From: Dactylococcopsis salina PCC 8305
Lineage (GTDB): Bacteria; Cyanobacteriota; Cyanobacteriia; Cyanobacteriales; Rubidibacteraceae
DNA: 64,000 nt
Assembly: GCF_000317615.1 (NCBI RefSeq)
Contig: NC_019780.1
Span: 1,633,840-1,697,839 of the forward strand
Direction: 5' to 3'
The notes under the pieces were generated by a model. It saw only the letters and a program-made list of their open reading frames with translations, was not told where the DNA came from and ran no database searches. Of this stretch, positions 1 through 64,000 are shown piece by piece; position 1 is the stretch's first letter, and each line of letters starts with the position of its first letter. Made by a program: the position numbers and the translations under genes.

Positions 1-1
1 A

Positions 2-427
2 TGGGAAAATCCACCGCCTTGGTTAATGCAAGGATTCCCAGGTAAAGTCCGAAAACTTGCTTGGTCTAATTCTTCGCCAACTCATTCTCCTCAAATGGCT
101 GCCGCTTGTATGGAAGGAATTATTCTCTGGCGACAAGACAAAAATGGGGATCAATGGCAAAATACCGTCTTAGAAACTCATCAAGGCTTTGTGAGAGATT
201 TAAGTTTTCATCCCTCAAAACCTTTTTTAGCCTCAGCAGGAGATGATGGTCGAATTATCCTTTGGAACGATGAAAAACCCCTTAAAACCCTGAAAACCAA
301 AATAGGCGGCTTTTCCAGTTTGCAATGGCACAATCAGGGAAATTATTTGGCAGCTGGCACCAGTCATGGGGAAGTTTTAATCTGGGAATGTATAAGTGAA
401 GCCAATATTAAAAAAGGGTTTGGATGA
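2..427 (+). CDS. WD40 repeat protein, C-terminal part (5' end outside window)
   Basis: The reading frame is open to the left edge of the window (codons from base 2), so only the C-terminal ~141 residues are seen. About three WD40 blades are visible. Two carry classic strand endings of the form SAGDDGRIILW and AAGTSHGEVLIW, and a weaker first blade ends in GIILW. WD40 propellers are protein-interaction scaffolds; the partner cannot be told from this fragment. The frame ends at TGA without any further domain. An internal ATG at 26 exists, but the upstream codons keep WD40-like character, so it is not the likely start. Confidence 0.75.
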   Translation, partial: WENPPPWLMQGFPGKVRKLAWSNSSPTHSPQMAAACMEGIILWRQDKNGDQWQNTVLETHQGFVRDLSFHPSKPFLASAGDDGRIILWNDEKPLKTLKTKIGGFSSLQWHNQGNYLAAGTSHGEVLIWECISEANIKKGFG

Positions 428-589
428 TGGGGAGCATTTTGGGTTTGCAAAACGTGCTCAAAAAGCTCAAAATAGAAGCAATCATTGGGTTGAAACTGAG
501 TCACGATGATCTCTGACAAGCCAGCCCTCCCACTTTAGTCACTTTAACCAATTGCGATCGCGCCTTTTTCAGCAAACCCTAATTACGCC

Positions 590-850
590 AACAAGGCTGA
601 AAATCGGAAAGAAATTGCTAGCGCGATCGTGCCAAGACGATACTTAAATCAGCCGGTGAAGACTCTAGAAGCGGTTTTGACAGGACAATTTGAGGATGGC
701 TTGGGAAACTTCCGCGATGAACCCGATCGAATCTTTTTTGATCCCTACCCTTGAAGAAGTTTTGCCCAATGGATTACTACTCAACTTGCACGTTGGGACT
801 ATATCACCTCAAATCCTTATTTGGTAAAACTTTCAGTTTCCCAACAGCAA
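590..850 (+). pseudogene. Remnant of a nitrate/bicarbonate-type ABC transporter substrate-binding protein
   Basis: The 428-982 gap holds no intact gene. From 590 one frame reads as a coherent protein fragment. It includes RRYLNQPVKTLEAVLTGQF, then PDRIFFDPYP, an in-frame TGA at 752-754, and SFAQWITTQLARWDYI. This resembles the C-terminal part of NrtA/CmpA-family periplasmic binding proteins, in which the position of the TGA is commonly Trp or another aromatic. No start codon or N-terminal portion is present. The fragment lies between two ends of a small dispersed element: CAGCAAACCCT at about 570-580 and again near 845-854. Family assignment is from memory of the family pattern; decay is seen directly. 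Confidence 0.5.
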
Positions 851-916
851 ACCCTAGTTAAAAAATGCTATCTTAGTAAAGCCAAATTACCTGTACAAAA
901 ATCGCACATCTAGAGC

Positions 917-973
917 TTCGGGTGTTTTCCCAGAGAAAATTCCCTCTAGGTGGAGGATAAACCCGAAAAGGAG
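917..973 (+). promoter_or_regulatory. Structured leader and ribosome-binding site of rpsB
   Basis: Bases 917-923 (TTCGGGT) can pair with 961-967 (ACCCGAA), enclosing a smaller AGAG/CTCT hairpin. The closing arm abuts the Shine-Dalgarno AAAAGGAGA, which lies about 9 bases before the rpsB ATG. Such a placement could couple folding to translation, as in ribosomal-protein autoregulation. That function is inference. Confidence 0.35.
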
Positions 974-982
974 AACTAAACA

Positions 983-1798
983 ATGGCAGTCATTAGCCTC
1001 AGAGAATTATTAGAGTCTGGCGTTCACTTTGGACACCAAACCCGTCGCTGGCATCCCGCCATGCGTCCCTACATTTACACCGCACGGAATGGCGTGCATA
1101 TTATCGACTTAGTGCAAACCGCACAGTTGATGGAGGAGGCATACAGCTATCTCCAAGATGCCTCCGCAAATGGGCAAAAAGTCTTGTTTGTGGGAACAAA
1201 ACGACAAGCCGCCGGCATCATCGCCCAAGAAGCCAGTCGTTGCGGTGCGTTTTACGTTAACCAACGCTGGTTAGGGGGAATGTTAACCAACTGGGAAACC
1301 ATTAAAACCCGTGTGGAACGTCTGAAAGAATTAGAACGTCTCAAAGAAAGCGGTGCAATGGCACGCCGTCCGAAAAAAGAAGCGGCGGTATTGGGACGAG
1401 AATTAGAAAAACTGCAAAAATACCTCGGTGGCATCAAAATGATGCGTCGTCTTCCTGATATTGTGGTCATCGTTGACCAGCGTCGGGAACATAACGCAAT
1501 TATGGAATGTGAGAAATTAGGCATTCCGATTGTTTCCATGTTGGATACGAACTGTGATCCAGGGTTAGCGGATATTCCCATTCCAGCCAATGATGATGCG
1601 ATTCGATCGGTGAAACTAATTGTTGGTAAACTAGCTGATGCAATCTATGAAGGTCGTCATGGACAATTGGATCAAGAAACTGAAGCCGAGTATGATGAAC
1701 TAGAAGAAGGGATTGGAGAGTACCCAGAATACGAAGAAGAAGAAGAAACTCCTACCGATTCAGAAATGGCAACAGTTGGGGAAAGTGGAGAAGAATAA
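983..1798 (+). CDS. rpsB: 30S ribosomal protein S2
   Basis: This 271-residue protein matches bacterial S2 end to end. It has the N-terminal [17 protein letters not shown] block, the KRQAA and [10 protein letters not shown] motifs, and the [16 protein letters not shown] and DTNCDP core. S2 binds late to the 30S head/body junction and recruits S1. The C-terminal ~45 residues are an added, strongly acidic tail of Glu/Tyr/Asp, a cyanobacterial type of extension. The start follows a good Shine-Dalgarno (AAGGAGAA). The gene is directly upstream of tsf in the conserved rpsB-tsf order with a 99-base gap. Confidence 0.97.
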
Positions 1799-1897
1799 TC
1801 TCCTCTCAATCCCACCAGAAAAGGCTCTCTCTTTTTGATGCAATAACGGTGTTACACTGCTCAAAGATATCCGTTTGTAGAATAAGGAAAAGGTTAG

Positions 1898-2515
1898 ATG
1901 GCGGAAATATCAGCAAAACTGGTTAAAGAGCTGCGCGAAAAAACTGGCGCTGGCATGATGGACTGTAAAAAAGCGCTTGGGGAAAGTGATGGTGATGTGA
2001 CAAAAGCCATAGAATGGTTGCGTCAGAAAGGCATTACTTCTGCCGAGAAAAAACAAGGACGCGCCGCCACAGAAGGGATTATTGACAGTTATATCCACAC
2101 TGGCGGACGCATTGGGGTTTTAGTAGAGGTTAACTGCGAAACCGACTTTGTGGCTCGTCGTGAGGAGTTTCAAACCCTTGTGCGTGACATTGCGATGCAA
2201 GTGGCGGCTTATGGCAATGTAGAATATGTTTCTACTGCCGATGTTCCGAAAGAGATTGTGGAAAGAGAAAAGGAAATTGAAAAAGGGCGGGAAGATTTAC
2301 AAGGAAAACCCGACAATATTAAAGATAAAATTGTTGAAGGACGTATTGATAAGCGTTTGAAAGAGTTATCTTTGTTAGATCAGCCCTTTATCAAAGACCA
2401 AAGTATCACCGTTGATGAATACATTAAACAGGGAATTTCGGTTTTAGGTGAGAATATTCAAGTCAGACGGTTTGCTCGTTTTGTCTTAGGAGAAGGGATG
2501 GAAGAAGAAGAATAA
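1898..2515 (+). CDS. tsf: Elongation factor Ts
   Basis: EF-Ts is the guanine-nucleotide exchange factor for EF-Tu. The 205-residue sequence has the N-terminal UBA-like domain ([18 protein letters not shown], ending in EWLRQKG) and the diagnostic TDFVAR motif at residues 82-87. The core is short, as in cyanobacterial and chloroplast-like forms that lack the extended dimerisation part of E. coli EF-Ts. It is the second gene of rpsB-tsf and is followed by a clear intrinsic terminator at 2553-2592. A GGAAAAGG stretch lies just before the ATG. Confidence 0.96.
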
Positions 2516-2552
2516 ATACTTCTCTACCGATTATTGTTTGTGTTGATTAATT

Positions 2553-2592
2553 AAGGCAAAAGTAAGTGTGAGTGCTGGCTTTTGCCTTTTTT
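2553..2592 (+). terminator. Intrinsic terminator after tsf
   Basis: A ten-base perfect stem, AAGGCAAAAG (2553-2562) with CTTTTGCCTT (2579-2588), is followed by a T-rich run. It closes the rpsB-tsf unit. Confidence 0.8.
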
Positions 2593-2616
2593 CTATAGTT
2601 ATTAATAAATAAAAAT

Positions 2617-3522
2617 ATGGTTAGAGATTTACAACATATTGAAAAAGATTTAGAAAGTTTAGAGAGTCAAGTGAACTCGATCGCGCTACAATTAGAAACA
2701 GTGGGTCAGGAATATATGGAGATTTTAGGAGATACGCTTCAAAAGCAATTAATCTTTTCCGTTTATCAAATTTGCACCCAAGAATATCCCCAAGCCTTTC
2801 TAAATTTATCTCTTTCTCAACAACAACAGTTACAAAAAAAAATACGAGATTTAGGAAAAGAAGCAAAAGACAACCTAAATTTAGGGGGAGAAATCTTAAA
2901 TCAAGTGCAGTTTAACGAGGAAGAATCAGAGAATATCTTATCGGAAGCATGGGAAAGTAATAATAACTCTGAGCCATCATTAAACACAGAAATTAATACC
3001 GAAGCCTTAAAAAAAATCTTACAAGAACAGGAAAAAGAAACTCATCCCATCACTGAAGAAGGTAATCCTGAAAAAGTAATGGCTTGGTCAAGTCTTAGAG
3101 AAGAAGCAACCGTGATGATTTTAGAAAATGTCTCCAGTCAAGCCAATGAAATTTTGCAAGATATGAATGTTTTACCCCAAGATTTACCGAAAGAAATGAT
3201 TGATGCAGCGATTCAGTCTGAGGGCGCAGGTTCAATGAGTAACCGCGCTCCTGGAGTTCTACATTTGATGTTAGAAATGGAACGAAATAAACGACAAGAA
3301 AGAGATGAATCGGAAGAAGAGGAAGTAATGCAATTGACGATTCTTCGTTTGCGGGTTGCAGAGTTGGAATTTGCCGCTCCCAGTTTAAATACAAAACGGA
3401 GAGAATTAAGAAATTTAGAACAGCAGTTACAACAGTTTAATCAGCAGTATCTGAAACTTCACAAAGAACGCTCGATCGCGCAAGCAGAACTTGCCTGGCG
3501 TAGTAGCTGGCACGAAGATTAA
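2617..3522 (+). CDS. Conserved coiled-coil protein of unknown function
   Basis: I do not recognise a named family. The 301-residue protein is hydrophilic and Glu/Gln-rich, with no signal peptide or membrane segment. Residues 1-35 and about 245-290 are heptad-like and likely coiled coil. The C-terminal stretch (ELRNLEQQLQQFNQQYLKL and following) is very regular. The middle (about 90-160) is acidic and low in complexity. The gene lies between the tsf terminator and the convergent psbD-psbC operon. Codon use looks like its neighbours. A structural or regulatory scaffold role would be a guess. Confidence 0.7.
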   Translation: MVRDLQHIEKDLESLESQVNSIALQLETVGQEYMEILGDTLQKQLIFSVYQICTQEYPQAFLNLSLSQQQQLQKKIRDLGKEAKDNLNLGGEILNQVQFNEEESENILSEAWESNNNSEPSLNTEINTEALKKILQEQEKETHPITEEGNPEKVMAWSSLREEATVMILENVSSQANEILQDMNVLPQDLPKEMIDAAIQSEGAGSMSNRAPGVLHLMLEMERNKRQERDESEEEEVMQLTILRLRVAELEFAAPSLNTKRRELRNLEQQLQQFNQQYLKLHKERSIAQAELAWRSSWHED

Positions 3523-3554
3523 CGTTATACCATTTTGGAAAAGTCAAGTAGTCA

Positions 3555-3580
3555 AGTAGGGTGGGCAAGGCAAACCCTAC
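3555..3580 (+). repeat. Dispersed palindrome GTAGGGTGGGCAAGGC family
   Basis: A 25-base imperfect palindrome starts GTAGGGTGGGCAAGGC and ends CAAACCCTAC. It recurs at about 8775-8797, 8812-8837 and (reverse) 34300-34322, always between genes. It is a short dispersed repeat without coding capacity. Confidence 0.7.
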
Positions 3581-3592
3581 AAGCCCATCAAA

Positions 3593-3616
3593 AAACCCCT
3601 CCCGTGAGAGGGGTTT
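3593..3616 (-). terminator. Intrinsic terminator of the psbD-psbC operon
   Basis: A nine-base stem AAACCCCTC/GAGGGGTTT has a six-base loop. Read on the minus strand it is followed by a run of T (GGGGTTTTTTGA), 38 bases after the psbC stop. It may also act weakly for the convergent upstream gene. Confidence 0.75.
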
Positions 3617-3653
3617 CATATTATCTAGAAACAGTTCAGGAAAAGCTCCGAAC

Positions 3654-5036
3654 CTAGTCTAAATCAGGCATGGATAATACTGGCTCAGTTTCACGAGCGA
3701 TACCTTTTTCAAAACCAGCAGCAGCAGCACGAGCGCGACCCGCGTGCCATAAGTGACCAATTAAGAAGAAGAATCCTAAGATGAAGTGAGAACCAGCTAA
3801 CCATTGACGGAGGTTAACGTAGTTGAAGGAGTTGGGTTCAGTAATAATACCACCCACAGAGTTAATCGAACCGTTAGGAGCGTGAGTCATGTACTCAGCA
3901 GCGCGGCGTAATTGCCAAGGCTGAATATCATTTCTGATTTTGTCCACATCCAAACCATTCGGTCCACGTAACGGCTCTAACCAAGGTCCTCGGAAGTCCC
4001 AGAAACGCATGGTTTCACCACCGAGAATAATCTCACCAGTGGGAGAGCGCATTAAGTATTTACCTAAACCAGTGGGACCTTGAGAAGTGGCAATATTTGC
4101 CCCTAAACGTTGGTCACGAGCTAAGAATAAGAAGGCTTGCGCTTGTGATGCTTCTGCGTTGGTCGGACCATAAAACTCACTGGGATAAGCAGTATTATTG
4201 AACCATACCATGGAAGCAGCGACGAAGCCCATTAAAGAGAGCGCACCAAGGCTGTAGGAGAGATATGCTTCACCAGACCAGATGAACGCACGACGCACCC
4301 AACCAAAAGGCTTGGTGAGAATGTGCCAAACACCACCCGCGATGCAAATTAAGCCAACCCAGATGTGACCACCAATGATGTCTTCCATATTGTCAACACC
4401 AATGATCCAACCTTCTCCACCGAAGGGAGAGCTTAGAAGGTAGCCAAAAATCGCAGCGGGGTTAAGGGTGGGGTTATTAATGACACGAACATCACCACCA
4501 CCTGGCGCCCAAGTATCATAAACGCCGCCGAAGAACATTGCTTTGAACACCAGCAGTAACGCACCGATCCCTAAGATGATCAGGTGGAAACCAATAATGC
4601 TGGTCATTTTGTTCTTATCTTTCCAGTCATAACCGAAGAAAGCGGAGTATTCTTCTAAGGTTTCTGGACCACGTACGGCGTGATAAATTCCACCTAAACC
4701 GAGAACGGCGGAGGAAATCAAGTGCAATACGCCAACAACGAAATAAGGGAAAGTATCAATCACTTCTCCACCTGGACCGACACCAAAGCCAAGAGTTCCG
4801 AGGTGAGGGAGAAGGATTAAGCCCTGCTCATACATGGGCTTTTCGGGGACAAAGTGACCGACTTCAAAAAGAGTCATTGCACCTGCCCAGAACACAATCA
4901 AACCAGCGTGGGCGACGTGAGCGCCAAGTAATTTACCAGAAAGATTGATTAAACGAGCGTTACCAGACCACCAGGCGTAACCACTAGATTGTTGATCACG
5001 ACCGGAACCGACATAAGTATTAGAGAGCGTTACCAC
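3654..5036 (-). CDS. psbC: Photosystem II CP43 chlorophyll apoprotein
   Basis: CP43 is the inner antenna of photosystem II and contributes the CP43 Arg near the Mn cluster. The protein has six membrane helices, paired His chlorophyll ligands, the GGETMRFWD lumenal loop-E motif and a conserved C-terminus. I place the start at the GTG at 5036 (460 residues: [16 protein letters not shown]), not at the upstream ATG at 5102. The GTG is the known psbC start, it follows a strong Shine-Dalgarno (GGAGGT) inside psbD, and the extra 22 residues merely translate the end of psbD in another frame. The overlap with psbD is 17 bases, implying translational coupling. Confidence 0.97.
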
Positions 5037-6081
5037 GTGGCAGTACCTCCTCTGGGAATTCAAATTTCTGATGGGGTTGGTCATCCGGTGCCATCCATGC
5101 ACGGAGACCTTCGTTTAATAAGATGTTTTTAGTGTAGAAGGTTTCAAATTCAGGGTCTTCTGCTGCGCGAATTTCTTGAGACACAAAGTCATACGCACGC
5201 AGGTTTAAGCCTAAACCGACGACTCCCACTGAAGACATCCACAGTCCTGTTACTGGGACAAACAGCATGAAGAAGTGTAACCAACGTTTGTTGGAGAACG
5301 CAATTCCGAAAATCTGACTCCAGAAACGGTTTGCTGTCACCATGGAATAGGTTTCTTCGGCTTGAGTTGGCTCGAAGGCACGGAAGGTGTTGTTGCTGTC
5401 GCCACCTTCATCAAACAGGGTGTTTTCTACGGTCGCGCCGTGAATTGCACAGAGTAACGCACCGCCTAAAATTCCAGCAACTCCCATCATGTGGAAGGGG
5501 TTAAGCGTCCAGTTGTGGAAGCCTTGGAAAAATAGGATGAAACGGAAGATACCTGCAACTCCGAAACTGGGCGCGAAGAACCAGCTAGACTGTCCTAAAG
5601 GATAAAGTAAGAAGACGCTGACGAATACGGCGATCGGACCGGAAAATGCGATCGCGTTATAAGGGCGAATTCCGACTAAACGAGCAATTTCAAACTGACG
5701 AAGCATGAAGCCAATCAGTGCGAAAGCGCCGTGAAGGGCGACAAAGCTCCACAGTCCGCCAGTTTGACACCAGCGAACAAAGTCCCAGTTGGCTTCGGGT
5801 CCCCATAAGAATAATAAGGAGTGTCCGAAAGCATCTGCTGGAGTGGAAACCGCTACGGTCAGGAAGTTACAGCCTTCTAAGTAAGAGCTTGCTAAACCGT
5901 GAGTGTACCAGGAGGTAACAAAGGTGGTTCCAGTGAGCCATCCCCCGATCGCCATGTAGGCGCAAGGGAACAGCAATAAACCAGACCAGCCAATAAAGAC
6001 GAATCTGTCGCGCTTGAGCCAGTCATCGACCAGGTCGAAGACTCCTCTTTGTTGTTGAGCGCGTCCTACTGCAATTGTCAT
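5020..6081 (-). CDS. psbD: Photosystem II reaction centre protein D2
   Basis: D2 binds the special-pair chlorophylls, the pheophytin of the inactive branch, QA and the non-haem iron. The 353-residue sequence is a full-length, highly conserved D2. It begins [13 protein letters not shown] and contains the QA/iron region ([20 protein letters not shown]) and the C-terminal [14 protein letters not shown]. Five transmembrane helices are evident. It is the first gene of psbD-psbC, with an AGAGGA Shine-Dalgarno about 8 bases before the ATG. An ORF-less group II intron lies about 430 bases upstream on the same strand, so the intron may sit in or near its transcript leader. Confidence 0.98.
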
Positions 6082-6514
6082 GATTTCAAATCCTCTTGCT
6101 TAATAATTTGCTGCAAGAATGCTAAGTTTTACGTGCTTTTATCTCTTTAGGATAACTTAATCTCACTTAAAGTGTTAAGAAAGTTCCTGCTGAGATGGAA
6201 AAAGTTAATAATGATGACACTACCCTAGAAGTCGCCATTGTTGGGACTTACTTGGTGATAAAGGGAGAGTAGTTAACTTAACCTTTTTTAACAATAGCAC
6301 AAATTTTCCTCATTTTTCGAGTGGATTAGCAGAATTACTTTCAAAAATTGCTGTGATTGGTTCGATCGCAAAGAGGTTCTAGAATGGTCGGGTAGGTCGA
6401 AGCCTTATATCTAGCCTGTCACATCTCAAACCGCCTTGGAGTGTCCATCCGTTCGACTTATTGTGTTAGCCTTTCACCGAGACAGTTATCGGTTCAGATT
6501 TCCACTCTGTACGC
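6082..6514 (-). other. Upstream region of psbD
   Basis: No convincing gene is present in this 433-base stretch. The 120 bases nearest psbD are AT-rich and presumably hold its promoter and leader, although I cannot assign -35/-10 boxes with confidence. The distal ~110 bases, next to the intron 3' end, are GC-richer and fold-prone. They could still belong to the intron as a 3' extension or be exon sequence. A 25-codon ORF at 6195-6272 is not supported. Confidence 0.4.
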
Positions 6515-7441
6515 ATAAGAGGACTTTACCAGAAAAGACTTTCGGCTTCTTTCCCCCCTAAGAACCGAGCGTGCGACTTTCACCGCACTCGGCTCAAGCA
6601 AACCAGACCTTCCCTTACGTCTCTTAGTCACCTGGGGTCAAACCTCCAAATGGATAGGCTCAACTCCTCCCGCAGTTACGTTTGCATTGCTGCATCTAAC
6701 TTTTCCTGCGGTCTTAAGGCAACGTCACTTTTTGGTACTAAGTAACTGATTCACCCGTGTCCAAGTTAGCTCCCCTTTCAGGTGGGGCAAATTTTGAACC
6801 CCTATCCGTCGAGTTATACCCCGAAGGGCTTTCTTCTTGCTTTCGTGTTCCTGCTTGAACCAAGTCCAACTATCGGTTATCCGAAATCAGGTTATCAGAC
6901 AAGGAACTGCACGGAATCAGCAGACGGCATTCGCTTTTTGGACTGTCCCATACCCACTGAGGGATTGTGCCTTCCTTACGGTCAGCCTACTGGTGAGCCA
7001 GACCCCAATGGGCTTACCACGTTCCACATTTGAGAGATGCGCTCAACTTAGGTGGTGTTCTATCCGCCGAGGGTGCTATGGTGTACTAGAGACTCCAATG
7101 CTCGGGAAGACTCCTGACCGTTGCCCTTGACAACCCACATACTTGCTCTCGCTTTCGTGGCTAATCAACCCTGTTTCAATACTCGCTCGGCACATGACCT
7201 TAGCTTACAGGGACAATGGTAACGACGGCTCGTCGAACACTTCACGTTAGTTCACCATATTGAACTTTCCCTAGCACCTATTCCCTTTCTGGCGAGTCAT
7301 AATTAGGATATGGTTACATTTAACTCCCTGCTTTTCCACCCTGCCGTTACCAGCAACGCAGTTGGGAGCGGGAATAGCCTTGTACACTAGGCTAGAGTCT
7401 TTCTGAGGGACTCACTCTAGAAATGCGACATCGTGTCGCAC
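6515..7441 (-). mobile_element. ORF-less group II intron
   Basis: On the minus strand the element begins GTGCGAC at 7441, the group II 5' consensus. It ends with a canonical 34-nt domain V at 6595-6562 (GAGCCGAGTGCGGTGAAAGT, then CGCACGCTCGGTTC) and a domain VI-like hairpin. The 3' boundary near 6515 (...CTCTTAT) is approximate. At about 927 bases there is no reverse transcriptase, and open frames inside are short and unrelated to the RT family. Such introns are spliced and mobilised in trans by maturases of related introns. A full-length intron lies at 49001-51717, but its domain V differs, so it need not be the helper. The insertion point is between ycf4 and psbD, in sense with psbD. Confidence 0.8.
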
Positions 7442-7469
7442 GAACATGATCATTTTATAACAATCCTTT

Positions 7470-8036
7470 ATGAGTGCATCCACAACGGTTCAAGATAGCC
7501 AAGTTTTAACACAAACCATAATTGGCGCCCGTCGTCCTAGTAACTACTTTTGGGCGGTGATCGCAATGATTGGCGGCGTTGGTTTTTTGCTGGCTGGTCT
7601 ATCTAGCTACTTCCAAGTGAATTTACTCATTGTCAGTGATCCCACTGACTTACAATTTATTCCACAAGGAATCGCTTTAACCTTTTACGGGGTAGCCGGT
7701 TCTCTCGTTTCTACTTATCTTTGGTTAGTCGTCCTTTGGGATGTGGGCGGCGGTTATAACCAGTTTGATAAAAACACGAATCAGGTTAAAATTTTTCGTT
7801 GGGGTTATCCTGGCAAAAATCGCCGCATTGAATTGGTCAACAAGCTCAGTGATGTGGAGGCGGTAAAAGCAGAAATTAAAGAGGGCTTAAACCCCACGCG
7901 AGCGCTTTATTTACGAGTGAAAGGACGCAGAAACATTCCTCTGACTCGTGTTGGTGAACCCCTCCCCCTGAGTGAGTTGGAAAACCGAGGTGCAGAATTA
8001 GCTCGTTTTTTAGGTGTTCCCCTAGAAGGAATTTAA
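7470..8036 (+). CDS. ycf4: Photosystem I assembly protein Ycf4
   Basis: Ycf4 is a thylakoid scaffold for photosystem I assembly. The 188 residues have two N-terminal membrane helices (about 25-48 and 64-90), then a cytosolic domain with [10 protein letters not shown], the [12 protein letters not shown] block and the C-terminal [11 protein letters not shown], all typical of the family. The gene starts only 28 bases from the group II intron's 5' end and runs divergently from psbD. The intron therefore lies in the intergenic region the two genes share. A lipoprotein cyclophilin gene follows after 10 bases and is probably cotranscribed. Confidence 0.95.
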
Positions 8037-8046
8037 AGCAGGACTT

Positions 8047-8757
8047 ATGTTTAGAAATCAATCTTTTTCGCGGTGGCTTAACCCACTGTTTTCAGTGATA
8101 CTTGTTTTCGCTGTTTTCCTTAGTGGCTGTAGTCCAACTCCAGAAAGTAATTCGCAAAATTCACAGGACAATAATACTGTAATGACTGATAATTTACCTC
8201 AACTGAATGGCAAGGCGACGATCGAGCTAATGGTTAAAGGATCACCAATTATGATTGAGGTGAATGGTGACTTAGCACCCGTGACCGCAGGAAACTTTGT
8301 TGATTTGGTACAACGAAAGTTTTATGATGGTTTGAATTTTCATCGCGTGGTGAAAGAACCACAGCCGTTTGTGGTTCAAGGGGGCGATCCCAAAGGAAAT
8401 GGAACGGGAGGCTTTGTGAATCCTGAAAATGGTCAGCGTCGATCGATTCCTCTCGAAATTGTCCCCGCAGGTGCTGAAGAACCAGTTTATGGTAAAACTT
8501 TAGAACAGGCAGGTTTACAGAAAAATCCAGAACTGAAGCACGATCGGGGCGCATTGTCAATGGCTCGATCGCAGATGCCGAACTCCGCATCCTCTCAATT
8601 CTTTATTGCTTTAGCAGATGTTCCCTTTCTCGATGGTGATTATGCTGTATTTGGCTATGTCACCAGTGGGATGGATGTCGTCGATACCATCCAAGTGGGA
8701 GATAAAATTGAATCCGTGAGAGTCGTTTCTGGTGGTGACAATCTTGTGAAAAGTTAA
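8047..8757 (+). CDS. Cyclophilin-type peptidyl-prolyl isomerase, lipoprotein
   Basis: This enzyme would catalyse cis-trans isomerisation of prolyl bonds outside the cytoplasm. Residues 1-28 are a lipoprotein signal with lipobox LSGC (Cys28), followed by a Ser/Asn-rich linker. The cyclophilin domain spans about 55-235. It has [32 protein letters not shown] and the [16 protein letters not shown] signature with the FDGDYAVFG-like [11 protein letters not shown] block. Such proteins are widespread in cyanobacteria, where one relative (TLP40/cyanobacterial cyclophilin) is thylakoid-linked. The gene follows ycf4 closely. Which membrane it is anchored to is not visible from sequence. Confidence 0.9.
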
Positions 8758-8772
8758 CGATTTCCTCTAGTC

Positions 8773-8904
8773 TTGTAGGGTGGGCAAGGCAAACCTAGTC
8801 TTGTAGTAGTAGTAGGGTGGGCAAGGCAAACCCTACGGTCTATTCCACAATACCTTTTTCGCAAATCCCAAACAACGAATAACAAATAACAAATAACAAA
8901 TAAC
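8773..8904. repeat. Dispersed palindromes plus AACAAAT heptamer run
   Basis: Two copies of the GTAGGGTGGGCAAGGC repeat lie here, separated by GTAGTAGTA. They are followed at 8874-8904 by four tandem heptamers of AACAAAT type. The 193-base gap between the cyclophilin and DUF29 genes holds little else. Confidence 0.7.
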
Positions 8905-8950
8905 GATCTTCAGCGATCTATGAACTTTTTCAAGAAGCACTATTTAATTT

Positions 8951-9406
8951 ATGGCGAATGATATTACAAATCAACTAAAAACACTCTATGAGGTGGATAA
9001 TTATCTTTGGTTACAAGAAACAATTAATCTCCTAAAAAATCAGAATTGGCAAGGATTAGATATAGAAAATTTAATTGAGGAATTAGAAAGTTTGGCGAGA
9101 AGAGACTTAAACAAAGCTAGAAGTCTTTTAAGACAGATTATTATTCACTTGTTATTCTTGCAATTCTGGACAGAAGAGTATGAGAGAAATTATCGTCATT
9201 GGCAAGGAGAAGTTACTGCTTTTCAGGCTGATTTAAATGATCATTTAACGACTACTTTAAAGAATAAGTTAAATCAAGAGTTAGAATCTATTTACCAGAC
9301 TGCTTTAAAAATTGTCTTACAAAAAACAGGTTTATCAGCGAATCAACTTCCTGAAAATTGCCCCTATTCTTTAGAGAAATTATTAGACATCTCAAATGAT
9401 AAATGA
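8951..9406 (+). CDS. DUF29 family protein
   Basis: DUF29 proteins are small, abundant and nearly cyanobacteria-specific, and have no proven function. The 151 residues show the family pattern. It starts with YEVDNYLWLQETINLLKNQ, followed by LDIENLIEELESLARRD and a helical IIHLLFLQFW segment; a shorter helical C-terminal half contains the NCPYSLEKLLD motif. It has no signal peptide. Multiple paralogues per genome are usual, and an accessory, possibly toxin-antitoxin-like, role has been suggested but is unproven. The gene is bordered on both sides by repeats. Confidence 0.85.
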   Translation: MANDITNQLKTLYEVDNYLWLQETINLLKNQNWQGLDIENLIEELESLARRDLNKARSLLRQIIIHLLFLQFWTEEYERNYRHWQGEVTAFQADLNDHLTTTLKNKLNQELESIYQTALKIVLQKTGLSANQLPENCPYSLEKLLDISNDK

Positions 9407-9428
9407 TATGAAATACAAAAAAGCCTGC

Positions 9429-9516
9429 TACAAACCGATTACCTGATTCCCCCCTTCCAAAGGCTACAAACCGATTACCTGATTCCCCCCTTCCAAAGGG
9501 GGGTTAGGGGGGATTA
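9429..9516. repeat. Tandem pair of a 36-bp unit ending in a G/C palindrome
   Basis: The unit CTACAAACCGATTACCTGAT, then TCCCCCCTTCCAAAGG, occurs twice in direct tandem. The second copy continues into the dispersed palindrome CCCCCCTTCCAAAGGGGGGT, then TAGGGGGGATT. The latter family recurs at about 16010-16055, 18683-18712, 21979-22042, 34263-34293 and 51768-51800. Confidence 0.75.
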
Positions 9517-9544
9517 TTCGTAGAAATCATGTTTAGGATTTCAT

Positions 9545-10690
9545 ATGACCCATGACCAAAAACAAACCGTTGTCATTACTGGAATCAGTTGTTTGACGGG
9601 AGGAGGAAATTTAACTCAGAGTTGGCAAAATTTACTCCAAGAAAAATCTAATATCTCGTTACAGCAACCGTTTTTTTCTTTTCCTCCTGTCCCTTTATCT
9701 TTGATTGGAGAAAAACCCTCCTCTTTGGCAACCCTCACCACAGAAATTGTTAACGATGCGATCGCAGATGCCAGCTTACTCCCTCCCTTAGCGAATTGTG
9801 GCGTTGTTGTCGGTTCAAGTCGAGGCTGTCAGGGACAGATTGAACAATGGGCGCAACAGAAAGATCAATCTGTTAACTGGTTAGATATTCTACCAAATCA
9901 AGCGGCAGTTACGGCAGCGAAAATTGTCGGTAGTCGCGGAATTGTTTTATCACCGATGGCAGCTTGTAGTACAGGAATTTGCTCGATCGCGCAAGGATAT
10001 GATTTAATTCAAGGCAGACAATGTGAACAAGTCATCGCTGGCGCAGTGGAAACGCCGATTACGCCTCTAACTCTAGCTGGTTTTGAGAAAATGGGGGCTA
10101 TGGCGAAAACAGGTTGTTATCCGTTTGATCAGCAACGAGAAGGATTAGTTTTAGGGGAAGGGGGGGCGATTTTCGTTTTAGAGTCTCTAAAGGCGGCAAC
10201 TGCTAGAAACGCCTTTATTTATGGGGAAATCTTGGGGTATGGCTTAACTTGCGATGCCTATCATGTTAGCGCCCCTGATCCGAATTTTCGTTGCGGTCGT
10301 CTTGCGGTTAAACAGTGTTTAAAAAAGAGTCGTCTGTGTGCTGCTGATGTTAATTATATCCATGCTCATAGCACGAGTACCAAACTTAATGATGAACGAG
10401 AAGCACAGTTAATTCAATCTTTGTTTCCGTTCTCAGTGGCGGTGAGTTCTACTAAAGGCGTAACTGGACATACTTTAGGGGCTTCAAGCGCGATCGGGGT
10501 TGCTTTTGCGTTGATGTCCCTGCGAGAGCAAATTTTACCACCTTGTGTGGGATTAAAACAATCTGCATTTAATTTAAATCTGGTTAGAAAAGCAACCAGC
10601 CATCAGATCAATTATGCTTTAGTATTAAGTTTTGGTTTCGGCGGACAAAATAGCGCCATGATTGTAGGAAGACTTGATCACAAAATGTAG
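9545..10690 (+). CDS. Divergent beta-ketoacyl-ACP synthase (KAS II-like)
   Basis: The protein has the thiolase-fold KAS architecture with catalytic Cys141 (MAACSTGICS), His275 (HAHSTSTK), Lys304 and His309 (TKGVTGHT), and the C-terminal SFGFGGQN. It is 381 residues, shorter than the 419-residue FabF encoded at 39176-40435. The usual NAHGTST is replaced by HAHSTST. The family condenses malonyl-ACP with an acyl-ACP. This copy may serve a specialised acyl chain rather than bulk fatty-acid synthesis, which is inference. It has no ACP or other fatty-acid gene beside it. Its stop codon TAG lies inside a GTAGGTTGGGT repeat. Confidence 0.85.
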   Translation: MTHDQKQTVVITGISCLTGGGNLTQSWQNLLQEKSNISLQQPFFSFPPVPLSLIGEKPSSLATLTTEIVNDAIADASLLPPLANCGVVVGSSRGCQGQIEQWAQQKDQSVNWLDILPNQAAVTAAKIVGSRGIVLSPMAACSTGICSIAQGYDLIQGRQCEQVIAGAVETPITPLTLAGFEKMGAMAKTGCYPFDQQREGLVLGEGGAIFVLESLKAATARNAFIYGEILGYGLTCDAYHVSAPDPNFRCGRLAVKQCLKKSRLCAADVNYIHAHSTSTKLNDEREAQLIQSLFPFSVAVSSTKGVTGHTLGASSAIGVAFALMSLREQILPPCVGLKQSAFNLNLVRKATSHQINYALVLSFGFGGQNSAMIVGRLDHKM

Positions 10691-10717
10691 GTTGGGTGAA
10701 GTTTACGAAACCCAACA
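10687..10717 (+). repeat. GTAGGTTGGGT palindromic repeat supplying the KAS stop codon
   Basis: The arms GTAGGTTGGGT and ACCCAACAC flank a short loop. The TAG of the first arm is the stop codon of the preceding gene. This is the most abundant dispersed family in the window. Confidence 0.8.
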
Positions 10718-10742
10718 CTCATCAGTTAGCGATTAACGAGAC

Positions 10743-10874
10743 AACAAGGAAGACTGGGAAGCAATTCAAGAAACGCTTTATCTGAATCAAATTCCAGGAA
10801 TGGTAGAATCGATCGAAATTGTATCTAAAGAAGCTGCTGATGATTGTATTACACTAGAGGATTTACAGTGGTGA
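10743..10874 (+). pseudogene. Remnant of a Phd/YefM-type antitoxin
   Basis: An open frame of 43 residues ends in TGA and contains DWEAIQETLYLNQIPGMVES, then IEIVSKEA. This matches the C-terminal, toxin-binding half of YefM/Phd-family antitoxins (the W-x-ETLYL...P pattern). No start codon or DNA-binding N-terminal half precedes it; the preceding bases are a dispersed repeat. No RelE/YoeB toxin follows, since the next gene is on the opposite strand. It is therefore an orphaned 3' fragment. Confidence 0.6.
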
Positions 10875-10882
10875 AATCCATA

Positions 10883-12256
10883 CTAATTTTGTGTCCAAAG
10901 TTTAACATCGGTTCGATCGAACATTAGTTCAAAGTCGTTACTTTTAGCAATTCGATCGTTTAAAATTTCTACAGTTGCTTGAGAACTAATTAGACCAGGA
11001 TAACGTAAATTTAACAAAATATAATCAAACTGATCAAGGTTAATTTCTGCTGGTTTCTCTCCGACTAATTGAATCACCTCTCGCTGACTTAACTGCGGTG
11101 CGATTTGGTTATTTGTTAAAACATTTCCTTTAGTTTCTACAATATTAATCGCCTCTCTCGTTGCTTTCCAAGTATCAATTTCGGTTAAATACTTTGTCCA
11201 AAAAAAGCCGAATTTTGCTAACGCGATAAAAGCAATCATTCCCCACACTATCATCCAACGCGGTTGCTTAAGCCATCCTTTTCCTGCGGCTAAACTTTCT
11301 ATAACTGCGAGAAATAAAAAAGGCAAAATCGGTAACGAGTATTGATGAAGTAAGTCTTTTTGTAAGGGATAATCAGTGAGTAAATTTAATAATAAAGCGG
11401 GAGAAGCTGCAACTAAAGGAGAAAGATAACGGAACGATAATCCCCAAACTACTGGTGAAAATAATAATACAAGATACTCTAAATTAGCAAGGGTAAATAA
11501 ATGACTGAAAACTAAGTTTGGTTTCAAAAAAAGATTTTTAGCAATTTCTAAAATTGAATCTCCTAGATATCCATAACGACTGACTGCGCTATGTTCATAT
11601 CCTCGAAAGGTAGGAATAATAATTTGGGTGCTAAGTATAAACCAAGCTGAACCGAAAGTAATGGCAATTATGCCATAAGCTCGCTTTTTTTTAAAGAGAA
11701 GTAACCAGATTCCCATTGCTGTTACCGTTAGAGAAAAGACGGCTTTACAAGCTAAGATAATTAAAATGGCAACTGTAAACCAAATCATCTTTGCTTGATA
11801 GGCGGCTAAGATAGCAAATAGAATCGCTGGTAAAGCAATGACATCAGGATGAAAGTCAAAGAGGTTGATATTAAAAATAAGCGGATATAATAAGTAAAGA
11901 ATTGCTAGTGTTTTCGCTAATTTATTGTTTAATCCAGATTTTAAAGATAGGTGATAAACTGGAATTGCACCGATACTCAGCGCGATCGATTGCAGAAGAA
12001 ATAACCAATGAACATCGGCATAAATTTTATAAAGTAAAGCGATGGGATAGAAAATAGGTGCTGCATGATCGCCTAAAATATGAAACCCTAAAATTGAAGA
12101 AATTGGCGTTTTCCCCTCGCTGATTAAGTAAACGGCTTGGTCAAATATCGCTAAATCCCACCCTGAAGATCGAATTAAAAAATGGCGCAGACTACTAAAA
12201 AAAAATAGCGCCAATGCGCTACCTATAATCAAAAAACTTAATCGAAAATGCTTCAT
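10883..12256 (-). CDS. DUF2079 integral membrane protein
   Basis: This is a predicted polytopic inner-membrane protein of 457 residues with about ten hydrophobic helices. The N-terminal region contains GWDLAIFDQAVYLIS and the HILGDHAAPIFYPIALLY and FDFHPDVIALPAILFA blocks that typify DUF2079. The family resembles GT-C-type glycosyltransferases, but its activity is not established. I start at ATG 12256 (MKHFRLSFLIIG). The frame stays open to 12496, but that stretch is the reverse reading of the DUF427 gene and of heptamer repeats. It lies downstream of DUF427 with 40 bases between, filled by CAGTGAC and AACGAAT heptamers. Confidence 0.8.
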   Translation of the reverse strand: MKHFRLSFLIIGSALALFFFSSLRHFLIRSSGWDLAIFDQAVYLISEGKTPISSILGFHILGDHAAPIFYPIALLYKIYADVHWLFLLQSIALSIGAIPVYHLSLKSGLNNKLAKTLAILYLLYPLIFNINLFDFHPDVIALPAILFAILAAYQAKMIWFTVAILIILACKAVFSLTVTAMGIWLLLFKKKRAYGIIAITFGSAWFILSTQIIIPTFRGYEHSAVSRYGYLGDSILEIAKNLFLKPNLVFSHLFTLANLEYLVLLFSPVVWGLSFRYLSPLVAASPALLLNLLTDYPLQKDLLHQYSLPILPFLFLAVIESLAAGKGWLKQPRWMIVWGMIAFIALAKFGFFWTKYLTEIDTWKATREAINIVETKGNVLTNNQIAPQLSQREVIQLVGEKPAEINLDQFDYILLNLRYPGLISSQATVEILNDRIAKSNDFELMFDRTDVKLWTQN

Positions 12257-12296
12257 TTTTTTGTTATTCGTTATTCGTTCCTCACTGGTCACTGCT

Positions 12297-12794
12297 TCAC
12301 CAACCCCAGGTTCCAGGCGCCCCTTTAAAGGGACCAACAATATCACTGGTGATCCAACCGCCGTAAAAATCACCCTCCTGAGATTGTGTTTTTTCACCAT
12401 CGACATAACAGCCATCCATTTTTGCTGGATAAAAGGCGAAATGATTGGTAATATCTGGATAGCGAGAACTAGGGTTAGGATAATCCCAAACTGCATTTAT
12501 TGCTTCTTTATCTCCTACTTTTAGAGTAAAGTAACGCGCTTTTCCTTTCCATTCACAAAAGGTTTGATGGTTGGTTTGGGTTAAATACTCCTGTTTTACG
12601 TCTTCTGCGGGGATATAATACACTGGTGGATGACTGGTTTCTAACATTCTTAATGGTTTTTTCGTATCAGCAATTATCTCACCATTAAAAACAACTTGAA
12701 TGTGTTTTGTAGAAGTTTCGAGACGAGGAGGACGAGGATAATCCCACACAGATTCTTGTCCAGGTTTGGGTTCGATTCTTTGACGGTTAAACAT
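12297..12794 (-). CDS. DUF427 domain protein
   Basis: The 165-residue protein has the DUF427 beta-barrel signature: the N-terminal ESVWDYPRPPRLE, VVFNGEIIADT, and YYIPAEDV, then TFCEWKGKARYF and AVWDYPNPSSRYPDI, and a Trp/Gly-rich end. The DYP-R-P motif occurs near both ends of the domain, as is usual. Family members are small soluble proteins of unknown biochemical role, common in cyanobacteria and actinobacteria. It probably forms a two-gene unit with the DUF2079 gene downstream. Confidence 0.85.
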   Translation of the reverse strand: MFNRQRIEPKPGQESVWDYPRPPRLETSTKHIQVVFNGEIIADTKKPLRMLETSHPPVYYIPAEDVKQEYLTQTNHQTFCEWKGKARYFTLKVGDKEAINAVWDYPNPSSRYPDITNHFAFYPAKMDGCYVDGEKTQSQEGDFYGGWITSDIVGPFKGAPGTWGW

Positions 12795-12841
12795 GATTGC
12801 TGTCTCTCTAATTATTTGTCCTTATTCTAAAGTTAGATTTT

Positions 12842-12910
12842 ATACAGTGACCAGTGACCAATGTAGAGACGTTCCATGGAACGTCTCCCAGTAACCAGTG
12901 ACCAGTAAAT
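12842..12910. repeat. CAGTGAC heptamers interrupted by the GAGACGTTCC palindrome
   Basis: Heptamers of the CAGTGAC type flank a perfect palindrome, GAGACGTTCC/GGAACGTCTC, centred near 12874. The palindrome recurs at 34193-34215, 58837-58859 and, interrupted, at about 62062-62102. Confidence 0.7.
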
Positions 12911-12991
12911 TAATAAGTGATCAAGCATTTACTGTTACTATGTTAGGTTTAATTTAGAACTAGCGGTAACTGTTGAACTGGTAACTGATTG

Positions 12992-13186
12992 ATGTTGGGT
13001 TTCGTAAACTTCACCCAACCTACGTTTTGACTGTTGGGTTTCGTAAACTTCACCCAACCTACGTTTTGGCTGTTGGGTTTCGTAAACTTCACCCAACCTA
13101 CGTTTTGACTGTTGGATTTCGTAAATTTTACCCAACCTACGTTTTGACTGTTGGGTTTCGTAAACTTCACCCAACCTACGTTTTGA
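12992..13186. repeat. Five tandem copies of the GTTGGGT...ACCCAAC repeat
   Basis: Five units of 39 bases each have arms GTTGGGTTTCG and CACCCAACCTACG and a spacer TTTTGACT. One copy has diverged (GGATTTCGTAAATTTTACC). The array occupies the gap between DUF427 and the divergent HicBA pair. Open frames across it are products of its 39-base periodicity. Confidence 0.9.
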
Positions 13187-13227
13187 CTGTTTCAACCGAT
13201 CTAGCAATTTAATCACCTTTAACGATT

Positions 13228-13446
13228 ATGAGAACATTTACCGCTATTATTGAAAGAGATTTTGATACCAACCTTTATGTTGGTTATGTCCCTGGGTTTT
13301 CTGGCGCACATTCTCAGGGAGAGACTTTAGAAGAGTTACAAGAAAACCTGTGTGAAGTGATTGAGATGCTTTTAGAAGATGAATCTGTCGCGTTTGAGAC
13401 AGCATTTGTCGGGACACAACAGATTGTGGTTCAGACACACTCATGA
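13228..13446 (+). CDS. hicB: HicB-family antitoxin
   Basis: The 72-residue protein has the HicB partial RNase-H-like fold signature: FTAIIERDFDTNLYVGYVPG, then FSGAHSQGETLEELQENLCEV. HicB proteins neutralise the HicA mRNA interferase and often repress their own promoter. Here there is no added C-terminal DNA-binding domain, so autorepression would need another mechanism. The stop overlaps the hicA start by four bases (ATGA). The five-copy palindromic array lies directly upstream. Confidence 0.88.
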   Translation: MRTFTAIIERDFDTNLYVGYVPGFSGAHSQGETLEELQENLCEVIEMLLEDESVAFETAFVGTQQIVVQTHS

Positions 13447-13667
13447 GTAATATTCCTAGCCTCAAACCACAAGAAGTGGTGAGAATTTTAGAAAATATAG
13501 GATTTGTAGAAGTACGTCAAAAAGGTTCGCACAAACAGTTTCGTCATGAAGATGGACGAAGAACAACAGTCCCATTTCACAAAGGACGCGACATTTCACC
13601 AAGACTACTGCGACAGATTGGGAATGATATCGGTTTGACAGTGGAAGAGATGTTGGAGTGGCGGTGA
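13443..13667 (+). CDS. hicA: HicA-family mRNA interferase toxin
   Basis: HicA is a small dsRBD-like RNase that cleaves mRNA. The 74 residues contain the defining GSHKQFRHEDGRRTTVP motif with catalytic His30, preceded by VVRILENIGFVEVRQ, and a PFHKGRDISPRLLRQI strand-helix. It is full length and translationally coupled to hicB by a four-base overlap. Antitoxin-first order is the minority arrangement in classic hicAB but common in cyanobacteria. Confidence 0.88.
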   Translation: MSNIPSLKPQEVVRILENIGFVEVRQKGSHKQFRHEDGRRTTVPFHKGRDISPRLLRQIGNDIGLTVEEMLEWR

Positions 13668-13753
13668 GAAGATACAGAAGAGTAATTTCGATCGCTTTCT
13701 CTTTACTTAACGATCGCGATCGAAGCTCATTTCTATAATTAACCAGAAAAAAA

Positions 13754-13787
13754 GATGTTGGGTTTCGGTAATTTTACCCAACCTACG
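13754..13787 (-). repeat. GTAGGTTGGGT repeat at the end of the DUF4340 gene
   Basis: Read on the minus strand, ACGTAGGTTGGGT begins within the last codons of the DUF4340 gene, and its TAG is the stop. The second arm CCCAACATC ends near 13754. Confidence 0.8.
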
Positions 13788-14343
13788 TTTTGGCTGCAGT
13801 TAATTTCCATTCTGATAACGGACGTTCTACGACAGATTTAAAATCAATGGGAAGAATATACACTTTTGTTTCTTCTTCCTCTTCGGGATTAATTTGTCCA
13901 TAAATTCCTTGTTCATCAAAGGTGGGATTCCCTAAAATAATTTTGTGTTTTGTCTGATCTTTTAATTCGATCGAGATGGAAGCAGAAGGATTTTTTAAGC
14001 CATATTGTTCTAACTGATTCGTTTGTACAGTAAAGGTTTTATTACTATCGTCTCTAATTAGTAAGTTTAACAGAAACACGATCGAGCTATCAGCTACAGG
14101 TGTTCCCTCTGGCTGTTTCATACGCCAAGAACTAGCCGCAGTTTCTAAGCGAATGAATTTTAAGGTTTCTTTTCCTTCTCGCTCGATCGTAATCTTTTGT
14201 ACTTGATCTTCTTCAAAAGAAAATAAGCCTTGTTGGGAGTCGGTTACGGTTTCTTCTTGAGATTGAGGTTTAATTTCATACCAATAAACATATCCGCCTA
14301 ATCCCAACGCAATTAAAACTAAAAATAGAGTTGTTTTTTTCAT
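13783..14343 (-). CDS. DUF4340 domain protein, membrane-anchored
   Basis: The 186-residue protein begins with a single N-terminal membrane helix (TLFLVLIALGLGGYVYWY), followed by an extracytoplasmic DUF4340 domain. Motifs are VQKITIERE, TLKFIR, WRMKQPEG and IVLGNPT-like IILGNPTFDEQGIYGQ. It starts one base after the stop of the GldG-family gene, so the two are one operon. This pairing is common in bacteria with GldG-type ABC systems, but the function is unknown. The last residues and stop (AKT then TAG) come from an inserted dispersed repeat, so the natural C-terminus may be slightly altered. Confidence 0.82.
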   Translation of the reverse strand: MKKTTLFLVLIALGLGGYVYWYEIKPQSQEETVTDSQQGLFSFEEDQVQKITIEREGKETLKFIRLETAASSWRMKQPEGTPVADSSIVFLLNLLIRDDSNKTFTVQTNQLEQYGLKNPSASISIELKDQTKHKIILGNPTFDEQGIYGQINPEEEEETKVYILPIDFKSVVERPLSEWKLTAAKT

Positions 14344-14344
14344 T

Positions 14345-15967
14345 TTAACGTCGTCTCAACCAGCTAATAATTGCTAAAATTAAGCCAAATAAGGGGACAA
14401 TTCCAATGGCAGTTCGGCTTAAAATTGCGGCTTGTTCTGGGGTTAAATTAATGCGTCGATTGGTTTCTTCTTTTGGACGCAACGCGAGGGAAGTTTCTTC
14501 TACATTAGCTAACCAGTCGATCGAGTTTAAAAACATATCACCATTGAGTTGTTGAATAAATAAACCGTTCCTTGCAAAATCAGAGTCACCAAAAATAACG
14601 ACTCTAGAATCAACATTAGGTTGGGGAGAAGTTTCTGGTTTGGTTTCGTTTTCTTCTCCACTCTTTTCTTCTGGAGTTGTCTCTTCAGAAGTCGAATCCG
14701 TTTCGTTAGGATTATTTTTCTGTGTACTTTTTGTAGAAATTTCCACTTGATTTAAAGCAAAACCTAAAACTAAAGGTCCGGCTCGATCGCGTTCTGGGTT
14801 ATACTGAACTTGTTCTGTTGTGGTGTCACTTTCTGCCCAACTTGCTTCGTTCGTATAGGCTAAAGGTGTGGCTTCTACTCCCTCTTTTTCCACCACATCT
14901 ACAGGACGAGCGAGAGGATAAACAGTAATTCCATTACTAAAAGGATTAGTAATTGGATGATCGCCATAACGAGTGACTAATGCTGTTGCAATGTTAAATC
15001 CTAAGACTTGTCCTTGTCCAGACGCATCGACAATTACTCGATTATCTAAATTAATTCCCCAAGTGTCTAAAACCGATTCTAAACCAGGATTACTTTCGGG
15101 ATCAAGAAGTAATAAAAGACTCCCTCCTTCTGCTAAATAATTTTCAATTGCTTCTATTTCTCCAGGGAATAATTCTTGTTGAGGAGAAGCAATAACCAAC
15201 ACAGTATCGGCGAGTCTCGGAAGACTATTTTCCTCGGCAAAATTAAACGGTTGGACTTGATAACCTTGCTGTTGTAAACTGGCTACTGCTTGGGAAAAAC
15301 CTCCCTGTGTTTCTTCTAAAGAGGGTTCACCATGTCCTTGTAAAAAATACACAAAAGAAACGCGATCGCGCTGTATATTTTTAATCGCACTGGTTAATCT
15401 TACCTCTGAAATCGGTTCAACTTCATTCGCTTGTTGAACAAATTGATTTTTAGTCCCATATTCTAAATAAACTTCTCCATAAGATTCTACGCCAAATTCT
15501 TGCACTTTTCCGATATTTGTTTGTGGATCAACAAACTTAAACTTAAAATTTTCACTATACTTCTGATAGTTTTTTAAGAGTCTTTCGTTTTCGGAAGAGG
15601 GAGGAGATTGAAATACCCAAACCGTTAACGGTTTCTCTAAATTTTCTACTAATTGTTTTGATTGTGGGGCTAAGGTATAAAGATTATTTTCGGTTAAATC
15701 AATGGTTTTTCCATAACGAACACCGAGAAAGTTTAATAAACCAATAATAGTAATTAGCGCGATCGTTGCGACTAAAGCATTTATCCCCATTCCTGTAGAA
15801 CGTTGTTGCCAAAATCCTCTGGTAGCAAACAACAATCCGCCGATAAAAATAACACCTCCTCCGACAATAATTCCGAGAGGAATTGGTATCCATTCATTAG
15901 CGACATAACCCGCGACAATACCAACAATTACAATCGCAAAACCAAACAGAGACAAATATTTACCCAT
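14345..15967 (-). CDS. GldG-family ABC transporter accessory protein
   Basis: The 540-residue protein has N-terminal membrane helices (about 7-50 and 62-82), a large extracytoplasmic GldG/IFT52-like domain (YFLQGHGEPSLEE and ALLLLLDPES-like LLLLLDPESNPG), an acidic Glu/Thr-rich linker at about 410-450, and a C-terminal helix. Such proteins work with an ABC ATPase and permease; in Bacteroidetes the system is linked to gliding. The ATPase and permease genes, often upstream, are not here. Upstream is only a tandem repeat array, so the operon may be split in this genome. Confidence 0.82.
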   Translation of the reverse strand: MGKYLSLFGFAIVIVGIVAGYVANEWIPIPLGIIVGGGVIFIGGLLFATRGFWQQRSTGMGINALVATIALITIIGLLNFLGVRYGKTIDLTENNLYTLAPQSKQLVENLEKPLTVWVFQSPPSSENERLLKNYQKYSENFKFKFVDPQTNIGKVQEFGVESYGEVYLEYGTKNQFVQQANEVEPISEVRLTSAIKNIQRDRVSFVYFLQGHGEPSLEETQGGFSQAVASLQQQGYQVQPFNFAEENSLPRLADTVLVIASPQQELFPGEIEAIENYLAEGGSLLLLLDPESNPGLESVLDTWGINLDNRVIVDASGQGQVLGFNIATALVTRYGDHPITNPFSNGITVYPLARPVDVVEKEGVEATPLAYTNEASWAESDTTTEQVQYNPERDRAGPLVLGFALNQVEISTKSTQKNNPNETDSTSEETTPEEKSGEENETKPETSPQPNVDSRVVIFGDSDFARNGLFIQQLNGDMFLNSIDWLANVEETSLALRPKEETNRRINLTPEQAAILSRTAIGIVPLFGLILAIISWLRRR

Positions 15968-16009
15968 AAACAGAATAATAATATGAAATCCTAAATATGA
16001 TTGCTAGGA

Positions 16010-16060
16010 ATAATCCCCCCTAACCTCCTCACTTCGTTCCGGCTTTGAAAGGGGGGGATC
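16010..16060. repeat. Dispersed CCCCCCTAACC...GGGGGG palindrome
   Basis: This is a copy of the G/C-rich palindrome family (CCCCCCTAACC, then CTTTGAAAGGGGGGG). It carries a small insertion (TCCTCACTTCGTTCCGG) in the middle and lies just upstream of the long tandem array. Confidence 0.6.
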
Positions 16061-16096
16061 GTAGAGTAGCGCCAAGTCTCCAAAATGGTACAACAT

Positions 16097-16790
16097 AATT
16101 CCCCCAAACTTGGGGGTAAGGGGGCTAACAGAATTCCCCCAAACTTGGGGGTAAGGGGGCTAACAGAATTTCCCCCAAACTTGGGGGTAAGGGGGCTAAC
16201 AGAATTTCCCCAAACTTGGGGGTAGGGGGGCTAACAGAATTCCCCCAAACTTGGGGGTAAGGGGGCTAACAGAATTTCCCCCAAACTTGGGGGTAAGGGG
16301 GCTAACAGAATTTCCCCAAACTTGGGGGTAAGGGGGCTAACAGAATTTCCCCAAACTTGGGGGTAAGGGGGCTAACAGAATTTCCCCAAACTTGGGGGTA
16401 AGGGGGCTAACAGAATTTCCCCCAAACTTGGGGGTAAGGGGGCTAACAGAATTTCCCCCTAACTTGGGGGTAAGGGGGCTAACAGAATTTCCCCAAACTT
16501 GGGGGTAAGGGGGCTAACAGAATTTCCCCCAAACTTGGGGGTAAGGGGGCTAACATAATTTCCCCAAACTTGGGGGTAAGGGGGCTAACAGAATTCCCCC
16601 AAACTTGGGGGTAAGGGGGCTAACAGAATTCCCCCAAACTTGGGGGTAAGGGGGCTAACAGAATTCCCCCAAACTTGGGGGTAAGGGGGCTAACAGAATT
16701 TCCCCCAAACTTGGGGGTAAGGGGGCTAACAGAATTTCCCCCAAACTTGGGGGTAAGGGGGCTAACAGAATTTCCCCCAACTTGGGAGTG
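16097..16790. repeat. Long tandem array: 19 full copies of a ~36-bp palindromic unit
   Basis: Each unit reads AATTTCCCCCAAACTTGGGG, then GTAAGGGGGCTAACAG. Copies vary by one base in the C run, giving lengths of 35-36. I count 19 full units and one partial, degenerate unit. The centre (CCCCCAAACTTGGGGG) is self-complementary. There are no unique spacers, so it is not CRISPR. Open frames inside it are repeat translation. It fills nearly the whole 906-base gap between the GldG gene and the glycosyltransferase gene. Confidence 0.95.
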
Positions 16791-16874
16791 AAAGAACGAA
16801 AAAAAATTTATAACTGATGTACGCTTGCTATAGGGTAAATTATTAGTGACCAATTATCAATTTTTCTTAATTTT

Positions 16875-17972
16875 ATGTCTCAGATGTCTCGTCCAGTGCT
16901 TTATGTGGCAATTACCAGCCATGGTTTTGGTCATGCGGTGCGTGCTGCGTCGGTTGCGGCGGCGGTTCAAGAGTTACTTCCCGATTTATTACCGATTCTG
17001 GTGACGAAAGTTCCCCGTTGGTTATTACAATCTTATCTGTCGGGAGAGTTTATACAACGCGATCGCGCTCTCGATGTGGGAGTGATACAAAGCGACAGTC
17101 TGCAAATGGATTTGGACGCGACACGGTTGGAATTAGAGAAAATTCGGGCAAATGAAGACAAAATCATTGCAGAAGAAGCGGAATTTATCAAAAATCAGGG
17201 AGTGGGTTTAATTATTGCCGATATTCCAGCACTGGCGGGAAAAATTGCCCAGAAAGCAGGTGTTCCCTGTTGGTCAATTAGTAATTTTGGGTGGGATTTT
17301 ATTTATCGTCATTGGGGAGAGGAGTTTCAAACTTTAGCACAATGGATTACAGAAGGTTATCGTAGCAGCGATCGAACGTTTCGGCTACCGATGCACGAAC
17401 CGATGAATGAGTTTCCCAACTGTGTTGATGTGGGATTAACAGGCGGTGTTCCCAAATGGACAGCCGAGGAAATTAGAGAACAATTTAACCTGAAAACCGC
17501 AAAAGAACAAACGATCCTTCTTTCTTTTGGCGGGTTAGGATTACACAAAATCCCTTATCAAAATTTACAATATTTCCCAGACTGGCAATTTATCAGCTTC
17601 GATCGAAAAGCGCCCGATGTTCCTAACTTGCTGAAAGTCACTGATCACAACTATCGTCCCTTGGATTTTATGTCAGTCTGTGGACGAGTGGTTTCTAAGC
17701 CTGGGTATAGCACCTTTTCGGAAGCGTTGCGTGTGGGAGTGCCAATTGTGTCTCTCCGTCGGGAAAGGTTCGCTGAATCGGCGCTGTTACTAGAGGGAAT
17801 CGAAAATTATAGTCCTCATCAAATTCTCTCTCAGTCTTCATTTTTTGAGGGAAATTGGGACTTTTTAAGGCAGTTACCTGATCCCCCTCGTAGCAGTGAG
17901 AAACCCGAAAAAGATGGAACAGAAAAAATCGCCAGTACCATTGTTGATCATTTTTCTCGTCTCAAATCCTAG
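16875..17972 (+). CDS. GT-B-type glycosyltransferase-like protein
   Basis: The 365-residue protein has the two-domain GT-B look. The N-terminal domain begins VLYVAITSHGFGHAVRAASV, a nucleotide-sugar transferase-like GHG..R motif; the C-terminal domain has ILLSFGGLG and the acceptor/donor-site block SKPGYSTFSEALRVGVPIVS. It resembles the transferase-like domain found in the N-terminus of plant L-arabinokinase and in MurG/MGT-type enzymes. Its substrate is unknown. Two ATGs (16875 and 16884) are equally usable. It is probably cotranscribed with the small membrane protein that starts 8 bases later. Confidence 0.75.
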   Translation: MSQMSRPVLYVAITSHGFGHAVRAASVAAAVQELLPDLLPILVTKVPRWLLQSYLSGEFIQRDRALDVGVIQSDSLQMDLDATRLELEKIRANEDKIIAEEAEFIKNQGVGLIIADIPALAGKIAQKAGVPCWSISNFGWDFIYRHWGEEFQTLAQWITEGYRSSDRTFRLPMHEPMNEFPNCVDVGLTGGVPKWTAEEIREQFNLKTAKEQTILLSFGGLGLHKIPYQNLQYFPDWQFISFDRKAPDVPNLLKVTDHNYRPLDFMSVCGRVVSKPGYSTFSEALRVGVPIVSLRRERFAESALLLEGIENYSPHQILSQSSFFEGNWDFLRQLPDPPRSSEKPEKDGTEKIASTIVDHFSRLKS

Positions 17973-17980
17973 CAATTACA

Positions 17981-18160
17981 ATGTCAAACTCGACAACAGT
18001 TTCTGAACAACTCCCCAACATTGTGAATCTGGTAGAGACTTATAATGTAAATAAACAGAGATTAGATGATAAATCTAAATCCTTAACTTATGTGGCTTAT
18101 TCCACTTTTGCTATTGTGGTTTTAATTATTTTCCACATTTTCTCTATCTATTATCGATGA
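17981..18160 (+). CDS. Small single-pass membrane protein (59 aa)
   Basis: An ATG-initiated frame of 59 codons starts 8 bases after the glycosyltransferase stop. The N-terminal ~35 residues are polar (MSNSTTVSEQLPNIVNLVET and on to DDKSKSLTY). The C-terminal third is one strong hydrophobic helix (AYSTFAIVVLIIFHIFSIYY) ending in Arg. I do not recognise the family. Tight spacing and the clean soluble-plus-helix layout support a real gene, perhaps a membrane partner of the upstream enzyme. Confidence 0.55.
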   Translation: MSNSTTVSEQLPNIVNLVETYNVNKQRLDDKSKSLTYVAYSTFAIVVLIIFHIFSIYYR

Positions 18161-18215
18161 AACTGAAGACACAAGCGAAGAAAATTAGAATAAATTAAAT
18201 TATTAATTATTAAAT

Positions 18216-18629
18216 ATGAGTCATTATCAAACGACGCTGACGGTAAAAACAACAGGAAAATGTTTACATAAAATCACCTCGAAAGTCGAATCAATTGTCG
18301 CTCAATCTGGCGTAGAAAGAGGACTCTGTACAGTTTTTATTCGGCATACTTCTGCGAGTTTAATTATCCAAGAAAATGCCGATCCTGATGTGTTAACCGA
18401 CTTGTCTAATTTCTTTAAAAAATTAGTCCCAGAAGATACCAGCCTCTATGTCCATAATGCCGAAGGAGCGGATGATATGCCAGCACATATTCGATCGGTG
18501 TTGACGAAAACTTCGGAACAAATTCCCATCGATCGAGGACAATTAATGTTAGGAACATGGCAAGGAATTTATGTGTGGGAACACCGCGATCGACCTCAAA
18601 ACAGAGAAATTGTCGTTCATATTAGTTAA
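18216..18629 (+). CDS. YjbQ/UPF0047 family protein
   Basis: The 137-residue protein is a full-length YjbQ domain. It has GLCTVFIRHTSASLIIQENA, then DPDVLTDL, the NAEGADDMPAHIRS block, and GTWQGIYVWEHRDRP at the end. The conserved His residues form a metal-like site. Family members show weak thiamine-phosphate synthase activity in vitro, but the physiological role is unsettled. The stop codon is followed at once by a GTAGGTTGGGT repeat. Confidence 0.9.
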   Translation: MSHYQTTLTVKTTGKCLHKITSKVESIVAQSGVERGLCTVFIRHTSASLIIQENADPDVLTDLSNFFKKLVPEDTSLYVHNAEGADDMPAHIRSVLTKTSEQIPIDRGQLMLGTWQGIYVWEHRDRPQNREIVVHIS

Positions 18630-18821
18630 AACGTAGGTTGGGTGGAGGTGACGAAACCCAACAGCCAGCAATTGGTCTCTAAAATCCCCCCTAACCCCCC
18701 TTTGAAAGGGGGGAAAGTTAAAACGTAGGTTGGGTGGAGGTAACGAAACCCAACATTAATCAGTGATCAGTGACCAGTGATCAGTAATCAGTGACCAGTG
18801 ACCAATAACCAATAACCAACT
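18630..18821. repeat. Cluster of three repeat families
   Basis: In order: a GTAGGTTGGGTGGAGG palindrome, the CCCCCCTTTGAAAGGGGGG palindrome, a second GTAGGTTGGGTGGAGG copy, then CAGTGAC/CAGTGAT and CAATAAC heptamers (18761-18821). The rest of the gap before ftsH (18822-18926) holds its upstream region, with no clear promoter call. Confidence 0.8.
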
Positions 18822-18926
18822 TATTCCTAACGATTAAACTAGAGAGAGAAGGGGTTTTATTCTTGCCTTTCCCGAAAGTAATTCCCCAACCTCAACTGAA
18901 TATAGCCACACCGACGCTCAAATCTA

Positions 18927-20825
18927 ATGAACAATCGACCTAGTTCTCAATCTCACCCCGTATCTCGTTACTTACTTCCCCTCGCTACAGGTTGGATGGT
19001 TTTACAAAGCGTTTTTCTCCCTACTCCATCCCTCGCTCAAACTCAAAATGAGTCCGATAAGCTCAGTTACAGTAAGTTTCTGCAAAAAATCGAACAGGGA
19101 GAAGTGCAAAAAGTTGAACTTGATCCTCGTACTGACATCGCAACAGTAACGGTAATTAATGAACAGGGAGAAACGGTGACGCGAGACGTTCAATTATTAG
19201 ATCAAGATAATGAACTCATTGTTCGACTACGCCAAAATGAGATTCCTTTAGATGTCCAAAGTTCTGAAAATAGCGCGGAAACAGTGGGAATTATCGCGAA
19301 TGGAGTCTTAATTTTACTCCTGGTGGGAGGACTCGCGATTATTATTCGTCGTTCCGCGAAAGCCTCTGGACAAGCGATGAGTTTCGGAAAATCTCGCGCT
19401 CGTTATCAAGTAGAAACCGACACTGGTGTAAAATTTGATGATGTCGCTGGCATTGATGAAGCAAAAGAAGAGTTACAGGAAGTGGTCACTTTCTTAAAGG
19501 AAACAGAACGCTTTACCTCTGTTGGTGCGAAAATTCCGAAAGGGGTATTACTAATCGGTTCTCCTGGAACAGGAAAAACTCTCTTGGCGAAAGCGGTTTC
19601 TGGAGAGGCTGGCGTTCCCTTTTATAGCATTTCTGGCTCAGAATTTGTGGAAATGTTTGTCGGTGTCGGTGCGTCACGGGTGCGAGATTTGTTTAAGAAG
19701 GCGAAAGAAAACGCTCCCTGTCTCATCTTTATTGACGAAATTGATGCAGTAGGGCGTAAACGCGGCGCTGGTGTTGGTGGAGGGAATGATGAACGGGAAC
19801 AAACCCTCAATCAGTTGTTAACGGAAATGGATGGGTTTGAAGGGAATACAGGGGTGATTGTGATTGCGGCGACGAATCGCCCTGATGTGCTTGATCCTGC
19901 TTTGATGCGCCCTGGACGCTTCGATCGACAAGTATCCGTAGATTTACCGAGTTACAATGGGCGTTTAGGTATTTTACGGGTTCATGCTCGCAATAAAAAA
20001 CTCGCCCCAGAAGTGTCGATCGAATCTATTGCGCGGAAAACTCCCGGTTTATCGGGGGCTGATTTAGCAAACCTTCTCAATGAAGCCGCCATTCTAACCG
20101 CACGTCGCTTTAAGCCGATGATTACTGATCTCGAAATTGATGATGCGCTCGATCGAATTACCATCGGTTTAAGTTTGAATCCCCTTCTAGATAGTAAGAA
20201 AAAGCGTCTCATTGCTTACCATGAAGTGGGACACGCCCTGTTAATGACCTTGCTGGAACATTCTGATCCCCTAAATAAGGTGACGATTATTCCTCGCTCT
20301 GGTGGGGTGGGCGGTTTTGCCCAACAAAGTTTTAATGAGGATATGGTGGATAGCGGTTTATATACTCGCGCCTGGATTATCGATCGAATTACGATTACAT
20401 TAGGAGGACGAGCCGCAGAAAAAGAGATATTTGGTGATGCGGAAGTTACTGCTGGTGCCAGTAATGATTTAAAAGTCGTGTCTAATTTGGCGCGAGAAAT
20501 GGTGACTCGTTATGGAATGTCGGATTTGGGTCCGTTTGCGCTAGAAAGCCAAAATGATGAGGTGTTTTTAGGTCGTGGTGATGCGAATCATCATAATCAG
20601 TATTCTCAGGAAGTTGCCACCAAAATTGATGACCAAGTACGCGCGATCGCCCTACGGTGTTACGAAAAAGCACGGCGGATTATTCGGGAAAATCGAGCTT
20701 TAATGGATCATTTAGTCGATATTATTCTCTATGAAGAAACCATTGAAGGAGAAGAGTTTCGGAAAATCGTTTCTCAATATACCGAACTGCCGAAAAAACA
20801 GTTAGTTCCGTCTGGGAATCAGTAA
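18927..20825 (+). CDS. ftsH: ATP-dependent zinc metalloprotease FtsH
   Basis: FtsH is a membrane-anchored AAA+ protease; in cyanobacteria it removes damaged D1 and other membrane proteins. The 632-residue protein has two N-terminal membrane segments (about 14-34 and 120-140), Walker A GSPGTGKT (211-218), Walker [12 protein letters not shown], the second region of homology ([20 protein letters not shown]) and zinc site HEVGH (432-436). Walker A has Ser in place of the usual first Pro. Which of the four cyanobacterial FtsH types it is cannot be fixed here. Its 3' end overlaps the convergent pyrD by seven bases. Confidence 0.95.
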
Positions 20826-21940
20826 TTTACGGTTAATCCCACTGCTTCTGAGAGGTGGGATAATCCCTGTTCCTCCAGTTTTTCCGTTAATCCAGTTAAG
20901 ACGTTTCGCGCCATCATCGGTCCCTCATAAATCCATCCTGTGTAAACTTGTAGCAAGGTTGCGCCGGCGGTGATTTTTTCCCAAGCATCGGCGGCGGTGA
21001 AAATGCCACCAACGCCAATAATCGGCAGTTTTCCTTCGGTTTGCTGATAGATAAAGCGAATGATAGCTGTCGCTCGATCGCGCAACGGTTTCCCACTAAT
21101 TCCTCCTGCTTCCTCTGTGATGGGATAACCATTGATAGTTCGGGTTTTGAGGCTTTGTTTCTCGATCGTGGTGTTTGTGGCAATGATCCCCGCTAATTGA
21201 TATTGATTAGCAATTACTAGCACCTGCTCGATCGCCTCCCAAGTTAAATCGGGTGCAATTTTTACTAAAATCGGTTTCCGTTGCGGATTATTGCTTTGTA
21301 TCGCCTCTAAAATTAAACTCAATTGTGCGCTATCCTGTAACGATCGCAGCCCTGGGGTATTGGGGGAACTAACATTAATCACAAAATAATCTCCCCATTC
21401 CCGTAACCGTAAAAAACTGGTCAAATAATCGTTTGCTGCGTCTTCTAGAGGAGTAATTTTTGATTTTCCTAAATTCACCCCCCAAGGTGTTTTTCGTGGC
21501 TTCTGTGACTGTTTTTGCAAGGATTGCGCTAAGGTTTCGCTACCCTGATTATTAAACCCCATCCGATTCAAAGCCGCCTCATCTGCTAACAGACGAAACA
21601 AGCGCGGGGGAGGGTTTCCAAGTTGAGGGTGTTCTGTAACTGTTCCTAACTCAGCATAACCGAAACCGAATTGATCCCAAATACTCGCCGCAACACCATT
21701 TTTATCAAAACCAGCAGCTAATCCCAACGGGTTAGGAAATGTTATTCCCCACAAGGTTTGAGTGAGGCGTTTTTCTTCATAGCAACATTGCTGAGAAACG
21801 GTGTCTAAAATGGATTTTGCTAGTAATTGATCTTGATGTTCTTCTAACCATTCCAGAAAGTTAAGACTTTTATCATGTAACCATTCTGGATCAGCTTTTA
21901 ATCCCGAAAATAAAAGGGGACGGATGACGTTTTTATACAT
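20819..21940 (-). CDS. pyrD: Quinone-dependent dihydroorotate dehydrogenase (class 2)
   Basis: This enzyme oxidises dihydroorotate to orotate in pyrimidine synthesis, passing electrons to membrane quinone. The 373-residue sequence has the class 2 N-terminal helical extension ([20 protein letters not shown]). The FMN barrel follows, with [24 protein letters not shown] (catalytic Ser region), ATNTTI and [15 protein letters not shown]. It converges on ftsH with a seven-base overlap of coding ends and has no intergenic terminator. Confidence 0.95.
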
Positions 21941-21978
21941 ATAGTAGTTCTAATTATTATGTAAAAATTTAATGAACC

Positions 21979-22042
21979 ATTCCCCCCTTTCAAAGGGGGG
22001 TTAGGGGGGATTAACTTTCAAAGGGGGGTTAGGGGGGATTAA
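21979..22042. repeat. Two copies of the TTTCAAAGGGGGGTTAGGGG repeat
   Basis: A full palindrome (CCCCCCTTTCAAAGGGGGG) with tail TTAGGGGGGATTAA is followed by a second right half, CTTTCAAAGGGGGGTTAGGG. It lies between pyrD and the M28 peptidase. Confidence 0.75.
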
Positions 22043-22105
22043 TTTACAATTCATTTGGGATTGCTATGGAATATCATGCGATTGAATCAGATAAAATAGC
22101 ACAGT

Positions 22106-22957
22106 TTATTCTTGATTAGCAAAGACTCTTAAACCAGCGATTAATCCTTCACAAACTCCCGTTAAAAAGTCTAAATCTAAAGTCTCGATCGAGTCGCTAG
22201 GCTGATGATAATTGGGATTCCGTAAAAAAGAAGTATCTGTCACCATCATTGCTTTATAACCTTGATCCCAAAACGGAGAATGATCACTTAACCGCGTTTC
22301 TGGAAGTAGATTTCCAGAAAGCGGAACCGATAACCACTCGCTTGGCGTTCCACTCTTTCGCATTTCTCCTGCAAAAAAACGCGCCTCTTTTGTCGTTCCT
22401 AAATTACCAACAAAAGCAATAAAATTACCCGTATTGGGATAAAAGTTTTCAATAAGGGGAGGATAAACTTGGGAGTTCGGTTCTTGAGAACAATATCCTA
22501 ACATTTCCAAAGAAAACATCAGAGAAACTTTTTCCCTTTTTTCCTTCAATTCTTCCGCATAGATTTCGCTTCCGATCATGCCATATTCTTCTAAATCAAA
22601 GGCAATAAATCTTAGGGGAATCGGGAGAGGATTATCAACAAATTCTCGGATTAATTCTAATAAAACTGCCACTCCTGTTGCATTATCATCCGCTCCTGCC
22701 GTTCCTGGCACACCGTCGTAATGTGCGGCTAATATAATCGGTGGGTGATCCGTTGCTCGATCGGCGCTGAGATTGAAAATATAATTTTTGTGAGTTTCCC
22801 CATTAAAGGAAAATTCGTGAGTTTCTAGCTTTCCCCATTGTTGGAATTGTTCACAGAGGTATTGTTGCACATAAAAGTGTCCCCCGCTACTGAAATAAGG
22901 ATGGCGATCGCGCACGATTTGCTCTAAATGCCCTTTTAGTCGTGCTTTTAGGTTCAT
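22106..22957 (-). CDS. M28 family zinc peptidase
   Basis: The 283-residue protein has the M28 co-catalytic zinc ligands: AAHYDGVPGTAGADDNATGV (His and Asp), then FDLEEYGMIGS (catalytic Glu pair), and SDHSPFWDQGYKAMMVTDTS (final His/Asp). It lacks a signal peptide, so a cytoplasmic or atypically exported aminopeptidase is possible; some cyanobacterial relatives act as glutaminyl cyclase-like or aminopeptidase enzymes. I prefer ATG 22957 (MNLKARLKGHL) over the TTG three codons upstream. Confidence 0.85.
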   Translation of the reverse strand: MNLKARLKGHLEQIVRDRHPYFSSGGHFYVQQYLCEQFQQWGKLETHEFSFNGETHKNYIFNLSADRATDHPPIILAAHYDGVPGTAGADDNATGVAVLLELIREFVDNPLPIPLRFIAFDLEEYGMIGSEIYAEELKEKREKVSLMFSLEMLGYCSQEPNSQVYPPLIENFYPNTGNFIAFVGNLGTTKEARFFAGEMRKSGTPSEWLSVPLSGNLLPETRLSDHSPFWDQGYKAMMVTDTSFLRNPNYHQPSDSIETLDLDFLTGVCEGLIAGLRVFANQE

Positions 22958-23267
22958 TGATATCAAATATAAATTTAGTTTAAATATAATTATAACTAAT
23001 CCTAATTTAAGAGCATTCTTAAGAGGGAGTTTCTGGGCTTCAAAATGTTGTAAGCCTGACCATGCAACTTATTGAGAACTTGTTGCTATAGTCTAAAACC
23101 GCACTCGATCGGTAAGTCAGGGATATAAGTTTTACTTATTTAAGAAAAGATTAATTCTCACTTTTCTAATGCTCCCTGTACAACGACACATTATCTCTTA
23201 GTATCAGTAATGAGGCGCTATGAAATTAAAGCCAAAATTTTTGCTGTTATAAAGGAGAAACTAAAAA

Positions 23268-23567
23268 ATGGCAAGTTACAAAGTTACTTTAGTTAACGAA
23301 GAAATGGGACTCAACCAAACGATCGAAGTTCCCGATGATGAGTATATTCTCGACGTTGCAGAAGAAGAAGGTCTTGATCTCCCCTATTCCTGCCGTGCGG
23401 GTGCTTGTTCCACTTGTGCAGGTAAAATGAAAGAAGGAGAAGTGGATCAGTCTGACCAGTCTTTCTTAGATGATGATCAAATTGAAGCGGGTTATGTTCT
23501 CACCTGTGTTGCTTACCCTGCTTCCGATTGCACGATTATTACTCACCAAGAAGAAGAACTCTACTAA
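23268..23567 (+). CDS. petF: Plant-type [2Fe-2S] ferredoxin
   Basis: This is the main soluble electron acceptor of photosystem I, delivering electrons to FNR and other reductases. The 99-residue protein has the four cluster cysteines C42, C47, C50 and C80 in the canonical spacing ([10 protein letters not shown] and LTC) and the acidic C-terminus EEELY. It is strongly acidic. A good Shine-Dalgarno (AAAGGAGAAA) precedes the ATG, and the ~300-base upstream gap has no other gene, so it probably carries its own promoter. A duplicated repeat block follows. Confidence 0.96.
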
Positions 23568-23568
23568 T

Positions 23569-23820
23569 CCTAAAATTTTCTGATGTTGGGTGATCACCCT
23601 TTCTCATCCCTGTAGGTTGGGTGGAGAAGACGAAACCCAACGTCGATCGGATCGATTCCTAAAATTTTCTGATGTTGGGTGATCATCCTTTCTCATCCCT
23701 GTAGGTTGGGTGGAGAAGACGAAACCCAACGTCGATCGAATCGATTCCTAAAATTTTCTGATGTTGGGTTGTCACCCAACCTACTTTCTACTGATGTTGG
23801 GTTGTCACCCAACCTACTTT
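23569..23820. repeat. Duplicated ~90-bp block plus two more GTTGGGT repeats
   Basis: A block that starts CCTAAAATTTTCTGATGTTG occurs twice in direct order (from about 23569 and 23660). It contains a GTAGGTTGGGTGGAGAAGAC palindrome and a GTCGATCG tail. Two compact copies follow, GATGTTGGGTTGTCACCCAA then CCTACTTTCT. The whole gap between petF and convergent mutS is repeat. Confidence 0.9.
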
Positions 23821-23827
23821 CTGTGGT

Positions 23828-26437
23828 TTACGTTTCAAAGATATCCAGTTGATCGATCAGGCTTTCGTTGTCTTTCATTTCTTTAATAATTCCTTTCCGT
23901 AATCCTAAAGCAATTTTACTGTGTTTTTCAATTTGTCCCATCACTTGTTGGGCGCGAGAAATAACACTGGGAGGGAGTCCCGCTAAACGTCCCGCTTCAA
24001 TCCCATAAGATCGATCGGCGCCTCCTGGTTGCACTTGATGTAAAAAGATGATTTCCTGTTCCATTTCTTTTACTGTGACTTGATAGTTGGCAACATTGGG
24101 CAGAATGGAAGCGAGTTCGTTTAATTCGTGATAATGGGTGGCGAAAATGGTGCGTGCTTTGATTTCTGTGGCAAGATATTCAGCAACCGCCCAGGCGATC
24201 GAAAGCCCATCAAAGGTAGCTGTTCCCCGTCCAATTTCATCCAGCAGAATTAAGGAATGAGATGTGGCATGATTAAGGATATTTGCCGTTTCATTCATTT
24301 CTACCATAAATGTCGATTGTCCTGTAGCCAGGTCATCTACAGCCCCAACGCGAGTAAACACTCGATCGCTGATCCCTAATTTTGCTGCTTGTGCTGGAAC
24401 AAAACTGCCAATTTGTGCCATCAACTGAATTAACCCCACCTGTCGTAAATAGCAACTTTTACCACTGGCATTGGGTCCCGTGAGAATGATTAAATCAGGG
24501 GTGTCGCGTTCTTCCTCATATCCCATGTTGGTGGAATTCGGGACAAAAAAGCCAGTGGGAAGGGTTTGTTCCACAACGGGATGTCTCCCCTCTTTTATAC
24601 TTAAACAACGCCCTTCCACCATTTCGGGACGACAATAATCGTTATAAACCGCTAATTCCGCTAATCCTGCCAAAGCATCGATCGCGGCGACGGCGCGGGA
24701 AATATCACGGATTTGTTGTGCTTTTTCTCCCACTTCGGCACGTAAATCCGCAAAAATCTCGTATTCAAGCCGATTTAAATCATCTTTTGCCGTTAAAATC
24801 CGAGTCTCTCGTTCTTTCAACTCCGAGGTGATGTAACGTTCCTCATTGGTCAAGGTTTGCTTTCTGGTATAGTTTTCTGGGGCGAGATCAGCCTTACTGC
24901 GAGGAATACTGAGATAGTAACCAAAGGTTTTGTTGTAACCCACCTTCAGTTTACTAATCCCTGTTCGTTCTCGTTCACTGGTTTCTAAATGCGCTAACCA
25001 CTGTTTATCCTTCTCAAAGGTTTCTCGCATTTGATCCAATTGTTCATCCATTCCCGATCGAATTAATCCCCCTTCCCCTAAATGTTGAGGCGGTGACTCG
25101 ACAATTGCATCCAGAATTTTTTTCCCTAATGCTTCTAAATCTGAGGGAACAGACTGTAACGCCCGCAGAAAGGGAGAATTTCCTTTTTGCGCTAAGGTCG
25201 CGAGTTCCTGAAGACGCACTAAAGAAATTGCTAATCCTTTTAAGTCTCTCGCATTGGCTGTTCCCGCGCCAGCACGCCCACTGAGTCGTTCTAGATCGTA
25301 AATTTGTCGTAGTAGCTGCCGTAACTCATCGCGGAGGTTGGTTTCTTGAATTAGTTCAGCAATGGTATCTTGACGCGCAGTAATGCCTTTAATCTCTAAT
25401 AAAGGTTGTAGTAACCAGCGACGAAGCGCACGTCCCCCCATTGCGGTACAGGTGCGATCTAGCGCCCAAAGTAAAGAACCGTGATAAGTGCCATCGCGAA
25501 CAGTTTGGATAATTTCTAAGTTACGGCGGGTTTGGGGATCGAGAATCAGATAATCATTGAGGGTGTAAGTTCTGAGGGTTTGTAGGGGAACTTGATGCGC
25601 TTTTTGGGTTTCTTCAATATAAAACAGGAGTCCACCAGCAGCGCGAACACCGAGGGGGAGATTACTACAGCCCATTCCTTCTAGAGAACGCACTCGGAAG
25701 TATTCTAAGAGTTGGTTACGCGCTTCTCCAGCGCTAAATTGGGTTTGGGAACGGAGGGTGTAACAGAAGTTTTCGGGAAGAAAGTCGGGAATGCTATCGG
25801 ATTTTTCCCCAGGGCGCAACATACTTCCTAAGTCGGGGGCGTTAGTGGGAAGGAGAATTTCGGCAGGATGTAGCCGTAGTAATTCCAGGGCAAGACTTTC
25901 GAGGTTTTGGGATTGGGTGGTGTAAAATTCTCCTGTAGAGATGTCGGTGTAGGCGAGTCCCCAATGATTACCAGCTATGACGATCGAGGTGAGGAAATTA
26001 TTACGTCTGGCGTGTAACATTCCTTCTTCGGTGAGTGTGCCTGGAGTCAGCAGTTTAGTGATTTTCCGTTCCACCATCCGTTTTTGGGCGGCGGCGACGG
26101 AAGCATCTTCCACTTGATCACAAACGGCAATGGCAAACCCTTTTTCTACTAACAGCGCTGTGTATCGATCGAGTGCGTGATGGGGAACTCCCGTCATGGG
26201 AACGCGACCGATTTCTTTCCCACTTTCTTTACTGGTTAAAACCAGTTCTAATTCTTGGGCGACAGTTACAGCATCCTGAAAGAAACACTCAAAAAAGTCT
26301 CCCACTCGATACAACAATAAGGCATTCGGATATTGTTCCTTAACCTCGATGTAATGCTGCATCATGGGGGTTAGTTGAGCGCGATCGATCTGGGTATAAT
26401 CGGCATTTTTCATGTAAAACGACAACTGTTCATTCAT
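23828..26437 (-). CDS. mutS: DNA mismatch repair protein MutS
   Basis: MutS recognises mismatches and small loops. With the start at ATG 26437 ([20 protein letters not shown]) the protein is 869 residues. It has the mismatch-binding [11 protein letters not shown] motif (the Phe-x-Glu wedge near the N-terminus), core and clamp domains, Walker [10 protein letters not shown], Walker [15 protein letters not shown] and the dimer THYHEL block. The frame continues 30 codons upstream but there overlaps the start of the divergent transporter gene, so the downstream ATG is better. ATG 26413 is also possible. Start codons of the two divergent genes are only 19 bases apart. Confidence 0.95.
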
Positions 26438-26456
26438 AATTATCAAATTACTCTCT

Positions 26457-28685
26457 ATGGTAAAACTTCCCTCTCCCAGTAAAGATGATATTAACGTTCC
26501 TACCCCTGAAGCCAAAAAAATCGGCACATTTGGTGGCGTTTATACGCCTTCTATCCTCACAATTTTAGGAGTAATCATGTATCTGCGTTTTGGGTGGGTG
26601 GTGGGGAACGTGGGTTTATTGGGAACATTAATCATTGTCACCCTTTCCACAGCGATTACGTTTCTCACCTCACTTTCTATTTCTGCGATCGCAACTGATC
26701 GCGTGGTGGGAGGCGGAGGCGCTTATTACATGATTAGTCGCTCTTTAGGCATCGAAAGTGGTGGCGCGGTGGGGATTCCCCTCTATTTTGCCCAAGCCTT
26801 ATCTGTCGCGCTTTATACCATCGGATTTGCGGAAAGTGTGGTCAATGTCTTTCCCCAGTTAAACCAGTTATATGTGGCGTTAATTGTCACCGTATTTGTT
26901 GCCGTTATCGCCTTAACCTCTGCTGATGTGGCGATTAAGGTGCAATATGTGATTATGGGCGCGATCGCCCTGTCTCTTCTTTCTTTCTTTTTTGGGAAAT
27001 CTCTCGAACCCACCGAGATTGAAATGTGGGGTGCGTCCGATCGACTCTCCGAACCCTTTTGGCAAGTGTTTGCTGTGTTTTTCCCTGCGGTAACAGGCAT
27101 CATGGCTGGGGTAAATATGTCTGGAGACTTGAAAAACCCCACAAAATCCATCCCTCTTGGCACATTAGCCGCCGTTGGCACAGGTTATGTCATTTATATG
27201 ATTTTACCGATGGTGATGGCAATGCGAGCGGATGCTACGACTTTGTTAGCAGAGCCTTTGATTATGAAAGAAATTGCCCTTTGGAGTCCCGCGATTTTCT
27301 TAGGAGTTTGGGGAGCAACCCTCAGCAGTGCGTTAGGGAGTATTTTAGGAGCGCCAAGAATTTTACAAGCTCTGGCTAGGGATCGGGTTTTACCCCTTTG
27401 GATGCGCTTTTTAGGGAAAGGCAGTGGCGTAAATGATGAACCCCGTGTCGGAACGGCTGTCACATTAGTAATTGTTATCGCAACGGTTTATGTGGGTGAT
27501 TTAAACCTAATTGCACCCGTGCTGACTATGTTTTTCCTCACTACCTATCTGGTTTTAAATATTTCGGCGGGGATTGAGGCGTTTTTACAAAGTCCCTCCT
27601 TTCGCCCTCAGTTTAAGGTGCATTGGAGTTTTTCTCTACTCGGCGCGATCGGTTGTTTGGCAGTAATGTTTTTAATTAATGCTGTGGCGACAGTGATTGC
27701 TGCCATCATTAGTCTGAGTATCTATTTTTGGCTGCAAAGACGAGCCTTAGAAGTAACTTGGGGCGATGTGCGTCGTGGGGTGTGGATGGCGTTACTCCGT
27801 ATTGGGATTTATAAACTCGATCAAAGTTATCGGGAAGAAGATGCGAAAAACTGGCGCCCTCACATTTTAGTTTTATCTGGTGCGCCCACCAAACGCTGGT
27901 CACTGATTGAACTGGCTGACGCTTTAACCCATAAACGCGGTTTAATTACAGTGGCGACGGTTCTTAAAAGTAAATCTCGTGAGTTGATTAAGCAAGGGGA
28001 TAGTGAAAAACGGATTCGTAATTATTTAGAAAAAAAGGGGATTCAGGCGCTGGTAAGGATTGTGACGGCGACTGATATTTTTGCGGGTGCAGAACATTTA
28101 GTAGAAACTTACGGACTGGGATCAATTGTTCCCAATACGATTTTACTTGGGGATAGTGAATCGATCGATCGTCGTGACAGTTACTGTCAGATGATCGGAC
28201 AAATCCATCAATCGAAACGGAATTTAGTCATCTTCCGAGAAAATCACGATCGAGGATTTGGGAAACGACGTAGAATTGATGTTTGGTGGGGAGGAAGTAT
28301 GCAGGCTAATGGGGGTTTAATGTTATTGTTGGCGTATTTATTGCGAAGTGATTTACGTTGGCGAGAGGCAAATATTTACTTAAAATTAGTGGTGAATCAT
28401 CAGAAGGCTGTACCACCAGCACGAGATAATTTAAACCGATTGTTGAGTAATCTACGAATTAGCGCTCATCCCCAGGTGATTGTTGCTGATGGTCGATCGT
28501 TCGATCGAATCTTACAACAAACCTCTCGCAATGCTGACATCATTTTCTTAGGAATGGCAGCCCCTGATCAAAACTTTACCCAATACTACGAAGCATTACA
28601 GAAAAAAGTTGCCGAATTACCCTCAACCGTGTTTGTTTTAGCCGCGCCCAATTTTTCCTTTTCAGAAGTGTTTAATGATCAATGA
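26457..28685 (+). CDS. Cation-chloride cotransporter (Na-K-Cl family)
   Basis: The 742-residue protein has a conserved N-terminal signature, [20 protein letters not shown] then [11 protein letters not shown], the cation-chloride cotransporter version of the APC fold. About 12 membrane helices span residues 25-435. A soluble C-terminal domain of ~300 residues carries [13 protein letters not shown] and related blocks. The family carries electroneutral Na/K/Cl transport. A role in ion homeostasis under salt is plausible for this organism but is inferred. The start overlaps the region needed for a mutS promoter. Confidence 0.88.
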
Positions 28686-28693
28686 TAAATTAA

Positions 28694-29280
28694 ATCCTTA
28701 TGCTCGATCGAGGCTTGTCAATCGGGGTGGGGGGGATATGGAGAACGAGTTTCCTTGCTTTCAGGGGCAGTTTCTAAAATTGGCAACACTTCCCATTATC
28801 TAGAAATACTTTATCAGGAAACTCGATCGAGCGCAATCCCTGAAAAAAAAATTCGCCCTTTTCTGGTTTCTCTTGATTTGTTATTTGTTATTTGTTATTT
28901 GTTATTTGGTATTGGCGAAAAAGGTATCGTGGAATGGGAATGATGCTTTATTCAACATGAGGATTCGTTTGCGTACCATATGTTCTTGATTTTAACCACT
29001 ACCTTTCTCTATGGTTACTCTTCGATAACTCTTTACATCCTTATGGTCGATCGAGGCTTGTCAATACGGGTAGGGGGGATATGGAGAACGAGTTTCCTTG
29101 CTTTTAGGGGCAGTTTCTAAAATTGGCAACACTTCCCATTATCTAGAAATACTTTATCAGGAAACTCGATCGAGCGCAATCCCTGAAAAAAAAATTCGCC
29201 CTTTTCTGGCTTCTCTGGGGGATGATATTTAATTCAACTTGAAATATGCTTGCATAACATATTTTTAGAGTTTTGCCTAC
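28694..29280. repeat. Ancient tandem duplication of a ~343-bp unit
   Basis: Two ~180-base segments (28694-28873 and 29037-29216) are nearly identical. They run from ATCCTTATG, then TCGATCGAGG, to TTCGCCCTTTTCTGG. Flanking sequence after each is still recognisably related (TTATTCAAC versus TTAATTCAAC) but diverged. The first copy also holds TTGTTAT heptamers. Each copy contains inverted arms CGAGTTTCCT and AGGAAACTCG about 60 bases apart. A shorter third echo (AAATTGGCA then ACTTCCCATCATGG) lies near 29400. There is no coding signal in any frame. Confidence 0.85.
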
Positions 29281-29698
29281 GGTTAGTGATTTTTTTGTCG
29301 TCAGCTTAATCTAACTTAATGTTCATTTCGACCCCTAACCAGAGAAGAGGAAATCGCAAGCAACCAACGAAACCATAGGAATTTGATAGCAATAATTTAA
29401 AAATTGGCACTACTTCCCATCATGGTACGGTTATTTTATAACGGGATACGCCATTTGGCAAGAGCAGCGTTCTCAAATGGCGAAAATTCGTTAAATGTTA
29501 AGAATGATGTAGCAAAGGAATAAATAACAATTAATCATCAAAAAAACCTAACAAAATCTCTCCCCATCTCCCCACAAATGAGTTGATTTCATTCATAATG
29601 AAACAACCCTGCCTTATAAAAAAAGGGGGGGATAATGAGATAGTGTGTAGTGCTAATTGTTCACGCATGGTATAACATCAAGTTAATTTTCGGATTCT
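29281..29698. other. Gene-free stretch before the Rieske gene
   Basis: AT-rich sequence with no supported gene, RNA or terminator. It includes the short third echo of the duplicated unit and a poly-A/poly-G stretch near 29620. Confidence 0.5.
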
Positions 29699-30721
29699 TC
29701 AAGAGAGTTCAACTTGTTTCCGAATTAAACGCTGAACACTACCTAAAACTGGATTAAACTCATAGCCTTTTTGTTGAGGATTTTCTAAAAACGCTTGTTG
29801 TTCCTGTTCCATCATCACTACATCCTGATGGACTAAACCATCTAATAACTTTTGTGCTGAACCAAACAACATATTTTTTAAGCCACGACGAAACCAAATC
29901 GGTAATTTATGCAGCCGCCAAAACGCATTTAAGGAAGTAAAATGGATTAAATAAGCACGGGTTGACGTTTCGTTAATGGGACAAAATAAACAATAGATTT
30001 TGAAATCACTTCCTAAACTAGAAACCCAATGAGGATACAGATAACTAACGGTTAACGGTTCAGGATGTAATTGTCTTAGACTCGGAAAAAAGAGTTGAGA
30101 AATTGACCATATTTTGTCAATCTTATAGTAACTTTGTGCTTGATAATAGCCATGAACTTCCTGATCAGTTTCTTTGATATTTTCTAATTTAGCATCAGTC
30201 CAAGCCTGCCAATCTTGATGTAAATGTCCGTGATACATATCCATTAAATTCTCAATGAGATAAGAATAATGGGCTTGAGTTTCAATGACAGAAACCGTAG
30301 CAATATAATTAAGATGATCCCATTCTGGAATTTGAAAACGAGGGATATTTTGATTTTCTTCCCCTAAAAATACCCAAATAAATCCATCAGCTTCTTGTAC
30401 AGGATATCGGCGTAATTGACAACGAGGAAGTTTCTGTTTTTCCGTCAAATAAGGAATCGAAATACATTTTCCCTGATCATCAAATTGCCAGCCGTGATAA
30501 GCACATTCGAGATAATTTCCCTGTACTTCACCAGCGCTAAGTTTAACAAAACGGTGAGGACAACGATCCTCTAAAGCACAAATTTTACCATCATTTTGGC
30601 GATAGAGAACGATCGATTCTTTCCACAGAGTAACAGCATGAGGTTGGGTAGTAACTTCGCAACTTCTAGCGACAACATACCAATGATTGGGGTTAATACC
30701 GATTTCTCGAACAGAGTACAT
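29699..30721 (-). CDS. Rieske-type ring-hydroxylating oxygenase
   Basis: The 340-residue protein has a Rieske [2Fe-2S] site C54-x-H56 and C73-x2-H76 (CPHRFVKLSAGEVQGNYLEC, then AYHGW). A mononuclear iron site follows, with NLMDMYHGHLH (D161, H164, H168 or H166). The layout matches the PaO/CAO/Tic55-like and aromatic-ring oxygenase alpha subunits. No C-terminal membrane helices are obvious, unlike pheophorbide oxygenase, and no reductase gene is adjacent. The substrate is unknown. It is the only intact gene in a 3.8-kb decay zone. Confidence 0.8.
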   Translation of the reverse strand: MYSVREIGINPNHWYVVARSCEVTTQPHAVTLWKESIVLYRQNDGKICALEDRCPHRFVKLSAGEVQGNYLECAYHGWQFDDQGKCISIPYLTEKQKLPRCQLRRYPVQEADGFIWVFLGEENQNIPRFQIPEWDHLNYIATVSVIETQAHYSYLIENLMDMYHGHLHQDWQAWTDAKLENIKETDQEVHGYYQAQSYYKIDKIWSISQLFFPSLRQLHPEPLTVSYLYPHWVSSLGSDFKIYCLFCPINETSTRAYLIHFTSLNAFWRLHKLPIWFRRGLKNMLFGSAQKLLDGLVHQDVVMMEQEQQAFLENPQQKGYEFNPVLGSVQRLIRKQVELS

Positions 30722-30729
30722 AATTATTT

Positions 30730-31101
30730 TTGATATTTTCTCGTGATATTTTCTCGCAAGGTATAAAACATTTCCAGTATAATCTTATAGCAAAGGTTAA
30801 GATTGAGTTTTCACCGCGAAACGACGCGGAATATCAAACGTTAGGATATGAATTTCAAGAAGTCATTCTTCCTGTGAATATACAAGTTTATATTATTGGT
30901 GAAGCGAGCGATCGAGCGGGTGATTTAGAATTGGATCAGCCTAGTGAGGAAAATCAGCTTTTTCTGATTAGCTATAAATCAGAGGAAGAACTTTCCGAAG
31001 AGAAAAGAGGAGACATTAAAAAGAATAAGAAGATTGCCCAAATTTGCTTCTTTTCTGTGATCGCTTTTATCGTTTTCGCTTTGATCAACTTGTTAAATTA
31101 G
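30730..31101 (+). pseudogene. 5'-truncated GIDE-domain membrane protein
   Basis: The frame encodes 123 residues without an ATG start; its first usable codon would be TTG, eight bases from the divergent Rieske start. The C-terminal part (VYIIGEASDRAGDLELDQP, then FLISYKSEEEL, then a hydrophobic helix IAQICFFSVIAFIVFALINL) matches the end of GIDE-type domains. Those are best known from mitochondrial MUL1 E3 ligases but also occur in bacteria without RING. The usual N-terminal helix and first half of the domain are missing, so I read it as a truncated gene. Confidence 0.55.
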
Positions 31102-31143
31102 TCAAGGTTGTTTGTGCTATTATAAAATGAATAAATATCTCTC

Positions 31144-31360
31144 TAATATTAGGTTCAGGTAATTGTTTATCATTGGTGTTGGGTTTCGCTTCTCTCCACC
31201 GAACCTACTTTGTATCTAATATTAGGTTCAGGTGATTGTTTATCATTGGTGTTGGGTTTCGCTTCTCTCCACCGAACCTACTTTGTATCTAATATTAGGT
31301 TCAGGTAATTGTTTATAATTGGTGTTGGGTTTCACTTCCCTCCACCCAACCTACTTTGTA
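31144..31360. repeat. Three tandem ~72-bp repeats containing the GTTGGGT palindrome
   Basis: Each unit begins TCTAATATTAGGTTCAGGTA, continues ATTGTTTATCATTGGT and contains GTTGGGTTTCGCTTCTCTCC, then ACCGAACCTACTTTGTA. The third copy differs at several bases. The flanking TTCAGGTAATTG part links this array to the longer composite repeats at 34145, 58795 and 62017. Confidence 0.85.
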
Positions 31361-31639
31361 TCTATTGGCAACCAAAAGAAAACATCATTGGGGAAAATAA
31401 GAGTTGAGTTTGGCATGGGAATAAGCTGTGATCGAGTCTCAATTCTATTATCCCAGAATACCTTCCGAAAAACGAAGCAGTCGGGGTTTATTTATCGGGT
31501 TTTAGAAATTTCTCCTCAACAAATGTGGCAAGAATTACCCACTGTCATGGCGCATTTAGATGATCCCATTGGCGACGAGATGCGAGAAGATTGTTATTAA
31601 ATAAAAATAGCGCGATCGCGTATTATTTGAATCGGGAAG

Positions 31640-31771
31640 CTGCGAACTGGAAACCAAAATTTATTACAAGCGTATGATCAACTTCTTTTATCGCCTTCGT
31701 TACAGTTAATCCCAATTCATCAAGAAATTCTACGAAACGCGACGCAATTGGAAAAGATGTTTTTGGGATAA
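31640..31771 (+). pseudogene. Remnant of a PIN-domain toxin
   Basis: A 43-residue fragment (LRTGNQNLLQAYDQLLLSPS, then LQLIPIHQEILRNATQLEKM) resembles the middle of small PIN-domain VapC-like proteins. There the pattern I/V-P-I-x2-EI-x3-A-x2-L precedes the central acidic residues. It ends in TAA before the catalytic DA motif, and an upstream stop interrupts the frame. No antitoxin gene is visible. Confidence 0.45.
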
Positions 31772-31774
31772 CCT

Positions 31775-32440
31775 GCTACACTGAGAACGGCACAATTATT
31801 TTCAAAGTTAAAGTCATTGGCAATGAGAAAACGGGCGATTTCAGATCGATCGCAAATTACGGCGCGATCGAATTTTTCTAACAAAACGCTATAGTCTTCT
31901 CGTTGACGAATCAGACGATTTTGTTTATGATCTTGCCATTTTTCCGAGACAATTGTGGTTAATAATATTCCACATTGCGTGATCGCGGCTCGTCGTTGTA
32001 ACTCCCCACTGTAAAACTTGTTCCATTTCTAATCTGAGTAATTGTATCCTGTAATCGATCGCGCTGATAAACATATCTCGATCGATTCGTCTTAACCATT
32101 GAGGAGGAAACCACAAGAGATTAAACCAACTATAACAGTTTCTTTTTTCTCCTAAAACTTGATCGCGCCACACTTCCCACATTAATAATTACCATAACAC
32201 TTCTCCCACACGACGACCCCATCAGAATTTTGATTAAGGGTGGGTTTCTAGTTGGGAAATGGCTTGATCTTCATTGCTGATTTGATCTCGACTCGATCGA
32301 AAACAGACTAATTCTCTTTCCTCGATTATTTCACAATTCTCAGAGAAAACAATCTCTGTTCCTGCTGTCAGACTAAGGCGATCGATTCGTCGATTCCTAG
32401 TAGTAAAACAGCGACACCCATTCCAATTTTAAGATTCCGT
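31775..32440 (-). pseudogene. Decayed, frameshifted gene of unknown family
   Basis: Several minus-strand frames carry protein-like pieces in a consistent order. From 32440 down they are GMGVAVLLLGIDESIAL, then TAGTEIVFSENCEIIEERE, then EDQAISQLETHP, then WRDQVLGEKRN, then QRRAAITQCGILLTT, then QREDYSVLLEKFDRAVICDR and FLIANDFNFENN. Frameshifts and stops separate them. I do not recognise the family. The pieces probably derive from one or two adjacent ancestral genes. Confidence 0.4.
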
Positions 32441-32466
32441 TTTTGTTGCTTTTTTAATGCTTCCCG

Positions 32467-34080
32467 TCATCGTTTAAATTTTGCCCTAATACGGTTCACT
32501 AAAATAGTTAATTCAGGTAATTGTAAACGATTCGCAACCATAAAAAAGAGAAGAAAAGCAACAGCAGAAGGAAAAATAATCTGTCCAATTTCTAGGAATA
32601 GATTGTTATAACCTAACCATTGTTCCCATAATTGATTACTCCCCCAACTTCCCACACTTGCTAAAACTGTTCCCCCGATTAAAGTTAAAAGTATTTTCCC
32701 CCAGTGTAACAAAGGTAAACCATTTAACCGACGATTTAAAACCCATAACATCACTCCCATTGAGGTAATATTAACCCCAATTGTAGAAAGAATCAAGCCA
32801 GGAGTTTGAAATAAATTAATCAATAAAAAATCTAAAATACCATTGAGAAAAATATTAAATATACTAATCCGAAATGGTGTTTCGCCGTCTCCTAAAGCGT
32901 AAAAAACTCGAACTAAAACATCCCTTCCCAAATAAAAAAACATTCCCAACCCATAAGCAACTAATACGGGCGCTACCACTTCTAATGCTGCTTGGTCAAA
33001 AGCATAACGTTGATAAATAAAGCGTACCACTGGAACCGACAAAGTAACTAAAATGGCAGTTAACGGCAACATGGTTAAAGCGCAAAGTAGTAACCCTTGA
33101 CGGATTCTCTCTTTTAATTCCACCCAATTTTCTGGGGCAGCTAAACGAGAAAAAACGGGTAACATTGGCACTAAAATCATATTAGAAATAATACCTAATG
33201 GCGTTAAAGCTATAAGATTAGCATACTTCATCGCCGCCGCCGCATTATTAATATAAGAGGCAAAAAATAAGTCAGTATAAACATTAATGTGAAGCATTCC
33301 AGAGGAAAGCGTAGCCGGACCCATTACTTTTAAAACTTCCTTCACTCCAGGACGAGAAAATTGAAACCGAAGACGAAATTTTCCTAAGCCCGATCGCGCT
33401 TGAGCATATAATTGAACTAACCACTGTAAAATTGCCCCCAATAGTGTTCCTCCAGCTAACACCATTCCCCCTAATTGTGCATCTTCTGGATCAAGTAAAT
33501 CTCTTCCTAAAAATAATCCTAATCCTCCCAAACCAGCAATTACAGCTAAACTAGAAAATAAGGGACTAATTCCAGGCAACCAATACTGATCTGACGCATT
33601 TAATGTTCCAAAACCAATCCCAATTAATCCTGCTAACATCGCCATAGGCGACATAATTCGTAATTGACGAATCGCAATCAAACGAACTTCTTCTCCCCCT
33701 GGCGTTGCGGTTAAACCAGGGGCAACTAAATCAATTAAAAAGGGAGCAAATATTACTAAAAAAACGGTAACTAAAAGTAAAATTCCACTAACTAAGGTCG
33801 TAATTGTTTCCACTAAAGGCGCAGCTTCTGATTTATCTCGTTTGGATAAAACACTGACTAATGCACTATGAAAGGGGCCGTTAATTCCCCCTAAAAGAAT
33901 CAGTAAAAAACCTGGAATAATGTAAGCATAAGCATAAGCATTAACCACCGGACCTACTCCAAAAGCAGCCGCAATGACCTGTTCTCGAACTAAACCAAAA
34001 ACTTTACTAATGAGAGTAGCGATGGCAACAATACCAGCAATATTAGCCAGGGAACGACGAGAGGCGTTTTTTTCTGACAC
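32467..34080 (-). CDS. murJ: Lipid II flippase MurJ
   Basis: MurJ (MviN) flips the peptidoglycan precursor lipid II across the inner membrane. The 537-residue protein has about 14 membrane helices in MOP-superfamily layout. It opens with SLANIAGIVAIATLISKVFG, then LVREQVIAAAFG, followed by the GINGPFHSALV loop, and ends in the TM13/14 region. Conserved Arg residues near GLVRE and in the central cavity (e.g. RQLRIMSP) are present. It stands alone, transcribed from the repeat-filled gap upstream. Confidence 0.92.
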   Translation of the reverse strand: MSEKNASRRSLANIAGIVAIATLISKVFGLVREQVIAAAFGVGPVVNAYAYAYIIPGFLLILLGGINGPFHSALVSVLSKRDKSEAAPLVETITTLVSGILLLVTVFLVIFAPFLIDLVAPGLTATPGGEEVRLIAIRQLRIMSPMAMLAGLIGIGFGTLNASDQYWLPGISPLFSSLAVIAGLGGLGLFLGRDLLDPEDAQLGGMVLAGGTLLGAILQWLVQLYAQARSGLGKFRLRFQFSRPGVKEVLKVMGPATLSSGMLHINVYTDLFFASYINNAAAAMKYANLIALTPLGIISNMILVPMLPVFSRLAAPENWVELKERIRQGLLLCALTMLPLTAILVTLSVPVVRFIYQRYAFDQAALEVVAPVLVAYGLGMFFYLGRDVLVRVFYALGDGETPFRISIFNIFLNGILDFLLINLFQTPGLILSTIGVNITSMGVMLWVLNRRLNGLPLLHWGKILLTLIGGTVLASVGSWGSNQLWEQWLGYNNLFLEIGQIIFPSAVAFLLFFMVANRLQLPELTILVNRIRAKFKR

Positions 34081-34119
34081 AATAATTTCCTAAATTTTCA
34101 AAAAGTCCAGTTACAGAAT

Positions 34120-34322
34120 ATTCCCCCTTTTTAAGGGGAGTTATATCAGGTTTTTAAGCCCTCGCTTATAATTGGTGTTGGGTTTCGCGTGGAGACGTTC
34201 CATGGAACGTCTCTACCCAACCTACGTTTTTTCTTTGATTGAGCGAACTTGATATTACTCTTAGCCCCCCTTGTTAAGGGGGGTTGGGGGGATCAGATTG
34301 TAGGGTTTGCTTTGCCCACCTT
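34120..34322. repeat. Composite intergenic repeats between the lipoprotein and murJ
   Basis: Contains a GTTGGGTTTCGCGTGGAGAC/GTCTCTACCCAACCTACG composite with the GAGACGTTCC palindrome nested in its loop (34176-34226). A CCCCCCTTGTTAAGGGGGG palindrome (34264-34293) and a reverse GTAGGGTTTGCTTTGCCCAC copy (34300-34322) follow. Nothing else is seen in this 262-base gap. Confidence 0.85.
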
Positions 34323-34342
34323 ACTTAATTTTTCCCAAGTGG

Positions 34343-35797
34343 TTATTTCTGGGAATTGGATGTTGTTTCTTTTTCTTCCTCAGTAGGCATTTCTGTTGCT
34401 GTTTCCTCTTCCGTTACAGTTTCCTCACTAGAAACTTCCTTTTCAATAACCGTTTCCTCTTCCGTAGGAGTTTCAGCTTCAGGAGTGACTTCCTCTTCGG
34501 TTTCTGGTGTTACCTCTTCAGTGGGAGTTTCCTCAGTGGGAGTGTCCTTTTCCGTAACTGTTTCCGTTTCTTCAGAAGTCGCTTCCTCTTCAGTCATCGT
34601 TTCTTCAATAGGAGTTTCGGCTTCAGGAGTGACTTCCTCTTCGGTTTCTGATGTTACTTCCTCAGTTTCAGTTACTTCTTCTTCAAGGGGAGTTTTGGTT
34701 TCAGAAGTAACTTCCTCTTCGGTTTCTGATGTTACTTCCTCAGTTTCAGTTACTTCTTCTTCAGTAGGAGTTTCGGCTTCAGGAGTGACTTCCTCTTCAG
34801 TTACAGCCTCTTCTTCGGTTTCTGGTGTTACTTCTTCGGTGGGAACTTGATAGTCTGCATCAACAATAACACGAGCCTCTTCCGCCGTTAATTCTCCTCT
34901 GACTAACTGAGAGAGAGTATCTTGTCCATCAGGTTGATAGGTAAACAGTCGCGCTGCAGTATTAAATGCGTTTTCAATGGGATTACCATCGCCATCGAGT
35001 AATTCTAATTTAATCCAGTTCTGCCCTTCTTCAAACCCTTCTAGGTAAACGGGTAGCCAGCTATCCATGATGAAACTTTCACCGTTAATGGTAGCGCGAA
35101 CTCGCCAGTCTCTCTGAGACGCAGGGTTAACTTCTACCTCGGAGTTGCTTTCTTGTTCAAAGCCTCGGATAGGAGCATTGGTGAGATAATAATCTAGTAA
35201 AATGGGTTCAGCCCCATAAGTTGCTTTGGGACGGCTATAAGTTAACAGAGGGGCTTCGGAGTCAGGTGCATTGTCTCCTGTTTCTGTGAAAAGATGGAAG
35301 GTAACTACTGCATAAGCCCCTTCATTTTTAAAACTTTCGTGCCAGGGGCGAGATGCAAACATCCGAATGGTATGAGTGCCAGGAGAAAGGTCTTCAAAAA
35401 TAATCGGTTCATCTGCTGTATAAGCGGCGCGATAAGGTTGGTTGTCTAAGATGACATGAAGATGGGGTCCCATTCCCAAGTCTTCGTTTTTGAAAAGGGG
35501 ATAGTCTTTAACATCAACTTCAATGCTGACACGAGTATCTTCTATCACTTCCCCGTTTTTAGGGGACAAAATAGATACTTGCGGTTGATAACTGTCTAAG
35601 GTTTGTCTGAGTTCCTCGAAAATGGCAGGAGGAGGAACTTCGGTAAGGGTAAGTTTTGGTTTAGAAATATCCTCGGTTTCTTCGGGTTGTGGAGGTTCTT
35701 CTCCACCACAACTGACCAGTCCAAGGCTTAATACACAAATAAGAAGCGTGGAAAGAGCAAGTTTTGCCCCTCGTCTAATAACAGTTTGATTAAACAC
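34343..35797 (-). CDS. Lipoprotein with a long acidic repeat tail
   Basis: The 484-residue protein starts with a lipoprotein signal ending LVSC (Cys30). Residues about 60-310 are globular, with beta-rich blocks (VSIEVDVKDYPLF, GPHLHVILDNQPYRA, PGTHTIRMFASRPWHESFKN and LPVYLEGFEEGQNWIKLELL) that look like two Ig-like or cadherin-type folds. Residues 320-484 are almost only Thr, Glu, Pro and Val in TEEEVTPE-type repeats, a very acidic disordered tail. The globular half is a conserved cyanobacterial type without known function. The tail repeats vary in number and are likely prone to length change. Confidence 0.75.
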   Translation of the reverse strand: MFNQTVIRRGAKLALSTLLICVLSLGLVSCGGEEPPQPEETEDISKPKLTLTEVPPPAIFEELRQTLDSYQPQVSILSPKNGEVIEDTRVSIEVDVKDYPLFKNEDLGMGPHLHVILDNQPYRAAYTADEPIIFEDLSPGTHTIRMFASRPWHESFKNEGAYAVVTFHLFTETGDNAPDSEAPLLTYSRPKATYGAEPILLDYYLTNAPIRGFEQESNSEVEVNPASQRDWRVRATINGESFIMDSWLPVYLEGFEEGQNWIKLELLDGDGNPIENAFNTAARLFTYQPDGQDTLSQLVRGELTAEEARVIVDADYQVPTEEVTPETEEEAVTEEEVTPEAETPTEEEVTETEEVTSETEEEVTSETKTPLEEEVTETEEVTSETEEEVTPEAETPIEETMTEEEATSEETETVTEKDTPTEETPTEEVTPETEEEVTPEAETPTEEETVIEKEVSSEETVTEEETATEMPTEEEKETTSNSQK

Positions 35798-35856
35798 AAT
35801 ATTCTGTCCTCAGCACAATTCAGCACAATATTTTCTCTCGTTAACTGTATCAGAAA

Positions 35857-36133
35857 CCAGTTACCAGTTAAGCAGTTACCAGTTACCAATAGTTCTCAAA
35901 CTTAATTAGTAAGTAGGGTTTGCTGAAAAAGTCCACTGGTCGGTGAAGACCGTTATTCGTTATTTGTTATTTGTTATTTGTTATTTGTTCACTGGTCACT
36001 GATCACTGATCACTGATCACTGGTCACTGGTCACTGGTCACTGATCACTGGCCACTGGTCACTGATTACTGGTCACTGATTACTGGTCACTGGTCACTGG
36101 TCACTGGTCACTGATTGCTTCACCCAACCTACG
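35857..36133. repeat. Long heptamer arrays with an element end
   Basis: CAGTTAC heptamers (35857-35890) are followed by an element end AGGGTTTGCTGAAAAAGTCC (35934-35953). Then come GTTATTT heptamers and about 17 GTCACTG/ATCACTG heptamers to 36119, with a half GTTGGGT repeat last. They fill the gap between the lipoprotein and gatD. Confidence 0.9.
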
Positions 36134-36135
36134 TT

Positions 36136-36921
36136 TTAGGCGAGGTTTCCCACTTCGAGGCGTTTAAACATGGCTTTACGGGCTTTTTGTGCAAGGTTAT
36201 CTTGTAGTGGTGATAATTGCACGGTTTTTTGATATTTTAGTTCTAATGCGGTTTCGATGAGCCAATCCGCGAGAAAGGGGTTTTTCGGCAGTAGGGGTCC
36301 GTGTGCATAGGTGGCGATCGCGTTTCCGTAAAATGCGCCTTCATACCCATCTTCTTGATTGTTCCCATTACCGACAATTACTCGTCCCAGAGGCTGCACG
36401 TTTCCTAAATAGGTGCGTCCGCCATGATTTTCAAAGCCGATGACGATCGGTGGTTCACCAGTTCTTGCTTGTACCATTTGCGCGAGGGGAGAGGCGGTGA
36501 GACGAAAGGCAATATTCCCAATACATCGCTGTGAGTTTTTCCCTGGATGTTTACTCACTAGATCGAAAATGCCTAGCCCTTCAATGCGTTCCCCATAAGC
36601 GGGTTCATAATAATGCCCTAATAGTTGCGGTGAACCACAGGTAAACACTCCTGGCGTTCCACTCTCGATTTTATCGCGGAAAATTTGCGCTTTTTCTCCT
36701 TTTAAGTCTCGCATTACGATCTCTTGCTGGCGATCTTGTGCGCCACCCCCCACAAAGAGATCGATGTCTTGAAAGTCTCTCGCGCTGCTGTTTAAGTCTA
36801 AACGCACGATTTTAATTTCTAATCGTCGCCAGCAACTTCTCTGTTGCAAACAGATGACGTTACCTCGATCGCCGTAGGTACTCATTAAGCTGGGATACAG
36901 CCAACCGATGGTTAGTTCCAT
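36136..36921 (-). CDS. gatD: GatD-type glutamine amidotransferase (lipid II amidation)
   Basis: GatD supplies ammonia to MurT, which amidates the D-Glu of lipid II. The 261-residue protein is a CobB/CobQ-like class I amidotransferase. It has nucleophile Cys95 (GVFTCGSPQLLGHYY), the GFENHGGRTYLG block and catalytic His207 (IATYAHGPLLPKNP). The N-terminal WLYPSLMSTYGDRGN is typical of the GatD/cobyric-acid-synthase-like family. The partner MurT, usually adjacent, is not in this window. The stop codon is followed at once by a GTAGGTTGGGT half repeat. Confidence 0.82.
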   Translation of the reverse strand: MELTIGWLYPSLMSTYGDRGNVICLQQRSCWRRLEIKIVRLDLNSSARDFQDIDLFVGGGAQDRQQEIVMRDLKGEKAQIFRDKIESGTPGVFTCGSPQLLGHYYEPAYGERIEGLGIFDLVSKHPGKNSQRCIGNIAFRLTASPLAQMVQARTGEPPIVIGFENHGGRTYLGNVQPLGRVIVGNGNNQEDGYEGAFYGNAIATYAHGPLLPKNPFLADWLIETALELKYQKTVQLSPLQDNLAQKARKAMFKRLEVGNLA

Positions 36922-36959
36922 GTTTCTACTAATGATTCAGTGCTCAGGTTAACGATAGC

Positions 36960-36984
36960 AGGGGCTAACACCTGTTAACCCCTA
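36960..36984 (-). terminator. Hairpin downstream of transketolase
   Basis: The arms GGGGTTAACA and TGTTAGCCCC (minus strand) pair with one mismatch across a two-base loop, 15 bases after the tkt stop. There is no T-run, so termination is only possible. Confidence 0.4.
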
Positions 36985-36999
36985 CTTGACGGTTTCAGA

Positions 37000-39018
37000 T
37001 TAACCTAAGACGTTTTTCGCAGTGGCGAGAACATTTTCAGTAGTGAAACCAAAGTTTTTCAGTGCGACACCGCCAGGGGAGGACGCACCAAATCGATCGA
37101 TGCCGATCACAGCGCCTTCGCTACCCACATAACGACACCAGCCGAAAGTCGTTCCTGCTTCCACAGCAACTCGCTTGGTGACGGCTTTCGGTAACACTGA
37201 CTCTTTATAGGCTTCGTCTTGAGCTTCAAACAGTTCCCAACTGGGAAGAGAAACCACGCGCACTTTTTTCCCTTCTTGACGCAGTTGTTCGGCAGCGTTG
37301 ACACAAAGTTCAACTTCGCCACCTGTGCCAATCAGAATCAACTCTGGTGTTCCTTCACTGTCAGAAAGCACATAACCGCCTTTGGCTGCATTTTCAATGG
37401 AACTTCCCGCTAAGTTGGGGAGTTTTTGACGGGAGAGACAGAGGAGGGTGGGAGCGCCAGGATTGTTCGCTGCTCGTTCAACGGCGACTTTATACGCGCC
37501 AGAGGTTTCATTGCCATCGGCGGGACGGAAAACGGCTAAGTTAGGAATGGCTCGTAAGGATGCGACTTGCTCAATGGGTTGGTGGGTGGGACCATCTTCT
37601 CCGAGGGCGATCGAGTCGTGAGTCATTACCCAAATCACACCCGCGCGAGAGAGTGCGGACAGACGAAGCGCACCGCGCATATAATCGGTAAAGATCAAGA
37701 AGGTCGCGCCGTAGGGAATTAAACCAGAATTATGCAGGGCGATCGCGTTGCAAACCGCACCCATACCATGTTCCCGCACCCCAAAGCGGAAGTTACGGTT
37801 TTCGTAAGCCCCTTTTTGGAAATCCCCACTGGATTTAACATAAGTTTTGTTGGAGGGCGCAAGATCAGCAGAACCGCCAAGTAATCCAGGTAACACAGGG
37901 GAAAGGGCGTTTAAAACCGCACCCGACTGGTTACGAGTGGCATCGGCTTTGTCATCGGGGGTATATTTGGGGAGTGCGTCTTCCCAACCTGCGGGAAGTT
38001 GACCGCTAATCAGTTGCTGGAAGTTGTTTGCATCTTCGGGATATTTGCTCTTATATTGCTCAAAAACTTGATTCCATTCTTGTTCGGATTGTGCGCCGCG
38101 ATCGACCGCCTTACGGAAATGATTAAGCGCATCTTCTGGCACTTCAAACTCACCGTATTCCCAACCCAACTCTTGACGGGTGGCGGAAACTTCATCTTTT
38201 CCTAACGCCGCACCGTGAACATCATGGCTATTCGCTTTATTAGGAGAACCGAAACCAATAATCGTTCTGACACCAATAATCGAAGGTTTATCGGTGACAG
38301 CTTTCGCATTGGCGATCGCTTTTTCCAGCCCTTCTAAATCGGTATTGCCATCTTCAATAAACTGAGTATGCCAACCGAGAGCTTCATAACGCTTCATCCG
38401 ATCTTCAGTGAAAGCCAATTCGGTTTCGCCGTCGATGGAAATATGGTTATCATCATATAAGACGATTAACTTACCGAGTCCTAAGTGTCCCGCGAGAGAA
38501 CAGGCTTCATTAGAAACCCCTTCCATTAAATCCCCATCACTAGCGATCGCATAGGTATAGTGATCAACTAAATTACAATCAGGTTTATTAAAACGAGCCG
38601 CTAAATGAGCCTCAGCAACGGCTAACCCCACAGCATTGGAAATCCCTTGTCCGAGAGGACCCGTAGTAACTTCCACCCCTTCCGTCATAAAGTTTTCGGG
38701 ATGACCGGGGGTTTTCGATTCCCATTGACGAAACTGTTTAATATCATCTAAGCTAACGCTGTCGTAGCCCGTAAGATAAAGGAGAGCGTATTGAAGCATA
38801 CACCCATGTCCTGCGGAGAGAACGAAGCGATCGCGGTTAAACCAGTGGGGATTTTTGGGATTAAAGCGGAGGAATTTATCCCAGAGAACAAACGCCATGG
38901 GCGCTGCTCCCATGGGTAAACCAGGGTGTCCTGAACTTGCTTTTTCCACTGCATCAATAGCAAGGAAGCGTATCGAGTTGATGCAAAGTTGTTCGAGTGA
39001 TTGAGTAGTGGCGACCAT
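37000..39018 (-). CDS. tkt: Transketolase
   Basis: Transketolase moves two-carbon ketol units in the Calvin cycle and pentose phosphate pathway. The 672-residue protein has the N-terminal [20 protein letters not shown] block, [19 protein letters not shown], and the thiamine-diphosphate motif [13 protein letters not shown]-like [19 protein letters not shown]. The C-terminal domains contain [20 protein letters not shown]. It is full length for the family and stands directly downstream of the fabF-acpP pair on the same strand, with a 157-base gap. Confidence 0.97.
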
Positions 39019-39175
39019 AATTATTTTTTATTTATCTACGGTTAACTGAATTTTTTGGGCGCTGGGTTAAATCCAAAAACCCAGTTCAATTGGAGCAAGG
39101 CGCACAATTTCCTTCTATCTTTGCAGAAAGTGGGATTTAGAGGCAAGCTCATTTTGCCACACCTTGCTCAATTGC

Positions 39176-40435
39176 TCAGTGGTCTGATGAGTATTTTTTA
39201 AAGGCTAACGTAATGTTATGTCCGCCGAAGCCAAAAGAGTTGGATAAAGCACAGTTGACTGTGGTTTGACGAGCGACATTCGGCACATAGTCCAAATCGC
39301 ATTCGGGATCGGGGTTTTCTAGATTAATCGTGGGAGGGACTTGATCTTGTGCGATCGCCATCATCGTTGCGACCGCTTCAATGCCACCTGATCCCCCTAA
39401 TAAATGCCCTGTCATGGATTTTGTGGAACTAATCGCCACTTGATAAGCAGACTTTCCTAATGCCTTTTTAATCGCTTTGGTTTCGGTGACATCATTGGCG
39501 GCGGTACTTGTGCCATGGGCATTAATATAGCTCACCGCTTCTGGGGAAAGATTACCATCTTTGAGGGCAAGAGCGATCGCGCTGGCGGCGCCTGTTCCTT
39601 CTGGGGTGGGGGAAGTCATGTGATAAGCATCACAAGTCATACCATAACCGACGATTTCCCCGTAGATTTTCGCCCCACGCTCGATCGCGTGTTCTAAAGA
39701 TTCCAGAACCAGAATCCCTGATCCTTCGCCAATAATAAATCCGTTTCGATCGCGATCGAAGGGACGACAAGCGTGTTCCGGGTCATCATTACGGGTAGAG
39801 AGAGCTTTGGCTGCAGCGAACCCAGCAACGGTCAAGGGAGTAATCGCTGCTTCAGCACCGCCACAAATCATCGCTTCTGCGTCTCCGCGTTGAATAATCC
39901 GAAACGCATCCCCAACCGCATTAGAACCAGCCGCACAAGCCGTTACTGGGCAGGAATTCGGACCTTTTGCCCCCACCTGAATCGCGGTTAAACCCGCCGC
40001 CATATTAGCGATCATCATCGGGACCATAAACGGACTACAACGACCCGGACCGCGATTGAGATAAGTTTCCTGTTGGTCTTCTAGGACTTTAATCCCACCG
40101 ATTCCCGTACCAATCATTACCCCAACTCGATCGGCATTCAACTCATTAATCTCTAATTGAGCATCATTGAGCGCTTGTAAACTTGCCGCCAGCGCAAACT
40201 GAGCAAACCGATCCATGCGTTTGGCTTGCTTTCGTTCTAGATATTGATGGGGATCAAACCCTTTCACCTCGCCAGCGATTTGACTCCCATGCTGACTGGG
40301 ATCAAAGTGAGTTATTTGATTGATCCCATTTTTTCCCGCTAACAGCGCCTCCCAGTACGCTTCTAGGGTATTTCCGACGGGAGCAACGACACCCAGCCCC
40401 GTCACGACTACTCGTTGATTTTGCGAATTTGCCAT
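39176..40435 (-). CDS. fabF: Beta-ketoacyl-ACP synthase II
   Basis: FabF elongates acyl-ACP with malonyl-ACP in fatty-acid synthesis. The 419-residue protein has catalytic Cys167 (PVTACAAGSNAVGDA), His308 (NAHGTSTAANDVTE), Lys339 and His344 (SSTKSMTGHLLGGSGG) and C-terminal SNSFGFGGHN. It lies 48 bases downstream of acpP, the usual acpP-fabF pairing. It is the housekeeping KAS; the shorter homologue at 9545-10690 is divergent. Confidence 0.97.
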   Translation of the reverse strand: MANSQNQRVVVTGLGVVAPVGNTLEAYWEALLAGKNGINQITHFDPSQHGSQIAGEVKGFDPHQYLERKQAKRMDRFAQFALAASLQALNDAQLEINELNADRVGVMIGTGIGGIKVLEDQQETYLNRGPGRCSPFMVPMMIANMAAGLTAIQVGAKGPNSCPVTACAAGSNAVGDAFRIIQRGDAEAMICGGAEAAITPLTVAGFAAAKALSTRNDDPEHACRPFDRDRNGFIIGEGSGILVLESLEHAIERGAKIYGEIVGYGMTCDAYHMTSPTPEGTGAASAIALALKDGNLSPEAVSYINAHGTSTAANDVTETKAIKKALGKSAYQVAISSTKSMTGHLLGGSGGIEAVATMMAIAQDQVPPTINLENPDPECDLDYVPNVARQTTVNCALSNSFGFGGHNITLAFKKYSSDH

Positions 40436-40483
40436 AGTTTTCGATATGTTTTTTGGGGATGACAGAGTTATGCACTCAGAAAC

Positions 40484-40738
40484 CTAAGAAGAAGGTGTTG
40501 CCGCTTTTTCTTCAATATATTCCACTGCTGCTTGGACGGTGGCGATTTTCTCCGCCGCTTCATCGGGAATTTCTACATCAAACTCTTCTTCTAACGCCAT
40601 CACTAATTCCACCACATCGAGGGAATCAGCCCCTAAATCTTCAGCAAACTTAGATTCTGGCTTGATGGTCTCTTGGTCTTGAATTTCCAGTTGTTGCGCG
40701 ACAATACTTTTAACTTTATTAAAGGTTTCTTGATTCAT
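40484..40738 (-). CDS. acpP: Acyl carrier protein
   Basis: The 84-residue acidic helical protein has the phosphopantetheine attachment Ser39 in [19 protein letters not shown]. It carries growing acyl chains. The C-terminus is slightly extended ([14 protein letters not shown]). It is first in the acpP-fabF unit and is preceded by an intergenic region with an inserted repeat element. Confidence 0.96.
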
Positions 40739-40841
40739 TGTTGTTTTTTTCCTTTACACGATAGTCAGATGACCGTTCTTAGCATTCTATATCTTATCGG
40801 AAAGAGGCAAGAGAAGAAAATTCCTGTTGATAAAGTTACTT

Positions 40842-41126
40842 GGGGCTTGCTGTTGGGAAACTGAAAGTTTTACCAAATAAGGATTTGAGGCGATTAAGAT
40901 CTGAGTAAAAATGCAAGTTCATTGATTGTTCAATCGTCACGCACCTTGCCTCTTGCCTTTTGCCTCTTGCCTCTTGCCTCTTGCCTCTTGCCTCTTGCCT
41001 CTTGCCTCTTGCTGATTGGTGTTGGGTTTCGTAAACTTCACCCAACCTACTTGCTTTTGCCTCTTGCCTCTTGCCTCTTGCCTCTTGCCTTACTCAACCA
41101 ACCAATGGACTTTTTCAGTAACCCCT
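40842..41126 (-). mobile_element. MITE-like element, copy B, with internal heptamers
   Basis: The ends are inverted: GGGGCTTGCTGTTGGGAAAC on the left and, read from the right, AGGGGTTACTGAAAAAGTCC. Interior sequence (CTGAAAGTTTTACCAAATAA, then GGATTTGAGGCGATTAAG, and GTTCATTGATTGTTCAATCG) is shared in reverse with 45032-45238. An ACTT direct repeat flanks the ends. The middle has been expanded by about 15 TTGCCTC heptamers, with a GTTGGGT palindrome inserted among them. No transposase. Confidence 0.7.
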
Positions 41127-41297
41127 ACTTGTTTTTGGGTTGTGCTAGTTTTCAGGCTGTAATGTGCCTTACACAATCTCCAAGCCTAACTTTGTTAGCG
41201 TAGAGCTAACTGTTGTCATTGGAAACGATCGCAATTCTTAAGAAAATCTAAAAAAATAGGCTACTATAGAAAAATAGTGTGCCAGTGGAGGACAAAA

Positions 41298-41660
41298 GTG
41301 TTTACACGACTAGCTCACCAACACCGCCAATTTGTTCAAGATTTGGTGATGAATCTCAAAGCCCTTGCTATTGTTTTGGAAAAACGGGGGTATCTTGCCT
41401 CCTGCTACACCTGTGGTCAGGAAATGAATAGCGCTTCTTTTATGGTTAGCTTGGGAGATAATCACTTGATTCGCTTTCTCGTGTCCGATTATGGAATTAC
41501 TTGGACTGAACTTTGCGACGATCGAGAATTGATGAAATTAGAAGGCGCAGAGGCAATTAATCAATTACAAGAGTTGGCGAATTTAGTGAAAACACAAGTT
41601 TGTTCCACCGACATTGAGCCTCAGTCTCAGTCTTCTGAAGACTATTTTCTCATCGGTTAA
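41298..41660 (+). CDS. DUF1815 family protein
   Basis: The 120-residue protein is a conserved cyanobacterial DUF1815 member. It starts FTRLAHQHRQFVQDLVMNLK, with the ASCYTCGQEMNSASFMVSLG block (two Cys) and GITWTELCDDRELMKLEGA. I choose GTG 41298 because GGAGG lies 7 bases before it; a longer frame to 41277 lacks such a site. Function is unknown. The C-terminus is polar and ends in Ser/Glu-rich sequence. Confidence 0.85.
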   Translation: MFTRLAHQHRQFVQDLVMNLKALAIVLEKRGYLASCYTCGQEMNSASFMVSLGDNHLIRFLVSDYGITWTELCDDRELMKLEGAEAINQLQELANLVKTQVCSTDIEPQSQSSEDYFLIG

Positions 41661-41731
41661 TCATCATCGGTGGCTGCGTGGTCTGTTGTCTGAGACACTG
41701 GAAAAGAAGATCGTTGGTTAAACGTTTAATC

Positions 41732-41845
41732 ATGGATATGGATCAAGAACAATTAATGAATATTATTCCAGTGGCGATCGCAGCCCTCGTGGGAATTGGG
41801 GCATTTTTGATGATGTTCACCACCGTTTTTACCACCCGACGGTAA
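41732..41845 (+). CDS. Small single-pass membrane protein (37 aa)
   Basis: An ATG frame of 37 codons lies between DUF1815 and btpA. It has a polar start (MDMDQEQLMN), one hydrophobic helix (IIPVAIAALVGIGAFLMMFT) and a basic end (TTRR). The size and layout are like small photosystem or NDH subunits, but I cannot match it to a named one. A second ATG is two codons in. There is no strong Shine-Dalgarno, so support comes from composition and position. Confidence 0.5.
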   Translation: MDMDQEQLMNIIPVAIAALVGIGAFLMMFTTVFTTRR

Positions 41846-42005
41846 ATCAGTTTTGGGGTGAGAAAGTCCCTCAGATGGTGATAGTCTTAAGACGATTACC
41901 ATTGGTAACAGTGACCAAAGAACAGGTAACGGTTCTCTCGGTCGCTGGTGACGGTGGCTGATGAAATGAAAAGCATATAATTCGCAGTGCGTTCGAGTAA
42001 ACAAC

Positions 42006-42842
42006 GTGGACTTAGAACAAATTTTTCAAACCCCCCATCCTGTAATCGGTGTTGTTCACCTGCTACCCCTTCCTTCTTCTCCTCGTTGGGGTGGCAACTT
42101 AAAAACCGTCCGAGAACGAGCCGAACAAGAAGCCACCGCTCTCGCCGCCGGTGGTGTTGACGGTATTATTATTGAGAACTTTTTTGATGCCCCTTTTCCG
42201 AAAAATCAGGTTGATCCCGCAGTCGTTAGTGCCATGAGTCTGATTGTGCAACGGGTGATGAATTTGGTTATGTTGCCGATCGGGATTAATGTGTTACGAA
42301 ATGATGCGAAAAGCGCGATCGCGATCGCGTCTTGTGTCAATGCTCAATTTATTCGGGTGAATGTTCTCAATGGCATCATGGCAACGGATCAAGGATTGAT
42401 TGAAGGACAAGCTCACGAATTAATGCGCTATCGTCGGGAATTGGGAGCAGACGTGAGTATTTTAGCGGATGTGTGTGTCAAACACGCTTATCCGTTGGGA
42501 AATCCACCCTTAGCAACGGCGGTACAAGAAACCGTAGAACGCGGTTTAGCCGATGGGATCATTATTTCTGGTGGTACAACCGGCGTTCCTCCGCAACTAG
42601 AAGATTTAGAAACCGCAGCCGCCGCCGGGGGAAAACCCATTTTTATTGGTAGTGGCGCAACTTGGGATAATATTCCTCAGCTTTTAAAAGCCGCCGATGG
42701 CGCGATCGTCGCCAGTTCTCTCAAACGGAATGGGGATGTGAAAAATCCCATTGATCCGATTCGAGTCAGTCAGTTTGTGGAAGCGGTACGAGAAACCGAA
42801 AATCGTCTAGAAGAGAAGTTTCCGTTTTCTGCTAAAGCATGA
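42006..42842 (+). CDS. btpA: BtpA family photosystem I biogenesis protein
   Basis: BtpA is a thylakoid-associated TIM-barrel-like protein that stabilises photosystem I in Synechocystis, with homologues well outside phototrophs. The 278-residue protein has the family blocks PVIGVVHLLPLPSSPRWGG, GVDGIIIENFFDAPF, GINVLRNDAKSAIAIAS, FIRVNVLNG and ADGIIISGGTTGVPP. The start is GTG 42006; no ATG gives the conserved N-terminus. The VKOR-thioredoxin gene follows after 56 bases. Confidence 0.92.
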   Translation: MDLEQIFQTPHPVIGVVHLLPLPSSPRWGGNLKTVRERAEQEATALAAGGVDGIIIENFFDAPFPKNQVDPAVVSAMSLIVQRVMNLVMLPIGINVLRNDAKSAIAIASCVNAQFIRVNVLNGIMATDQGLIEGQAHELMRYRRELGADVSILADVCVKHAYPLGNPPLATAVQETVERGLADGIIISGGTTGVPPQLEDLETAAAAGGKPIFIGSGATWDNIPQLLKAADGAIVASSLKRNGDVKNPIDPIRVSQFVEAVRETENRLEEKFPFSAKA

Positions 42843-42898
42843 CTGCTAGGATTAAATTGTTCTCATTTGATTTCGTAATTTGTGAGAGGAAATAACTG

Positions 42899-43870
42899 AT
42901 GACTAGACGACGTTCAACCCCTTGGCTTTATCGGTGGTCTCGTCCCATAATCGGCGCGATCGGGCTTTTGGGAGCAATTCTCACCGCTTACCTCACCGTG
43001 CAAAAACTCACGGGTCAAACGGTGGGTTGTGTCGCAGGAGCCGCCGAAAGCGGTAGTTGTAGCAATGTTTTAAATAGTCCTTATGCCACTGTTTTTGGAC
43101 TTCCCTTAAGTTTATTTGGATTTTTAGCTTATAGCGCGATCGTACTGTTTTCTCTGGGTCCATTATTAATCAATCCCGATCGAAATAAAAGCCTTCGTAA
43201 AAACCTAGAAAACCAAACTTGGTTATTATTATTAGTCGGTAGTACCGCAATGACCGTTTTTAGCGGTTATCTAATGTATATTTTATCCTTTCAACTACAA
43301 ACCTTTTGTCCTTATTGTATTGGATCAGCATTTTTCTCCTTAAGTTTATTATCACTTACCTTACTAGGAAAAGATTGGGAAGACTTAGGACAAATCTTCT
43401 TTACAGGAATTGTCGTCGGAATGATTACCTTAGTCGGAACATTAGGAGTTTATTCTAATATTAATAACAGTACAGTTTCCGCAGAAGAATCCAACATTAT
43501 TCCCGTTGCTGAAACAGCGCCTGAACCGCCAAAAGGATGGGACATCACAACGAAATCAGGAGAAGCAGAAATCGCCCTCGCCGAACATTTAACAGCAATT
43601 GGGGCAAAAAAATATGGTGCATTTTGGTGTCCCCATTGTCACGAACAAAAACAACTATTTGGGAAAACAGCCTTCGATAAAATCAACTATATTGAATGTG
43701 ATCCCAGAGGAATTGATCCGAAACCAGAAACTTGTCAACAAGCGGGAGTACGATCTTATCCCAGTTGGGAAATCAATGGCGAAATGTATCGCGGAACCCA
43801 ACCCTTAGAGCGTTTAGCCGAGATTTCCAATTATGAAGGTTCAACTAACTTTAAATACCAACTCCCCTAA
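42899..43870 (+). CDS. VKOR-thioredoxin fusion (disulfide-forming, LTO1-like)
   Basis: This protein drives lumenal or periplasmic disulfide formation and passes electrons to quinone. The 323 residues have a VKOR domain with four or five helices, loop Cys44 and Cys54, and the active CPYC (137-140). A linker and a thioredoxin-like domain with FWCPHC (Cys244, Cys247) follow. The same fusion in plants (LTO1) supports photosystem II assembly. A palindromic array starts two bases after the stop. Confidence 0.92.
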   Translation: MTRRRSTPWLYRWSRPIIGAIGLLGAILTAYLTVQKLTGQTVGCVAGAAESGSCSNVLNSPYATVFGLPLSLFGFLAYSAIVLFSLGPLLINPDRNKSLRKNLENQTWLLLLVGSTAMTVFSGYLMYILSFQLQTFCPYCIGSAFFSLSLLSLTLLGKDWEDLGQIFFTGIVVGMITLVGTLGVYSNINNSTVSAEESNIIPVAETAPEPPKGWDITTKSGEAEIALAEHLTAIGAKKYGAFWCPHCHEQKQLFGKTAFDKINYIECDPRGIDPKPETCQQAGVRSYPSWEINGEMYRGTQPLERLAEISNYEGSTNFKYQLP

Positions 43871-43872
43871 CC

Positions 43873-44082
43873 GTAGGTTGGGTGAAACCCAACAGATGTA
43901 GGTTGGGTGAAACCCAACAGATGTAGGCTGGGTGAAACCCAACAGATGTAGGTTGGGTGAAACCCAACAGATGTAGGTTGAGTGAAACCCAACAGATGTA
44001 GATTGGGTGAAACCCAACAGATGTAGGTTGGGTGAAACCCAACAGATGTAGGCTCTTGTGAAGCGTAAGCGCAACCCAACAC
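43873..44082. repeat. Seven-unit hairpin array after the VKOR gene
   Basis: Seven direct 25-base units, GTAGGTTGGGTGAAACCC then AACAGAT, run from 43873 to 44047, with single-base variants in units 3, 5 and 6. An eighth, longer variant (GTAGGCTCTTGTGAAGCGTA, then AGCGCAACCCAACAC) follows. Each unit can form its own TTGGGT/ACCCAA hairpin. Confidence 0.95.
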
Positions 44083-44161
44083 ATCGAAGGGGGGCTGATG
44101 CTTCTAACAAGTCATCTGAGATTGCTATATGATTGATCATCTTATTAAAAACCTGTAAAAA

Positions 44162-44497
44162 ATGTTAGTACCAGCAGAAAAATCAGTGAAATTACAACTC
44201 GAAAAGCGTTTAGAAGAAGAACGTCTCAAAGAAGAAAAAATGCACGACGTTCTTCTTTTATTAAGTGACCTCGTAGAAAGAGAAGAAGCCACCGTCAAAA
44301 AAGTTTTAGATGGTTTGTATGATGTTGGCTCAATTAATATTATCAATAAAAAAGTCGGATTTACGCCCATGAACCGAACCTTAAAACTAATTGCGCGGTT
44401 ATCCAAACCTGCATTTAGAGCCGTCGCTTGGCGCTGGTTCAAAAGAAATAGCCCGCAACTCATTACAAATTGGTTGCGGACAAAAGTCTCCTTTTAG
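44162..44497 (+). CDS. Conserved hypothetical protein with basic C-terminus
   Basis: The 111-residue protein is Lys/Glu-rich and helical at the N-terminus (LEKRLEEERLKEEKMHDVLL), with a coiled-coil look, then a basic C-terminal half (SKPAFRAVAWRWFKRNSPQL). The SINIINKKVGFTPMNRTLKL segment is distinct. I do not recognise the family; it looks like a conserved cyanobacterial protein. Its last ~95 bases are duplicated at 45276-45370. Confidence 0.65.
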   Translation: MLVPAEKSVKLQLEKRLEEERLKEEKMHDVLLLLSDLVEREEATVKKVLDGLYDVGSINIINKKVGFTPMNRTLKLIARLSKPAFRAVAWRWFKRNSPQLITNWLRTKVSF

Positions 44498-44592
44498 AAA
44501 GCATAAATTGAACCTCTCTCATTGATGGAAGTATTCTCAGAACAAAAGAGAAAAACCTGATTCAGTTTGGCGAATTAGATTTTATTAGTTAT

Positions 44593-44796
44593 TTAGATTA
44601 AGTCTGACTCAGTTAAATTTGCTTGTTTCATAACACTTTTTAAGAGTCCAATTTTTACATCTTGATTACCATGAATCGGGATAGAGATACTCATATTATC
44701 TTTTTGATAACGATGATGACTCCCTTTTATTCTGACTAATTTCCAACCATTTCTTTCTAATATCTGTCCTAACTTCTTTCCTGATATTGATTTCAT
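44593..44796 (-). CDS. hicA: HicA-family mRNA interferase toxin
   Basis: The 67 residues show the HicA fold signature: GKKLGQILERNGWKLVRIKG, then SHHRYQ with catalytic His27, and ISIPIHGNQDVKIGLLKSVM. It is full length and starts in a four-base overlap with the upstream hicB. It is clearly diverged from the HicA at 13443-13667, so the two are separate acquisitions or old paralogues. Confidence 0.9.
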   Translation of the reverse strand: MKSISGKKLGQILERNGWKLVRIKGSHHRYQKDNMSISIPIHGNQDVKIGLLKSVMKQANLTESDLI

Positions 44797-44990
44797 AAAT
44801 TCAATTCAACTACCTGATCAGAGGGATGAAGATTCTCTGGTTCATCTTCTGCATACAAGCTGATTACTTCTTTGAGATTTTCTAAAATTTCCTCGATCGT
44901 TTCTCCCTGGGTATAGCATCCCTGAAAAATTGGCACTTCTGCCCAATATCCACCTTCTTCGGCTGCGTGAATTATTGCTTTGATTTTCAT
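44793..44990 (-). CDS. hicB: HicB-family antitoxin
   Basis: The 65-residue protein is a minimal HicB: KAIIHAAEEGGYWAEVPIFQ, then GCYTQGETIEEILENLKEV. It would neutralise the downstream HicA, to which it is coupled by a four-base overlap. There is no DNA-binding extension. The pair, with a small mobile element, lies between duplicated copies of the end of the neighbouring gene. Confidence 0.9.
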   Translation of the reverse strand: MKIKAIIHAAEEGGYWAEVPIFQGCYTQGETIEEILENLKEVISLYAEDEPENLHPSDQVVELNL

Positions 44991-45031
44991 TGTTATTTCT
45001 AATTTTATTGATGACTAGCAATGTTTATTTT

Positions 45032-45238
45032 AGGGGTTGCTGAAAAAGTCCATTGGTTGGTTGAGTAAGGCAAAAGGCTTGCATGCAAAAGGCAAGAGGG
45101 TTGATTGATCGGTAGGAGTTTAAGGTTTTGATGCAAGATGCGTGACGATTGAACAATCAATGAACTTGCATTTTTACCTGAACTTAATCGCCTCAAATCC
45201 TTATTTGGTAAAACTTTCAGTTTTATTCAGCAAGCCCT
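45032..45238 (+). mobile_element. MITE-like element, copy A
   Basis: A 207-base non-coding element. Its left end AGGGGTTGCTGAAAAAGTCC and right end, read in reverse, AGGGCTTGCTGAATAAAACT are inverted repeats. A direct ATTTT flanks both sides, like a target-site duplication. The interior matches copy B at 40842-41126 in reverse order. No transposase is encoded. Confidence 0.72.
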
Positions 45239-45275
45239 ATTTTAACCAATCTATCGATCGCGCTTTATTGCTGCA

Positions 45276-45370
45276 AACCTGCATTTAGAGCCGTCGCTTG
45301 GCGCTGGTTCAAAAGAAATAGTCCGCAACTCATTACAGACTGGTTGCGGACAAAAGTCTCCTTTTAGAAA
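45276..45370 (+). pseudogene. Duplicated 3' end of the 44162-44497 gene
   Basis: About 95 bases repeat the end of the upstream hypothetical gene almost exactly (AAACCTGCATTTAGAGCCGT to GTCTCCTTTTAG), with only a few substitutions. It has no start and no upstream coding part. The intervening block holds hicBA and the MITE-like copy A. It ends ten bases before the convergent hslO stop. Confidence 0.85.
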
Positions 45371-45380
45371 CAAAAAAACC

Positions 45381-46277
45381 TTAATCTTCCACCTTCATTT
45401 TCTCCACTAACGCCAACAATTCCTCTCGACTCGCTTGATAAACTTGACCGCAGAAGTGACAAGTAGCTTCCGCGCCTTCATCCTTCTCGATCATATCTTC
45501 CAACTCCGCCACTCCCAAGAGTTTCAGCGCTCGCATCATCCGCTCAAAGGTACAACCGCAATGGAAACGGAGCATCTGAACATCAGGGAAAATGTATAGC
45601 CCCATATCTCCCAGTAACTCCTCAAAAATTGACGATAACGTCTTTCCTTGTCGCATCAAAGGAGTAAACCCTGATAACCCACTCACTCTCGACTCCAAAG
45701 TTTGCACTAATTCATCATCATGGGAAACCTGCGGTAACACCTGTAGTAAAATACCACCAGAAGCAGTGACCCCTTCTGCTCCCACAAACACACCCACTAA
45801 TAAAGCCGAGGGAGTTTGTTCGGAAGTAACCAAATAATTCGCCACATCATCGCCAATTTCCCCAGAAACTAACTCAACCGTGCTGGAATAGGGATAACCA
45901 TAACCGACATCTCGAATAATATAGAGATAGCCATCATTTCCTACTGCACCACCAACATCCAGTTTTCCCTTCTCATTGGGTGGTAACTCTACCGCAGGAT
46001 TTTGCACATAACCGCGCACTGTGCCATCAACTCCCGCATCTACTAAAAGTCCGCCGAGAGGGCCATTACTTTTAATCCGAAGATTGACACGAGATTGTTC
46101 CTGTTTCATATTAGACGCTAATAATAAACTAGAGGACATTGCTCGTCCTAACGCTGCGGTGGCGACATAAGAGAGGTTGTGTCGTTGTCTTGCTTCTTCT
46201 GTCAACCGTGTGGAAATTACCCCAACGGCGCGAATACCTCCCTCTGCTGCTGTCGCTCGAATTAACTGATCCGCCAT
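45381..46277 (-). CDS. hslO: Redox-regulated chaperone Hsp33
   Basis: Hsp33 is a holdase activated by oxidation of a zinc-bound Cys switch. The 298-residue protein has the N-terminal domain (RATAAEGGIRAVGVISTRLT; LLLASNMKQEQSRVNLRIKS) and the four redox cysteines C240-x-C242 (FHCGCTFERM) and C273-x2-C276 (CHFCG). It is full length. Its neighbours are a duplicated gene fragment downstream and an AT-rich gap upstream. Confidence 0.95.
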   Translation of the reverse strand: MADQLIRATAAEGGIRAVGVISTRLTEEARQRHNLSYVATAALGRAMSSSLLLASNMKQEQSRVNLRIKSNGPLGGLLVDAGVDGTVRGYVQNPAVELPPNEKGKLDVGGAVGNDGYLYIIRDVGYGYPYSSTVELVSGEIGDDVANYLVTSEQTPSALLVGVFVGAEGVTASGGILLQVLPQVSHDDELVQTLESRVSGLSGFTPLMRQGKTLSSIFEELLGDMGLYIFPDVQMLRFHCGCTFERMMRALKLLGVAELEDMIEKDEGAEATCHFCGQVYQASREELLALVEKMKVED

Positions 46278-46492
46278 GAGAACCCCTTACATTTCTTTAC
46301 ATTTGCTACTTTCTCTATGGTATTCGCTATTTTCTATTGGGGGATGAATTAACCAACCGCGACGAGTCATAGAGGCTTACGAGTAAGCTAGATGATTCGA
46401 TCGAACACTATGGTCGATCGAGAAACCAGAAACCATCTCCTGGCAGTCTTTTTGATATTTCATAATAGATGAAAAGGGAAAAGGAAATTACA

Positions 46493-47134
46493 ATGATTGC
46501 AACTAAGCCTCTGGCAGAAACTAGAACGCTACTACCCAATATTAGCTGGCAAACGTTTAAGATGATGCTTGCTGAAATGGGAGATAACCGTAACACTCGA
46601 ATTGCCTATGATTCGGGAATTATAGAAATTATGACCCCATTAATGTCCCATGAAAACTCAAATCGGATGATCGAAGGTCTCATCGGTGTGATGTGCGAAG
46701 AGTTAGGATTAGAAATTAAGCGCACTGGTTCGTTAACTTTAACCAGAGATGATTTAGAGCGCGGCGCAGAACCAGATAGTAGTTATTATATTCAAAACGA
46801 GTCTTTAGTTCGGAACAAAGACAAGATCAATTTAGCAGCTGATCCCCCTCCCGATTTAGTGCTTGAGGTTGAATATTCTCATTCTGCAATTAATAAGTTA
46901 ATGCTTTATGCTTCTCTGGGAATTCCTGAACTTTGGCGCTTTAATGGTCGCCTCCTCAAAGTTTATACTCTTACTGATCAAAACTACACCGAGGTTGAAC
47001 TTAGTCCAACTTTTAATTCAATACCAGTGAAACAAATTCCCCGTTTTCTTCAACAAGCGAAAACTCAAGGAGAAAATGCAACAATTCGTGAGTTTCGAGA
47101 ATGGATTAAGCTACAAACTTCACAAGAGAATTAG
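46493..47134 (+). CDS. Uma2-family PD-(D/E)XK nuclease-fold protein
   Basis: Uma2 (DUF820) proteins are expanded in cyanobacteria and carry a restriction-endonuclease-like fold; their role is unsettled. The 213-residue form has the typical ISWQTFKMMLAEMG start, RIAYDSGIIEIMTPLMSHE, GAEPDSSYYI and the catalytic-like DPPPDLVLEVEYSHS block. I choose ATG 46493 because AAAAGGAAA precedes it. An upstream ATG at 46469 adds eight Lys/Glu-rich residues. Confidence 0.85.
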   Translation: MIATKPLAETRTLLPNISWQTFKMMLAEMGDNRNTRIAYDSGIIEIMTPLMSHENSNRMIEGLIGVMCEELGLEIKRTGSLTLTRDDLERGAEPDSSYYIQNESLVRNKDKINLAADPPPDLVLEVEYSHSAINKLMLYASLGIPELWRFNGRLLKVYTLTDQNYTEVELSPTFNSIPVKQIPRFLQQAKTQGENATIREFREWIKLQTSQEN

Positions 47135-47211
47135 CAAATTTTGCTCGTGTTTTCTTGTCTATTTTAGTAATTCGTAGCTACAATTAGACTTGTTGTAGTG
47201 TAAAAAAATCA

Positions 47212-47634
47212 TTGATTAAGATTGTGGTTAAAGATAGATTCCATGATGTTGTTAAAACTGCTTTGGAAAAAGATGGATGGATTATCACTGCTGATCCTTA
47301 TGAAGTAAAGATTGATAATATAGACTTTGAAATTGATCTAGCAGCAGAACAACTATTAGCGGCTATACGGGATCAAGAAAAAATTGCAGTAGAAGTCAAG
47401 AGTTTTATTAGCCCATCCAATGTTTCTGATTTTCATACCGCACTGGGACAATTTCTTAATTATCGAGATGCTCTAGATAAAATTGATTCAGAAAGAAAAC
47501 TTTATTTAGCAATACGGGAAACAATTTATCAAAGTTTCTTCACGAGGAAATTTATTAGAGATTCTGTAAGGCGATATCAATTAAAACTGGTTACTTACGA
47601 TGTTAAAAATGAGGTAATTGTACAATGGCTGTAG
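47212..47634 (+). CDS. xisH: XisH family protein (predicted nuclease fold)
   Basis: XisH was described with XisI as required for excision of the fdxN element in heterocystous cyanobacteria, but it is widespread elsewhere. The 140-residue frame has KDRFHDVVKTALEKDGWIIT and the nuclease-like core DLAAEQLLAA, then KIAVEVKSF (E61, K63). ALGQFLNYRDAL and the DSVRRYQLKLVTYD end complete the family pattern. The start is uncertain: TTG 47212 or GTG 47224, and no ATG fits. It overlaps xisI by ten bases. Confidence 0.88.
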   Translation: MIKIVVKDRFHDVVKTALEKDGWIITADPYEVKIDNIDFEIDLAAEQLLAAIRDQEKIAVEVKSFISPSNVSDFHTALGQFLNYRDALDKIDSERKLYLAIRETIYQSFFTRKFIRDSVRRYQLKLVTYDVKNEVIVQWL

Positions 47635-47993
47635 AAAAATACCAACAATATATTCAGAAACTACTAAATGATCGCGCCCAACGACTTTCTCAACAAAATG
47701 CTTCAGTAGATGAGTATGAGATACAGACAGTTTTTGATGGCGAACGTCATCATTATCAATTATTATCTGTAGGTTGGCTTGGTAATAAACGAGAGTTTGG
47801 TTGTCTTTTACATTTAGATATTAAAGATGGCAAAATTTGGATTCAGCATGATGGAACTGAGGTGGGAATTGCTAATCAGTTAGTAGAAATGGGAGTTCCT
47901 AAACAAGACATTGTTTTAGCTTTCCATGAACCTGCTGTTCGAGAGTTTACTGATTTTGCTGCAGGAAAAGAAGTTTCTCAGACAACAACTTGA
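47625..47993 (+). CDS. xisI: XisI family protein
   Basis: The 122-residue partner of XisH shows EKYQQYIQKLLNDRAQRLSQ, then the beta-rich QTVFDGERHHYQLLSVGW and HLDIKDGKIWIQHDGTEVGI core and VPKQDIVLAFHEPAVREFTD. XisI is always paired with XisH. The tight overlap (ten bases) implies coupled translation and stoichiometric complex formation. No XisF-type recombinase or split gene is seen in the window, so an element-excision role is not supported here. Confidence 0.9.
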   Translation: MAVEKYQQYIQKLLNDRAQRLSQQNASVDEYEIQTVFDGERHHYQLLSVGWLGNKREFGCLLHLDIKDGKIWIQHDGTEVGIANQLVEMGVPKQDIVLAFHEPAVREFTDFAAGKEVSQTTT

Positions 47994-48109
47994 AAAAGAT
48001 AAAGTAGCTACTCCTTAGTGTGATCGTTGACAAAAAAACTGATCAGTAACTAATCATTGTGAAATACACATATAATTATTCCCCAACCTTGGGGAAGGGG
48101 CTAAGTTAC

Positions 48110-48982
48110 TTATAAATACTTTTCCAAAAAGACTTCTAATTTTTCTTTTGTCTCTGTTGGGGCTTTATCCAGTGGGGTTAAAATGGCAGTTTTTAACGCG
48201 GAATGTGCCTCAGAAACGGGTGGTTTTTCATTGATGCGGCGCACCGCTTCTTTAATGACTTTTTGGGCGTTGACTGCATTTTTTTTCAAATATTCAATCA
48301 CAATATCAACGGTGACACTATCATGGTCATCATGCCAACAATCATAATCGGTAACTAAGGCGAGGGTGGCGTAAGCAATTTCTGCTTCTCGTGCGAGTTT
48401 GGCTTCTGGTAAATTAGTCATTCCCACAACTGTAGCGCCCCAACTGCGATATAAATAAGATTCGGCTTTGGTAGAAAAAGCTGGCCCCTCCATACAAACA
48501 TAAGTTCCGCCGCGATGAGGAGTAACCTCGTCTAATTCTAAATGAGAAATGGACTCATATAAAATATCTCCTAGCTTCTCACACACGGGATCACCGAAGC
48601 CAATGTGGGCAACAATGCCATTCCCGAAAAAGGTGTTAATGCGGTTACGAGTGCGATCGATGAATTGATCAGGAATTACCATATCTAATGGTTTAACCTG
48701 TTCCTTAAGAGAGCCGACAGCAGAAGCAGAAATGATATATTCTACTCCTAGTTGCTTCATGGCGTGGATATTTGCCCGAAAGGGTAACTCTGTGGGCATT
48801 AAGTGATGATTACGTCCATGACGGGCGAGAAATGCAACTCTTGTCCCTTCTAGTGTGCCAATAATAAACGCATCGGAGGGATCACCAAACGGCGTTTCTA
48901 ATTTGACTTCTTCAATATCTTGGAGTGCGTCCATTTGGTACAACCCACTCCCACCAATTACACCAATTTTTGCTTGCGCCAT
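48110..48982 (-). CDS. mtnP: S-methyl-5'-thioadenosine phosphorylase
   Basis: MtnP cleaves methylthioadenosine to adenine and 5-methylthioribose-1-phosphate in methionine salvage. The 290-residue protein has [41 protein letters not shown], and [20 protein letters not shown]. The [20 protein letters not shown] and [10 protein letters not shown] blocks distinguish MTAP from PNP. The group II intron ends about 18 bases upstream of its ATG on the same strand, so it lies in the mtnP leader or promoter. Confidence 0.95.
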
Positions 48983-49000
48983 GATTGAGTTTTCTCGGTT

Positions 49001-51717
49001 GTTACCTAAGCCAGAAGGTCACCCTCCTGACTCGGCTTCAGAACGGTACGTGAAACTTTCATTTCATACCGCTCCTCTTCAGACTACGCTATGTTAACAG
49101 CACTTCCCTACCTATCGACCTAAGAAGCTAGAATGAATTCCACTTCTGCCTTTATTCTGACTTGAACCTTTCTTCTGATTCTTGCCTTTTTGGCTCTGTC
49201 GTTTTAGGTCTTCAGCAGTTTTCTTGTGGTGACAATGGCGATGGAGTAACTGTAAGTTCTTGTAGGCATCTTCACCCCCTTCAGCTTTAGGGGTAATGTG
49301 GTCAACTTCTTCTACATCTCCATCTTTGAAATATAGTCCACAACGGGTACATTTGCCTTTCTGACGCTTCATCAGAGTAGCTACCCGTTTTTTCGTACCA
49401 GGATATCCACCCCGGCGTTCACTCCAGTATCGCCAGTCTCCATCGTATGGAGACCTTGAACCCTCGATTTTAATATGTCTTCCAATTGGTGTCCATGCGT
49501 GTTTCCACAGTTCGTGCGTACCCGCATCAGGAGTATTTGCTTCCGAGGAGGCTGTTGAAAAGACCCATTTATCCTCTCTTCTTTCTCCCTCTAAGTTTTC
49601 CCCCTTTGTCCAATGAAAGTATTTTTCTAAACACCATCTGAAGGTTTTATTCGGATGACGACGTTTCACCCAACGACGTAATTTATTGAAGACCATGTGA
49701 TCCACTTTAACAAATGTCTCCTTTGAGCAGACTGTCTTATGATAGTTGCACCAACCCTTGATAATAGGATTAAGTTTATCAATGATTACCTCTTGGGATT
49801 TACCTCTCATTGAATCCAACACTTCAACAATCTTTTCATAATGAGTTTTAATACTTTTGTCGCTAGGTTTGATTATTGTCTTGAATCCAAGTAATTTGCC
49901 ATTTGTATTTTTTCCTGAATGGTTTTTCCCGATTTCATGCTGGCGGATGTTCCACCCTAAGAAATCAAAACCAGCTTTCTCTTCTTCGGAATCATACAAT
50001 GTATGGCAAATTCTCGTCTTGCTCTCACTTATTTTTAAGCCTAAATCATGTAACCAATGCTCAATCAGCGTTTTCGCCTGTTGGACGATGGATTTATCCT
50101 TGTGGAGAACAACGAAGTCATCTGCATACCGGATAAGAGATATCGAGCTTCGATTAGCCCTTTTCGCCCCCTTCCAAGTTTCAGCCCATTGTTTTATGTA
50201 CTCTTCAAGTCCATGCAGAGCAATGTTTGCCAATAGAGGACTTATCACCCCTCCTTGTGGTGTTCCCTCATTTGTTGGCATCCAATCACTTTTATCCAAG
50301 ACTCCCGATTTTAACCAAGCTCGAATTTGTCGAGCTATAGTCGGGGTTGTATTTAATTTTTTCAAGAGAGCATCGTGATTTATACGGTCAAAACATTTAG
50401 AGATATCTGCATCTAAAGCCCATTTGGGTTTTTGATTGATAGCCACATATATTGCTCCTCCCGCATCATGACAAGAGCGTCCTGGTCTAAATCCGTACGA
50501 ATTAGGTTCAAATTTTGCTTCCCATTCCGGCTCCATAGCTAGTTTAAGAAGAGCCTGCCTCGCACGGTCTTCCATTACTGGAATACCCAAGCCGCGTTTT
50601 TCTTTACGTCCTGGTTTTGGAATCCAGACCCGTCTTAAGGATTTACCTTTCCCTGTAAGGGTTAGATTTTCAGCAAGGTTCAACCGTTCTTCAGGACTTA
50701 GGCTTTTTACACCGTCTATCCCCGCCGTGTTTTTACCCTGGTTATCCTGCGAAATGCGCCGTACTGCAAGAAGTCTGGCACACCAAGACCGCACCAATAA
50801 TCTCTGGAGTTTGTGAACTTTAGCCACGTCACCACCTTGAGAAGCTCGAAAAATTCGTTTTTGAAGTTTAAACACATCAATTTCAACTCTTTTCCAGTCC
50901 ACTTCACTCCACTCCGTTTTCTCCATAAGGAGCAACCCGAAACTTAACCAAAATGGAAAGTTAAGAAAAGTCTTAATCTCTGCATTACTTTCATACTTTA
51001 ATAATAAGTTCATGATTCCCTCTACTCAATTTCATTTTTCTTCGTAATCGAAAGTGGATACGTCAGCATATCCTCCCTATTACAGAAGGCGTTCGCTTCT
51101 TATCCAATCCTGCCCTCGCTCAACCCGACAAATGAGTCAGAGATTGCGTCCCGACAGACTACTTGGAAATCGACCTTCCCAAGAGTATGAACGAGGGTTA
51201 CTTCGTTTCTAATATCCATTGATTGAGACCTTAGCCCCCTACTATCCACCGAGTAAATTTGGGAATGTGATATAAACTATCTCAGATTTATATCCTCTTA
51301 CTTTGAACTTATTTCGTTCCCTGCTCAATAGCCTTTCCGCAGGATTGTACTAACGATGGTTCAAACGTAGGTTCGTTGACTAGGCATAGCCTCTTGCTAG
51401 GGAATTTACCAGTTTAGGCTACCAGCAGTGATCCCATTTAACCCTGCTTTATCCTCAAGTAGTCAACTCTGTAGATAAGGGTTATGCTTTTCTCTCACAT
51501 CCTGAGAGAGATGGACTTAATGTTCGGTTTTCCCTACATCAATTGTTCGGTACTTCCCACCCTCTTTTTCTTCATATTTCGTAATACTCAGGGGCATTTC
51601 ACCATCATGGATATTAAATTATCAAGGTTCGGTACCCCGTAGGGTTCTTTACCAAGCTCTGGATTATGCGCCAGTCCGTGAGGGACTTATAACGTTTTCA
51701 CCAGAAACGAATCGCAC
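49001..51717 (-). mobile_element. Full-length group II intron with maturase
   Basis: The minus-strand 5' end GTGCGAT lies at 51717. About 700 bases of structured RNA (domains I-III, 51717 to ~51030) precede the open reading frame in domain IV. Domain V is the canonical 34-nt hairpin at 49074-49041 (GAGCGGTATGAAATGAAAGT, then TTCACGTACCGTTC). Domain VI and the 3' end (...TTAGGTAAC) are at about 49001. The 3' exon is the short leader of mtnP. The RT, maturase and HNH endonuclease regions are all present, so the intron may still be mobile. Confidence 0.9.
49112..50926 (-). CDS. ltrA: Group II intron reverse transcriptase/maturase with HNH endonuclease
   Basis: The 604-residue product, from ATG 50926 (MEKTEWSEVDWKRVEIDVFK), has RT blocks NTAGIDGVKSL, RRVWIPKPGRKEKRGLGIPV and the catalytic YADD (about 267-270). 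Domain X (maturase) follows, ending near GEN, and a C-terminal HNH zinc endonuclease (CTRCGLYFKDGDVEEVDHIT, then LLHRHCHHKKT). An upstream in-frame extension to 51013 is hydrophobic and unlike the family start. All catalytic residues appear intact, so the protein is probably active in splicing and target-primed reverse transcription. Confidence 0.92.
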   Translation of the reverse strand: MEKTEWSEVDWKRVEIDVFKLQKRIFRASQGGDVAKVHKLQRLLVRSWCARLLAVRRISQDNQGKNTAGIDGVKSLSPEERLNLAENLTLTGKGKSLRRVWIPKPGRKEKRGLGIPVMEDRARQALLKLAMEPEWEAKFEPNSYGFRPGRSCHDAGGAIYVAINQKPKWALDADISKCFDRINHDALLKKLNTTPTIARQIRAWLKSGVLDKSDWMPTNEGTPQGGVISPLLANIALHGLEEYIKQWAETWKGAKRANRSSISLIRYADDFVVLHKDKSIVQQAKTLIEHWLHDLGLKISESKTRICHTLYDSEEEKAGFDFLGWNIRQHEIGKNHSGKNTNGKLLGFKTIIKPSDKSIKTHYEKIVEVLDSMRGKSQEVIIDKLNPIIKGWCNYHKTVCSKETFVKVDHMVFNKLRRWVKRRHPNKTFRWCLEKYFHWTKGENLEGERREDKWVFSTASSEANTPDAGTHELWKHAWTPIGRHIKIEGSRSPYDGDWRYWSERRGGYPGTKKRVATLMKRQKGKCTRCGLYFKDGDVEEVDHITPKAEGGEDAYKNLQLLHRHCHHKKTAEDLKRQSQKGKNQKKGSSQNKGRSGIHSSFLGR

Positions 51718-51767
51718 AAAAATAGTACATTAGGTTATTTTAGAGGACTCTATGACCAGTTACCACT

Positions 51768-51850
51768 TATCCCCCCCTAGCCCCCCCTTTGAAAGGGGGG
51801 GAATGACCAGTTAGCCCTGCTTTGAGGGGGGGAATGACCAGTTAGAAAGA
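51768..51850. repeat. G/C palindrome and GACCAGTTA repeats before the ABC-ATPase gene
   Basis: GACCAGTTA occurs three times around a CCCCCCCTTTGAAAGGGGGGG palindrome and a second GAGGGGGGGAATGACCAGTT right half. It fills most of the gap between the intron 5' end and the next gene. Confidence 0.7.
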
Positions 51851-51867
51851 ATAACGAAGGATAAACG

Positions 51868-53580
51868 ATGCAAAATCAAGATCAATTACGTTCAACGCTA
51901 CAGCGACTCGATAACGCTAGTTATAAAGCCTATAAAGATATTAAGGGGACTTATGATTTTATTGATTTTCAGTTAATTATTGATTATGTTCAAGGTGATC
52001 CCTTTGCTTCTCCTTCACGGTTACGTTTACAAATTCCGCAATCGATCGCGGCGTTTCCCGAGTTTCTCTATCAGTCTCCTAGTCGGGAAGTAGCACTACG
52101 GGATTATTTAACTCGTCAGTTTCGCCAAGCGGCTTCTCAAATTAGTGACTCTAGGGGAACTGGAAAAAGTGGTTTAATTGCAATTACAGGAATCGGACAA
52201 GAGGTTTTAGAACGCAGTTCGGTTTTAATTGATGAAGAAATGGTAGAAGTGCGTTTTATCGCGGGACTTCCAGCAAAAGGACGGCGGATTTTAGGTCGTC
52301 AAGCGGCGGAAATGCTATGTGAGGATGTCCCAGAAATTGTCGATCGCGCTTTGATTTATCAATCTCTTTCACCGAAAGCCATTCGCCATCATGTGGAAAC
52401 GGTAGAGGATGCGGACTGGTTACGAGAGGAGTTATCGAAACAGAATTTAGTGGCATTTGTTCCCAATGGGGCAATTTTACCCCGTCGCAGTGGGGTTGAT
52501 CCGCGTCCATTAACGGATAAAAATGTTGTTCCTTTTCAGTCTCCCGCAAGTTTACAGGTGAGTTTTGATTGTCCGAACCGAGGAACAGTGGAAGGAATGG
52601 GAATCCCGCGCGGCATTACTTTGATTGTGGGGGGCGGCTATCACGGAAAATCGACGCTTTTGGAAGCACTGGAGTTAGGGGTTTATAATCATATTCCTGA
52701 TGATGGACGGGAGTTAGTTGTTACTGATCCAGATGCGGTGAAGATTCGCGCTGAGGATGGAAGAAGTGTTGTTGGTGTGGATATTTCCCCGTTTATTAAT
52801 CAGTTACCCCAAGGGCGATCGACCACTGATTTCTCTAGCCCCAACGCCAGTGGTAGCACGTCTCAAGCGGCGAACATTGTTGAAGCGTTAGAAGCGGGTG
52901 CAAAAGTTTTGTTAGTGGATGAAGACACGACCGCAACCAATTTTATGATCCGTGATCATCGGATGCAACAATTGATTAGTAAGGATAAAGAACCGATTAC
53001 GCCGTTTATTGATAAAATTCAACAACTCGATCGCGATTACCAAGTTTCGACGATTCTTGTCATGGGAGGAAGTGGCGATTACTTTGACATGGCGGATACC
53101 GTAATCGCAATGGAGAACTTTAAACCTTATGAAGTGACCGAAAAAGCGAAACAAATCGCAGCGGAAAACCGAACCGAACGTTATACAGAAGGGGGAGAAC
53201 ATTTTGGTCAGATTACTCCTCGTGTTCCTCTCGCTGACAGTATTGATCCCAGTCGCGGGAAAAAAGAGGTGGATGTAAAAGTGCGAGATGATGATGAGGT
53301 TTCCTTTGGTAATGAAGACATTGATCTCGCTGCGGTGGAACAGTTGGTGGATCAAAGTCAGTTACGGGCGATCGGGGCGGCGATCGTGTATGCTAAAAAA
53401 CAATATCTTGATGGGAAACGCACTCTCCCTGAGATTTTAGACGCGATCGAAGCCGATATCGAAAAAAAGGGCTTAGACATCATTACTCGGTCTCCTCAAC
53501 ACGATTTAGCTTATTTTCGACGGTTTGAACTGGCGGCGGCGTTAAACCGATTACGCAGTTTAGCAGTGAAATCGGGATGA
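51868..53580 (+). CDS. ABC-ATPase domain protein (PF09818 type)
   Basis: The 570-residue protein matches the ABC_ATPase family of stand-alone P-loop proteins: N-terminal DIKGTYDFIDFQLIIDYVQG, SPSRLRLQIP, and GLPAKGRRILGRQAAEMLCE. The nucleotide site IVGGGYHGKSTLLEALELG (Walker A about 255-263), the SGSTSQAANIVEALEAGAKV, then LLVDEDTTATNFM Walker B/signature region and the C-terminal helical DYFDMADTVIAME block follow. There are no membrane segments. A bacterial role is not established; trypanosome MRB1590 is an RNA-editing relative. Confidence 0.88.
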   Translation: MQNQDQLRSTLQRLDNASYKAYKDIKGTYDFIDFQLIIDYVQGDPFASPSRLRLQIPQSIAAFPEFLYQSPSREVALRDYLTRQFRQAASQISDSRGTGKSGLIAITGIGQEVLERSSVLIDEEMVEVRFIAGLPAKGRRILGRQAAEMLCEDVPEIVDRALIYQSLSPKAIRHHVETVEDADWLREELSKQNLVAFVPNGAILPRRSGVDPRPLTDKNVVPFQSPASLQVSFDCPNRGTVEGMGIPRGITLIVGGGYHGKSTLLEALELGVYNHIPDDGRELVVTDPDAVKIRAEDGRSVVGVDISPFINQLPQGRSTTDFSSPNASGSTSQAANIVEALEAGAKVLLVDEDTTATNFMIRDHRMQQLISKDKEPITPFIDKIQQLDRDYQVSTILVMGGSGDYFDMADTVIAMENFKPYEVTEKAKQIAAENRTERYTEGGEHFGQITPRVPLADSIDPSRGKKEVDVKVRDDDEVSFGNEDIDLAAVEQLVDQSQLRAIGAAIVYAKKQYLDGKRTLPEILDAIEADIEKKGLDIITRSPQHDLAYFRRFELAAALNRLRSLAVKSG

Positions 53581-53623
53581 GTAGCAAAATGGAGATAAGA
53601 GGCTAGAAGCAACAAATTAAACC

Positions 53624-55009
53624 ATGAATCATCAAACCGTACCGATTCCAAAATCCCCCACCTTACTCCAAATTGCACAATGGATATTTAATCCGTTGGG
53701 ATACATGAAAAAAAATCGAACGGAGTATGGCGACATTTTTCAAGCCTATGTTTCTTGGGGAAAGACTAACCCTTTACTGATGTTAAGTGAACCCAAAGCG
53801 TTACAGTATATCCTCACCCATGACACGGGAAAAGAGTTTACCGCGCCAGGGGAGGTGAACCGTATTTTAGAACCGTTACTGGGTCGCCAAAACTTAATCC
53901 TTCTCAGTGGAAACGAACATCAACGCCGCCGTAAGTTAGTTACCCCTCCCTTTCATGGGGAACGCTTAAAAGCCTATGGAAACATCATTCAAAATATTAC
54001 ACAGCAAGTGATTGATCAATGGTCAACGGAAGCCTCGATTAATGTTCGTGAGACCATGCAGAAAATTACGATGCGAGTGATTTTACAAGCGGTGTTTGGG
54101 TTACATGAAGGAGAAAGGTTCGATCGACTCGAACGCTTGCTTGGTCAGCGATTAGACATGACTGGTTCTCCTCTCGGTTCGCTGCTTCTTTTCCTACCTT
54201 TCCTACAAAAAAATTATGGGTCTTGGAGTCCAGGCGATCGATTGCAAAAACTCGCGAAAGAAACCGATGATCTTTTATTTGCTGAAATTGAGGAACGGCG
54301 GAAGAATCCTGATCCCGATCGCATCGACATTCTTTCCTTACTATTGATGGCAGAAGATGAAGAGGGAAATGGTTTAACGGATCAAGATTTGCGAGATGAA
54401 TTAATGACCCTGCTTGTCGCTGGACACGAAACAACAGCAACCGCGCTCACTTGGGCATTGTACTGGATTCACTCTTTACCAGAGGTAAAAGACAAATTAT
54501 TAGCCGAATTAGATTCTGTTACTGATAAAACTGATTCTTCTCAATTTCTCAAACTCCCTTATCTCGGTGCGGTTTGTAACGAAACCCTACGCTTTTATCC
54601 CGTCGCGATGTTGACTTTTCCTCGACAAGTAGAACAACCTGTAGAACTTTGTGGCTATCAGTTAGAACCAGGAATGCTGATCATGGGAAGCATTTATTTG
54701 ATTCATCAGCGAGAAGACCTCTATCCGCAACCCGAACAATTTCGACCAGAACGCTTTTTAGAACGACAGTTTTCTCCCTATGAGTTTATGCCTTTTGGCG
54801 GTGGTGTCCGTCGCTGTGTTGGTGCGGCTTTAGCACAATATGAGATGAAAATTGTTCTGGGAACAATGTTAAGCCAGTTAAATTTGGCGTTGCTCAATCA
54901 GCGTCCTGTTTCACCAGCACGACGAGGAGTTACTTTAGGACAAAGTAAGTCGGTTTGGGTGAAGAAAGTTGGGGTTCGATCGCGATCGAAATCAGTAGCT
55001 AAAGTTTAA
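53624..55009 (+). CDS. Cytochrome P450 (CYP110-like)
   Basis: The 461-residue protein is a full-length P450: I-helix AGHETT (266-271), ExxR ETLR (320-323), the PERF motif and the haem loop FGGGVRRCVG with Cys398. There is no N-terminal membrane anchor, fitting a soluble bacterial enzyme. The features resemble the cyanobacterial CYP110 family of fatty-acid or terpenoid hydroxylases, though substrate cannot be read from the sequence. A ferredoxin such as the petF product at 23268 could be its electron donor. It follows the ABC-ATPase gene by 43 bases. Confidence 0.9.
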   Translation: MNHQTVPIPKSPTLLQIAQWIFNPLGYMKKNRTEYGDIFQAYVSWGKTNPLLMLSEPKALQYILTHDTGKEFTAPGEVNRILEPLLGRQNLILLSGNEHQRRRKLVTPPFHGERLKAYGNIIQNITQQVIDQWSTEASINVRETMQKITMRVILQAVFGLHEGERFDRLERLLGQRLDMTGSPLGSLLLFLPFLQKNYGSWSPGDRLQKLAKETDDLLFAEIEERRKNPDPDRIDILSLLLMAEDEEGNGLTDQDLRDELMTLLVAGHETTATALTWALYWIHSLPEVKDKLLAELDSVTDKTDSSQFLKLPYLGAVCNETLRFYPVAMLTFPRQVEQPVELCGYQLEPGMLIMGSIYLIHQREDLYPQPEQFRPERFLERQFSPYEFMPFGGGVRRCVGAALAQYEMKIVLGTMLSQLNLALLNQRPVSPARRGVTLGQSKSVWVKKVGVRSRSKSVAKV

Positions 55010-55065
55010 ATCAATCAGTTGCAACGACGATTTTAGGGATGTGTCATGGCACGTCTCTAAACTAG

Positions 55066-55254
55066 CTATCTTGATGAAAATCTCTTTTGTTTTTTTAACT
55101 GTCTTTTAACACACTTCGCCTCTCTAAAAAAATCCTCATCTAACGGGGGAATTTCGGAATAATCAATTTCCTCATCAGGCTTGAGTTTGATATCTTCTGC
55201 CCTTTTTTTGCCCATTAAAGGAATGTCGTCAAGATGTTTATGTACAGTAGTCAT
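55066..55254 (-). CDS. brnA: BrnA-like antitoxin
   Basis: The 62-residue protein starts in a 17-base overlap with the BrnT-like gene, in the normal toxin-first order. It carries DIPLMGKKRAEDIKLKPDEE, then IDYSEIPPLDEDFFREA, which resembles the BrnA toxin-binding part. It lacks a clear ribbon-helix-helix domain, and the C-terminus is short and basic (VKRQLKKQKRFSSR), so it may be a reduced form. Function is supported mainly by its pairing. Confidence 0.7.
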   Translation of the reverse strand: MTTVHKHLDDIPLMGKKRAEDIKLKPDEEIDYSEIPPLDEDFFREAKCVKRQLKKQKRFSSR

Positions 55255-55513
55255 AGTATAATTTTACTTCTTGTTTATTTGCTCGTCGTGCAGAAATTAA
55301 TCTAATTTTGCCTTCTCTTTCAGTATAAACAACTGTTATAGTTATCATCTGATTGTTATTACCAATAGCAATATATCTAGTTTCCCCATAATCTACTCGA
55401 TCATCAGTTACTTCATAGGTTGGGTATCTAAATATTTCCGCTGCTTCTTCAAAACTAATTTGATGCTTTTTTTGGTTAATTTTATCCTTTTCTATATCCC
55501 ACTCAAATTCCAT
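55238..55513 (-). CDS. brnT: BrnT-family ribonuclease toxin
   Basis: The 91-residue protein starts at ATG 55513 (MEFEWDIEKDKINQKKHQIS). It has the BrnT pattern: FEWDxxK-NxxKH at the start, FEEAAEIFRYP, the GETRYIAIG strand, VVYTEREGKIRLISARRANK with the catalytic-region Arg and Ser-Ala-Arg, and a Tyr-rich end. BrnT is a RelE-like RNase held by BrnA. An 18-codon upstream extension in frame is not family-like. The pair lies between the P450 gene and cupA. Confidence 0.88.
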   Translation of the reverse strand: MEFEWDIEKDKINQKKHQISFEEAAEIFRYPTYEVTDDRVDYGETRYIAIGNNNQMITITVVYTEREGKIRLISARRANKQEVKLYYDYCT

Positions 55514-55623
55514 CAGTTTTAACGCTAATAGTCCCCTTAGAATACCATCTAAGAGGACTGTCGCCAAAAACAGTGTTTCTTAAATTGATGATGAAACTCT
55601 ACACCAGTAGTAAAGAAACCTAA

Positions 55624-56910
55624 CTAGCGATAGTCTTGACGTTGAATGTCTCTCAGTCTTGCTTCAGGGCGTTTAAATCGATCGAGTTGGGATTCAAAAA
55701 ACTTACGGTTCGCTTTTAGGTGTTTTGGATTCGGATCATCAAGGGGATAAAGTAACGCTGTGCGTAGCGCCTGAATCACCGCCGACGTGACACAATACAT
55801 CGATCGTTGAAAGGTAATCCCCAACTGAATCAACATATCTTCCTCTCCCCGACAATGTTGATGATAATAGTCTTGAAGGTAGGAGGGGAGAAAGTGTAAC
55901 ATATCCTGCATTAAAAGTGTTGGCGGAATGCCAGCCGTCCCTACGGGAAACACATCTGCGTAGAGGATACCATAATGGAAATCTTTTTGCTCGTTGGGAA
56001 CTTCGTGGGCTTGAGCATTATAAGATTTTGTTCCTCTGAACGGTGCAGTACGATAAAAAACAGATTCTACATAGGGTAAGGCGGCTTCGTATAACCAAGT
56101 AAACCCTTTACTTTTGGGGATGATTTCATACATTTCCCCATCAATATAAACATGATGATAAATGGGACGACCAGCAATGGCAAAAATGCCATTAACTAAG
56201 AAATTCATCGCTTCGGGAACAGTGGTAATTGTTCCTTCATCATAGCGATCGGACATCTCGAAAAAGACTGGTGCCATCACTTCCCAAAACAGTCCGAGAT
56301 TAGAATAGTAGGACAACTCTCGTACTTTTTCGAGGAACATTTCGGGGAAGAGTTTGTATAAGCCTAACATCAAAGGATTGTTTTCGAAATAGGCTTTAAT
56401 CGCTCGATCGGCGTTTTGGCGATATTCCTCGGAATCAAGATAAGCATCAAACTTGCCTAGCCCCATATCTCGACCATGCCAAAACATCGCTTTCATACAG
56501 GCTTCGGCAAACTCCATATTAACCCGATCGTGCCACAAATGATGGAAGAGGCGAGGAATATTTTTCGTTTCTCCCTTTTCCATAAATTGTAAAAGTTCAG
56601 GATGAGCCGTTGCTTCTCCCCGCCAAATTCTTAAATCAGCATTGTCGCCAGCGTAGTGATTTTCTAAGTCGAGATATTCTTGGGGGAGGAAGTATTTAAA
56701 GGCTGGAATCGGATTCAGAAAAACTCGTTCTGCGATATAAAGTAAATCCCGCCAATAGAAATCCATTGGCACTGCGTATGCTTTATAAATCCCGATAATT
56801 TGCATTAAGTTTTCGGGAGTATCTGGTAACATTGCACCACCCGCTTCGAGACGGTGAATAATATCAGCAAATTCGTGTTTAGAAGGAGGAAGTTTAGTTT
56901 GTGTTGTCAT
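55624..56910 (-). CDS. cupA: CO2 hydration protein (CupA/ChpY type)
   Basis: Cup proteins sit on specialised NDH-1 complexes and convert CO2 to bicarbonate using electron flow. The 428-residue protein has the family blocks AGGAMLPDTPENLMQIIGIY, then KAYAVPMDFYWRDLLYIAER, NHYAGDNADLRIWRGEATAH, then PELLQFMEKGE, SYYSNLGLFWEVMAPVFFEM and FHYGILYADVFPVGTAGIPP. The position after ndhF and ndhD with a divergent LysR regulator favours the inducible high-affinity CupA over CupB. CupA/CupB cannot be settled by eye. No cupS follows; the next gene is brnT. Confidence 0.85.
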   Translation of the reverse strand: MTTQTKLPPSKHEFADIIHRLEAGGAMLPDTPENLMQIIGIYKAYAVPMDFYWRDLLYIAERVFLNPIPAFKYFLPQEYLDLENHYAGDNADLRIWRGEATAHPELLQFMEKGETKNIPRLFHHLWHDRVNMEFAEACMKAMFWHGRDMGLGKFDAYLDSEEYRQNADRAIKAYFENNPLMLGLYKLFPEMFLEKVRELSYYSNLGLFWEVMAPVFFEMSDRYDEGTITTVPEAMNFLVNGIFAIAGRPIYHHVYIDGEMYEIIPKSKGFTWLYEAALPYVESVFYRTAPFRGTKSYNAQAHEVPNEQKDFHYGILYADVFPVGTAGIPPTLLMQDMLHFLPSYLQDYYHQHCRGEEDMLIQLGITFQRSMYCVTSAVIQALRTALLYPLDDPNPKHLKANRKFFESQLDRFKRPEARLRDIQRQDYR

Positions 56911-56916
56911 GGTGAT

Positions 56917-57085
56917 TAGTTATTTGTTATTCGTTATTTGTTATTCGTTATTTGTTATTTGTTCACTGATTACTGGTCACTGATCACTGAATTTGTTATT
57001 TGTTCACTGATTACTGGTCACTGATCACTGATCACTGATCACTGGTCACTGCAATGGGTGGAGGACACCAAACCCAACACGATTT
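56917..57085. repeat. GTTATTT and GTCACTG heptamer arrays between ndhD and cupA
   Basis: Heptamers TTATTTG/TTATTCG (56917-56960), then TCACTGA/TTACTGG types, a second TTATTTG pair and about eight more TCACTGx units run to 57052. A partial GTTGGGT repeat (GGTGGAGGACACCAAACCCA, then ACAC) follows. They split the ndhD-cupA pair with a 179-base gap. Confidence 0.9.
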
Positions 57086-57089
57086 TGTT

Positions 57090-58655
57090 TTAATGAGACA
57101 ATTGTTGGGTTTCACTTCGTTTCACCCAACCTACGGGTTTTTGTTGAGGATTTTCAGAAGATGCGATCGCGGAATAATAACTATCTTGCCATTTTGGAGT
57201 TAGCATAGAAACCACCTGATTTGTTGTTGGTTCAATCCAGTGAACTAACCAGTTCGGTTGAATGCCAAAGGCAAAAATAATCAGGGTTAAAATTAAGGCG
57301 GGTAGTCGTTCTGACCACAAAACTTGGGGATAATAAGCGAGAGAATTGTCTAATTTTCCAAAGCAAGTTCGGTTCAACAAAATAACAAAATAAACGGCGG
57401 TTAATCCTGATGCAATAATGCACAAAATTGTCTCGATCGGGAAGCGAGAAAAACTTCCTTGAAACACAATATATTCCGCAACAAATCCCACTAAACCAGG
57501 AATCCCAGCACTTGCCATCCCAGCAGCAATTAATAAACCACTGGTAAGCGGTAAACCGCGAATTGGGTTCATTAAACCATTCAAAACATCTCGATCGCGT
57601 GTCCCTACTTTTTCCTCTACTGTTCCAATTAATTGGAATAATAAAGCTAGAATTAACCCATGGCTAATCATCTGCGCTACCGCACCTAAAACACTTAAAG
57701 AAGTGCCAGCAGCAGAGGCAACTAAAATATAACCCATGTGACCGATCGAACTGTAAGCGACCATGCGTTTAATATCGGTTTGTGCGATCGCGGTTAAAGC
57801 ACCATAAATCACACTAATTACCCCAATAATTGCTAATCCTGGGGCGGTTAAATTCCAGGTTTCAGGGAATAATTGTAATCCAAAGCGAATGATGCCATAA
57901 GTGCCTAATTTTGCTAAAACACCTCCTAATAAAATCGCCACTGGGGGAGACGCTTCTACATAAGCATCTGGCTGCCAAGTGTGTAGAGGAACTAAGGGCG
58001 TTTTCATTCCAAACCCAACTAAAATTAACGTCAGTAAAATTAACTGAGTTTTTAAAGATAAACCAGCCGTTGTGATCGTTTCGTATTCAAAATTTCCGCT
58101 TTTATTGAGGAAAGCAAGTCCTAAAAATGCGGCAATAATCAACAGTCCAGAAACGGCGGTGTAGAGAATAAACTTAGTCGCAGCATACCCTCTTTTTTCT
58201 CCTCCCCAGATACTAATGAGAAGGTAAAAGGGAATTAATTCCACTTCGTAAAACAGGAAAAATAGAAGTAGATTTTGCGCCATTAACGCCCCCGCTACGC
58301 CAAAGTTTACCAGTAAAATCAGAACGTAATATAAACGTTGACGTTCAATTTTTAAGCTGGTGCTATAAATGGCGATCGCGCTTAAAAAACTATTCAGAGA
58401 AACTAGCGGTAGAGAAATGCCATCTATACTCAGATGATAGTTCAAACCGATGGGTTCTAACCAAGGTATAAACTCAGAAAACTGAAACCCACCTGTATCG
58501 AGATCAAATTGGAAAAATAAATAAATTGTCCACAGAAACGGCGCGATCGAAATGAATAAAGTAATCTGACGCAATCGATCGCTCTGTAAATTTGACGGTA
58601 ACAAACTAACAATCAAAACGCCAATAACTGGTATCACCAATAATGCAGTTAACAT
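57090..58655 (-). CDS. ndhD: NDH-1 subunit NdhD (CO2-uptake type) with repeat-derived C-terminus
   Basis: NdhD is an antiporter-like membrane subunit of the NDH-1MS complexes. The 521-residue protein has about 14 helices, FFLFYEVELIPFYLLISIWG with the conserved Glu, the GFGMKTPLVPLHTWQPDAYV block (Lys/His) and QTDIKRMVAYSSIGHMG. The last ~15 residues (PVGWVKRSETQQLSH) are a translation of a GTAGGTTGGGT repeat that supplies the TAA stop, so the native end has been replaced. It lies between ndhF and cupA, in the operon order F-D-cupA. Confidence 0.92.
   Translation of the reverse strand: MLTALLVIPVIGVLIVSLLPSNLQSDRLRQITLFISIAPFLWTIYLFFQFDLDTGGFQFSEFIPWLEPIGLNYHLSIDGISLPLVSLNSFLSAIAIYSTSLKIERQRLYYVLILLVNFGVAGALMAQNLLLFFLFYEVELIPFYLLISIWGGEKRGYAATKFILYTAVSGLLIIAAFLGLAFLNKSGNFEYETITTAGLSLKTQLILLTLILVGFGMKTPLVPLHTWQPDAYVEASPPVAILLGGVLAKLGTYGIIRFGLQLFPETWNLTAPGLAIIGVISVIYGALTAIAQTDIKRMVAYSSIGHMGYILVASAAGTSLSVLGAVAQMISHGLILALLFQLIGTVEEKVGTRDRDVLNGLMNPIRGLPLTSGLLIAAGMASAGIPGLVGFVAEYIVFQGSFSRFPIETILCIIASGLTAVYFVILLNRTCFGKLDNSLAYYPQVLWSERLPALILTLIIFAFGIQPNWLVHWIEPTTNQVVSMLTPKWQDSYYSAIASSENPQQKPVGWVKRSETQQLSH
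57101..57136 (-). repeat. GTTGGGT repeat fused to the ndhD coding end
   Basis: On the minus strand, CCCGTAGGTTGGGTGAAACG then AAGTGAAACCCAAC overlaps the last codons of ndhD, starting directly after codons for QQK. Confidence 0.85.
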
Positions 58656-58689
58656 CTAATTCTCCTCTCTAATCATTCACGACAGTTAT

Positions 58690-58949
58690 ATAGCAATCCC
58701 AGATGATTTGTAAATTTTTATTTGCCCCCAAACCCCCAATACTGGGGGCTTCCATGAATCAATTTTTTCCGCTCTCATTTCCGATTGCTATAGCAGGTTT
58801 AGGTAATTACTTATAATGGGTGTTGGGTTTCGCGTGGAGACGTTCCATGGAACGTCTCTACCAACCTACTTTTTATCATTGTTAGGGGGCAAATCCCCCC
58901 AGAATTGGGGGCTAGGGGGCAAATCCCCCCAGGATTGGGGGCTAGGGGG
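58690..58949. repeat. Repeat cluster between ndhF and ndhD
   Basis: A CCCCCAAACCCCCAATACTG palindrome copy, the composite GTTGGGTTTCGCGTGGAGAC, then GTCTCTACCAACCTACTTTT with a nested GAGACGTTCC palindrome (58821-58864), and two 30-base units GGGGGCAAATCCCCCCAG, then ATTGGGGGCTA. No gene in this gap. Confidence 0.85.
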
Positions 58950-60779
58950 CTAAACCAAGAAAGGGAAACAAACAATAATTCCAAACAACGCCACACCCGC
59001 AACAATTGAAAGCATATAAAATTGGGCAACACCAGAGTTGTTATATTTCAAACCTTGACCACTTAGCATCGTAATCAAACCCACTAAATTAACCAAACCA
59101 TCAACAACGTATTTGTCAAACCAAGCGATAATTTGGGAAATAATATTAACCACAAAAACCACTGTGACTTGATAGGCTTTCACCGTATAGCAATCATAAG
59201 CAAAGAAATTTTTAATTCCTTGTGGAATAAATGCTAATTCAGGTCGCGTATTACCATAAACTAAAATTGCACCGATCGCACCCACCAAACTGGAGGCGAT
59301 TAAAACCAAAGCGGAATTGAAATTAATCATTTCCCACTGCGGCAGTAAATCCCAATTTGCCATAAAAAGTGGTAAATGTAACGCTAAACCAGCGCCAATT
59401 GTTGTCGGGAAAACCATCAACCATAATTCTTCGGGCGATCGAACCGTCATTGGCTTAATTTCCCCAAGAAAAACTAAACAGAATAACCGTAATAAACTAA
59501 ATGCGGTTAAACCATTAACCGTCAACACCACCCCAGCTAACCAAGGCGTGGTTGTCCATAATGTATCCGTCAGGGAATATAACACCCAAAAACTACCTAA
59601 TGGCGGAATTGCAGTTAACGCAGCCACTCCCACTAAATAGGATAATCCAGTAATCGGACGACGAGACCACAAACCACCGAGAAGGGTCACATCTTGAGTG
59701 ACGTTACTGAGAACAATATTTCCGATCGCCATCACTAATAATGCCATCGCGAGAGCGTAGGTGAGAAGTAAAGTTAAGGCGATTTGGGTTTCTCCCACAC
59801 CAACCGCAATAAAAACTAAACCGAGATAAGCACTTACGGCGTAGGATAAAATTCGTTTAATATCTGTCTGCGCGATCGCGATTAAACTCCCGCCAATAGC
59901 AGTAATTGCACCAACGGCAATGGTTACTGTCAATCCCACTGGGGAAATCGCAATAATCGGCTGTACCAGAATCAAAACCCAAGCCCCAGTGCAAACCACC
60001 ACCGCATTCCGTAAAATCGTCGCGGGAAGAGGTCCCTCCATTGCTTCATCTAACCACAAATGCAGGGGAAATTGGGCGCATTTACCCGCCGGCCCCGCGA
60101 CTAGGGCTAAACTCAGTAATGTCGCTGTTGTGGAGTTTAATTCAGTGGTTTCTGCCCAAATCGTGAGTTCTTGATAGTTCCATGTTCCAGCGAGAGGATA
60201 AAGCGCCACCACTGCCATCAACAGGAATAAGTCACCCACCCGTTTCGTTAAAAACGCATCTCGCGCCCCTGTCACCACAAGGGATTGATTAAACCAGTAA
60301 CCGATGATCAAATACGTTCCTAACGTCAAAATTTCTAGCATGACATAGCTAAAAAATAGAGAATTCGTGAGGATTAGGGTACAAATTCCTGCCTCAAAAA
60401 GAGCAAGCAGGGAATAAAACCGCGCCCACCCCCAATCCATTTCTAGGTAGGCGATCGCGTAAATTTGAGCGAGAAGATTTAACCCTGTCACCACCATCAA
60501 AGCTGTTAATTTAATGGTAGAAACAGACCACTCAAAATCAATGTGGAGATTCGCCGCATCTAGCCAACTGACACTGAAATATTCAGGTTGCTGATCTGAA
60601 ATTGCCCAGAAGGCTAACCAACTATGCAACAACGCAAGAAACGTCATCATAGCATTAAGATAACCTGCTGGTCGCGGTCCCGTGCGACGGGAAATGCCAG
60701 GCGACCAAAAAACGCTTAACCCCATTCCGAGTAATGGGTAACAAGGAATTAGCCAGCTTGTATTCAGAATATGACTCAT
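58950..60779 (-). CDS. ndhF: NDH-1 subunit NdhF (CO2-uptake type)
   Basis: NdhF is the distal antiporter-like subunit of NDH-1. The 609-residue form is short, as in NdhF3/NdhF4 of CO2-uptake complexes, rather than the ~680-residue respiratory NdhF1. It has membrane helices throughout, with GPAGKCAQFPLHLWLDEAME, then GPLPATILRNA (conserved Lys region), and QTDIKRILSYAVSAYLG. The C-terminal amphipathic part is followed by helices to IVCFPFLV. It is the first gene of the ndhF-ndhD-cupA unit and is divergent from the LysR regulator. Confidence 0.92.
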   Translation of the reverse strand: MSHILNTSWLIPCYPLLGMGLSVFWSPGISRRTGPRPAGYLNAMMTFLALLHSWLAFWAISDQQPEYFSVSWLDAANLHIDFEWSVSTIKLTALMVVTGLNLLAQIYAIAYLEMDWGWARFYSLLALFEAGICTLILTNSLFFSYVMLEILTLGTYLIIGYWFNQSLVVTGARDAFLTKRVGDLFLLMAVVALYPLAGTWNYQELTIWAETTELNSTTATLLSLALVAGPAGKCAQFPLHLWLDEAMEGPLPATILRNAVVVCTGAWVLILVQPIIAISPVGLTVTIAVGAITAIGGSLIAIAQTDIKRILSYAVSAYLGLVFIAVGVGETQIALTLLLTYALAMALLVMAIGNIVLSNVTQDVTLLGGLWSRRPITGLSYLVGVAALTAIPPLGSFWVLYSLTDTLWTTTPWLAGVVLTVNGLTAFSLLRLFCLVFLGEIKPMTVRSPEELWLMVFPTTIGAGLALHLPLFMANWDLLPQWEMINFNSALVLIASSLVGAIGAILVYGNTRPELAFIPQGIKNFFAYDCYTVKAYQVTVVFVVNIISQIIAWFDKYVVDGLVNLVGLITMLSGQGLKYNNSGVAQFYMLSIVAGVALFGIIVCFPFLV

Positions 60780-60884
60780 ATTTTAAAAATTGTTATTTTA
60801 ACCCACCCTAAAGATCATAGTAGAAGAAATAACATATAATGTAAAATTGATAATTAGTATGTAAACGATAGCGATAGTTCTATA
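60780..60884. promoter_or_regulatory. Divergent control region of ndhF-ndhD-cupA and the LysR gene
   Basis: This 105-base AT-rich gap separates the two divergent start codons. It holds the only non-repeat intergenic DNA in the neighbourhood and several T-N11-A type LysR half-sites (e.g. around ATAATGTAAAATTGATAATT). I cannot choose a single operator. Control by the adjacent regulator is inferred from known NdhR/CcmR circuits. Confidence 0.5.
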
Positions 60885-61808
60885 ATGAAAAACGCAACTC
60901 TCCACCAATTGCGCGTCTTTGTGGTTGCAGCCCGACATTTAAGTTTTACCAAAGCAGCAGAAGAGTTATTTTTAACTCAACCCACCGTTTCCATGCAGAT
61001 GAAACAGTTAACGAAAGCGGTGGGATTGCCTTTGTTTGAACAAATTGGCAAACGGTTGTATTTGACGGAAGCAGGGGAAATTTTATATGAGAGTTGTCAG
61101 CGAATTTTTAGTGAGTTAGGAGAGTTTGAAAGCGCGATCGCGAACATGAAGGGCTTAAAACAAGGACAACTGAAGTTAAGCGCCGTTTCTACCACAAAAT
61201 ACTTTTTACCCCGCATTATCGGTCCATTTTGCCAGCAATATCCAGGTGTGGAACTATCCTTACGCTTCACTAACCACGAGCGGATTTTACAATATATGAC
61301 CGATAATCAAGATGATTTTTATATCCTCAGTCAACTTCCTTCTACGATTGATGTCACTTCTCATCGCATTTTAGAAAATCCTCTCGTTGCGATCGCCCCC
61401 TCTAATCATCCTCTCGCAGAAGAAACGAATATCCCGTTTCAGCGTCTAGCAGAAGAGCCGTTTATCATGCGTGAACCCGGATCAGGTACTCGTCAAGCAT
61501 TAGAAGAGTTATTTCACAAGCATCAAGCCGAATTAAAGGTGCGATTAGAATTAGGAAGCAATGAAGCAATTAAACAAGCGATTTTAGGCGGATTAGGAGT
61601 TTCTGTCTTGTCGAAACATACTCTCACCTTAGAAAAAGATACAGGGTTATTTGCGATTTTAGATGTGGAAGATTTACCGATAAAACGCAATTGGTACGCT
61701 ATTTATCCAGCAGGAAAACAACCTTCTGTGGTCGCTCGTACTTTTTTAAATTATCTCGAAGCTGATCACAATTTAAACCTGACGAATGAAGAGGTAAAAA
61801 CGGCTTGA
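60885..61808 (+). CDS. ndhR: LysR-family regulator, NdhR/CcmR (CmpR) type
   Basis: The 307-residue protein has a LysR HTH (about 5-64: LHQLRVFVVAARHLSFTKAA, then EELFLTQPTVSMQMKQLTKA) and an effector domain. It is closest in look to CmpR/NdhR, regulators of inorganic carbon uptake that sense 2-phosphoglycolate, 2-oxoglutarate or RuBP-type signals, rather than RbcR, whose start differs. The divergent position beside ndhF supports NdhR/CcmR. The symbol is by context; a CmpR assignment cannot be excluded. Confidence 0.85.
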   Translation: MKNATLHQLRVFVVAARHLSFTKAAEELFLTQPTVSMQMKQLTKAVGLPLFEQIGKRLYLTEAGEILYESCQRIFSELGEFESAIANMKGLKQGQLKLSAVSTTKYFLPRIIGPFCQQYPGVELSLRFTNHERILQYMTDNQDDFYILSQLPSTIDVTSHRILENPLVAIAPSNHPLAEETNIPFQRLAEEPFIMREPGSGTRQALEELFHKHQAELKVRLELGSNEAIKQAILGGLGVSVLSKHTLTLEKDTGLFAILDVEDLPIKRNWYAIYPAGKQPSVVARTFLNYLEADHNLNLTNEEVKTA

Positions 61809-62012
61809 ATTGTCGCCCCCTTACCCCCAAGTTTGGGGGAATTATCGCCCCCTTACCCCCAAGTTTGGGGGAATTGTCGCCCCCTTACCCCCAAGTTTGG
61901 GGGAATTGTCGCCCCCTTAACCTCAAGTTTGGGGGAATTGTCGCCCCCTTACCCCAAGTTTGGGGGAATTATCGCCCCCTTACCCCCAAGTTTGGGGGAA
62001 TTATCGCCCCCT
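61808..62012. repeat. Tandem array of a ~32-bp palindromic unit
   Basis: Six units of GAATTGTCGCCCCCTTACCC, then CCAAGTTTGGGG, plus a partial seventh, begin at the LysR stop codon. TATCGC/TGTCGC variants alternate. The unit shares the CCCCCAAGTTTGGGGG palindrome with the array at 16097-16790 in inverted sense. Confidence 0.92.
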
Positions 62013-62016
62013 GATA

Positions 62017-62115
62017 TCAGGTTTAGGTAATTGATTATAGTTGCTGTTGGGTTTCGCGTGGAGACGTTCCTGTTACTGAGCTTGTCGAAGTATGGAACGT
62101 CTCTACCCAACCTAC
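62017..62115. repeat. Triple-nested composite repeat
   Basis: An outer CAGGTTTAGGTAATTGATTA, then GTTGCTGTTGGGTTTCG...CCCAACCTAC frame holds the GTGGAGACGTTCC/GGAACGTCTC palindrome. That palindrome is in turn interrupted by about 20 bases (TGTTACTGAGCTTGTCGAAG) at its centre. Confidence 0.85.
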
Positions 62116-62150
62116 TTTTTCTGCTAAAAAATAGTATTAGAAAGTCCCCC

Positions 62151-62336
62151 AGACTTGGGGGATTTAGGGGGCAAGACTTGGGGGATTTAGGGGGCAAGAC
62201 TTGGGGGATTTAGGGGGCAAGACTTGGGGGATTTAGGGGGCAAGACTTGGGGGATTTAGGGGGCAAGACTTGGGGGATTTAGGGGGCAAGACTTGGGGGA
62301 TTTAGGGGGCAAGACTTGGGGGATTTAGGGGGCAAG
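62151..62336. repeat. Eight tandem copies of a 23-bp unit
   Basis: Units GACTTGGGGGATTTAGGGGG, then CAA repeat eight times almost without variation, just upstream of the NIL-ferredoxin gene. The near-identity suggests recent expansion. Confidence 0.93.
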
Positions 62337-62413
62337 TGCGTAACTTCTAAAATGGTCGCAAAAATTTAGAGATTTCAGATAAGCTGACAAGTGGAGTCTC
62401 CCCGAGAAAACAG

Positions 62414-62818
62414 ATGAAAAAACGAGTGACATTAACCTTCCCGAAAAATCGAGTTCCAATGCCAGTGACTTATCGTCTGGCGAAAGATTTTAATGTCGCC
62501 AGTAATATTATTCGCGCCCAAGTTGCGCCTAATCGCACCAGTAAGTTAGTTGTGGAGTTGTTAGGAGATATTGATGAAATTGAAGCGGCGATCGAGTGGA
62601 TGGGGCTACAACAGATCACTGTTTCTTTGGCAAGTCGAGAGATTGTGATTGATGAAGAGAGTTGTGTTGATTGTGGACTCTGTACGGGGGTTTGTCCCAC
62701 GCAAGCATTAACCCTCGATCCAGAGACCTTTAAGCTCAATTTTACCCGATCGCGCTGCGTGGTTTGTGAACAGTGTATTCCCACCTGTCCCGTACAGGCG
62801 ATTTCTACTAATTTCTAG
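62414..62818 (+). CDS. NIL domain plus two [4Fe-4S] clusters (ferredoxin-like)
   Basis: The 134-residue protein joins an N-terminal NIL domain (about 1-73; LTFPKNRVPMPVTYRLAKDF, then NVASNIIRAQVAP), known from methionine ABC transporter ATPases, to a bacterial-type ferredoxin. The two clusters have Cys84-87-90-94 and Cys115-118-121-125. Similar proteins occur across cyanobacteria and archaea and are linked to sulfur or methionine metabolism by context only. The 3' end overlaps the convergent SpoIID gene by 11 bases. Confidence 0.9.
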   Translation: MKKRVTLTFPKNRVPMPVTYRLAKDFNVASNIIRAQVAPNRTSKLVVELLGDIDEIEAAIEWMGLQQITVSLASREIVIDEESCVDCGLCTGVCPTQALTLDPETFKLNFTRSRCVVCEQCIPTCPVQAISTNF

Positions 62819-63947
62819 CCACTTCGGTGTCAATCAGGGACAATTTTACATTTTGATAATAATGCCCCAGAATTTGGCGATAATTTGCCCCCTGTGTTGC
62901 CAAATAATTCGCCCCCCACTGACTTAAACCGATACCATGACCGAAACCCCGTCCAGAAATAATAAAACGTTGAGTATTACCATCAACCTGAAATAGGGTG
63001 CTGCGTAAATCGAGAGCCTTGCGAAAGGTTTGACCACTGATGGTTTTACTCCCTTGATCACCCACAACTTTTAAACGTTTAATCCGTCCTTGAGGAGTCA
63101 CTTGTTGAAGAATGATCGATCGAACGCTTCCCACATTACCCAAACGATAACCGATCTCTCTTCCCGACAAGGCTTTTTGCCATTCATAAACAGGAGCAGT
63201 ATGATCATAATCTACGACACTTTTGAGATAAGGTAAGGGACGACTCCAGACATCTTCGACATTTTCTGTATGTCCACCCGAAGACGAATGAAACACTGCC
63301 AAAATTGGCTTCCCACCGTAAGTTAAAACTTGTCCTTCTGTACTGTTCACTGCTTCATGGGTACTGCGGGTTTCACTTTTAATCCCTTTGTAAACTTGGG
63401 AAGCAGTGGTACTCTCTAAATCGTAGAGTTGATTTCCAGAACGGTTACTTTCATGTAAAGCATAGGATCGGGCGGCGACTGCTTGGGCTTTTAGGGCTTC
63501 GATCGGCCAACTGGTGGGCATTTCACCCCCAACCACGCTATAAAGATAGTCCTCTAATTCTACCCGATTAATCACCGTCAGATCAGACCCATCATTAACC
63601 AACTGCGTTTCCCCACGATACCAGCGATCGCCGATCCAAACGTATCCATTCTTTTGCGGATCAATCCATAATTGGCTTCCCGTCCAACTTTCCAACTGTA
63701 CCTGATTCTTCCGACTAACCGCGCGCCAACTACTCATCCCGTCAATTTTCCCCACAGGATTTCCCGCCGCATCTTTGATTACCGCATCAGTCGAACTTCC
63801 CACCGCAACTTGTTTAACATCCTCTTTGAGGGCAATTTTGAGGAAAGTTGCAGCTTGTGCTGGTGCTAACAATAATAACCATAAAAACAGACTGGAAAGC
63901 AAGGTTGTTAAGGGTTTACCCATTGCTTGCGCTTGAGAAAATATCAT
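62808..63947 (-). CDS. SpoIID/LytB domain protein
   Basis: The SpoIID domain is a peptidoglycan lytic transglycosylase fold in sporulating bacteria; cyanobacterial members may act in cell-wall remodelling. The ~379-residue protein has a signal-like N-terminus (TLLSSLFLWLLLLAPAQAA) and VVGGEMPTSWPIEALKAQAV, then AARSYAL. FHSSSGGHTENVEDVW and the GRGFGHGIGLSQWGANYLAT active-site region follow. Start candidates are ATG 63947 and ATG 63923; the frame remains open six codons further. The 3' end overlaps the convergent gene by 11 bases. Confidence 0.88.
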   Translation of the reverse strand: MIFSQAQAMGKPLTTLLSSLFLWLLLLAPAQAATFLKIALKEDVKQVAVGSSTDAVIKDAAGNPVGKIDGMSSWRAVSRKNQVQLESWTGSQLWIDPQKNGYVWIGDRWYRGETQLVNDGSDLTVINRVELEDYLYSVVGGEMPTSWPIEALKAQAVAARSYALHESNRSGNQLYDLESTTASQVYKGIKSETRSTHEAVNSTEGQVLTYGGKPILAVFHSSSGGHTENVEDVWSRPLPYLKSVVDYDHTAPVYEWQKALSGREIGYRLGNVGSVRSIILQQVTPQGRIKRLKVVGDQGSKTISGQTFRKALDLRSTLFQVDGNTQRFIISGRGFGHGIGLSQWGANYLATQGANYRQILGHYYQNVKLSLIDTEVARN

Positions 63948-64000
63948 TTCCGAACACTCCCACATTCAAATTAAGCATTAACCAGTGAACTACGCAAAGC

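Follow-up and report, generated by a model that had tools for sequence, protein, structure and literature searches.

The window, that is, the whole stretch of 64,000 nucleotides of the Dactylococcopsis salina PCC 8305 genome that was analysed, contains a group II intron RNA of 1055 nt without an ORF, located between two genes which we take to be ycf4 and psbD.

7470..8036, plus strand: ycf4, ORF, divergent
6387..7441, minus strand: complete ORF-less group II intron, 5' GTGCGAC ... CCTACCCGAC 3', delimited by a same-end copy and by RF00029 (6387-6597)
6674..6706, minus strand: domain IV (DIV) hairpin, whose arms pair in the window, 2022-kb and RT-bearing copies despite differing sequence (by eye)
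6562..6595, minus strand: domain V (DV; RF00029, 50.5 bits, gathering threshold 40)
6387..6559, minus strand: enlarged domain VI (DVI), 173 nt versus 39 nt in sibling copies
6428..6522, minus strand: folded RNA module within the loop of DVI, akin to the segment that lies immediately 3' of HEARO RNAs in cyanobacteria
5020..6081, minus strand: psbD (D2 protein), ORF, in sense with the intron

Ends, domains and class of the intron

The initial annotation had described an ORF-less group II intron RNA on the minus strand between ycf4 and psbD, in sense with psbD, with GTGCGAC at 7441, a domain V at 6562-6595 and no reverse transcriptase inside, all of which is borne out, the intron lying 28 bp from the divergent ycf4. 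Its 3' end, however, had been wrongly placed at 6515. The alignment with a 91%-identical copy at 409 kb in the same genome (G000:C1:408988-410070) extends from 7441 to exactly 6387 and no further, the two elements both terminating in CCTACCCGAC, and the RF00029 DV-DVI model threads the full 6387-6597 segment (58.2 bits, permissive cmscan). With the end at 6387, the distance from the intron to the start of psbD is 305 bp, and not about 430 bases as first estimated. In the proposed comparison with class models, the DV-DVI model fitted 6387-6597; domains I-IV reached 25.3 bits with RF02012, under the gathering threshold of 34 (permissive cmscan), but could be aligned at 86% over 716 nt with an RT-bearing member of the family. 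The termini fit the 5' GUGYG / 3' AY rule (GTGCG at 7441, AC at 6387), and the fold and the cmscan alignment both place the bulged A of DVI seven nt from the 3' end, with the DVI loop enlarged. Since ten matches to the intron, itself included, are present in its own genome, it is not a chance resemblance.

The 128 nt missing from the extent first reported are part of the enlarged DVI, in which an insert takes the place of the apical loop but leaves basal stem, bulged A and 3' AC intact. About 93 nt of this insert match, at 76%, sequence located just 3' of the HEARO RNA in other cyanobacteria. The fold derived from seven sequences is branched, with 27 pairs, four of them showing double changes, at a covariation term near zero. 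A covariance model of the module found matches in 49 of 243 genomes, and HEARO lay directly 5' of the module in 17 of the 18 loci scanned out of 20 (L231-L250). The 98-nt module occurs in many copies in some cyanobacterial genomes, and no Rfam family matched it. D. salina itself has 15 HEARO (RF02033) matches, 11 of them above the cut-off; three of the 15 loci were tested for the module and gave only short, chance-level matches. Two other identities for the insert were rejected: a HEARO RNA proper, because the RF02033 core is absent from the intron (nothing found at E values of up to 5), and a coding remnant, because reading frames differ between homologues (by eye). We read the insert as a presumptive fragment of a HEARO-type element, resembling the module just 3' of the HEARO / IscB omega RNA (RF02033) of cyanobacteria but without the HEARO core, that was captured in DVI and has since been carried by the intron. 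The insert shows that a branch-point domain can accommodate structured RNA with kinship to a mobile element of another kind. The extra RNA carried along by the mobile introns of the Bacillus cereus group is similar in belonging to the 3' part, but consists of 53-70 additional nt at the 3' end itself (PMC3261151). A 3'-extension (domain VII) intron was rejected for our element, whose insert sits inside the DVI loop and leaves the 3' end unshifted. A copy from the same genus (L082) has a DVI enlarged differently (103 nt match versus 77).

Although the ORF is gone, the DIV hairpin has been retained, and it is likely, judging from the sequence, to be the DIVa element bound by the intron-encoded protein (IEP). 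Its letters change between copies while the pairing stays, as would be expected if an IEP still binds the ORF-less RNAs. The element appears to be an ORF-less group IIB-type retrointron of the EcI5/TeI4-like (CL1-type) clade, a placement made by the best solved relative of its family's IEP. Membership in group IIC, whose introns insert after terminators, was considered and rejected: both have targets tied to a transcription signal, but here this signal is a promoter-like -10 box (TATAAT), the IEP carries an HNH domain and an IBS2 candidate pairs at 5/6; a scan of 39 nt of 5' exon gave no terminator-like site.

Copies, likely helper protein and exon pairing

The genome of D. salina (3.78 Mb, one contig) contains 35 DV matches, belonging by eye to at least four families. 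Besides the window intron itself, the ten matches to it include the copy at 409 kb, three copies of 930 nt (771, 1205 and 2022 kb) that are identical letter for letter, a 197-nt 5' intron fragment at 2608 kb, two matches from an RT-bearing intron and two DV-only matches; there are, in other words, four further ORF-less copies (409, 771, 1205 and 2022 kb). IEP remnants were sought in three ORF-less copies and nothing convincing was found. The RT-bearing intron of the same family (G000:C1:3278759-3281329, hereafter the 3.28-Mb sibling) is 2571 nt long; its identity to the window intron is 86% across the initial 716 nt and 92% in a 53-nt segment around DV. It encodes a 570-aa RT/maturase/HNH protein, P0001, with RVT_N, RVT_1, GIIM and HNH domains, which scores 334.9 bits against TIGR04416 (cut-off 300) and has as its best solved relative the maturase reverse transcriptase 6me0 (1e-99), presumably T.el4h. 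One relative of P0001 is 70% identical (L051, a cyanobacterial MAG), and the other 29 of 30 loci are at most 45% identical over the best segment.

That a helper must lie elsewhere had been anticipated correctly. The candidate put forward, the intron at 49001, was discarded since it belongs to another family, with a different DV and 5' end, and from sequence relatedness the 3.28-Mb sibling protein is the likely helper. Its activity is not certain, given that the DV loop of its intron reads AAAA versus GAAA in the siblings (by eye) and that its RT motif is FADD, YADD being the usual form. No empty site of the RT copy was found in 8 relatives, and in a strict pattern search across the phylum only the own genome matched out of 386, most of them distant. 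Elsewhere in the genome, introns of different families stand in tandem at two places (G000:C1:1022956-1028401 and 1549416-1554859; L193, L194), and L188 seems to be an intron into which a second one has inserted. The arrangement inferred here recalls that of Thermosynechococcus elongatus, whose ORF-less TeI3 introns are driven by TeI4 IEPs: there, too, copies without an ORF outnumber the RT-bearing one and move in trans by means of a sibling IEP (PMC2882425). The IEPs there are likewise relatives of the solved 6me0 protein; the enlarged DVI of the window intron sets it apart.

The pairing with the exon involves the following segments:

7454..7459, minus strand: TATAAA, target motif of the family, at -18..-13
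7442..7447, minus strand: IBS1 ATGTTC (5' exon), partner of EBS1
7215..7220, minus strand: EBS2 candidate, 5/6 with the -13..-8 segment
7098..7103, minus strand: EBS1 GAGCAT, loop A, 6/6 with IBS1, one G-U

The six-base IBS1 varies between copies, and EBS1 changes along with it. Within nt 251-460, the EBS1 sequences TTCCAA (2022, 1205 and 771 kb), TTTACA (409 kb) and GTTTTC (RT copy) are each the sole 6/6 partner of the IBS1 of their own copy, all Watson-Crick. With G-U pairs permitted, the window intron has three 6/6 partners in that region. One of these, GAGCAT, sits at the homologous place, and its assignment as EBS1 is based on this homology to the 2022-kb type, two other 6-mers pairing 6/6 as well. 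Unexpectedly, EBS1 occupies hairpin A in the window intron and the 2022-kb type and the adjacent hairpin B in the 409-kb copy and the RT copy. The 409-kb, 2022-kb and RT introns have both hairpins, as do two introns of genome G012 (L127 by eye), which match the exon via loop A; the window copy lacks hairpin B through a 29-nt deletion. The two hairpins may represent a dual EBS1 design, a suggestion based on the sequences of five introns, and it is even conceivable that the two EBS1 loops are interchangeable in this clade. Two adjacent EBS1-type hairpins are seen around intron nt 325-395 in L041, L042, L045, L215 and L216, where copies differ in the hairpin that matches the exon.

A TATAAT motif upstream of the insertion sites

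The 5' flanks of homologous introns were collected from two sources: 291 genomes of the order, of which 15 had matches at 19 places (no more than two being scored in any genome), and 50 genomes picked for earlier matches or kinship and searched with a pattern, of which 11 had matches at 22 places. Once identical flanks had been merged and a place at the end of a contig (L125) discarded, there were 27 sites in 15 genomes, seven of them in the own genome; these are separate sites but a non-random sample. In five of the 27 the 5' pattern is not matched exactly, and these were positioned manually. For L051 the first of two possible 5' ends was used, which gives 6/6 TATAAT and is backed by a 6/6 EBS1-IBS1 pairing; the second end would give 3/6.

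At a fixed offset of -18, TATAAT is matched in at least 4/6 positions at 19 of the 27 sites, in at least 5/6 at 15 and perfectly at nine, while at other offsets from -40 to -6 (-19 and -18 excluded) at most 10 sites reach 4/6 and two reach 5/6. With the better of offsets -19 and -18, the numbers rise to 26 sites with at least 4/6, 21 with at least 5/6 and 11 with 6/6; 5000 shuffles of the flanks gave a mean of 5.1 sites and never reached 26. Among 15 control introns from three other families of the own genome, a single one reached 4/6 (4/15 at offset -17). The aligned base counts, out of 27, are T24 A24 T20 A24 A22 T24 and are flattered by taking the better of two offsets. The one site without TATAAT (L127/L216) is that of an RT-bearing sibling between dnaK-like and dnaJ-like genes. 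Among the distant IEP relatives (at most 45% identity), 16 of the 17 loci scanned out of 29 had no GTGYG candidate with at least 4/6 TATAAT at -19/-18, the 5' ends being guesses and two of the 16 having no candidate end. L066, from a Limnochordia MAG, has two candidate 5' ends, with 4/6 and 5/6 TATAAT. In three other distant relatives (L055, L061 and L068) the candidate start follows ATGTA, which we take to look like a groEL stop codon.

How could the motif be recognized? A third RNA pairing was rejected, several places in the intron pairing with TATAAT about equally well with none standing out. The IEP of EcI5 (group IIB, CL1) reads C-18, C-17, A-15, A-14 and T+5, TeI4h selects A-15 and C-16, and TeI3c/4c selects A-15 and A-14 (PMC2882425). 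The register of the EcI5 type is that of TATAAT here (-18..-13, in the distal 5' exon just upstream of IBS2), which makes reading of the motif by the IEP of the clade the simplest mechanism, and we infer that this protein probably does so. The bases read by EcI5 are nevertheless different (C-18 C-17 A-15 A-14; PMC2882425), and for the TeI3/TeI4 introns the same source gives at most one or two bases, or A/T, upstream of IBS2, unlike the six-base TATAAT. Among the titles and abstract openings searched, a corpus covering few subscription journals, there was no report of group II introns at -10 boxes or with HEARO-linked RNA.

We consider it probable that the window intron, having lost the gene for its own reverse transcriptase, depends on the 3.28-Mb sibling protein for splicing and movement in trans, with targeting in two steps. 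The protein of the RNP would read TATAAT at -18..-13 on the DNA; EBS2 and EBS1 would then pair to the 12-13 bases that follow, and the RNA would enter by reverse splicing. The 6/6 EBS1-IBS1 pairing makes both splicing and movement in trans plausible. With its 173-nt DVI, the missing 29-nt hairpin B of domain I and no RT of its own, the element could instead be taken for a dead relic. This is unlikely in our view, as two copies with the same enlarged DVI occupy different sites, and DV, the bulged-A stem and the 6/6 match of EBS1 to the present exon are all intact.

Promoter likeness of the target sites and psbD

TATAAT is also the -10 hexamer, the core of bacterial promoters, so the intron would tend toward intergenic, promoter-like DNA. 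Should the box act as a promoter, transcripts would begin some 6 nt before the intron, with a short 5' exon made up of just IBS1. We advance, with somewhat less than even confidence, the proposal that the clade homes to promoters: its IEP would read the -10 hexamer at -18..-13 and place a copy about 6 nt behind a transcription start, the captured promoter then driving its expression and the six-nt exon being equal to IBS1. This would constitute a fourth target class beside the three specificities that a 2015 review (PMC4424553) lists for bacterial group II introns, namely homing sites, terminators and attC. We are similarly tentative about the boxes being used as promoters by the cells. Alternatively, and to our minds with an even chance of being right, TATAAT may be an IEP recognition sequence only, its -10 likeness coincidental and reflecting an AT-rich, easily melted target, so that the sites would be promoters no more often than intergenic DNA in general. 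Consistent with that, there is no -35 hexamer enrichment at the 27 sites (p 0.56), TGn precedes the box in only five of them, and all six positions of TATAAT are about equally conserved, unlike the -10 box, in which positions 1, 2 and 6 dominate. A preference of TeI4c for A/T at -13..-16 has been taken as a melting aid (PMC2882425). It is, however, exact TATAAT and not any A/T that is found, and none of the 27 sites has a sense open frame of at least 100 aa running into it, as against 3/15 controls (4/27 versus 2/15 for the opposite strand). Likewise, the empty psbD site in a related genome (G082) reads TTGAAC-16-TATAAT, a reasonable promoter (by eye). The next downstream gene is in sense in 12 cases and antisense in four among the 16 of 19 loci that were counted (leaving out L218, with no 5' end, L214, off the contig, and the ambiguous L213). 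The excess is weak, the more so as the 12 include three doubtful cases, in which the gene is an IS-like ORF, it is a fragment of a 5' intron part, or the site is the one without TATAAT. A 2022 survey asks why CL-type introns expand in cyanobacteria at sites seemingly unrelated to terminators (PMC8919778). Landing behind TATAAT suggests a testable answer, that is, gene-poor, transcribed DNA, and such a clade could offer a promoter-aimed targetron.

The initial annotation had further suggested that the intron could affect psbD expression through splicing. An alignment of the psbD upstream region from six genomes (the own and five relatives, from three genera) bears on this:

6277..6314, minus strand: conserved block between intron and psbD, 23/38 columns invariant in the six genomes versus 65/305 for the whole stretch
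6149..6178, minus strand: promoter-like TTAACA-18-TATCCT, kept in 4/6 genomes

The idea of a spliced leader stands as a possibility in view of the TATAAA box, the IBS1 and the empty site of G082, and the insertion adjoins TATTCTAGAACC-like sequence common to that site. The stronger version, in which the main psbD transcript comes from the upstream TATAAA box and expression needs splicing, could draw on the sense orientation, the box at -18, the cognate IBS1 and the promoter-like empty site, yet we regard it as very unlikely. The conserved block and the promoter-like element both lie between the intron and psbD, the upstream flank to ycf4 is only 28 bp long, and a second psbD, differing by one residue, is present at 372594-373652. 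Given these downstream blocks and the second gene, psbD need not depend on splicing, and control of it by the intron is, from what the sequence indicates, doubtful; for the same reason, namely that the conserved control blocks are downstream of the intron, the insertion would have replaced nothing essential. It is conservation that carries this argument and not the scan for consensus promoters, which gave one site versus 1.4 in shuffles. Further along the window, at 4439-4625 on the plus strand and opposite psbC, the Rfam model of IsrR (antisense to isiA) matches at 173.9 bits, which probably reflects isiA/psbC coding homology and not a true IsrR.
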